Assembly (NCBI GenBank): GCA_900314565.1
Contig: OMVU01000022.1
Location: 1 to 32,357 of the forward strand
From: an uncultured Eubacteriales bacterium
GTDB taxonomy: Bacteria > Bacillota > Clostridia > Lachnospirales > Lachnospiraceae
DNA length: 32,357 nt
Direction: 5' to 3'
Shown here: one piece after another, positions 1 through 32,357 of the stretch
Layout: the number at the start of each line of letters is the position of its first letter
How positions within the stretch are numbered: position 1 is the stretch's first letter
The notes under the pieces: generated by a model
What the model was told of the DNA's origin: nothing
What the model saw: only the letters and a program-made list of their open reading frames with translations
The model's database searches: none
Made by a program: the position numbers and the translations under genes

Positions 1-126
1 CTGCTGTATCCGGACAAGGTTGCTTTTCCGCCCGCAAAGCAGAGAAAGACTCCCGCGGCGGACCAGCAAGCTCGGAGATTCAATCTCCGAGAAGCTGACT
101 ATACGTTTCCCAACTGCTCAGGTTAA
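1..126 (+). CDS. 3' end of an unidentified gene (partial)
   Basis: The first frame is open from the window edge to a TAA at 124-126, giving 41 residues of a C-terminal tail rich in basic and polar residues. The start lies outside the window. I do not recognise the family. A perfect 10-bp inverted repeat (71-80 against 82-91, one base between) lies inside this tail, so part of the reading frame could be fortuitous. The frame being open over its full length and ending 70 bp before the next gene's start makes a real gene end plausible but not proven. Confidence 0.35.
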   Translation: MLYPDKVAFPPAKQRKTPAADQQARRFNLREADYTFPNCSG

Positions 127-195
127 TGGTAGAATTATACTGTACAGTCAGAACATTAAAGAATGTAGAATGTGATGAGGAGGTTCACTAAAGTA

Positions 196-1155
196 ATGAA
201 ACTTTCTGTAATAATTCCTGCCTACAACGTTGAAAAATATATCGGTGAATGTCTGGACTCTATTTTAGTGACAGAAAAAGAGATCGAAGTGATCATTGTG
301 GATGACGGATCAAAAGACAATACGCTCAGCATATGTGAAGAATACAGTAAAAAAGACAGCCGGGTAAAAGTATACAGCAAACCAAATGGAGGTGTTTCCT
401 CTGCCCGGAACTACGCATTGGAAAAGGTCTCCGGTGATTATATTCTATTTGTCGACTCCGATGATTATCTTTATGAAGGCTGGGATGCCCTCATGGATCC
501 TTTATCCGGAGATGATATTTATTATTACGATCCATATATTAAAGGGCACCCTGATAAAAACAGGATGCTCCGCTATATCGCCGGCGTTAATGAGGAGGGG
601 ATTTGTATTGCCGGACCGGTCAACAAGGCTTATAAAACCAGCTTCCTCCTTGGACATGATCTGAAATTTAATTTAGATCTGATCACCGGTGAAGACATGC
701 TCTTTAATCTGGAAGCAATTCTGCTGGCGGAATCTTATCAGGTCATTGATCTCGATTATTATTACTACAGGCAGATGATCGGGCAGACGACAAGGAGATT
801 TGATGACAGGATCATCGATTCGGATACGATGTTTCACCATCTTCTTGCAGCTCTGTTCCGCAGGTATGAGGTCGACAAAAAAACAGCAGAAGATATAAGA
901 TTTTCCAGTCTGAAATTCGCAGTTATTCTCATACTGGACAGGATCTCCTATATTGACCGGTTCTCCAATGCAAAGGAAAAATATGCTTTTCTGGAAAAAA
1001 AGCCTTACAGGAGTGTTTTAAATAAGAGCGATTCGATTATATTTAAGCTGTGCAGAGCCAGGAGATACAGGACTTTGTACTATTATTTGAGATCCAAAAA
1101 CAGATTTACCGTAACGAAAAAGAAGGTGAAAGAGATCATTTCAAAAAAGAAGTGA
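196..1155 (+). CDS. Family 2 glycosyltransferase
   Basis: The 319-residue protein has the GT-A fold signature of GT2 enzymes, which move a sugar from a nucleotide-sugar onto a glycan, lipid or polymer acceptor on the cytoplasmic side of the membrane. Seen in sequence: SVIIPAYN at the N-terminus, VDDGSKDNT at 35-43 (nucleotide binding), NGGVSSARN, and the metal-binding DSD at 87-89 followed by DY. The C-terminal third is basic with no clear membrane span. I chose ATG 196 because an AGGAGG at 178-183 precedes it with 12 nt spacing and the protein then begins at the conserved MKLSVIIP; an in-frame GTG at 172 would place that motif inside the gene. The family is typical of capsule or surface-polysaccharide loci, but no other such gene is visible here. 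Substrate cannot be predicted. Confidence 0.9.
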   Translation: MKLSVIIPAYNVEKYIGECLDSILVTEKEIEVIIVDDGSKDNTLSICEEYSKKDSRVKVYSKPNGGVSSARNYALEKVSGDYILFVDSDDYLYEGWDALMDPLSGDDIYYYDPYIKGHPDKNRMLRYIAGVNEEGICIAGPVNKAYKTSFLLGHDLKFNLDLITGEDMLFNLEAILLAESYQVIDLDYYYYRQMIGQTTRRFDDRIIDSDTMFHHLLAALFRRYEVDKKTAEDIRFSSLKFAVILILDRISYIDRFSNAKEKYAFLEKKPYRSVLNKSDSIIFKLCRARRYRTLYYYLRSKNRFTVTKKKVKEIISKKK

Positions 1156-1558
1156 TCATAAAGGGGTGCTCCGGTGATTTTTCACCTGTAAAAAATTGTA
1201 CAAAAGAAAAGTGCAGGCAGTCTGTGAGCTGCATAAAAACGGCGCGGGTTTATTGATCGACCTGCGTCGTTTTCATTATCATGACAGAAAGAATGATTCT
1301 TCATGAAATGAATATAAAATTGGTCGGGAAACGGATGGTATGGTAAAATTAAACCGGACAACGGGATGCTGCTTTGTATGAATCGGACATGTTCTGAGGA
1401 TCATAAGGGGAAGCAAGCGAAACATAGCAGACCAAATGATTGCTACTTTGAGGAGCTGAAATATTCGCACCGATGGGCAGGACTGATTGCAACCAGTAAT
1501 CGCTCAGATAACCAGAAACATTCGGTAAAAGCAAAAACGTATCTCAGGAGGGTTCCAT
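1156..1558. other. 403-bp intergenic region
   Basis: Apart from the terminator and a small GGTGA-TTTT-TCACC hairpin near 1173-1187, I see no gene I would defend. Open frames here (for example 1366-1566 on +) have no ribosome binding site and no recognisable composition. The region should hold the promoter of the thiaminase-like pseudogene that begins at 1559. Confidence 0.5.
1236..1273 (+). terminator. Rho-independent terminator after glycosyltransferase
   Basis: A 14-bp stem with two G-U pairs (1236-1249 against 1260-1273) encloses a 10-nt loop and ends in TTTT. It lies 80 bp after the glycosyltransferase stop and fits its 3' end. The A-rich left arm means it could also act in the reverse direction. 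Confidence 0.7.
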
Positions 1559-1953
1559 ATGAATGAGCATCAGAAACAAATCGATTCGGGTTCTTCATCC
1601 GATGTGAAGAAAAACGGCAGCAGGAAAAAATTTTTTTTTTGCTGTCTGCGTGCATTCTTCTCTGCGCAGCTGTCATTCTGATCCTATCTCAGCAAAAAAA
1701 AGCCGGAGTATCTGAAACGCGCACACTGCGCGTCTCTCTTTATCCCATAGTTCCCGATATGGAGCGATACAAGAAGGCTGTCACCATGAACTGGGAAGCA
1801 AAACATCCGGACACAAAACTGGAGCTGGTCGACTGGTATTGTTATGATGAGGATCTCCCGGATGATCTGGATGTGTTCGTTTTTGACGGCATATATCTGA
1901 CCGAATATCTGGAGAAGGGATACCTGCTGCCCATCCCGGAGGAGGCAGAATGA
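1559..1953 (+). pseudogene. Thiaminase-I-like / solute-binding protein, frameshifted and truncated
   Basis: An AGGAGGG at 1546-1552 precedes ATG 1559. That frame encodes a polar N-terminus and reaches KK-FFF at an A6T10 tract (1625-1640), then ends soon after. The frame that continues downstream (LLSACILLCAAVILIL, then LRVSLYPIVPD ... VDWYCYDED ... DLDVFVFDGIYLTEYLEKGYLLPI) supplies the hydrophobic signal/anchor and the start of a thiamine pyridinylase (thiaminase I)-type periplasmic-binding fold. The two halves join if the T tract is one longer or two shorter. Even when joined, the protein stops near 130 residues where the family runs to about 400, and it ends before the catalytic-cysteine region. 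So this is a gene with two lesions: a homopolymer frameshift and a lost 3' end. The family assignment is from motif memory; the frameshift is read directly. Confidence 0.75.
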
Positions 1954-1994
1954 CACAGGATTTGCATTTTGGTCTGTCATACGGCAGAAAATGA

Positions 1995-2045
1995 ATGAAC
2001 ATCATAAAAGACATTTATTAATGAACATCGTAAAAGACATTATTA
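1995..2045. repeat. Two-copy 25/26-bp tandem duplication
   Basis: Units at 1995-2020 and 2021-2045 differ by one substitution and one indel. Both start ATGAACATC and contain TAAAAGACATT. They lie directly before the lipoprotein gene and provide in-frame upstream ATGs that are unlikely starts. Confidence 0.85.
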
Positions 2046-2065
2046 AGGAAGGACTGACTGATCGT

Positions 2066-3130
2066 ATGAACAATAAGATAATCGGATTGTTACTCATTAT
2101 TATTGCAGGATGTACTATGCTGACCGGATGCGGGGCGTCAGGCAACACACGTAAACTGAAAAGCATGGCTGTTAAGTATGTTAAGGAAAAATATGGCTTT
2201 AAGGCAAAAGCGAACAGGGTCAGCAACGACGGGATCAGCTGGCTGACTCCTATTTGGGAGAAAAGCAAAGCGGGAATCGTCGAAATGAAGTATGAGGGAA
2301 AAACTTTCTGTGTTCATGCGGATCTGAACAGCGGTGTGGACAGCTGCACAGATAATTATCAGGAAGATGAATTCTGCGAAAAGATTGCCGCTCCTTTTCA
2401 GAATATACAAAGTGCCGACAAGGAAATCGTTGTCGCCTACACGGAGGGGCAATATAAGCATTTAGTCGGAAAGAATATAAAGACATTTGATGACCTGATT
2501 GCAGATGAACGCATCCCGGGGATTTTTGTGTACATTTATACCTATGGATTGGATACCGACTCAGTCAGTTCAATGGACATGTCAGATAAGCCATGGATTT
2601 CAACAGTGAGTGTCTACGACTGGCAGGATCCGTCAATGCTGCATTCTGACTATAAGCCGGTCACAGCTCCCTATACAGAAGAACTCATCCTGAAGAGTTA
2701 TGCCGAGTACAGCGCAGACCCTTCTAAATTTTCCTTATCGCTTGAAAATGGTGAAAAAGGGAGGTTTGTAATCAAACGTTATAAACAGATAGAATATGGT
2801 GATCTGTATATTACCTGCGGAGATACGGACGATCTCGTTGTGTCGGAATATCCGGGAAGTCCCGATTCGGATCACCGGGGAACAACAGCCTGGTATCAGA
2901 TCACGAACAACGGGAAAGCAGCAAAAGGGAACATCTTATTTTCCGGTGAGCTGGCAGACCATGATAAAAAACTCGGATATTTCGAAAGGTATGACGGGGA
3001 AAAGACATATATTTCTTTAATGGGATATAACGGGGATCTTCATAATTTCGGCGATGAATATTATTCTACCCGTTATACAATTGAGGCAGGAGAGACGATC
3101 ATCTGCAGAATGATGACAGAAGACAAATAG
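2066..3130 (+). CDS. Putative lipoprotein of unknown function
   Basis: The 354-residue protein opens with a short basic region (NNK), a hydrophobic stretch (IIGLLLIIIAG) and a lipobox LTGC with the acceptor at Cys22; Cys16 (IIAGC) is an alternative. It should be exported and lipid-anchored outside the membrane. I chose ATG 2066 because it puts the signal peptide at the N-terminus; upstream in-frame ATGs fall in the tandem duplication. The SD (AAGGAAGG, 2045-2052) is 13 nt away, longer than usual. The C-terminal third (from about residue 270) reads like a beta-rich Ig-like domain with an exposed aspartate-rich patch. I do not recognise a named family. It follows the broken thiaminase-like gene by about 110 bp and may have replaced its 3' part by recombination. 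Confidence 0.8.
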   Translation: MNNKIIGLLLIIIAGCTMLTGCGASGNTRKLKSMAVKYVKEKYGFKAKANRVSNDGISWLTPIWEKSKAGIVEMKYEGKTFCVHADLNSGVDSCTDNYQEDEFCEKIAAPFQNIQSADKEIVVAYTEGQYKHLVGKNIKTFDDLIADERIPGIFVYIYTYGLDTDSVSSMDMSDKPWISTVSVYDWQDPSMLHSDYKPVTAPYTEELILKSYAEYSADPSKFSLSLENGEKGRFVIKRYKQIEYGDLYITCGDTDDLVVSEYPGSPDSDHRGTTAWYQITNNGKAAKGNILFSGELADHDKKLGYFERYDGEKTYISLMGYNGDLHNFGDEYYSTRYTIEAGETIICRMMTEDK

Positions 3131-3180
3131 AGTGATGAGAGTGAAGGAACCGGGGCACTGAAACAGACGAGGAACGGCAC

Positions 3181-3633
3181 ATGGAATATTCGATAAAGAG
3201 AGTGACGATCGATGATTATGGCGGCATCTATGCCCTCTGGAATACAGCGGAGCAGAGCCGCAGGGCCCTGAATCCGGTCGATGATTCGAGGGAAGGGATC
3301 GAACGATATCTTAAACGGAATCCCGATACTTGTTTTGCTGCGGTGATGGATGACAGGATCATCGGAGTAATTCTTTCCGGGCATGATGGCCGGAGAGCAA
3401 TCGTGCATCATTTGTGTGTGCATCCGGACTACAGGCGTATGGGGATCGCAGGACATCTGGTCTCTCTGGCGGAAGAAGCTTTGCAGAAGGAAGGCATAAA
3501 GAAAATCTTCGGGCTTGTGTTCAAGGACAATGAAGCAGCCAATCTTTTCTGGGAAAAGCAGGGGTATTCCCTCAGGACGAATCTGAATTATCGGAACAAG
3601 AGCCTGGACTGTGAGATTCCGGTTGGAGAGTGA
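3181..3633 (+). CDS. GNAT family N-acetyltransferase
   Basis: The 150-residue protein has the full GNAT fold. It transfers acetyl from acetyl-CoA to an amine. Motif A is clear (LCVHPDYRRMGIAGHL, with the R-x-x-G-x-A pyrophosphate loop), followed by motif B (FKDNEAANLFWEKQGY). Length is normal for a single-domain GNAT. A GAGGAA lies about 10 nt before ATG 3181. The arrangement of VHPDYRR and NEAANLFWEKQGY recalls the YpeA/RimI-like branch, but the substrate cannot be read. It starts 50 bp after the lipoprotein gene and could share its transcript. Confidence 0.88.
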   Translation: MEYSIKRVTIDDYGGIYALWNTAEQSRRALNPVDDSREGIERYLKRNPDTCFAAVMDDRIIGVILSGHDGRRAIVHHLCVHPDYRRMGIAGHLVSLAEEALQKEGIKKIFGLVFKDNEAANLFWEKQGYSLRTNLNYRNKSLDCEIPVGE

Positions 3634-3882
3634 TGCTTTTTAATCAGGGAAATATTATATCAAATATCATATTGGATGAGGGCAGTGCTATGCCAATGCC
3701 TGCTTCATAGGGAAGACATAAAAATCTTTTGAATATATGACAAACAATATCTCATTGGGCATATGTTATTGGCTAAGGCATAACACTATGATATGATAAA
3801 GTGTGATAGTATCATATGATGACGTTATCCAGATATCTGATTTTTACAGCACAGAATCGCATGATCTTCGGAGGGAAGGATT
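3634..3882. other. AT-rich region with inverted repeats
   Basis: No protein gene seen. An imperfect 11-bp inverted repeat (ATGATATGATA near 3788 with TATCATATGAT near 3810, about 11 bp apart) and further ATCATAT/CATATG copies around 3657-3770 suggest a regulator-binding or promoter region for the leader ORF. No clear -35/-10 pair could be fixed. Confidence 0.3.
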
Positions 3883-3945
3883 ATGCTTATTGTCCGGACG
3901 ATAAATGAAAATCTTACAGTGTTGAACAAAGGGCGGCTTTCTTAA
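3883..3945 (+). CDS. Possible 20-residue leader peptide
   Basis: ATG 3883 has a good SD (GGAGGGAAGG, 3870-3879, close spacing) and reads 20 codons to a TAA at 3943-3945. That stop lies at the loop/right-arm border of the terminator at 3932-3957, so a ribosome finishing this ORF would cover the left arm. The peptide (MLIVRTINEN...) shows no run of one amino acid. Placement rather than composition suggests a regulatory leader for the acidic protein that starts 35 bp downstream. It could also be chance. Confidence 0.4.
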   Translation: MLIVRTINENLTVLNKGRLS

Positions 3946-3957
3946 GCTGCCTTTTTT
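3932..3957 (+). terminator. Terminator/attenuator before the small acidic gene
   Basis: GGCGGCTT (3932-3939) pairs with AAGCTGCC (3944-3951) with one G-U pair, a 4-nt loop and six T's. No annotated gene precedes it within 280 bp except the 20-codon leader ORF, and a gene starts at 3980, so it sits where an attenuator would. Confidence 0.75.
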
Positions 3958-3979
3958 GAAGAAAATGGGAGGAAAAAAG

Positions 3980-4165
3980 ATGTTTTTTGATATCGATGGA
4001 CTCAGGGATGATCTGGAGGATGACAGCTACGCGGCATTTTTTGCGGGAGGTTATGGTGGTGCCATGATCGAAGCGATGGAAATAGAAGATGCTTCTGATG
4101 AAGAAGTGATCAGAAGCGCACAGCAAAGGGGATTTGATTTGAGCAAGTATGAGTATGAGGATTGA
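3980..4165 (+). CDS. Small acidic protein, unknown function
   Basis: The 61-residue protein is strongly acidic (DDLEDD, EIEDASDEE, EYED at the C-terminus) with a glycine-rich centre (FAGGYGG). ATG 3980 follows GGAGG (3968-3972) with 7 nt spacing; the upstream in-frame ATG 3965 overlaps the SD and is unlikely. No membrane span or signal peptide. The C-terminal half (DEEVIRSAQQRGFDLSKYEYED) reads as a helix and tail. Expression probably depends on read-through of the terminator at 3932-3957. I do not recognise the family. Confidence 0.7.
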   Translation: MFFDIDGLRDDLEDDSYAAFFAGGYGGAMIEAMEIEDASDEEVIRSAQQRGFDLSKYEYED

Positions 4166-4264
4166 CCAATATTGTGAGAACGGATGTCAATAGTATACTG
4201 ATCTGTGCATTTGATCAGTGTATGGACTTGAGATCTGCATGGCTTCTTTCAAGATGGGTGAAAA

Positions 4265-4843
4265 ATGATTTATATAATAAGACACGGAAAGACCGAACTG
4301 AATAAAGCCAAAGTTCTTCAGGGCAGGAGCAATTTTCCGCTGAATGAAGAGGGGATTCGCCAGGCGAGGGAGGCAGCGGAACTGCTTGGAGATGTTTCCT
4401 TTTCACGTGTATTTTCCAGTCCTCTTACCCGTGCAGTTCAGACAGCTGAAATCTTAGCGCCGCATATAAAACCCGTTATTGACGAGCGGCTTATAGAAAT
4501 GGATTATGGGCCTTACGAGGGAGCGGATCTGACCCATCTGCCTCCGGAGATCCTCACTTTTTTCAGCGATTTCGTTCACAACCCGGCTCCGGATGGGATG
4601 GAGCAGCTGTCATCAGTGGTCGAAAGAGCCGGTGCATTTCTGGAAGACATCAGACACATCTCCGGAGATATTCTGATTTCAACACATGTCATAGCGATGA
4701 AAGGCATTCTGGAATATCTCTCCCTGGAGTCAAAAGGCAGGTACTGGTCGAAATATATCGGGAACTGTGGAATTTATCTTGCGACAAATTCCAACGGGGA
4801 GATTGGCGTTCCGTATGAATTGTCCAAATTGGAGCGTGGCTGA
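4265..4843 (+). CDS. Histidine phosphatase (phosphoglycerate-mutase-like)
   Basis: The 192-residue protein belongs to the histidine phosphatase superfamily: RHGKTE at 6-11 gives the phospho-accepting His7, LPLxxRAxQTA-type arginine region is present as SPLTRAVQTAEI, ERLIEMDYGPYEG carries the acid, and the second catalytic histidine is His141 in STHVIAMKG. It removes a phosphate from small molecules or phosphoproteins through a phosphohistidine intermediate in the cytoplasm. Length fits the CobC/GpmB-like branch. The ribosome site is weak (GGTGAA before ATG 4265). No neighbour identifies the substrate. Structured element copy A begins 13 bp after its stop. Confidence 0.9.
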   Translation: MIYIIRHGKTELNKAKVLQGRSNFPLNEEGIRQAREAAELLGDVSFSRVFSSPLTRAVQTAEILAPHIKPVIDERLIEMDYGPYEGADLTHLPPEILTFFSDFVHNPAPDGMEQLSSVVERAGAFLEDIRHISGDILISTHVIAMKGILEYLSLESKGRYWSKYIGNCGIYLATNSNGEIGVPYELSKLERG

Positions 4844-4855
4844 GCTGCTTCCTGA

Positions 4856-5093
4856 TTTATTCTTCATCGCGCAATACTCGCGGCTTCAGTCGTGAGATAC
4901 GCGCGCAAAGTGATGCTCGCCTTCATCGTGAGTATAACCTCGCGATGAAGAATAAAGCCTCAGCTACACAATGCTCCACTGGAGCATTGTTACGCATGCT
5001 TAGGCACGGCGTATCGCAGCCGCGCAAAGAGGAAGGTGCTTCGCACATAAGCGCAGCTCGGCAAGAACGCCGAGGCGTTCTTGAAAGTTTAAG
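4856..5093. repeat. Structured intergenic element, copy A
   Basis: A perfect 16-bp inverted repeat (4856-4871 against 4941-4956) encloses 69 nt. A second stem, ATACTCGC with GTGAGTAT, extends it inside. The loop holds GCGCAAAGTGATGCTCGC, directly followed by CTTCATCG (4921-4928), which repeats the left arm (4862-4869). After the stem come a hairpin with 11-bp arms (4968-4978, 4980-4990), then GCGCAAAGAGGAAGGTGCTT and a hairpin CGGCAAGAACGCCGAGGCGTT near 5059-5082. The order of blocks matches copy B at 16087-16264. No protein gene fits. It could be a non-coding RNA, a REP/MITE-like mobile repeat, or both. Confidence 0.75.
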
Positions 5094-5387
5094 CAGATTC
5101 AGGAGGTAAAAGCAGGTTCTCTCCTGACTGTGCTGACTGTCTGTACTTCTGTGAAAGTCACACGGAGACGTTCCCGGATCGAGACTCAGGCAGAGTCGTT
5201 CAGAGTGCATGCTGTATATATGATGGCAGATAAACAGATTAAGAGATTTTTGCAGCGAAGGAGTTCTCAGCGGGAGCTCTTAAAAGATATAGATACCAAA
5301 AATAGGTCAAACTTAAAAAAATCAGAAACAGGTATGTGTATATAGGAGCATTCCTGTAATTCAGAAATAACGTCAATTGAATAAAAA
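5094..5387. other. Intergenic stretch up to the insertion sequence
   Basis: I see no convincing gene. A frame at 5221-5345 (MMADKQIKRFLQRRSS..., 41 residues, basic) lacks an SD and is at most a gene remnant. The left edge of the IS must lie here or just after, but IS110-type elements lack terminal inverted repeats and target duplications, so I cannot place it. Confidence 0.3.
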
Positions 5388-5457
5388 GAAACCTCTAGCT
5401 ATGATTAGAGTGTTCATCTTGGCGGATGAAAAAACACAATAATAAAGCGGAGGTTTC
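5388..5457 (+). promoter_or_regulatory. Leader hairpin that can mask the transposase ribosome site
   Basis: GAAACCTCT (5388-5396) can pair with GGAGGTTTC (5449-5457), which contains the transposase SD GGAGG (5449-5453). A second hairpin, TTCATC (5413-5418) with GATGAA (5425-5430), lies within the loop. Pairing would block translation of read-through transcripts, as known for other IS families; here this is inference from base pairing. Confidence 0.5.
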
Positions 5458-5460
5458 ACC

Positions 5461-6735
5461 ATGAATTTAACACAGAATGACAGGCTAAATCAAGTAACAG
5501 CAGACACCTTAGTTGTGGGTGTAGATATCGGATCAGAAACACACTTTGCGAGGTGCTTTGACTGGAGAGGATACGAATTCGGCAAACGGGCATTCCGGTT
5601 CAGTAATACACAGGTCGGATTTCTCACATTTATTCGCTGGGTCGAAGAGATGATGAAGAAGACAGAAAAGACCAAGGTCATTGTTGGCTGTGAACCTACT
5701 GGATGCTACTGGCTGACATTCCAGAAGTTTCTCACAGACAGGGATATCCTTCTTGTGACGGTCAACCCGTACAGTGTGAAGAAATGTAAGGAACTGGATG
5801 ACAACAGTCCTGAGAAGAGTGATCTGAAGGATCCGAAGACAATCGCCGGTCTTGTCAGAGAGGGAAGGTACAGTACTCCCTATCTGCCGGAAGGTGTATA
5901 CGCGGAGATCCGTGAGGCTCAGGTCTGCCGGGATCAGATCATGAAGCAGCACGTGAGGCTGTCAAACCAGATACAGGGATGGCTGCAGAAATACTTTCCT
6001 GAGTATCTGGAGTGTTATAAAGACTTTGATACGGCAAGCGGGATGATGGTGCTGGAACACGCGCCGCTTCCCGAGGACATCATTAAACTCGGAGCAGGAG
6101 GCATCAACGAGCTCTGGAGAAATGCTAAGCTCCGTGCGGCGGGGATAAAGAGGGCAAAGACCCTGGTAGAAGCCGCACAGGGAAGCGTCGGATTATCCGG
6201 AGGGGAAGCTGCAAGGTTGGAGATCTGGTTTCTGATCAATGATTATCAGACAAAGACGAAGCAACTGGAACGGCTTGATGAATTCCTTGCAAAAGAGGTC
6301 CTGAAGGTGCCGCATGTGGAGAAACTGCTCGCCATAAAAGGAGTAGGGCTGAGTACGGTTATCGGTTTTGCTGCGGATGTAGGTGATATCGGACGTTTCA
6401 CTGATCCGAAACAGGTTCAGAAACTTGCCGGGCTGGAGATCACAAAAGCCAGTTCAGGCAAGAAGAAAGGCCAGCCGTGTATCAGCAAGAGGGGCAGGAG
6501 TAGGCTGCGAAGGACGATGTACGAGTCAGCCAGGTCGCTGATCAGTTGGAATGAAGCGTTCTCAGAGGTGTTCATGTATTACCGGTACAGAACGCGGAAT
6601 CCTCTTGGCAGCATGCAGGCAAAGATAGCTGTGGCCTGCAAGGCAATCAGGGTCTTCTACACGATCCTAAAAACGGGATGTGAGTTTGATGCGGAGAAAC
6701 TTCGCAGAGATATCATCCGCCCGGAAGCAGTATAA
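5461..6735 (+). CDS. IS110-family transposase (DEDD recombinase)
   Basis: The 424-residue protein has the N-terminal RuvC-like DEDD domain: D22 (VVGVDIGSETHF), E78 (GCEPTGCYW), D121 and D124 (SDLKDPKTIAGL). A coiled-coil linker follows, then the C-terminal Transposase_20 domain (LAIKGVGLSTVIGFAADVGD, FTDPKQVQKLAGLE, GRSRLRRTMYESA) with a serine that may be the nucleophile. Family members recombine donor and target without terminal repeats, guided by a structured bridge RNA from the element's non-coding end. SD GGAGG at 5449-5453, 7 nt before ATG. Full length and uninterrupted, so likely functional or recently so. Confidence 0.95.
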   Translation: MNLTQNDRLNQVTADTLVVGVDIGSETHFARCFDWRGYEFGKRAFRFSNTQVGFLTFIRWVEEMMKKTEKTKVIVGCEPTGCYWLTFQKFLTDRDILLVTVNPYSVKKCKELDDNSPEKSDLKDPKTIAGLVREGRYSTPYLPEGVYAEIREAQVCRDQIMKQHVRLSNQIQGWLQKYFPEYLECYKDFDTASGMMVLEHAPLPEDIIKLGAGGINELWRNAKLRAAGIKRAKTLVEAAQGSVGLSGGEAARLEIWFLINDYQTKTKQLERLDEFLAKEVLKVPHVEKLLAIKGVGLSTVIGFAADVGDIGRFTDPKQVQKLAGLEITKASSGKKKGQPCISKRGRSRLRRTMYESARSLISWNEAFSEVFMYYRYRTRNPLGSMQAKIAVACKAIRVFYTILKTGCEFDAEKLRRDIIRPEAV

Positions 6736-6990
6736 GTAACTGACAACCTGCACGAATGTACCAGTGAACGTCCGCCAGATTCGATTGGCGCTGGATTACA
6801 GGAGTGCTCTCTATCAGACAAAGCAGAGCGACGCCGCCAAAGCATTTTTTATAGGGCATGACCCTGGATAGGAGCAGGGGCGGCATCCCACTATGGGTAG
6901 GCTGGACGAAGGAATTTAGGGCTCCGGGCAGAGAAATACGGATGACCCTGTTAGACATGAGAGGTTAGCGGCCATAGGATGAACGGGAGA
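6736..6990 (+). ncRNA. Candidate bridge RNA region of the IS
   Basis: The 250 bp after the transposase have no gene but are rich in short hairpins: AGGG-CATGA-CCCT (6853-6865), TCCCA-CTA-TGGGT (6886-6898), and a GC-rich tract. The 9-mer ATGACCCTG occurs at 6858-6866 and 6942-6950. In the IS1111 group the guide RNA is encoded downstream of the recombinase, and the position and length fit. The RNA boundaries and its binding loops are not resolved by eye. Confidence 0.45.
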
Positions 6991-7115
6991 CGGATCGCCT
7001 TCATAAAAGTGATGACGTTTTGATTCGTATACCCATTCAGCCGGAAAAGAAGCACTTCGCAACAGAGAAGATGTACTTTTCGCTCATAGATCTGATTGCC
7101 AAAGAACTATAGGTG

Positions 7116-7152
7116 TTCCACAAAGTGCTTAAAATCAACGTTATTTGTGGAA
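7116..7152. promoter_or_regulatory. Inverted repeat upstream of the Sel1-SbcDC operon
   Basis: A perfect 9-bp inverted repeat, TTCCACAAA (7116-7124) and TTTGTGGAA (7144-7152), with 19 bp between, ends 24 bp before the first start codon. It could be an operator or an RNA hairpin in the leader. It does not match the Firmicute LexA box. Confidence 0.45.
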
Positions 7153-7176
7153 TTTCAATAAGAAAGTATAGAGAGA

Positions 7177-9942
7177 ATGAAAATGACTGAACAAGAAGTA
7201 AACAATGTTAAAGATACGCTGGACCGGATCCCGTTTTATTTGAATCAGGAGGCGAATAAACGATTTTTCTCGATGTATCAGGAAGAAAATGACGATGACA
7301 GTCAAAAACTGAACCTTTTCATACGGGAAGGGGATTGCTTCAGTATTGACATTATAGAGCAGCCATTTCATCTGGAGTATAAAGGTCTGAAGAACGGAAT
7401 TGGCTTTGACTTGTTTTTGAGAGATGGTTTTGGCATTTACGAGAAAGAAAATGCAAATTATTCCGCTGTATTTAATGCAGAAGGGGCCGAACAGTCTGCC
7501 GTTAATCGTGGAGGATTAGGCGGAGATTTAGCGGCCATCAGTATTCACTTTCTGAAAAGCGCGTCCGAGTTGAAAAAGTATGTTCTTGAGCAGGACTTAT
7601 TGAACAGTTTTTCCGGGCTGGACCAGGAAAAAGAAGGAGTGCTTGTAACGGTTCAGGAGGATACGCCTGTCTTTAAGCGTGTATCCGGGAAACGTCGTCC
7701 GTCAATGTTATGCATTTCTCTTTTCAGAGGATCACGGATGGACCGACCATATCTGGACGAGCAGACGAGTGCGTTGGCCGGCGAACTGTTTCAGGAGGAT
7801 CTCCTGTTTGACAGCCTCCTTGAGCTTGCAGAAGACGGCGATGAGGATGCCATGGGTAAGGTCGCGATCAAATATTTGAACGGAGATACCGATGCCGGAA
7901 TCGAACCGGATGCGGAGAAGGCCGTCTTCTGGTTCAGAAAGCAGGCAGAAGCGGACGATCCGACCGGCTGTTTTAATTTGGCTATTCAGTATTTAAAAGG
8001 GGAAGGGGCGGAACAGAGCTTTGCAGAGGCCCTTTTCTGGATGAAAAAAGCTGAAGAAAATGGTGACAGTGACGCTGAGGGATATATCCCAATGCTTGAA
8101 AAACTCTCCGTATTAAAAGCAAAGGCTGATCAGGGTGACACCGGTGCGATGGCGGAACTGGCCGGTCAGATGATGGCCGTCGGAAAGAACGTGGGCGGAC
8201 CATCAGAAAAACAGTTCTATGCAAAGAGCGTGGAACTGGCGGAAAAAGCTGATATGGTCAATGAACCGGGAGCATGCTGGGTTCTGGCGCTTGCTTACGA
8301 ACTCGGACGGGGGGTTCAGAAAGATATGAAAAGGGCGTTGGGGTATTATCGGAAAGGTTCATTCCTCGGAAATCTTGATTGTCAGGCAAATCTCGGTGTG
8401 CTTTTTATAGAGGGCAAAAAAGTGCCGGAGGATAAGAAGAAGGGATTTGAACTTTGCCTGAAGGCGGCCGAGCAGGGGCACGGGAATGCAATGAAAGCAG
8501 TTGGGAATTGCTATCAGTTCGGATACGGTGTTCAGGATGATATGAAGAAGGCCATTTACTGGTATGAAAAAGCGCTTGAAGTCGTTGACGATCCCGAATT
8601 AGCCAGAAAGGTAATGATTTTCAAGACGCTCGAGGACGTTGACGATGAATTGGATGACGAAGATTGGACTCCGCCGGAAGGGTACGATGAAGCGTTAACT
8701 GACTTTATAGAGGAGATGTCCGTCACTAAGGAGGCGAATGACGCTGCACAGAGAGAGGCAGAAGAGCAGCGTAATATAGAAGAAAGAAGAAAAAAAGAAG
8801 AGGAAGACCTGAAAAAGATAAAAATCAGACAGGAAGAGGAAGTTGAAAAAAGGATAAGACGCAAAGAACAGATTATCAGAGCCTTTGCAGACAAAGTATG
8901 TGTTCAAATTGTTGAGCAGAATAGACAATCTCTTGAAGAACAGGAAAACGTAAAAAGGGATGCCGAGGACAAACGTTCATCTCTGGGATTTTTTAAACGC
9001 AGGCAGAAACAAGAACAACAGGAAATTATTGATGCGGCACAGGTAAAAATCAACAGAGCCAAGGCACTCATTGCAAATGCTGAAATAATAAGTGATATTG
9101 GGAAGAGAAAGGCGGCAGCATTTGCAGAAGCGGAGAAGGAGCTGTTTAAAACTCAGGCAGTTAAGTTATATCCAATACCTGAACAGAACGAGTCAGATGA
9201 AAAGGTGAAATCAAAGAGTAAGGTCCAGACTAAGACAGAAGAAGCAGAAAAGGAAATTCTGGATACACTGAGACGGAAAAAAATTCCTATGACAGCAGAG
9301 GAAATAGCAAAAGCGACACCTGCTGTTAAAGATTTTAATGTTTATAAAATAGAGGATATTCTGCGGGATTTGATAGAAAGAAAGTTAATTAGGTGCGCAA
9401 GGAAACCAGAAAATGAACAGTCCTATGATATGCAGGATTTGATAGAAAACACGATAAATAGATTGAGGGCATCAGAAAATGGACGCCTCTATGCTATCTT
9501 AGATAAGCCGGATGTAGATATCGAAAAACCTTTTTACGATGTAATGGATGTCAATCCTGATGATAATGCGGCAGTAAAAAATGCAATTAAAAACGATTTA
9601 GACTTCAAGCTTCGGCAATGGCAATATGACAGCTATCGACGGATAGGGTATGAATCTGATATTTATCAATCAGATGTTGTTGATACCCGACAAATCCGTT
9701 TGGATATACTCCGTTTTTATCAATTATATGAAGGGCAGAATTTATATACATATAGTTCGGTTGCGGCGAAATCTTTAAAAGACAGCAGAGGACAAATAAC
9801 AACTTTTGCAGATAGTTGCCAACGGGATTTGGAGAGACAAGGTTATCTGAACAAACCGTATCGTAAAAACGATATTGTTACGAATTCTTTGACAGATAAA
9901 GGAAATATGTTATTGGCGATGTATCGGTTATTTTATTTATAA
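7177..9942 (+). CDS. Sel1-repeat protein with coiled coil, upstream of SbcDC
   Basis: The 921-residue protein starts with a domain I do not recognise (about 1-190, mixed alpha/beta), then carries Sel1-like repeats (about 215-470; for example AVFWFRKQAEADDPTGCFNLAIQY-type and GVQDDMKKAIYWYEKA-type motifs). These form a helical scaffold for protein contacts. An acidic linker (DVDDELDDEDW) leads to a charged coiled coil (about 515-650) and then a likely winged helix (EILDTLRRKKIPMTAEEIAKA, about 690-745). The last 170 residues are unassigned. It is cytoplasmic, with no signal or membrane span. SbcD follows 59 bp later, so the three genes are probably co-transcribed. ATG 7177 has a weak purine-rich SD; ATG 7183 is an alternative. 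No enzyme motif seen. Confidence 0.88.
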   Translation: MKMTEQEVNNVKDTLDRIPFYLNQEANKRFFSMYQEENDDDSQKLNLFIREGDCFSIDIIEQPFHLEYKGLKNGIGFDLFLRDGFGIYEKENANYSAVFNAEGAEQSAVNRGGLGGDLAAISIHFLKSASELKKYVLEQDLLNSFSGLDQEKEGVLVTVQEDTPVFKRVSGKRRPSMLCISLFRGSRMDRPYLDEQTSALAGELFQEDLLFDSLLELAEDGDEDAMGKVAIKYLNGDTDAGIEPDAEKAVFWFRKQAEADDPTGCFNLAIQYLKGEGAEQSFAEALFWMKKAEENGDSDAEGYIPMLEKLSVLKAKADQGDTGAMAELAGQMMAVGKNVGGPSEKQFYAKSVELAEKADMVNEPGACWVLALAYELGRGVQKDMKRALGYYRKGSFLGNLDCQANLGVLFIEGKKVPEDKKKGFELCLKAAEQGHGNAMKAVGNCYQFGYGVQDDMKKAIYWYEKALEVVDDPELARKVMIFKTLEDVDDELDDEDWTPPEGYDEALTDFIEEMSVTKEANDAAQREAEEQRNIEERRKKEEEDLKKIKIRQEEEVEKRIRRKEQIIRAFADKVCVQIVEQNRQSLEEQENVKRDAEDKRSSLGFFKRRQKQEQQEIIDAAQVKINRAKALIANAEIISDIGKRKAAAFAEAEKELFKTQAVKLYPIPEQNESDEKVKSKSKVQTKTEEAEKEILDTLRRKKIPMTAEEIAKATPAVKDFNVYKIEDILRDLIERKLIRCARKPENEQSYDMQDLIENTINRLRASENGRLYAILDKPDVDIEKPFYDVMDVNPDDNAAVKNAIKNDLDFKLRQWQYDSYRRIGYESDIYQSDVVDTRQIRLDILRFYQLYEGQNLYTYSSVAAKSLKDSRGQITTFADSCQRDLERQGYLNKPYRKNDIVTNSLTDKGNMLLAMYRLFYL

Positions 9943-10001
9943 AAGCATCTGCCTAAATACGGGGATTAGGAAATCAGCTTGGATGAATGGAGGATTACAT
10001 A

Positions 10002-11159
10002 TTGAAAGTATTACATCTGGGAGACTTACATCTCGGCAAAACGCTTGGAGAATATGATTTGGTTCAAGATCAGAAATATATTCTTGATCAGATTCTTGGA
10101 ATGGTAGAAAAATATTCAATCGATGCGGTCCTGATTGCGGGGGATATTTACGATAAAGCGATTCCCACCGAAGCCGCAACACGATTGCTTAATGGATTTT
10201 TATCAGCGCTTGCAGAGAAAAAGGTGAATACTTTTCTGATCAGTGGGAACCATGATTCTGATGACAGGTTGAATTTTGGAAGCAGTCTTTTTGAAAAGAG
10301 CAATATTTTTATTTCTGCGGTATTTGATGGGGCGCTTTATAAAAAAAGTCTGATGGACGCTTATGGCGAGGTCTTCTTTTATCTGCTTCCTTTTGTAAAA
10401 GCGTCTCAGGTTCGTCACTTCTTTCCGGAAGAGAAGATTGAATCCTATGATGATGCGGTGAGGGTGGTTTTAAAGCATGCTGAAATTGATACATCAAAAC
10501 GAAATGTGTTGATTGCGCATCAGTTCGTGGCCGGTAAAAGTAAAGATCCAAATCTGGGAGGATCTGAAGGTGTGGGAGTACAAAGTGTGGGACTTGTCGA
10601 AAAAATCGGATATGACTGCTTTGACTGCTTTGACTATGTTGCGCTCGGACATATTCATTCGCCGCAGAAGATAATGCGGGATACTATCCGATATTCAGGT
10701 TCGCTTTTAAAGTATTCGTTAAGTGAGGCATCCGACAGAAAATCTGTCCCGGTAATTACACTGGGAGAAAAAGGAGTAGTGAAGGTAGAGCTGGTTCCGC
10801 TTTTACCAATGCGGGATCTGCGCCATATCAAGGGTCCTATAAAAAAACTGCTTGCTAAGGAAAATATCAGGGATCAGGAGGATTTCCTGTATGTGACGCT
10901 TACAGATGAGGAAATCATAAATGATTCTATGAAGATCTTTCAGCAAATCTATCCAAATACCGTGAAAATTGATTATGACAATTCCCATACCCGAGAAATA
11001 GAGCATGTAGATATATCTGAAATTGGAAGTGGTAAATCGTTTCAGGAAATAATCGGCGATTTCTACCGCCAGATGTATGGTAATGAGATCAGCGGAGAGG
11101 AACTGGATATCATGAGGCAGGTTGCCAAGGAAGTGGGGGTAATCGATGAGACCGATTAA
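10002..11159 (+). CDS. sbcD: Exonuclease SbcD (Mre11-like nuclease subunit)
   Basis: The 385-residue protein is the metallophosphoesterase subunit of SbcCD, which opens hairpins and trims blocked DNA ends with SbcC. Metal-binding motifs are complete: D8-x-H10 (GDLHLGK), D48 (AGDIYD), N83-H84-D85 (GNHD), HQF and GHIHSPQ. The start is TTG 10002: GGAGG (9989-9993) lies 8 nt before it and the product then starts like the family (K-V-LHLGDLHLG). An in-frame ATG at 9987 overlaps that SD. The 3' end overlaps sbcC by 14 nt, which suggests translational coupling and equal production of both subunits. Confidence 0.95.
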   Translation: MKVLHLGDLHLGKTLGEYDLVQDQKYILDQILGMVEKYSIDAVLIAGDIYDKAIPTEAATRLLNGFLSALAEKKVNTFLISGNHDSDDRLNFGSSLFEKSNIFISAVFDGALYKKSLMDAYGEVFFYLLPFVKASQVRHFFPEEKIESYDDAVRVVLKHAEIDTSKRNVLIAHQFVAGKSKDPNLGGSEGVGVQSVGLVEKIGYDCFDCFDYVALGHIHSPQKIMRDTIRYSGSLLKYSLSEASDRKSVPVITLGEKGVVKVELVPLLPMRDLRHIKGPIKKLLAKENIRDQEDFLYVTLTDEEIINDSMKIFQQIYPNTVKIDYDNSHTREIEHVDISEIGSGKSFQEIIGDFYRQMYGNEISGEELDIMRQVAKEVGVIDETD

Positions 11160-14100
11160 ATTGATCATCAGTGCATTTGGACCGTATGCAGATACGATAC
11201 CGGAAATAGATTTCACACAGTTTGAAGACAAGGGACTGTTCCTGATTTCGGGAGATACAGGGGCTGGCAAAACAACGATTTTTGACGCAATCTGTTTTGC
11301 GCTATATGGAAAGACCAGCGGGAGCTATAGAGATACGAAAAACCTTCGCAGTGAATATGCAAAAGATGGTACAGACAGTTATGTTGATTTTTATTTCTCC
11401 CATCAGGGGCGAAGTTTCCACGTCTGGCGTCAGCCGGCATATACAAGAAAAAAATTGAAAAGAACCGGATATACTTCGATTGCTGAAAAAGCAGTTTTAT
11501 ATGAGGAAGGCCGTCCACCGGTGGAAGGTCTGACGCAGGTCAACAATGCTGTGAAGGAACTTCTGCATATAGATGACAAACAGTTTAAACAGATTGCGAT
11601 GATTGCTCAGGGAGAGTTCTGGGATCTTTTGAACGCAAAGACGGAAAAACGTACGGAGATCCTTCGGACGATATTTTTGACAAATGGATATAAGTCGATA
11701 GAGTTTAAGCTGAAGGACAGAATGGATGCCGGATTCAGGGAAAAGATTGCGGCTGAGAACAGCATTATTCAGTATTTCAGCGGTATCGAAGTCAATGGAG
11801 AAGGTCCGATTTATGAAGAATTTTCGGCTGCGAAATCGCGGGTGGAAGGATCGAAGAGTGCATGGAATCTGGATGAACTGTTGCGGGTCGCAGAACGCTT
11901 GATAGAGCAGGATAAGAATGTACTTGATCGGGAAACAAAGAAACGGGATGCAGCAGAGAATGAACTAAAAGATACGGAAAAGAAGCTGAATCTGGCACAG
12001 TCAAATAATGATAGCATCCTGAAACTGAACAGGCTTAAGGAGGAAAAAGAAAATCTGGATGCACAAAAGCCTTATATAGATGAAGAAAAGAAAATGCTTG
12101 GCCGTCAGAAATGCGCAGTGCGTATAGTGTATCCTTCTTATTCCAACTGGAAAAAGAAGGAGGGAGAACGGAAAGAAATGGAAGAACAAATCCGAGGCAA
12201 GAAAGCTGACTTAAAGACTGCTGAAGATGCTGCCAGGGATGCTGATTTTCTGTTACGAGAAGCAGAGAAAAAAAGGCCTGATGCGGAGGCACTACGGATA
12301 AAAGCTGAAAGGATTGCTGAAGATAAGGATAAGTATAAGAAGCGGGATGACCTGACTGCTCGGCTAAAAGAGCTTGAACAGGAAAGTGAGGGATTTATCA
12401 TTCAGGAGGAGGAGCTGCAGAAGGAAAAGGCGAATCTTCAGAATGATATCAACTCTTTTAAAGAAACAATTCGTGATCTAAAACAGGCTCCTGAAGATCT
12501 GGGAAGAGCTGAAATGGAAGGAAAACGGCTCGATAATATCCAGAAGGATATTAAGCTTATTCTGAATACCAGAATTCCAGAACGCGAAAGGGAGAAGAAG
12601 AACCTGACAAAGGCGCAGAATGCTTTTGAGGCAGCTCGTATAAAATTCAATGCAGCTCGGGAAAGACGGGAACAAACGGAAGAGCTTCTTGAAAATTCCC
12701 GTGCCGGAATCCTGGCACAGAAGTTGAGGGAAGGTGAAAAATGTCCGGTCTGCGGATCAGTGCATCATCCTGAACCGGCCCGTATTCCTGAAAAAGCCGC
12801 TGACGAAGCAGCACTGAAAACCTGCCGTGAAGAAGAAGACTGTTTGACTGAATTGAAAAACAAAGCACTGGCAACTGTAGAAGGATATCGCTCTGCCCTG
12901 GAGGAGATGGAAAAACGATTGAGGTTAGATATAATATCCTGTTTGGAAAAGGCTGATCCGGGGAAAGATGTTCTTGAAGAGAATCTGGATATTCTGGAGG
13001 AATTGCTGAAAAAGGCAGAGGATCGAATAGAGGAAGAGATTAAAACGAATGGGATTTTGCAGAAGGATCTTTTGGAGAAATGCCGGATTTTGAATGACGC
13101 AGAAACCGGGCTGGATATAGCGCAGGGTAAGAAAATGTCTGCCTTCATGGAAAAGCAACGTGCTTTTGAGGAAAGAAAACAGAAAAACGAAACAGATAAG
13201 ATCAGAATAGATACGGAGCTTGGGACGATGTCAGGCTTAAGTTATGATAGTTGGGCAGCTGCAGAATCTGAAAAAAACAGAATGGCAGATGAGGCGAAAG
13301 AATTCCTTGATGCTATCGCAACTGCTTCGCAGGTCAAAGCTGATAAAGATGAAGTATGCACCGGGATCAGTGCTTCGATCCAAACACTGGGCAAGACGCT
13401 TGAAAAATTAAAAAATGATGAACAGCAACTTCGATCTGACTTTCAGAAGAAGCTGGAGATGCAGCAGTTCCGGACGGATGAAGAAATGCTCGGATATGTT
13501 GTTGAAGAGGAAGACATAGATAGAACAGAAAGGCATATTCATGGTTACGAGCAGGGAGTGAATACGAACGCAGTACAGCTGAAAGAAGCAGCGGCTGCAG
13601 CAGAAGGAAAAATATTGATCGACACGAATGAAATACTGGAGCTTAGGACGGCGCAGGAAGAAGCTTTCAATAAAGCTCGTGAGATCGTGAGCAGCATTGA
13701 GTATCGAATCAGGGCAAATAAAGAAAAAACAAAAGGTATGCTCAGAAAAAAAGCCAGTCTGGAAAAAGCCCGGAAAGAGTATATGATTTGTGCGAGACTC
13801 TATGACCTCGTCAAGGGCCAGACCGGAAATGGAAAGATTACGCTGGAGCAGTATGTACAGGCAACCGGATTTGACGGAATTATAAAAGCAGCTAATCGCA
13901 GGCTGCTACCAATGAGCGATGGGCAATATGAACTATACAGACAGGAAGACTCTGTTGGAAAGAGGAGCAATACCTTCCTGGATCTTGAAGTGCTGGATAA
14001 TTATACCGGTCACAGAAGACCTGTAGGTAATCTTTCCGGAGGAGAAAGTTTTAAAGCATCTCTTAGCCTGGCACTTGGTCTTTCTGATACTGTGTCGTCT

Positions 14101-14328
14101 AACCTTGGAGGCATCCAGATGGATGCTCTCTTTGTAGACGAGGGTTTTGGAACGCTTGATAGAAAATCCATCGAAAATGCGATGGACATCCTTCTGCACC
14201 TTTCAGGCAACAATAAGTTGGTAGGTGTGATCAGCCACAGAGAAGAACTGATTGAGAATATACCTCAGCAAATTCGGGTCAGCAAGACAAAGGAAGGCAG
14301 TAAGATTATTATAGAAAATGGACTGTGA
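11146..14328 (+). CDS. sbcC: Exonuclease SbcC (Rad50-like SMC ATPase)
   Basis: The 1060-residue protein has the ABC/SMC layout of Rad50: Walker A GDTGAGKTT at 36-44, a long coiled coil broken by a zinc hook CPVC at 533-536, a second coiled coil, the ABC signature LSGGE starting at 963, and Walker B DALFVDE with catalytic pair D998-E999. It dimerises through the hook, binds DNA and uses ATP to control SbcD nuclease. Length is normal for the family. It starts inside the last codons of sbcD. Base composition is richer in A than the genes further right, as expected for coiled coil. Confidence 0.96.
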   Translation: MRPIKLIISAFGPYADTIPEIDFTQFEDKGLFLISGDTGAGKTTIFDAICFALYGKTSGSYRDTKNLRSEYAKDGTDSYVDFYFSHQGRSFHVWRQPAYTRKKLKRTGYTSIAEKAVLYEEGRPPVEGLTQVNNAVKELLHIDDKQFKQIAMIAQGEFWDLLNAKTEKRTEILRTIFLTNGYKSIEFKLKDRMDAGFREKIAAENSIIQYFSGIEVNGEGPIYEEFSAAKSRVEGSKSAWNLDELLRVAERLIEQDKNVLDRETKKRDAAENELKDTEKKLNLAQSNNDSILKLNRLKEEKENLDAQKPYIDEEKKMLGRQKCAVRIVYPSYSNWKKKEGERKEMEEQIRGKKADLKTAEDAARDADFLLREAEKKRPDAEALRIKAERIAEDKDKYKKRDDLTARLKELEQESEGFIIQEEELQKEKANLQNDINSFKETIRDLKQAPEDLGRAEMEGKRLDNIQKDIKLILNTRIPEREREKKNLTKAQNAFEAARIKFNAARERREQTEELLENSRAGILAQKLREGEKCPVCGSVHHPEPARIPEKAADEAALKTCREEEDCLTELKNKALATVEGYRSALEEMEKRLRLDIISCLEKADPGKDVLEENLDILEELLKKAEDRIEEEIKTNGILQKDLLEKCRILNDAETGLDIAQGKKMSAFMEKQRAFEERKQKNETDKIRIDTELGTMSGLSYDSWAAAESEKNRMADEAKEFLDAIATASQVKADKDEVCTGISASIQTLGKTLEKLKNDEQQLRSDFQKKLEMQQFRTDEEMLGYVVEEEDIDRTERHIHGYEQGVNTNAVQLKEAAAAAEGKILIDTNEILELRTAQEEAFNKAREIVSSIEYRIRANKEKTKGMLRKKASLEKARKEYMICARLYDLVKGQTGNGKITLEQYVQATGFDGIIKAANRRLLPMSDGQYELYRQEDSVGKRSNTFLDLEVLDNYTGHRRPVGNLSGGESFKASLSLALGLSDTVSSNLGGIQMDALFVDEGFGTLDRKSIENAMDILLHLSGNNKLVGVISHREELIENIPQQIRVSKTKEGSKIIIENGL

Positions 14329-14516
14329 GCATGATATTTAGCTGGATGGTATGCATACGGGTCATGCGAATACAGGTGATTATGAAAAAGATGAGAATGA
14401 AAAAATAGTTGTTCATCAACAATGTTGTTTTTCACTTGGTATAACTTGTTTTTCTGGTTACACAGAAAGTAATATGCAGCTTAGACTTGCTTTTCAGAAT
14501 TCGGAGGATATAGTCT

Positions 14517-15752
14517 ATGCCTTTTTATGAAATACTCATTAACGCAGGATGTTCTGTTAAAGATCCGTTAATTTATAAGTATTCAAATACCAAAAACATA
14601 GAACTTCATATTAAAAAAGACAGAGCTGCAATCAGATATTACATGAGCGTTGCAAAGTCTCCTGAAGAGATGATAGCGTTTAAAGCAGGTGTTTTTAAAG
14701 ATGCTTATCGTAAAGTATTTCTGTTACATGGGGTATTGTTTGATCGGGATATTAATGTCCGGACTATCACGGTAGCTATTGATGGGGTCAGTGTAGTCTA
14801 TGATAAAGATACAGAAGGGTTTCCTTTCGTATACTCTATGATCAGTAAGCTTCCTATGCATTTGTCGGAATCATGGAAAAGCAAAGAGTTTTGCCTTCGC
14901 TTGATAGAGAGTCCAAAAAGTAAAAGTAATAATGACTATAGGCAAATTAGTGTTCTGGCATTTCTGTGCAGTAAAGGACGACCTTATATCATAGATCGTT
15001 TTACAAATCTTTGGACATCGATGAATGCTTATTATAACTGGTATGCTGATCTGTATAATGAATTTTTTCGTAAAAAGTATCACTATGACGCAAAATATTA
15101 TGAAAAGATACGAAAGCGGATACCAGAGGAAAAGAGGGGTGAATTTGATAATCTTCGAAGCGAAACATTGTCAAATGGACGAAAGTACCCGTTTATCGTA
15201 TCTGGGGATACAAATTGCATAAAACTCCTAATGGAATCAATTCATAAGAATGGGGCATTCATCAAGTCTTCTCAATTTGAAAATGATATTACATTACGAG
15301 CTATGTTGCATAGGTTTGAATCAAGATTATGTTCTTTATCTGATTTTGACCTGCAAAGACTATATTCTTACTCAGTGCTTCTATTAAGTGGGTCCCAGGC
15401 TGCTTCTAATGATGAATTTTTCGATATTTTTAAGCTGACACAAGGTATGAATAGGCAAAATTTATACTTCTTTTTGGTTTTAGAGTATCCGTATATTTGT
15501 CGTTGCAATTACTTACATGGTTCAAAGGCGCTTTTACTTTTATCATATGAGAACGAATTTGAGATTCGTCGCCTAAAAGCTGCGAGTTTTTTCGTTGAAA
15601 AATTCCTTTCAGAAAGAATCCCTATGATGATAACAGGGGTGACTAAAATGTCGGATGATATATTATCTTCACTAGAGAAAAAAGTAGATTCCAAAAATTT
15701 AAATATTATGGAAAACCATAAGAAAGCGGCTGAAAACCTCATAGATTGTTGA
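14517..15752 (+). CDS. Hypothetical protein, possibly HEPN-like
   Basis: The 411-residue protein is not one I recognise. AGGA (14504-14507) lies about 9 nt before ATG 14517. Around residue 160-185 it has DRFTNLWTSMNAYYNWYADLY, a pattern close to the F-x-x-LW-x-x-x-NxxY helix seen in ApeA-like and related HEPN proteins, many of which are RNases in defence. A canonical R-x4-6-H catalytic motif is not visible; RAMLH near residue 263 is one residue short. It is clearly more AT-rich than its neighbours, which hints at separate acquisition. It lies 188 bp after sbcC, so it may have its own promoter. No membrane span. Confidence 0.7.
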   Translation: MPFYEILINAGCSVKDPLIYKYSNTKNIELHIKKDRAAIRYYMSVAKSPEEMIAFKAGVFKDAYRKVFLLHGVLFDRDINVRTITVAIDGVSVVYDKDTEGFPFVYSMISKLPMHLSESWKSKEFCLRLIESPKSKSNNDYRQISVLAFLCSKGRPYIIDRFTNLWTSMNAYYNWYADLYNEFFRKKYHYDAKYYEKIRKRIPEEKRGEFDNLRSETLSNGRKYPFIVSGDTNCIKLLMESIHKNGAFIKSSQFENDITLRAMLHRFESRLCSLSDFDLQRLYSYSVLLLSGSQAASNDEFFDIFKLTQGMNRQNLYFFLVLEYPYICRCNYLHGSKALLLLSYENEFEIRRLKAASFFVEKFLSERIPMMITGVTKMSDDILSSLEKKVDSKNLNIMENHKKAAENLIDC

Positions 15753-15813
15753 AATGTCATTTGGAGAACAGAAGTCTGCACCGAAGGCAGTGAACCAGAA
15801 AAGAGATTTGGAA

Positions 15814-15951
15814 ATGGCAGTAACATCAAATGTAATATTCCAATTTAGTGTGACAGAACAAATTGAAGCAGCTAAAACATTTAAATTTCGATTGAATGGG
15901 AGGATATCAGGCAGAAACAGATATTGTCAGTTTAATGGAAATCAATACTGA
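15814..15951 (+). pseudogene. Possible remnant of a small antitoxin-like gene
   Basis: A 45-codon frame begins MAVTSNVIFQFSVTEQIEAA, which loosely resembles the start of RelB/DinJ-type antitoxins, but the usual continuation is missing and another frame (from about 15896) reads QAETDIVSLMEI before a stop. No good SD. It may be a decayed gene or chance. Confidence 0.2.
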
Positions 15952-16086
15952 TACCCTACTATAATACGTGTATAATGAAAAGAGAATGACACCAATCGAT
16001 ATTCAGATAATATAGTGATGAATCGGGATAATTTGGGAGGTACACAGGCTGTCTGTCTTTTATGGAGATATGCCTGAAGCGATATT

Positions 16087-16264
16087 TAATCTCTGACGCA
16101 GAACTCGCATGATTTACTTGTGATATGAATGCGCAAAGTGAAGCTTTGCTCTGACACGGATTACAAAACCCGCGTCAGAGATTAGAGCATCCGACGGATT
16201 TTTCCTGCACAAAGAGGGAGGTGCTTCACACCCTGTACGGCTAGAATGCCGAGGCGCTCTTGAT
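16087..16264. repeat. Structured intergenic element, copy B
   Basis: A perfect 13-bp inverted repeat (16087-16099 against 16172-16184) encloses 72 nt. The loop contains ACTCGC, GTGATAT and GCGCAAAGTGAAGCT, then CTCTGAC (16149-16155), which repeats the left arm (16091-16097). After the stem follow GCACAAAGAGGGAGGTGCTT and CGGCTAGAATGCCGAGGCG. The blocks, spacing and order match copy A, while the stem sequence is entirely different but still self-complementary. The 11-bp-arm hairpin of copy A is absent here. The flanks (15952-16086, 16265-16344) show no gene. Confidence 0.75.
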
Positions 16265-16344
16265 TCCTGGTGTTTTTCAAGAATTCTTATACGGATGACT
16301 TTAATCATGGATGAACTCTCAATACGCATGATAAATGAACACTG

Positions 16345-16383
16345 AAAACATCTCATATCTGAAAGGGTATGAGATGTTTTAAC
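16345..16383. terminator. Rho-independent terminator, possibly bidirectional
   Basis: A 13-bp perfect stem, AAAACATCTCATA (16345-16357) with TATGAGATGTTTT (16368-16380), and a 10-nt loop. A's before and T's after allow use on both strands. It closes whatever is transcribed from copy B and separates it from the Fic gene. Confidence 0.7.
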
Positions 16384-16503
16384 ATCTAACAGGTGATGAA
16401 TATCCTGTTGTATGTCAGGGAAAATATCGAATAGTCTTCAGCTGATTATCCTTATAGGCAGGATATTTCTCAAAGAGCAGGACAGCGAAAGGAAATTTGA
16501 TAA

Positions 16504-17592
16504 ATGGATACATTTGAAAAGCTTGAGTATCGGATCAGGGCCGGTATTTCGGAAGCGAAGGAAGAAAAAATGCGGCGCCTGTCAGATCGTGTCAAACTTC
16601 CTCTCGTGGGCTTGAACGGAGAGGATATATATATTACCGATCTCAAGAAATTAGAACATAAAGCACAGCTGTTAAGAAAAGTATATGCCGACGTTCCCGA
16701 AGAGTACAGGGTGACATCTGTTATCTTACTGGATGCTCATTCATCAGCAACGATCGAAGGGGCACATACGACAGTGGAACGTATGGAAAAGTGTCTGGAT
16801 GCTCCCGAAACAAAGGATGAGGTCATGGTCGCAAATACATATAAAGGCTGTATGTATGCTTATGACCATCAGATAGAAGAATCGAATATCAGAGAGCTGT
16901 GGGATATAATCGTAAAAGATGTTTGTGAGAACAGGGAGTGTGCAGGTGCGTTATATCGGGAAGGCATGGTGTATATAGGCAATGAAACAAAAACTGAGCA
17001 CAGTCCCGCCAAAGCAGAAGATATCCCACAGTTAATGAAGATGCTTTTTGCGTTTGAAAACAGTTTTGAACTGGATCCTTTGATCAAAAGCTTCGTTTTC
17101 CATTTCTATTTTGTATATGTACACCCGTTTTGTGATGGAAATGGCAGGACGGCACGGACGATCAACAGCTCACAGCTGTATTTCGCGGGGTTTCCAAAGG
17201 TGAAATCGATTGCAATTGCAACGGCAATCAACAGAACCCTTTCCGGTTACTATAAAAGCATTCGAGACTGTGAAATCGTGATCGATAAGAAAAAGAAGGA
17301 CGGCTGGTTGGATCTTTCGCCATTCATTGACTACATGCAGACGGCCTTCGAAGAGAGTATGATCAATGCAAGACTTTCAAATAATGCGTTGTCTGAAACT
17401 CAGAAAAAGATTTTGGATCGAATGAATCGGGTCGGGAATAATGCGGAAATCACTGTTAAGAAAGCAATGGAAATCACAAAGCTGACGGAAAGCGGTACCA
17501 GAAAGGCTTTGAACAACCTGGCCATTGAAGGATATCTGACCATTGATAAGAGCGGAAAAAGTTTTGTATATATACTATCACCTCACTGCTGA
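16504..17592 (+). CDS. Fic family protein (probable AMP transferase)
   Basis: The 362-residue protein carries the Fic core motif HPFCDGNGRTAR at 207-218, with catalytic His207. Fic enzymes move AMP (sometimes other groups) from a nucleotide onto Ser/Thr/Tyr of a target protein. The self-inhibitory helix SSATIEG at 80-86 lies N-terminal to the core, which places it in class II, normally held inactive. A C-terminal winged helix (ITVKKAMEITKLTESGTRKALNNL) suggests DNA or protein binding. AAGGAA lies about 10 nt before ATG 16504. No separate antitoxin gene is adjacent, consistent with the built-in inhibitor. Confidence 0.93.
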   Translation: MDTFEKLEYRIRAGISEAKEEKMRRLSDRVKLPLVGLNGEDIYITDLKKLEHKAQLLRKVYADVPEEYRVTSVILLDAHSSATIEGAHTTVERMEKCLDAPETKDEVMVANTYKGCMYAYDHQIEESNIRELWDIIVKDVCENRECAGALYREGMVYIGNETKTEHSPAKAEDIPQLMKMLFAFENSFELDPLIKSFVFHFYFVYVHPFCDGNGRTARTINSSQLYFAGFPKVKSIAIATAINRTLSGYYKSIRDCEIVIDKKKKDGWLDLSPFIDYMQTAFEESMINARLSNNALSETQKKILDRMNRVGNNAEITVKKAMEITKLTESGTRKALNNLAIEGYLTIDKSGKSFVYILSPHC

Positions 17593-17703
17593 AATGATAC
17601 GATTACACCGAATCAAAGGGATTTTGAAAAAGAGTAACTGTTGACATGAGATATTCCAGAGAAAAAACAATTGAAAAAACTGATTGTATGCGGAGGTGCA
17701 AAA

Positions 17704-18087
17704 TTGAGAATAGAGCACATTGCCATGTATGTGAATGATCTTGAAGCCGCCAGAAGATTTTTCACGGAGTATCTGGACGGACATTCAAATGACGGGTACC
17801 ATAACAGGACTACGGACTTCCGCTCCTATTTTATAAGCTTTGATGACGGCGCGCGGCTCGAGCTCATGACGAAGCCGGATCTTGCGGATCCGGATAAGCC
17901 TTTGAACAGAACGGGGTATGCGCACATTGCCTTTTCTGTCGGAAGCAGGGAAAAGGTAGATGCCCTGACAGAGCGGCTCAGATCAGACGGATTTGAGGTG
18001 GTGAGCGGTCCCCGCACGACAGGGGACGGATATTATGAATCCTGCATCGTTGTGATTGAAAGAAATCAGATCGAGATTACAGTGTGA
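17704..18087 (+). CDS. VOC family protein (glyoxalase/dioxygenase-like)
   Basis: The 127-residue protein has the paired beta-alpha-beta-beta-beta units of the vicinal oxygen chelate fold. It starts [18 protein letters not shown]; the second half has [22 protein letters not shown] and ends RNQIEITV. Likely metal ligands are His (EHIA), Glu (LELMT), His (AHIAF) and Glu (IEITV), as in lactoylglutathione lyases, though members of this fold have many activities. The start is TTG 17704, with GGAGG at 17692-17696 and 7 nt spacing; frames opening further upstream lack an SD and do not fit the family start. Confidence 0.87.
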
Positions 18088-18283
18088 GCAGATTCACTTA
18101 ACTGGTATAGGATGCTCGGGACTGCTGTTATTAAGATGGTCATGCAACATGACGTCCTGTTAAGAACATGGCTGTCTTGCTGCTGAAGTCATGAGTGTGC
18201 TGACGAGGTATAATACCGGAAAATCCGGAGAAAGGACAGATCCGATCACTGGACCTGCTGATTGGATCATAAACGGTAAAAAA

Positions 18284-18763
18284 ATGAAAACATTGATCGT
18301 TTATTACACGTTGGAAGGAAACACGCATTATGCAGCAAAGAAAATTGCTTCCGAACTCGGAGCCGACGTGCTGCGCATCAAGCCTGTCAGGATCTACCCC
18401 AGGAAAGGTTTCCGGAAATTTTTCTGGGGAGGGAAGAGCGCTGTCATGGCTGAAACGCCGGAACTTGCACCGTATGAATTTGACTCATCTGCTTACGACC
18501 GGATCGTGTTCGGATTTCCTGTCTGGGCAGGAAATGTGACTCCGCCGATCCGTACATTCATCAAAGAGAATGATCTTTCCGGAAAGCACATCGCTGCATT
18601 TGCATGCCAGAGCGGTGCGGGAGCGGAGAAAGCATTTGAAAAGCTGAAAGCGGCGCTCGGTATCGGGGAACTGGAGGCAGAGCTGGTCCTGATCGACCCG
18701 AAGGAGAAGCCGGATCCGATGAATGATGAGAAGATAAAAGGATTCTGCGGGAAATTAAAATAA
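18284..18763 (+). CDS. Flavodoxin family protein
   Basis: The 159-residue protein begins MKTLIVYYTLEGNTHYAAKKIA, the FMN phosphate loop of long-chain flavodoxin-like proteins. It continues with YDRIVFGFPVWAGNVTPPIRTFI and FACQSGAGAEKAFEKL, the flavin-contacting loops. It should bind FMN and act as an electron carrier or quinone/iron reductase in the cytoplasm. ATG 18284 was chosen from the family start although the SD is weak (GGTAAAAAA); an upstream in-frame ATG at 18191 would add 31 non-conserved residues. It stands alone in orientation with its neighbours and about 200 bp from the VOC gene. Confidence 0.88.
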   Translation: MKTLIVYYTLEGNTHYAAKKIASELGADVLRIKPVRIYPRKGFRKFFWGGKSAVMAETPELAPYEFDSSAYDRIVFGFPVWAGNVTPPIRTFIKENDLSGKHIAAFACQSGAGAEKAFEKLKAALGIGELEAELVLIDPKEKPDPMNDEKIKGFCGKLK

Positions 18764-18898
18764 GGAGTCTTCTCCTCACAGAGAGAAGCGCAACGAAACA
18801 TAACAAAATTCATCTTTAAATGTCCGGTTTGCTTGGTGGACACGACCCTCCCTTGTGATTATGATGATGTTAAAAATAATTGCAAAGGTGGGATATAT

Positions 18899-19987
18899 AT
18901 GAGAAAACACTATTTGGACAACATCAGATGGATCACGGTCGTGATTGTCGTGATTTACCACGTTCTCTATATGTACAATGCCGAGGGAATACTGGGAGGT
19001 CTCGGAAAGATTACGAGCCTTTCTGTTCAGCCCTACGATATACTCATGTATTTGGTATACCCCTGGTTCATGCCGGTCCTGTTCATTGTCTCCGGGATCA
19101 GCTCCAGGTTATTTCTGGAGAGACATACGGATAAGGAATTTATCATAAGCCGTTCAAGGAAGCTTCTGGTACCTTCGACCATAGGCGTGTTTGTATTTCA
19201 TTTCATACAGGGCTATGTGTCCATGTCGCTTAGCAATGCCTTTTCGGATCTTGGCGCGATGGGAGTTCCGAAGCCTGTGATTTATCTGATCATGGTCGCT
19301 TCCGGCAGCGGTGTCCTCTGGTTCATGCATCTCCTCTGGATATACAGCATGATACTCGTCCTGCTCAGGCTGATTGAAAAAGGAAGATTGCTGAAAGCAG
19401 GAGGAAAAGCTCCGATATGGCTGATTCTTCTCTTATATTTTCCGATTTGGGGTGCTGCACAGATCCTGAATACACCGATCATAGCTGTGTACAGGATCGG
19501 ATTCTATTTTGTGTTCTACATGTTCGGATATTATGTGTTTTCCAATGACGAGGTCATGGAAAAATTGAAGAGATATGCGATTCCGTTCCTTGCTGCAGGA
19601 GCTGTCCTCTGCATCGTTTTCTCGGTACTTTATTTCAGCAGGGGGGCTAATTACGCAGATAAACCGGTCAACAGGAACCCTCTGTATGCAGCGTGCGCCT
19701 ATTTCGGATCACTGGCGGTACTTTCCGGCATGGCAAGATTCGGAGACCGCAGCAACAGCGTTTCAAAGTGGATGAGCAGGAAAAGCTTTGGTCTTTACGT
19801 TTTTCATTACCTGGGAATCTCATCCGTTGCATTATTTCTTGCAAAGCCGGGCCTGGTGCCTGCACCGGCGAGTTATCTTCTGAGCCTGATTGCAGGTTTT
19901 GTGTTTGGATATGGGCTTTATGAGATCATTTCGAGGATCCCGTTTTTCAGATGGGCTGTGCTTGGAATTAAAAAGGAGAAAAAATAG
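18899..19987 (+). CDS. Membrane acyltransferase (acyltransferase 3 family)
   Basis: The 362-residue protein is a multi-span membrane protein with about ten hydrophobic helices. It starts RKHYLDNIRWITVVIVVIYH, the typical family N-terminus with the conserved histidine at the end of the first helix. PWFMPVLFIVSGISSRLFLERH and the later basic loop (SRSRKLLVPS) also match. Members transfer acyl groups to sugars or lipids at the cell surface. ATG 18899 follows AAAGGTGGGA at 18885-18894. The stop codon is directly followed by the ATG of the XRE-AbrB regulator, so the two form one operon. Confidence 0.88.
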   Translation: MRKHYLDNIRWITVVIVVIYHVLYMYNAEGILGGLGKITSLSVQPYDILMYLVYPWFMPVLFIVSGISSRLFLERHTDKEFIISRSRKLLVPSTIGVFVFHFIQGYVSMSLSNAFSDLGAMGVPKPVIYLIMVASGSGVLWFMHLLWIYSMILVLLRLIEKGRLLKAGGKAPIWLILLLYFPIWGAAQILNTPIIAVYRIGFYFVFYMFGYYVFSNDEVMEKLKRYAIPFLAAGAVLCIVFSVLYFSRGANYADKPVNRNPLYAACAYFGSLAVLSGMARFGDRSNSVSKWMSRKSFGLYVFHYLGISSVALFLAKPGLVPAPASYLLSLIAGFVFGYGLYEIISRIPFFRWAVLGIKKEKK

Positions 19988-20413
19988 ATGTTTCGGGATA
20001 ATCTGGTGCAGATGCGGAAGCTGAGACGGCTTACACAGGAAGATATAGCGGAAAAGGTCGGCGTTACAAGACAGGCCGTGGCAAAGTGGGAAGCAGGAGA
20101 AACGGTGCCGGATCTGGATAAGTGCAAAATGCTTGCCGAGATATTAGGGGTATCTCTTGATGATCTTGCAAATTATGAGCCTGATAAAAATCTGGGTCTT
20201 GGGGTTCCGCCAAAAGGGAAGCATCTGTTCGGCGTTGTAACGGTAGGCGATAAAGGACAGATCGTGATCCCGGCAAAGGCACGTAAACTCTTTGATATCT
20301 CTCCGGGAGATCAGATGGTCATACTGGGGGATGAGACGCAGGGGCTGGCGTTAATAAAATCTGAAAATTTTCTCACACTTGCGGATCTGATCCGGAAGGG
20401 CATAAAGGAATGA
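19988..20413 (+). CDS. XRE-AbrB fusion transcription regulator
   Basis: The 141-residue protein combines an N-terminal XRE helix-turn-helix (1-60; LTQEDIAEKVGVTRQAVAKWEAGE as the DNA-reading part) with a C-terminal SpoVT/AbrB-like swapped-hairpin domain (about 78-125; VVTVGDKGQIVIPAKARKLFDISPGDQMVIL). Both halves bind DNA in other proteins, so this should be a dimeric repressor or switch. It starts one base after the acyltransferase stop, with the SD (AAAAAGGAGAAAA) inside that gene's last codons. It probably controls its own operon. The class is common in Clostridia and is usually linked with membrane proteins. Confidence 0.9.
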   Translation: MFRDNLVQMRKLRRLTQEDIAEKVGVTRQAVAKWEAGETVPDLDKCKMLAEILGVSLDDLANYEPDKNLGLGVPPKGKHLFGVVTVGDKGQIVIPAKARKLFDISPGDQMVILGDETQGLALIKSENFLTLADLIRKGIKE

Positions 20414-20494
20414 AGGAAGATGCCTGATTTATGAGGCCGCATTCGTGTCTGCGATAAGTTCATGTAAAAAGGAATGAAGGTAAATACCTGATTG
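20404..20494. repeat. Split direct repeat at the end of the XRE-AbrB gene
   Basis: About 26 bp starting AAAGGAATGAAGG occur at 20404-20430 and again at 20468-20494 with few differences. The first copy includes the gene's last codons and stop. It looks like an old local duplication. Confidence 0.6.
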
Positions 20495-20523
20495 AAAAGG
20501 AACCGGAGACCGGTTCCTTTTTA
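20495..20523 (+). terminator. Rho-independent terminator
   Basis: AAAGGAACCGG (20496-20506) pairs perfectly with CCGGTTCCTTT (20510-20520), loop AGA, followed by TTT. It ends the acyltransferase-regulator operon. Confidence 0.85.
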
Positions 20524-20601
20524 AGTGCCTGTTTTATCATAAGCCGTGATATAATAATCTCGCGAAATCAGTCAGAAGACTGTCTCGGTGGGAGGATTCT
20601 A

Positions 20602-21483
20602 TTGATAATCATAGTTTTGCTGTGTCTGCTGTCCGTCATCACATTTCTTTTATTTGGAACGGATAAGCAAAGAGCGCTGAAGCACAAATGGCGCATCCCG
20701 GAAAGAACACTGCTCTTCTTCTCTGTCTTTGGCGGAATCGGCGGGCTCCTGGGAATGTTCGTTTTCCACCACAAAACGCGTAAGCTGAGATTTAAGATCC
20801 TCGTTCCGATCTTTGCGTTTGTCGATGCGGCTGTGCTCGCTTTCTTTCTCTACGCTTCCGTATATTATGCGGCAGATGCTTCTGCCGCCGATGCCATGCA
20901 GTCCGATTATGTCGTGACTGTTGAAAAGACGGATACCGGATGGCTTTTTGACGGACCGGCGGATGAGAAAGCGCTCATTTTTTATCCGGGTGCAAAGGTG
21001 GATGAGACGGCATATGCACCGCTCCTCCACAGGCTGGCGGAAGAGGAGATGGATGTGTATCTTGTAAAAATGCCGCTGCACTTCGCCTTCCTGGGAATCA
21101 ACAAGGCCGGGGAGATCATGGATCATTCCGACTACGATCGGTATTATGTCGGAGGGCACTCTCTCGGCGGAGCGATGGCTGCTGAGTATGCCGCGGAGCA
21201 TGAGAGTGATCTTGCCGGCATCATTTTGTTTGCGGCGTATCCTACGAAGAAGACGAATCTCGATACCCTTCTGATCTATGGGTCGGAGGACGGAGTCCTA
21301 AATATGCAGTGCGTGGAAGGCGCCTCGGATCTGGTCTCCGGAAGATTTCAGGAGATCATGATTGATGGCGGAAATCATGCCCTTTTCGGCAATTATGGGG
21401 AGCAGAAGGGAGACGGACAGGCACAGATATCCGGGGAGGAGCAGCAGGAGCAGGTCGTTCGGGCGGTCAGGGAGTTTGTGTGA
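20602..21483 (+). CDS. DUF1294-alpha/beta-hydrolase fusion membrane protein
   Basis: The 293-residue protein has two parts. Residues 1-95 are a DUF1294 domain with membrane helices around the conserved DKxRA-x-KxKWRIPERTLL and GGLLGMFVFHHKTRK motifs. Residues 105-293 are an alpha/beta hydrolase with nucleophile elbow GHSLGG, an acid in YGSEDGV and His in DGGNHALFG; this looks like an intact Ser-Asp/Glu-His triad. The hydrolase probably sits outside the membrane. The start is TTG 20602 with GGAGG at 20591-20595. The two domains are usually separate proteins. Substrate unknown. Confidence 0.85.
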   Translation: MIIIVLLCLLSVITFLLFGTDKQRALKHKWRIPERTLLFFSVFGGIGGLLGMFVFHHKTRKLRFKILVPIFAFVDAAVLAFFLYASVYYAADASAADAMQSDYVVTVEKTDTGWLFDGPADEKALIFYPGAKVDETAYAPLLHRLAEEEMDVYLVKMPLHFAFLGINKAGEIMDHSDYDRYYVGGHSLGGAMAAEYAAEHESDLAGIILFAAYPTKKTNLDTLLIYGSEDGVLNMQCVEGASDLVSGRFQEIMIDGGNHALFGNYGEQKGDGQAQISGEEQQEQVVRAVREFV

Positions 21484-21798
21484 TTCGGCGGTTGAAGCCC
21501 GGATGGTACATACTGTGTCCTGCGGTTAAGCCGACTCTGGCATATGAATGCGAACAGCACATAGAGCCTGAACAGATCGATCTGCTGAATGGAGTTTGAA
21601 ATAAGGCTTATAGGAACGCATAAATTCATGAATTGTCATTTTGTATAGAATGCAATACAGTAAATTGTCTATTTTTATGTGTGGAATTTCTGAAAAATGA
21701 GACTATAATGAAGCTGTAAAAGGGTTTTTATGCCCCTCGGAGTCGGGCATTATCAGCCCGCTGTAAATTCTTTATCTTTTATGAGAAGGGGTGGTTTT
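21484..21798. other. Intergenic region with probable cstA promoter
   Basis: No gene seen. A TATAAT at 21704-21709 is the best -10 candidate; no good -35 lies at 16-18 bp. The sequence before it (21600-21700) is AT-rich. The transcript from here would have a leader of about 80 nt before cstA. Confidence 0.4.
21730..21760 (+). promoter_or_regulatory. Mutually exclusive hairpins in the cstA leader
   Basis: ATGCCC (21730-21735) can pair with GGGCAT (21745-21750), or CGGGC (21744-21748) can pair with GCCCG (21756-21760). The two helices share GGGC, so only one can form. This could be a translation or transcription switch; no T-run follows either helix directly. Confidence 0.35.
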
Positions 21799-23268
21799 AT
21801 GCTAAGCTTTATTATCTGTCTGGCTATTCTTGTCTGCGGATACTTTACCTATGGCAAGCTTGTAGACAGCACCTTCGGACCCGATGACCGTGAGACTCCG
21901 GCGGTCGCGATCAACGACGGTGTTGACTACGTCGTCATGCCGCAGTGGAAACTGTTCCTGGTCCAGCTGCTGAATATCGCAGGCCTCGGCCCGATCTTCG
22001 GCGCGATGCAGGGCGCACTTTGGGGACCGATCGTATTCCTGTGGATCACATTCGGTACAGTTTTTGCCGGCGCTGTCCATGACTACTTTGCCGGAATGCT
22101 TTCCGAGAGAAACAGGGGTGCTTCGATCTCTGAGGTCACCGGAACGTATCTTGGACCGACGATGAAGACCGTTATGCGTGTCTTCGCAGTTATCCTTCTG
22201 ATCATGGTCGGTACCGTCTTTGCTGTCGGCCCGGCCGGACTTCTTGTCAAGCTTCTGTCAGAGAAAGGCGTGACCGGACCGCTCGCGCAGACTACCGTGT
22301 GGCTTGCAATCATTTTGATTTATTACTTCATTGCGACATTCATTTCCATCGATAAGATTATCGGAAAGATTTATCCTGTTTTCGGTATCTGCCTGATCGT
22401 CATGGCTGTCGGCGTATCCATCGGTCTTCCGATGCACGGCTACAAGATCCCGGAAATCTGGAACAATTTCCGCAGCATGCATCCGGCGGGCACACCGGTC
22501 TGGAGCTTCATGTTCATCACGGTCGCCTGCGGTGCGATTTCCGGTTTCCATGCAACACAGTCTCCTCTGATGGCAAGATGCCTGAAGAGTGAACGGCAGG
22601 GTCACTTCGTATTCTACGGTGCTATGGTGGCTGAAGGCTGCATTGCGCTGGTCTGGGCAGCAGCCGGCTGCTCGCTCTATGAGGTCACCGGCGGACTCAA
22701 TACCGGTCTGCAGACCGTTCTTGCGGATGGCCAGTCTGCAGCGATCTATGATGTCTGCGCAAAGACGATGGGTTCTATCGGTGTGATCCTTGCCATGCTC
22801 GGCGTTATCGCCTGCCCGATCACTTCCGGTGATACCGCTTTCCGTTCAGCGAGACTGACTCTTTCTGACTGGTTCCAGATCGATCAGGAATCCTATGCAA
22901 ACCGTCTGAAGCTCTGCATCCCGGTCCTTGGTGTCGGCGCTGTCCTGGGCTTCGGCAACACTCTCGGATTCATCGATTATTCCGTGATCTGGAGATACTT
23001 CAGCTGGACGAACCAGACACTTGCCATGATCGTTCTCTGGGCAGGAGCTATGTATCTTGCCAAGGAAAAGAAGAACTACTGGGTCTGCGCTGTGCCTGCA
23101 ACATTCATGAGCGCTGTATCCATCACTTACTTCGTGATGGCGAAGGAATGCCTCGGAATGATTCCGGCACTGACGCTGAATACGAAGGTGGCTTATCCGG
23201 CAGGACTTGTTGTGGCGGTGTGCTTCCTGGCACTTTTCCTTACAAAAGCGAAAAAGTATGCGAAGTAA
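21799..23268 (+). CDS. cstA: CstA family transporter
   Basis: The 489-residue protein is a polytopic membrane protein of the CstA/BtsT family, whose studied members import pyruvate or peptides in starving cells. Recognised segments: TPAVAINDGVDYVVMP and WKLFLVQLLNIAGLGPIFGA near the N-terminus, FGAVHDY-like motif as GAVHDYFAG, and CGAISGFHATQSPLMARC in the middle. It is shorter than E. coli CstA (about 700), as is normal in Firmicutes. Codon use is strongly biased to C-ending codons, unlike its neighbours, pointing to high expression. ATG 21799 follows AAGGGGTGG; an in-frame start at 21730 lies in the structured leader and is unlikely. Confidence 0.92.
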   Translation: MLSFIICLAILVCGYFTYGKLVDSTFGPDDRETPAVAINDGVDYVVMPQWKLFLVQLLNIAGLGPIFGAMQGALWGPIVFLWITFGTVFAGAVHDYFAGMLSERNRGASISEVTGTYLGPTMKTVMRVFAVILLIMVGTVFAVGPAGLLVKLLSEKGVTGPLAQTTVWLAIILIYYFIATFISIDKIIGKIYPVFGICLIVMAVGVSIGLPMHGYKIPEIWNNFRSMHPAGTPVWSFMFITVACGAISGFHATQSPLMARCLKSERQGHFVFYGAMVAEGCIALVWAAAGCSLYEVTGGLNTGLQTVLADGQSAAIYDVCAKTMGSIGVILAMLGVIACPITSGDTAFRSARLTLSDWFQIDQESYANRLKLCIPVLGVGAVLGFGNTLGFIDYSVIWRYFSWTNQTLAMIVLWAGAMYLAKEKKNYWVCAVPATFMSAVSITYFVMAKECLGMIPALTLNTKVAYPAGLVVAVCFLALFLTKAKKYAK

Positions 23269-23340
23269 GGCGCGCAATGATCTTATGGCTCAGACTGCAG
23301 TGATCTGAAAAAGCGGAAGCGTATAAGTTTGATTAATCGG

Positions 23341-23389
23341 GAGACTGCCTTGTTAAATGAGAACCTCACTTAATACGGCAGTCTCTTTT
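23341..23389 (+). terminator. Rho-independent terminator after cstA
   Basis: GAGACTGCC (23341-23349) pairs with GGCAGTCTC (23377-23385); inside, TTAAATGAG pairs with CTCACTTAA with one mismatch. TTTT follows. Confidence 0.85.
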
Positions 23390-23407
23390 GAGCGTTCAGG
23401 AGGAAGT

Positions 23408-24436
23408 ATGTTATTTGCACCGAAGCAGATTGGCAGAAGTTCTCTCTCGCCCGATCATCTGAAGGCAGACAAATCTGCATGCACAAAGGTCGGCCCCTGC
23501 GGACTTGGCCGGGAGGCAATGTATCTCAACAGTTTCTTTATCGACCGGTATTACTATGTAAAATATATCGATGTCGCCCGGGTCTTCAAGCGGGTCGCCA
23601 TGAGCCGCGGCGGGTTTTCCGGGAAAGGCGTTTTCGGTTCTATTCCGTACCTTGTGGTCCAGCTGAAAAATGGCAGCGAGCGGGCCTGCAATTTCAAGTA
23701 TGAGGATGATGTCGACCGATTCCTTGCGGAAATATCACGCTCGCACCCGGAGATTCCGGTGCTGAGCAGGGAGGGAGAGAAAAAGCTCGCGGCGGCCAGA
23801 GCGAAGGAAGAGGCCCGATATGTCAAAAATCTGACGCCGGAAGCCGAAGCTTCCATCGCAGAACTTTTGCGCGCGAAAGAGATCCTCTCTGAGGACAGCG
23901 GGAAGAGCGCCCGCCTGTCTTATTCAGCAAAGCAGAAGAGGACGATCGACCTGATTAATCCGACCTATCGGTATGCGGCGCTCGCGATTTTCCTGCTTGC
24001 AGCGGCAGCATGCGTATTCGGCGTCATCTCCGTATTTCAGCATAAAGGCTATTCCGCCTATTTTATTCTGTTCGGCGCTGCCTTCATGCTCTTTGCTATG
24101 TCGACCAGGGTCATGCCGACCGGGAAGAACAACCGACGTGCGGCGCAGAGAGAATGGGACAAAGCACTTTACGACATGCAGGGATTTGTGTCAGAGCATA
24201 AGGAGATACCGGTGCCTGCGCAGTACGCCCATCCCGCCACGCTTGACCGGATGATCCGCGTGATCCGCGAGGGAAAAGCCGAAAGTGTCGGAAAAGCGTA
24301 CGAGGTCATGAAGGAGGAGCTTCGTGCCATCAACAATCAGGTGACTGTCTCGCAGACAGAGTATGATGAGATCGTGGCGATAAAGCCGATGTTCCTTCTG
24401 TGCGGCTACAGGGATGATCTTGCGGAGACAGCATGA
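23408..24436 (+). CDS. Uncharacterised protein with two membrane helices
   Basis: The 342-residue protein has an N-terminal soluble part rich in beta structure (FIDRYYYVKYIDVARVFKRVAM ... SIPYLVVQLKNGSERACNFKYEDDVDRFL) that resembles a PH-like domain. Two hydrophobic helices (about 188-210 and 214-234) follow, then a soluble helical tail. Its two ends should face the cytoplasm. ATG 23408 follows AGGAGG at 23398-23403; an in-frame start at 23357 would overlap the cstA terminator. I do not recognise a named family. Next in line is the MoxR ATPase, 256 bp on. Confidence 0.75.
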   Translation: MLFAPKQIGRSSLSPDHLKADKSACTKVGPCGLGREAMYLNSFFIDRYYYVKYIDVARVFKRVAMSRGGFSGKGVFGSIPYLVVQLKNGSERACNFKYEDDVDRFLAEISRSHPEIPVLSREGEKKLAAARAKEEARYVKNLTPEAEASIAELLRAKEILSEDSGKSARLSYSAKQKRTIDLINPTYRYAALAIFLLAAAACVFGVISVFQHKGYSAYFILFGAAFMLFAMSTRVMPTGKNNRRAAQREWDKALYDMQGFVSEHKEIPVPAQYAHPATLDRMIRVIREGKAESVGKAYEVMKEELRAINNQVTVSQTEYDEIVAIKPMFLLCGYRDDLAETA

Positions 24437-24532
24437 GGATGCCTGATGCCCGAGGGAGGAATATTCAGCCTCAGTGAAGCGACAGAGGATCTGTTCCTGA
24501 TATGAATGGAGTCCTAAGGCCTGGTTTGTAAA

Positions 24533-24646
24533 ATCGGGAAAGGTATAAAGCATAACAACGATTTTGCCGGATCGGGAAAAGCATAAACCGTAACAACGAT
24601 TTTACCGGATCGGGAAAAGCATAAAGCATAATAACGATTTTACCGA
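24533..24646. repeat. Three 38-bp tandem repeats
   Basis: Units at 24533-24570, 24571-24608 and 24609-24646 share ATCGGGAAA at the start and ACGATTTT with CCG near the end, differing by a few substitutions. They fill the region before moxR. No spacers, so not CRISPR. Confidence 0.9.
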
Positions 24647-24692
24647 ATTTCGGGAATGCTGTAATAAGACTATCTTTGGAAGAGGTGAGTGT

Positions 24693-25631
24693 ATGACAGA
24701 CGGGAAGAGAGAGGACATCTTAACAGTTCTTCGTCGGGAAGGAATTCGTGAGGAGCTTCTTAGAGGAGTGGAGGAATTTCGGCGGACATATCCTGTCGAT
24801 GAGGCTGATCGGGAACGGATCCCGCATCCGGAATATATGTATTACGGGAAGAAAGTATGGGAGCAGGCGCTCGCCGCGATCCTTGCCGGCCGGAACCTTC
24901 TGCTCGCCGGTCCGAAGGCGACCGGAAAAAATGTCCTGGCCGAGAATCTCGCTGCAGCCTTCCTGCGGCCTGTCTGGAACGTCTCTTTCCACATCGGAAC
25001 GGACGCATCCTATCTGATCGGGACGGATACATATGACGGGAGCCGCGTCATTTTCAGGGAAGGACCCGTTCTACTTACAGCCTTAAAGGGCGGATTCGGC
25101 GTCCTCGATGAAATCAATATGGCAAAAAATGAAGCCCTCGCCGTCCTCCATGCCGCCCTTGATTTCAGGCGCGTTCTGGATGTTCCGGGATATGACAGGG
25201 TGGAGCTTAAGCCCGAGACCCGATTCATCGCGACAATGAATTACGGGTATGCGGGAACGCGGGAGCTCAACGAAGCGCTCACATCGCGTTTTGCAGTTCT
25301 TGACATGCCTGTCATCTCGGAAGAAGATCTCACGAAGCTGATTCTCGGGCGGTTTCCGGATATGAAAGAGAAGATCTGCAGTCAGTTCGTTCTTCTCTAT
25401 CTTGAAATCAGCAAAAAGGCGGAACATGCGGAAATATCCGAGAGAGCACTTGATCTTCGCGGACTTCTCGATGCGCTCATGCTGATCAGGCAGGGGCTCA
25501 CTTCCGGAGAGGCGCTTGATATGTGTATCGTGAATAAGAGTTTTGACTCTTATGAGCGAGGCCTTATACGGGACTGCGTTCTTGCCAGGATCCCGGATGA
25601 TCTGACGAAAGAGGTCGTGTTCAGGGGATGA
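24693..25631 (+). CDS. MoxR-type AAA+ ATPase
   Basis: The 312-residue protein is an AAA+ ATPase of the MoxR group. Walker A is GPKATGKN at 73-80 (asparagine replaces the usual Thr/Ser after Lys), Walker B VLDE at 137-140, then sensor 1 (FIATMNYGYAGT) and the arginine-finger region (ELNEALTSRF). MoxR proteins act as chaperones that load cofactors or mature complexes together with a VWA partner, which is the next gene. SD AGAGGTGA at 24681-24688. The gene ends in the first unit of a tandem repeat whose later units separate it from the VWA gene. Confidence 0.92.
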   Translation: MTDGKREDILTVLRREGIREELLRGVEEFRRTYPVDEADRERIPHPEYMYYGKKVWEQALAAILAGRNLLLAGPKATGKNVLAENLAAAFLRPVWNVSFHIGTDASYLIGTDTYDGSRVIFREGPVLLTALKGGFGVLDEINMAKNEALAVLHAALDFRRVLDVPGYDRVELKPETRFIATMNYGYAGTRELNEALTSRFAVLDMPVISEEDLTKLILGRFPDMKEKICSQFVLLYLEISKKAEHAEISERALDLRGLLDALMLIRQGLTSGEALDMCIVNKSFDSYERGLIRDCVLARIPDDLTKEVVFRG

Positions 25632-25720
25632 TTTAACGAAAGATGTTATGTTCAGAGAATGAGCTGACGAGAAATGTCGTGTTTAATGGGTGATCTGATA
25701 AAAGAGGCCGTGTTCAGGAG
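25597..25720. repeat. Four ~31-bp tandem repeats across the moxR/VWA junction
   Basis: Imperfect units at 25597-25627, 25628-25658, 25659-25690 and 25691-25720 (31, 31, 32, 30 bp) share ATGATCTGACGAAAGAGGTC-like starts and a GTGTTCAGG-like end. The moxR stop lies at the first boundary and the VWA start codon right after the last unit. Confidence 0.85.
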
Positions 25721-27538
25721 ATGATCAAGAGAAATTATTCGGGAAATCAGAGGCAGGCCTGCAACGTCATCTGGAATGCCGCCGGACGTTATGATTACGA
25801 TCCGCCGTTCATGGCGTTCAGGACGAACGGAACACCGGATTTTTATTTTAATATGATAATCGGGTTCGTCGAAAAGTATTTCGACAGCGGTCGTGTGGAA
25901 GCTTTTCTGGAAAGTTACAGGCAGGACCGCCGGGCGGATGAGTTCGACGATCTTCTATGGCTCGGGATTGAGAACTGTGTATACGAGAAGGAGCTTGCGT
26001 CCCGCCCGATCCTCTCTGCACTCAGAAAAAAGCGCGGAGAAGAATTCTTCCGGTACGCGCAGGACATGTCGGAACAGCAGATGATGCTTCAGAGCATGCC
26101 GGTCTGGAACCAGCAGGAGGCACGATGGGCTGAGGTGACCGGCAGACGTATGCCGCTTCTTTCGGGCAGGGAGAAGCGGATACAGGAATCCCTGCGCTTT
26201 CCGGGAAGCTTCGGGACAGATGACCTGATTCAGGCAATGGGGGATTTCCTCGGCACATTTTTTAATTATGACCCGGGCAGAGTATCCAAAAGCCGGATCG
26301 ATCCGGTCAGGAGCCGGTTCTTTCATTTTCTTCACAGGGGGAGACCCGTGCGGGATCTTCTGATCGTACCGGCAGGCGGAACGGTATCCGAGAACGGGCT
26401 CGTCACGCTTCCGCATGATGCGGACCTGCGCCGCGGATCCGGGACAGCGGAGAAGGATGAGAAATATATACGCGGATGTTTTGGGAACTGCGTGTACGAT
26501 GAAGCGAGGATGGAGATGCTTCGTGCAGAGGTCTGCACAGGGGCGGATCGAAACGTGAGACTCTGGCTTTCGAGCGCCGGAAGAATGTCCTTTGGTACGG
26601 AGACCGGTGACAGGGATATCCGCAAGGAGCAGACGGAAAAAAGGGATAGAACTTTCGCAAAGAAACTGTCAGACAGCTGTGAAAGGGATATCCGAAAGAC
26701 TCTGTCGGACAGAAAGCGGCAGGCAGAAAAAAGTCTGGAGTTTTATAAGACATGGCAGCTTCCCGCCCGGGAAGCGGTGCGGAAGCTTGCGCAGGAGACG
26801 GAGGCAATCCTTGCGACGTACATGCGTCATCTGCCGACAGGTGCAAGGGCGGGGAGTCTGTGTGCAGAAAAGGCCTGGCGCCTGCCCGTTCTCTCGGACC
26901 CGGCCGTCTTCCTGAAACCGGGTGACGAGACAGAGCATCATATCACTGCGGACCTGCTGCTCGACGCATCTCAGTCAAGGATGAATGATCAGGAAGTGAT
27001 CGCAGCCGAGGCCTATATCACTGCCAAGGCGCTCAGTCGGGCCGGAATTCCCGTAAGGGTCGTGGATTTCCATTCGCTGAGAGGATACACTGTCCTGGAA
27101 ATCCTGAAAGATTACGGGGAGGACCCTGAAGGGATTTTCCGCTATTTTGCAGGCGGGTGGAACCGTGACAGCGCTGCCCTTAAGTGCATGCGGGCGCTGC
27201 TTCATGATCAAACAGGAGACCCGGATCATATCCGTCTTCTTTTTGTTCTGACGGACGCGTCCCCCAACGACGATCTGCCGATCCCTCCCACGGGAAATGA
27301 AAAGCGTCCCCGTGAATATGAAGGCGCCGCAGGCGTCAGGGAAACGGCTGCGGCGGTAAAGGCTCTGCGTGAAGATGGAGTTTGTACGGCGGCTGTCTTT
27401 CACGGCGCGTCGATTCATCTGGAAAATGTCCCTCAAATCTACGGAGACTGTTTTACCTGCGTGCGTCGGATGAGGCAGCTCTCGGACGGGATCCGGATCC
27501 TGATCGAGCAGATGCTTCGAAATTACAGGCGGGATTGA
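25721..27538 (+). CDS. VWA-domain protein, MoxR partner
   Basis: The 605-residue protein has a long N-terminal region without known motif, a basic helical middle (about 305-360) and a C-terminal von Willebrand A domain. The MIDAS metal site is D415-A-S417-Q-S419 followed by T511-D512 in FVLTDASPND. VWA proteins of this layout (CoxE-like) pair with MoxR ATPases in metal insertion or complex maturation. ATG 25721 directly follows AGGAG, too close for a normal SD, which fits an ancestral start coupled to the upstream stop. No signal or membrane span. Confidence 0.85.
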   Translation: MIKRNYSGNQRQACNVIWNAAGRYDYDPPFMAFRTNGTPDFYFNMIIGFVEKYFDSGRVEAFLESYRQDRRADEFDDLLWLGIENCVYEKELASRPILSALRKKRGEEFFRYAQDMSEQQMMLQSMPVWNQQEARWAEVTGRRMPLLSGREKRIQESLRFPGSFGTDDLIQAMGDFLGTFFNYDPGRVSKSRIDPVRSRFFHFLHRGRPVRDLLIVPAGGTVSENGLVTLPHDADLRRGSGTAEKDEKYIRGCFGNCVYDEARMEMLRAEVCTGADRNVRLWLSSAGRMSFGTETGDRDIRKEQTEKRDRTFAKKLSDSCERDIRKTLSDRKRQAEKSLEFYKTWQLPAREAVRKLAQETEAILATYMRHLPTGARAGSLCAEKAWRLPVLSDPAVFLKPGDETEHHITADLLLDASQSRMNDQEVIAAEAYITAKALSRAGIPVRVVDFHSLRGYTVLEILKDYGEDPEGIFRYFAGGWNRDSAALKCMRALLHDQTGDPDHIRLLFVLTDASPNDDLPIPPTGNEKRPREYEGAAGVRETAAAVKALREDGVCTAAVFHGASIHLENVPQIYGDCFTCVRRMRQLSDGIRILIEQMLRNYRRD

Positions 27539-27593
27539 GGCGTGGTCTATGAAACTAAGTTTTCAGAGAAACGACCAGGCCCATGCTGTGCAC

Positions 27594-27923
27594 TTAGATC
27601 GGACTGTTATGCTTTCTCAGAGCAGCGTCTACCATGAGATCCTCTGCGATTCCGGCTGTGAGGCCGTTTTCGCGGAGGATTTCTTTTGCCTTCTCCTCGT
27701 CAGTCTCGTTCACTTTGATATAGTAGATATCGTGGTCGATCTTCCCCTTTGGGCCGAAATCCCGGGGGTCGAGTTTTGCGCCGCAGCCTCCTGCCATGAC
27801 GGAGTCCTGGAGATAGTGGCCTGAGCGAACTCCTTTGAGCCCGGCTTCTTTGAGAGCGGCTTTTATTTTCAGCCACTGTGGACGGTCTTTTTTCTTGAAG
27901 ATGGTGACTTTCTTTTCGAACAT
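27594..27923 (-). CDS. Conserved hypothetical protein, DUF2007-like
   Basis: The 109-residue protein begins MFEKKVTIFKKKDRPQWLKIKAAL and continues through GHYLQDSVMAGGCGAKLDPRDFGPK to DIYYIKVNETDEEKAKEIL. The alternation of strand, helix and a closing strand-helix resembles small signal-transducing DUF2007-type domains, but I am not certain. Start at 27923 follows GAGGAGG (27930-27936 on the minus strand). It converges with the VWA gene, 55 bp between stops. Confidence 0.65.
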   Translation of the reverse strand: MFEKKVTIFKKKDRPQWLKIKAALKEAGLKGVRSGHYLQDSVMAGGCGAKLDPRDFGPKGKIDHDIYYIKVNETDEEKAKEILRENGLTAGIAEDLMVDAALRKHNSPI

Positions 27924-27960
27924 TTCCTGCCTCCTCTTCTGTAATATCATTTTTTGAAGG

Positions 27961-28053
27961 TTCGTTCATGAGACCTGCGCAAGATTTTTAGTATTGTGCG
28001 TGAGACCTGCGCTGGATTTTAATTTCGTTCGTGAGACCTGTGCCTGATTCGGG
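27961..28053. repeat. Three ~31-bp tandem repeats
   Basis: TGAGACCTG recurs at 27969, 28001 and 28032, each preceded by a CGT-rich half and followed by a GATTT-like end, with periods of 32 and 31 bp. They lie between two minus-strand genes. No unique spacers, so not CRISPR. Confidence 0.85.
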
Positions 28054-28085
28054 TTCGCACGACATTTCCTGCGAAAGACATCTGT

Positions 28086-28520
28086 TTATTCCAGTGCCTT
28101 TTCGCCATACTCAAAAAGCAGCAGATTCGTATCAATTACCGTGGTGGATTGATTGATGGCTACCGTGATGATGATATCCCTGCGGGATTTCGGATAAAGA
28201 GGAGCGTTTTCGCTGAGCTCCAGCGCCCGCGTGGTCTCGCGGAGCGTAAGACCTGCACCGATACACAGCCGCAGGATCTTGTCACGGCTCGGATGCCGCT
28301 TGCCTTTCATGATCTGATAATAGTAGGAGCGCTCGATGCCGCTCAGCTCGATCAGAGCACTGTCCGTAGTCTCTTTTACCCTGGGAAGTGAACGATAATA
28401 CTCCGGAAATGTTTTGAAGCTGTCGGTGACCTTGGGCTGCTCCATGAATTTTTCCATATCCTGCGTATTATCGATCGTCGCGAGAACTTCCGCCAGTTTT
28501 CCTGTTGTTGATTTATCCAT
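28086..28520 (-). CDS. Helix-turn-helix regulator (XRE-like)
   Basis: The 144-residue protein has a central helix-turn-helix: SALIELSGIERSYYYQIMKGKRHPSRDKILRLCIGAGLTLRET at about 58-102. The N-terminal part is acidic and the C-terminal part (RRDIIITVAINQSTTVIDTNLLLFEYGEKALE) forms another helix pair. Likely cytoplasmic DNA-binding. It is transcribed away from the kinase gene, with 77 bp between starts, so they share a promoter region. The pairing of this HTH type with a Ser/Thr kinase is seen in other Clostridia. Confidence 0.8.
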   Translation of the reverse strand: MDKSTTGKLAEVLATIDNTQDMEKFMEQPKVTDSFKTFPEYYRSLPRVKETTDSALIELSGIERSYYYQIMKGKRHPSRDKILRLCIGAGLTLRETTRALELSENAPLYPKSRRDIIITVAINQSTTVIDTNLLLFEYGEKALE

Positions 28521-28597
28521 AGCTGTGGTACTCTTTTCTTAATTCTAATGCGTTGTGCTTTTTGCGCCGCATATGTTCGCATGGGGGAAATATCAGT

Positions 28598-30850
28598 ATG
28601 ACGGAACTGGAAGCGCTTGTCGAAGAAGCACTGTATCAGACAGTCCGGACGATCGATGACAAAAAGAGCATCGTTCTGGATACTTCCAATGGTTTATTAT
28701 ATTTTAAAAAGATCTTATCTGTCTATAATATCTCCGTCTTTTCGTGGCTCAGGGAGAATAAAAACCCGAAGATCCCGCAGATCAAAAGCTTCCGGCAGGA
28801 CGGGGATCAGCTGATCGTCATCGAAGAGTTCATACAGGGGAAGACACTGGACGAGAAGCTCGAGGAGGGAGGACTTTCATTTTCCGAGAAGAAGCGGATC
28901 CTCATGGATATCTGTGAAGGACTCACGTTCCTGCACGGTGCGAAACCGCCCATTATCCACAGAGATCTAAAAGCTTCCAATATCATGCTCACTGAGGACG
29001 GGAATGTTAAGATCATTGATTATGACGCTGCGAAGATCTACGTTAAAAATGAAAAGTCCGACACTGTCCTGATCGGGACCCATGGCATCGCGGCTCCCGA
29101 ACAGTACGGATTTGCCCAGTCCGATGCCCGCACGGACATCTATGCGCTGGGGCAGCTCATCCGAAAAATGATTCCCGAATCTCCGGAAGCCATGGTCATC
29201 GCGGAGAGAGCGACACAGATGGAGCCGGGAAAGCGCTATTCCAGCGCAGCGGCGCTTCAGAAGGAGATCGGGCGGCTGAAAGAGCCGGGGAGGAAGAAGG
29301 GAATACGGATCCCGGGTATTTCGAGTCCGCGCAGGCCAGTGAGGATCCTATCCCGATGCGGTGCGGCCGCAATGCTGGCGCTCATGATTTTCCTTGGGTA
29401 TCATTTTTGGTGGTACCCGGAAGTGACGGTCAGGCGGCCGGCATACGAGGCCGGATGCGCAGCCCTGGAACGAGGGGAGTATGAAGAAGCCCTGCAGCAG
29501 TTTGCCATCTGCGGGACGGGGTACAGGAATACGGCTTCGCTCATTGCCCGTGCGAACAACGACAAACTGGTTGCAGGATTTCCGAAGAACGGGACGGCCG
29601 AAATGCTTGGGGAGGCAATACCGGAGTATATTGGGCAGGTCAAAGCCATTTCGCTGACAGATGAACAGAAGGCGGTCATGAAGACAAAGGCGGAAGAGCT
29701 TTTTGCAACGCTGATCGGAAAAGACCGACGAAGCGAGGCGGAGGAGTATGCCTCGGAGTTTGCGGATGCTTTCGGCGATGAGGACGACTGGAAAGACATT
29801 GTGGAGTATTCCGCGATCACTGCAGAGAGAAGGAAGGAGAATCCGAAAGAGACGCTCGGAAAAGTAAGTGCCATGAGGGAGCGGGGAGCGTATGAGTCGG
29901 AGGAGCATTTTTCTTCCTGTGTATCGTGGTACCTGAAGCAGGCCAAAATTGAACAGGATGCTTATAAGTCCCACACCAGCGCAGCGCATGCGGAGAGTGC
30001 GCTTCTCATTTACACGGGAATGGGGGACAGCATTCCGGAGGCGGTCACTGCGAAGAATGAATTCATAGAACAAATGGGGAAGGATGCGGAAAGTCTTGCC
30101 TCGTCGAAGGAATATGAGAAGGCAGCTTCCATCTACGACGTTCTTGGGGAATATGGTCTGAAAGACGGAAAAGAAAAGGCGCAGGAGATGCGCTATTCGC
30201 TTGCTGAAGAAAAGTACGGGGCAGAGGATTATGCCAAAGCTGCCGACATTTTCCAAATGATTTCGGGATATCGGGATGCGGATGAGCGCTGTCGGCAGTC
30301 CATGTATAAGGAAGGTCTGAAGCAGGAGGAAAAGAAGGACTATGTAAAGGCGGTCAAGGCATATGAGCAGATTCCGGGCTACAGTGATGCGGATGACAGA
30401 AAGCTTTTGGCCATGTACAGCTACTGCGTCGAAAAGAAAGATGATCCGACGGATGATGTCTATTCCTATCTGGACGAGCTTACAGCGGCAGGATATTCCG
30501 GAACAGAGGCGCTCAAAGCGGATATATATGCATGGAAGGGGGATCTTACCTGGCACCCGGCCTACAGTATGGGAAATATGCAGGGCGCGAACATAGAACT
30601 TACGCTTCGCGGTGGGAGAAAAGGTGCTTCGACGCATGTGACGTTCCGGATGATGAATCATACTAACGGACAGTCCTCCTCCTATACGACGGGAGAGGCT
30701 TATAAGGCCGGAGAAATGGCGGGCTGCGGTTATTCCGGAAGTGACATGGGCACCGAGTTTTTTGATCAGGAAGTGACGATAGAGGCTTTTGCAGATGACG
30801 GGCAGCTGATCGCGTCGGGGAGTGGGAAGCTTTTTGGTACGGGATGGTGA
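28598..30850 (+). CDS. Transmembrane Ser/Thr protein kinase
   Basis: The 750-residue protein has a cytoplasmic kinase domain (about 1-230): catalytic loop HRDLKASN from His121, Asp123 as base, and DYD at 141-143 in place of the usual DFG, then APEQYG. A membrane helix (about 253-273) leads to an extracellular part with tetratricopeptide-like helices (AGCAALERGEYEEALQQF; YAKAADIFQMISGYRDADERC; YVKAVKAYEQIPGYSDADDRK) and a C-terminal beta-rich region (about 640-750). ATG 28598 follows GGGGGAAA. The N-lobe is short and its glycine loop is not obvious; the ATP lysine is probably in LLYFKKIL. There are no PASTA repeats, so it is not PrkC-like. Confidence 0.88.
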   Translation: MTELEALVEEALYQTVRTIDDKKSIVLDTSNGLLYFKKILSVYNISVFSWLRENKNPKIPQIKSFRQDGDQLIVIEEFIQGKTLDEKLEEGGLSFSEKKRILMDICEGLTFLHGAKPPIIHRDLKASNIMLTEDGNVKIIDYDAAKIYVKNEKSDTVLIGTHGIAAPEQYGFAQSDARTDIYALGQLIRKMIPESPEAMVIAERATQMEPGKRYSSAAALQKEIGRLKEPGRKKGIRIPGISSPRRPVRILSRCGAAAMLALMIFLGYHFWWYPEVTVRRPAYEAGCAALERGEYEEALQQFAICGTGYRNTASLIARANNDKLVAGFPKNGTAEMLGEAIPEYIGQVKAISLTDEQKAVMKTKAEELFATLIGKDRRSEAEEYASEFADAFGDEDDWKDIVEYSAITAERRKENPKETLGKVSAMRERGAYESEEHFSSCVSWYLKQAKIEQDAYKSHTSAAHAESALLIYTGMGDSIPEAVTAKNEFIEQMGKDAESLASSKEYEKAASIYDVLGEYGLKDGKEKAQEMRYSLAEEKYGAEDYAKAADIFQMISGYRDADERCRQSMYKEGLKQEEKKDYVKAVKAYEQIPGYSDADDRKLLAMYSYCVEKKDDPTDDVYSYLDELTAAGYSGTEALKADIYAWKGDLTWHPAYSMGNMQGANIELTLRGGRKGASTHVTFRMMNHTNGQSSSYTTGEAYKAGEMAGCGYSGSDMGTEFFDQEVTIEAFADDGQLIASGSGKLFGTGW

Positions 30851-31008
30851 TGCAGTTTCTTTGTCAGCAGAGGGGGTATAGGCATAAGATTGTGCAGAAG
30901 CTGCTGAACCCGATGAAATGGATGTGCGATGCAGGGAGCCGCAGGATCCACAGTATAGCATAAGGTAGTATATAATAATATAAAGTCGCATGCTGGTCCG
31001 TGCTGGTT

Positions 31009-31025
31009 GTGGGCTCTGAGCCCAC
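31009..31025. other. Short perfect palindrome
   Basis: GTGGGCTC (31009-31016), T, GAGCCCAC (31018-31025). It lies downstream of the kinase gene and upstream of the terminator, and may bind protein or form a small hairpin. Confidence 0.3.
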
Positions 31026-31052
31026 CAAATATATTGTATAAGAAGATAGAAT

Positions 31053-31087
31053 AATCGCAGAGAGCGCCTCTCTGCGATTATTTTTTT
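31053..31087 (+). terminator. Rho-independent terminator after the kinase gene
   Basis: Perfect 12-bp stem AATCGCAGAGAG (31053-31064) and CTCTCTGCGATT (31068-31079), 3-nt loop, then A and seven T's. It acts on the + strand. The stop codon of the minus-strand RHH gene lies in its right arm. Confidence 0.9.
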
Positions 31088-31251
31088 CCGTCTTCTTTTT
31101 TCTGGGTATCATTCAGGTGCTTTTTGAGGACCAGATTGATGTATTGGCTGAAGTTGCGGTCATCGGTTTCAGCTAATGCCCGGATTTGATGAATGACATC
31201 TTCATCGAGGGTGATGCTGACTTTGACCTTGAGTGGTTTTTGTGTGTTCAT
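31078..31251 (-). CDS. Ribbon-helix-helix regulator
   Basis: The 57-residue protein has a ribbon strand VKVSITLDEDVIHQIRALAETDDRNFSQYINLVLKKHL, the Arc/MetJ fold with beta strand, helix, turn and helix. RHH proteins bind DNA as dimers and are often antitoxins or autorepressors. Start 31251 follows GGGAGG (minus strand). No toxin gene is adjacent. Repeats AAAGTAGTATAAT lie just upstream of its start and may be its operators. Confidence 0.85.
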   Translation of the reverse strand: MNTQKPLKVKVSITLDEDVIHQIRALAETDDRNFSQYINLVLKKHLNDTQKKEDGKK

Positions 31252-31304
31252 AAGCAAGTCCTCCCATATCTTTTCATTATAAATAAAATCAGAATGGAAA
31301 GAAA

Positions 31305-31337
31305 AAAGTAGTATAATATATGATAAAGTAGTATAAT
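31305..31337. promoter_or_regulatory. Two 13-bp direct repeats, probable RHH operator
   Basis: AAAGTAGTATAAT occurs at 31305-31317 and 31325-31337, a 20-bp period (two helix turns). Similar AAGGTAGTATATAATAAT lies at 30962-30978. RHH dimers commonly bind such repeats. Each contains TATAAT. Confidence 0.5.
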
Positions 31338-31343
31338 TTGTTA

Positions 31344-31407
31344 TTATGCACGGAGCGGCAGATGAGAAGGCTCTGAGGGGAGGGCCCATCTGACCGCTCT
31401 CTTTTTT
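31344..31407 (+). ncRNA. Candidate small RNA or leader attenuator
   Basis: TATAAT at 31332-31337 could be a -10. A stem GAGCGGCAGATG (31353-31364) with CATCTGACCGCTC (31387-31399; one bulged A) is followed by TCTTTTTT. The 22-nt loop has an inner GCTCT/AGGGC pairing. It could be a short RNA of about 60 nt or the attenuator of the zinc-ribbon gene, 175 bp on. No clear -35. Confidence 0.45.
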
Positions 31408-31528
31408 GGGTTATTAGAGGGATGCAGGTGATATCCGAAAAACATACTGACAGGAGTGTGATTTTCAACACAAACGGATGACAAGAAGAGAAGATTAGTG
31501 ACACGAGGGAGGTGATGAGTGTCATTTT

Positions 31529-31543
31529 TGTAAAACGTTAACA
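31529..31543. promoter_or_regulatory. Palindromic site, cre-like
   Basis: TGTAAAACGTTAACA is a near-palindrome that matches a CcpA cre consensus in 12 of 14 positions when aligned at its second half. It lies 40 bp before the zinc-ribbon start. Weak evidence. Confidence 0.25.
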
Positions 31544-31581
31544 CAAAGTTGGTATGAATTTCATAAGGAGGTGGATTTACG

Positions 31582-32244
31582 ATGGCAATTATCAACTGTC
31601 CGGAATGTGGTAAAGAAATTTCAGACAAATCGGAGACCTGTATCTATTGCGGCTATCCACTCAAGGAGACAAAGAGTGAAGAAGCACCGAAAGACGCGAC
31701 TTCCGAAAAGGTGTCAATAAGAAATAATCTTGAAAATCTTGGCAGGAAAATCGGAAAAAGGAGACTTTTCGTTATTTTTGGGGCAATGCTTGTGATGGTG
31801 ACAGTTATCCTCATAAGTGTGATTAGTCGAAAAGTGCTAAATGAAAAAGAAAAATATGTATATAAAGTTGTGGCCGAATATAAAGACATGTTGAAAGATC
31901 CTGACTCGCTGGTGCTGAGAGGCGATATTCTTTACGTGAAGGATAGCTCTAACGATACTTATGTCGCCTTCAGCGCTTCTGGTAATAACAGTTACGGTGC
32001 CCCTGTTACTTCTATGCCAATTTTTAAGAACTATTCGTATCTCGGAGATTATGATGACGACTTAGATGATTTTGATGATCCCATGGATGCTGCTGAACTG
32101 GCATATGGCAAATTGATAGTAGTTAGCTGGAACCTTACAGCAAAAGCTGGAGGTAATATGGCAGATGGCGAAGAGTATCTTGAGGCTGAACTGATCAGCG
32201 GCAAGAAGATTGCGGCAAAAATAAAGTGCGAATGGAAAAAATAA
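31582..32244 (+). CDS. Zinc-ribbon membrane protein
   Basis: The 220-residue protein starts with a zinc ribbon (CPEC at 6-9 and CIYC at 20-23), then a basic linker, one membrane helix (about 61-82) and an extracellular domain with an acidic run (DYDDDLDDFDDP). The ribbon lies in the cytoplasm. The type is common in Lachnospiraceae and its role is not known. AAGGAGGTG at 31565-31573, 8 nt before ATG 31582, is a near-perfect SD. The sequence after it (32245-32357) holds nothing I can identify. Confidence 0.87.
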   Translation: MAIINCPECGKEISDKSETCIYCGYPLKETKSEEAPKDATSEKVSIRNNLENLGRKIGKRRLFVIFGAMLVMVTVILISVISRKVLNEKEKYVYKVVAEYKDMLKDPDSLVLRGDILYVKDSSNDTYVAFSASGNNSYGAPVTSMPIFKNYSYLGDYDDDLDDFDDPMDAAELAYGKLIVVSWNLTAKAGGNMADGEEYLEAELISGKKIAAKIKCEWKK

Positions 32245-32357
32245 AAGAAACAGTTTTCTGGTAGTGTAAAGTGGGCTATGAAAAACGATGGCCGAAAAAA
32301 TAGGCTCAAATGAACCTTGAAAATCTGTAGATTATGTCAGCTGAAGGCTCTCCGAGG

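What the first reader, a model, noticed from the sequence alone, without database searches (positions are those of the whole stretch)
4856..5093. Two-copy structured element whose copy-specific sequence appears three times
Copy A (4856-5093) and copy B (16087-16264) share ordered blocks: GCGCAAAGTGAWGCT, then CAAAGAGGRAGGTGCTTC, then a hairpin with CGAG loop. Their outer stems differ completely in sequence (CTTCATCG against CTCTGAC) yet each is perfectly self-complementary over 13-16 bp. In both copies the left-arm sequence recurs as a direct copy just after the conserved core (4921-4928; 16149-16155). So the right arm could pair with either of two identical partners, 69-72 nt away or about 14 nt away. 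That is stem covariation plus a two-state geometry, the mark of an RNA or of a programmable mobile unit with a variable guide-like segment.
Basis: partly seen in the sequence, partly recalled or inferred. Interest (0 to 1): 0.72.

Follow-up and report, generated by a model that had tools for sequence, protein, structure and literature searches.

The report
Jumping DNA repeat with target-matching guide
The two copies belong to a family of about 200-base jumping DNA repeats spread through this gut bacterium, whose short built-in guide sequence changes in step with the DNA site they sit beside, which looks like a natural example of a mobile element retuned to new target sites.

Summary
The host genome (4.2 Mb) has 86 matches to the shared core (1 for the reversed control) and 106 left-module matches at E<=1e-5. 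Copy A (4861-5085) is a complete 225-nt unit; copy B (16090-16264) is decayed. Three sites lack the unit in a relative, without target duplication. Copies occur in 14 of 37 genomes of the genus searched and 0 of 24 from other families of the order. The left end has the anatomy of a non-autonomous IS200/IS605-type (single-strand, TnpA-mobilised) element: the four bases before its hairpin fit the flanking tetranucleotide by the IS608 rule (59 of 74 copies; shuffles average 30), and where the target differs (TTAT, TTAA, TCAT, TCAA, ACAA) the guide differs too. The outer stem and the competing internal repeat both exist and covary; the right arm also complements the target flank, so target plus left end could be masked or released. 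That switch is inference. Unresolved: the right end does not obey the guide rule, one left-end type fails it, and the mobilising transposase is unidentified. RNA and bridge-RNA readings are not supported.

The parts
4856..4860 (+). TTTAT, target site flanking copy A (left cleavage tetranucleotide TTAT = 4857-4860); outside the element
   Evidence: empty sites
4861..5085 (+). copy A: complete 225-nt element, left-end type T1, ending in TTGAA
4873..4876 (+). AATA, guide tetranucleotide at the 5' foot of the left hairpin
4877..4896 (+). left-end hairpin (8 bp, with G opposite T at stem position 4, as in 71 of 74 copies of this hairpin family)
4921..4928 (+). CTTCATCG, internal direct repeat of the left arm; pairs with the right arm in the local hairpin
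4941..4956 (+). right arm CGCGATGAAGAATAAA; complements left end plus target flank (16 bp), or the internal repeat
4962..5006 (+). optional middle module with a palindrome; absent in many copies, including copy B
5007..5085 (+). 3' module: conserved bulged stem-loop plus right-end hairpin; shared by left-end types T1, T2 and T3 in this genome; the bulged stem of copy A itself is partly disrupted
5062..5083 (+). right-end hairpin CAAGAACGC...GCGTTCTTG; the element ends at TTGAA (5081-5085)
16085..16089 (+). TTTAA, target site flanking copy B
16090..16264 (+). copy B: decayed 175-nt element of type T2, without the middle module
16149..16155 (+). CTCTGAC, internal repeat of the left arm in copy B
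16172..16186 (+). right arm of copy B

Best explanation
A modular family of non-autonomous mobile elements that work like IS200/IS605-family elements (PATE-like). Shown: units of 125-230 nt (26 measured) inserted without target duplication directly 3' of a type-specific tetranucleotide; the tetranucleotide at the foot of the left hairpin obeys the IS200/IS605 guide rule and differs with the target in several types; left and 3' modules are conserved structures with compensatory changes. Inferred: a TnpA acting in trans, perhaps from the resident IS605-type element whose left hairpin has the same sequence as that of some copies, excises and inserts them as single strands. Inferred further: the right arm, which also complements target plus left end, can either mask the left cleavage site (outer stem) or be captured by the internal repeat (local hairpin), so the left end has an off and an on state.
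For: Copy number and spread; 14 of 61 genomes (own plus 13 of 36 other same-genus genomes, 0 of 24 from other families). Sites without the unit in G034 at L010 (equal-length join, two substitutions), L005 (one-base indel) and L009 (left flank TTTTTTAT present, right flank diverged; also absent in G005). Guide/target: 59 of 74 left ends of the first hairpin family fit the full rule, shuffled pairings mean 30.1 and maximum 41 in 10,000; C4 against N4 Fisher p 4.7e-11; C2 against N1 p 8e-8; at the level of types 7 of 8 fit, 2 of 40,320 permutations reach that. The rule rests on GL AAAG with CL TTAC, GR GAAT with CR TCAA and the pairs A+16:T-3, A+17:T-4, from PMC5934647 (passages; section 16); the fourth-base part is my reading of those sequences. 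The right arm matches the 4 nt beyond the element border in 85 of 122 copies. Hairpin identity with the resident IS605-type left end: of 14 exact matches of the 20-mer in 61 genomes, 13 lie in these elements and 1 in the IS605-type element. A T4 unit is nested in another repeat (L308/L321). The base after TTGA is A in 23 and T in 3 of 26 units, so the border is TTGAA/TTGAT. T-runs: 36 of 114 left flanks have at least 4 T in the 6 nt before the target tetranucleotide, control 4.
Against: The right end does not fit: T1-T3 ends (TGAA) have CAAG at the hairpin foot (first two bases fit, the fourth does not), and T4 ends (TTTAC) have no fitting guide that I could see. Type T3b fails the left rule (ATAT with GATG), and 15 of 74 copies of the first family do not fit. 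No element carrying its own tnpA was found, and the resident candidate differs outside the hairpin; in the own genome the exact 20-mer occurs only in that element, the own copies having variants of it. The rule, border and types were fitted after seeing the data and copies within a type are related, so the p-values are too optimistic. Covariation controls are mixed: for the local stem 305 of 500 shuffles reach the number of pairs changed on both sides, and for both stems the number of further pair types is at or below the shuffles. The five target base pairs flip the preferred fold in 17 of 37 T1, 1 of 10 T2 and 1 of 5 T4 copies, and in both T3 copies computed (the left hairpin was left out of these energies).
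Confidence: 0.78

Rival explanations
1. A REP/RAYT-like system: repeats spread by a domesticated TnpA(REP) that recognises tagged hairpins.
For: High copy number, intergenic, HuH-type hairpin with a tetranucleotide at its foot; Y1_Tnp proteins in longer reading frames (212-296 aa) in five of the 14 element-bearing genomes searched.
Against: The longer Y1 frames were not listed for the own genome or for G034, G023, G021, G018, where copies are many. The foot tetranucleotide varies with the target instead of being a fixed GTAG/CGTC tag. The six loci with longer frames show no element motif apart from one weak left-arm match in L258.
Confidence: 0.08
2. A TIR-bounded MITE moved by an ordinary DDE transposase, with the left module (perfect 13-16 bp inverted repeats) as the mobile unit.
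For: The outer stem looks like terminal inverted repeats and its ends read TTTA...TAAA.
Against: The unit missing at the three sites runs from the left arm to the far right end, so the right arm is internal; there is no target duplication; type T4 has TTCA with TGA(G) or TG, which breaks any TA duplication.
Confidence: 0.05
3. A structured regulatory RNA, or an RNA scaffold such as a TnpB omega-RNA, with the 3' module as its conserved domain.
For: The 3' module has a conserved bulged stem with compensatory changes (8 of 27 pairs changed on both sides) and ends at the right border, where an omega-RNA guide would begin.
Against: No Rfam match in the window. Of 10 loci found with the TnpB zinc-ribbon family in 9 genomes, none has this module directly behind a TnpB gene: L348 has it near a sub-cut-off hit in a 61-aa frame, L347 and L349 have single weak motif matches, and L346 has the other 3' module about 1.2 kb away. 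35 of 114 copies sit behind a terminator-like hairpin.
Confidence: 0.06
4. The non-coding part of the IS110 element next to copy A (bridge RNA).
For: An IS110-family transposase lies at 5461-6735 just downstream.
Against: Around a hundred copies of the repeat exist but only one full-length homologue of this transposase; of its five other, partial or distant, matches (L238-L242) only L242 shows a motif, one weak left-arm match.
Confidence: 0.02

Closest known systems
IS608 / ISDra2 (IS200/IS605 family), including engineered IS608 with extended left-end/target pairing (PMC5934647; passages and sections 13, 15, 16)
   Same: Insertion 3' of a tetranucleotide kept in the left flank; guide at the 5' foot of the left hairpin fits the target by the same rule; a second hairpin 3' of the left palindrome overlaps bases that could pair with the target.
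   Different: No transposase gene; the second hairpin's 3' arm here is also complementary to target plus left end over 13-16 bp; several left-end types share one 3' module; right-end guide rule not met.
PATEs of Haloquadratum walsbyi and the PATE-like element of Halanaerobium (PMC3119063, PMC7290912; passages read)
   Same: Transposase-free, near-terminal palindromes like those of IS605-type elements; in Haloquadratum a short target sequence at the 5' end and internal (core) deletions.
   Different: Here around a hundred copies in one genome, modular, with covarying alternative stems and different targets in different types.
REP / REPIN with TnpA(REP) (PMC8266576, abstract and outline; PMC6006769, passages)
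   Same: High-copy extragenic hairpins with a tetranucleotide at the hairpin foot.
   Different: No fixed GTAG/CGTC tag; larger composite unit; no linked TnpA(REP) seen.
BOX and EFAR modular repeats (recalled, not seen in any call)
   Same: Modular intergenic repeats with combinable parts, often near gene ends.
   Different: Target-guide covariation of the present kind is not recalled for them.

Membership tests
IS200/IS605-type (PATE-like, non-autonomous) | Insertion 3' of a specific tetra/pentanucleotide, without target duplication | tested here: met
   Three sites without the unit in G034 (right flank alignable at two of them); flank composition of 74 left ends
IS200/IS605-type (PATE-like, non-autonomous) | Subterminal left hairpin with a guide tetranucleotide that fits the flanking target | tested here: met
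   59 of 74 copies of the first hairpin family, 7 of 8 types; T3b fails
IS200/IS605-type (PATE-like, non-autonomous) | Right-end hairpin with a guide that fits the terminal tetranucleotide | tested here: inconclusive
   First two guide bases fit for TGAA ends (CA/TG), the fourth does not; T4 ends (TTTAC) do not fit; by inspection
IS200/IS605-type (PATE-like, non-autonomous) | Mobilised by a Y1 TnpA | not testable with these tools
   Y1_Tnp genes exist (9 matches in own genome); one IS605-type element shares the hairpin; activity untested
REP/REPIN with TnpA(REP) | Fixed GTAG or CGTC tag at the hairpin foot | tested here: not met
   Commonest foot tetranucleotides per type are AATA, AATT, GATA, GATT, AAGA, GTGT
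IS110 bridge RNA | Lies in the non-coding end of IS110 elements | tested here: not met
   One full-length homologue against around a hundred repeats; motif scan
TnpB omega-RNA | Structured 3' module directly downstream of a tnpB gene | tested here: not met
   0 of 10 TnpB-family loci
Rfam families | Match at gathering score | tested here: not met
   0 matches in the window

The most novel reading that the evidence does not exclude
The left end is a DNA switch: one arm can pair either with the inserted element's own target flank and left end (masking the cleavage site over up to 16 bp) or with an internal decoy copy, so the element senses whether it is joined to a matching target and regulates its own excision; and it is a natural form of the extended base-pair targeting that has been engineered in IS608, with target switching by covarying guides in the wild.
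Probability: 0.28. Interest if true: 0.75.

Novelty: new variant of a known kind. Interest (0 to 1): 0.5.

Why it matters
IS608 targeting has been reprogrammed in the laboratory by changing its guide. Here a family in one bacterial genus seems to have done it repeatedly in nature, with intact pairs of target and guide: TTAT/AATA and TTAA/AATT in the window's own genome, TCAT/GATA and TCAA/GATT in a relative. That gives ready-made pairs for testing the rule, and a conserved competing-stem design at the left end that none of the passages I read describes. It also explains a large class of intergenic repeats in these Lachnospiraceae.

Tried and rejected
RNA reading: Rfam search of the window, no match. 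Autonomous parent: 36 held Y1_Tnp loci from 14 genomes searched and 10 TnpB-family loci from 9 genomes searched were scanned for element motifs; none is an element with its own transposase. L243 looked like one (tnpA between left and 3' modules) but is an IS200-type element inserted in the right arm, in the opposite orientation. L267 holds an ordinary T2 copy about 0.6 kb from a fragment of a Y1 gene. IS110 linkage rejected. A strict perfect-stem terminator test gave only 6 of 114 (shuffles mean 0.95, maximum 3); a folding-based test gave 35 of 114 against 6; so terminators are a common but minority site. A first automatic choice of hairpin feet misplaced the foot in T2 and T4b by one base because the stem extends there, giving rule counts of 1 of 35 (T2) and 3 of 9 (T4); the counts used come, where the foot is anchored at the conserved CTC. 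In one search the T1 and T3 sets also hold many look-alikes found by loose start patterns (36 of 120 and 25 of 78 fit), T5 1 of 2, T3b 0 of 7. In one search the T3/T5 rows are counted at several overlapping offsets, so only the first hairpin family (74 copies) was used for the per-copy test. Folding with hard constraints did not do what was meant and was discarded; one search's local hairpin for T3 was mis-registered and redone. The right-end guide was searched for by eye in both end types and not found. No match in the plasmid or phage collections. Of the five sites searched in relatives, L048 holds remnants of other copies and L033 was not inspected beyond its match table. A comparison of the resident TnpA with other Y1 frames gave no close full-length relative: best 46% over 125 aa, fragments 67% over 45-51 aa. 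Literature: the listings (one search returned none) showed no paper that by title or start of abstract describes this repeat or a natural left-end stem that covaries with the target; subscription papers are not in that library.

Full report
What was checked. The two copies are present as described. A covariance model of the left module (15 sequences, including both copies) scores them at 107.9 and 79.8 bits; apart from their own reverse strands nothing else in the window exceeds 13.9 bits. Element borders are 4861-5085 and 16090-16264.

Copy number and spread. Copy A as a DNA query has 115 matching pieces in the host genome, many of them palindrome echoes of the same copies (40 of 291 candidates scored). 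The 18-base core has 86 matches against 1 for its reversed control. The left-module model, which covers types T1, T2 and T4, has 134 matches at E<=0.01 and 106 at E<=1e-5 (150 of 1688 candidates scored). In relatives, 14 of 61 genomes match at E<=0.001: the own genome, 13 of 36 others of the genus, and 0 of 24 from other families of the order.

Anatomy. The family is modular. A left module comes in at least five sequence types: T1 TCTTCATCGCG, T2 TCTCTGACGC, T3 CTCAGTGGGG, T4 TCTTCAAC, T5 CTCACTCGGGG. An optional palindromic middle module follows. The 3' module ends in a hairpin and TTGAA or TTGAT (A in 23 and T in 3 of 26 measured units of 125-230 nt); T4 units end in TTTAC with a different hairpin. 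Copies with internal deletions that keep both ends are frequent in the printed sets.

Mobility and borders. Flanks of five own-genome insertions were searched in ten relatives. In G034 the L010 site reads CCATTTTAAATGATTTTTTCC where the own genome has CCATTTTAT|element|TTGATTTTTTCC: equal length, two substitutions, no duplication. The L005 site fits with a one-base indel. At L009 the left flank with TTTTTTAT is present and the right flank has diverged; G005 also lacks the unit there. At L048 the relatives G034 and G005 carry remnants of other copies and give no clean join; the L033 site was not inspected beyond its match table. A T4 unit sits inside another repeat with the same borders (L308/L321). 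Tandem units start directly behind TTGAA or TTGAT. About a third of left flanks look like intrinsic terminators ending in the T-run (35 of 114 against 6 in a control 240-300 nt upstream; a stricter test gave 6 of 114 with shuffles at 0.95).

Guide and target. In IS608 a tetranucleotide at the 5' foot of the left hairpin pairs with the tetranucleotide left of the insertion (PMC5934647, passages, sections 13, 15 and 16; also PMC6006769, passages). I read the rule as guide bases 1-2 = reverse complement of target bases 1-2 and guide base 4 = complement of target base 4; it holds for both IS608 ends as quoted. The left ends here give TTAT/AATA (T1), TTAA/AATT (T2), TCAT/GATA and TCAA/GATT (T4), TTAT/AAGA (T3), ACAA/GTGT (T5, one copy), and TGAA/CATT in the resident IS605-type element of the same genome. 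Among 74 distinct left ends with the first hairpin family (49 T1, 18 T2, 7 T4), 59 fit the full rule; shuffled pairings average 30.1 with a maximum of 41 in 10,000. Seven of eight types fit, T3b (ATAT/GATG) does not; 2 of 40,320 permutations reach seven. Types and border were recognised by inspection, so these numbers describe more than they test. T4 is the cleanest case: TCAT/GATA in 3 of 3 and TCAA/GATT in 4 of 4 copies, three of the latter from the same genome as the former.

The hairpin. In 71 of 74 copies stem position 4 is G opposite T, while the next pair varies (T-A 40, T-G 23, C-G 11). The 20-mer CTCGTGACTTTAGTCGTGAG occurs 14 times in 61 genomes: 13 times in these elements in relatives and once, in the own genome, in the left end of an IS605-type element with tnpA and tnpB. 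Own-genome copies carry variants of this hairpin.

Two stems. On an alignment of T1, T2 and T4 left modules (A1, 15 sequences, all rows verified) the outer stem (16 pairs, including 5 with the target flank) is 97.1% paired with changes on both sides at 8 pairs; the local stem of internal repeat and right arm (12 pairs) is 94.4% paired with changes on both sides at 6. For the outer stem plus left hairpin, 0 of 500 shuffles reach the observed paired percentage, covariation score or cells changed on both sides, 4 of 500 reach the number of pairs changed on both sides, and 500 of 500 reach the number of further pair types. For the local stem the same measures give 0, 0, 0, 305 and 498 of 500. Sliding the partners by 1-3 columns destroys the pairing in both. 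The structure was read off these sequences, so slid controls favour it. The two stems use the same right arm and exclude each other. The right arm also matches the 4 nt outside the border in 85 of 122 left modules and the internal repeat is found in 91 of 122. With DNA parameters and without the left hairpin, outer stem, outer stem without target pairs, and local hairpin come out at -13.0, -8.5 and -10.3 kcal/mol for copy A. Over all computed copies the target pairs flip the preference in 17 of 37 T1, 1 of 10 T2 and 1 of 5 T4, and in both T3 copies computed. So a target-sensing switch is possible for T1 and T3 and weakly supported for T2 and T4. Engineered IS608 with extra left-end/target pairing became site-specific, and a hairpin introduced over the pairing bases reduced that specificity (PMC5934647, sections 13 and 15), which makes the idea testable; in that design the extra pairing lies upstream of the target tetranucleotide, whereas here it spans the cleavage site.

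3' module. Ten sequences (A4) show 8 of 27 pairs with changes on both sides and 95.9% pairing; 0 of 500 shuffles reach these or the covariation score, 493 of 500 reach the number of further pair types. By RNA parameters 11 of 12 modules, two T4 ones included, fold into the same bulged stem; copy A does not. Its function is unknown. It is not attached to TnpB genes in the 10 loci examined.

What is missing. The right end does not show a fitting guide, no autonomous element was found, and no TnpA has been shown to act. I therefore say that the unit works like an IS200/IS605 non-autonomous element at its left end, and treat full membership as open.

Literature. PMC5934647: passages and sections 13, 15, 16. 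PMC3119063, PMC6006769 and PMC7290912: passages. PMC8266576: abstract and outline. All others: search listings only. EFAR and BOX elements are recalled; one search with the term EFAR listed nothing on them.

Noticed in passing
window 5461-6735: Single full-length IS110-family transposase directly downstream of copy A; the five other matches in the genome are partial or distant.
   Followed up: partly
L243 780-1900: An IS200-type element has inserted inside a repeat's right arm at TTTAT|TCTTC, the same junction sequence that the repeats themselves use as target.
   Followed up: partly
L142, L307, L309, L324 (and L110, L039): A second 3' module (GCAGGGATTCGG ... CCGAATCCCGCGCC) with an alternative right-end hairpin (CAATTCTCGCGAGCGAGAATTGAA or CAAGTCTCGCGAGCGAGACTTGAA), seen near or joined to T3-type left ends.
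   Followed up: no
L013, L068, L136: Extra palindromic module (TTATCGGAAGTTCC ... TCTCATAATAAAAGCC or similar) between left and 3' modules, itself ending in a stem that restores AATAAAAGCC.
   Followed up: no
L065, L306, L309, L311, L214: Type T3b-like left ends (ATAT|CTCAGTG) whose hairpin foot does not fit the guide rule as defined here.
   Followed up: partly
L252, L253, L258, L259, L265, L266: Y1_Tnp-family matches in longer frames (212-296 aa) in genomes G033, G024, G012, G003, G017; possibly TnpA(REP)-like.
   Followed up: partly
window 28553-30850: Protein kinase-domain protein after an AAA_5 ATPase (24693-25631) and two proteins without Pfam match (23357-24436, 25721-27538).
   Followed up: no
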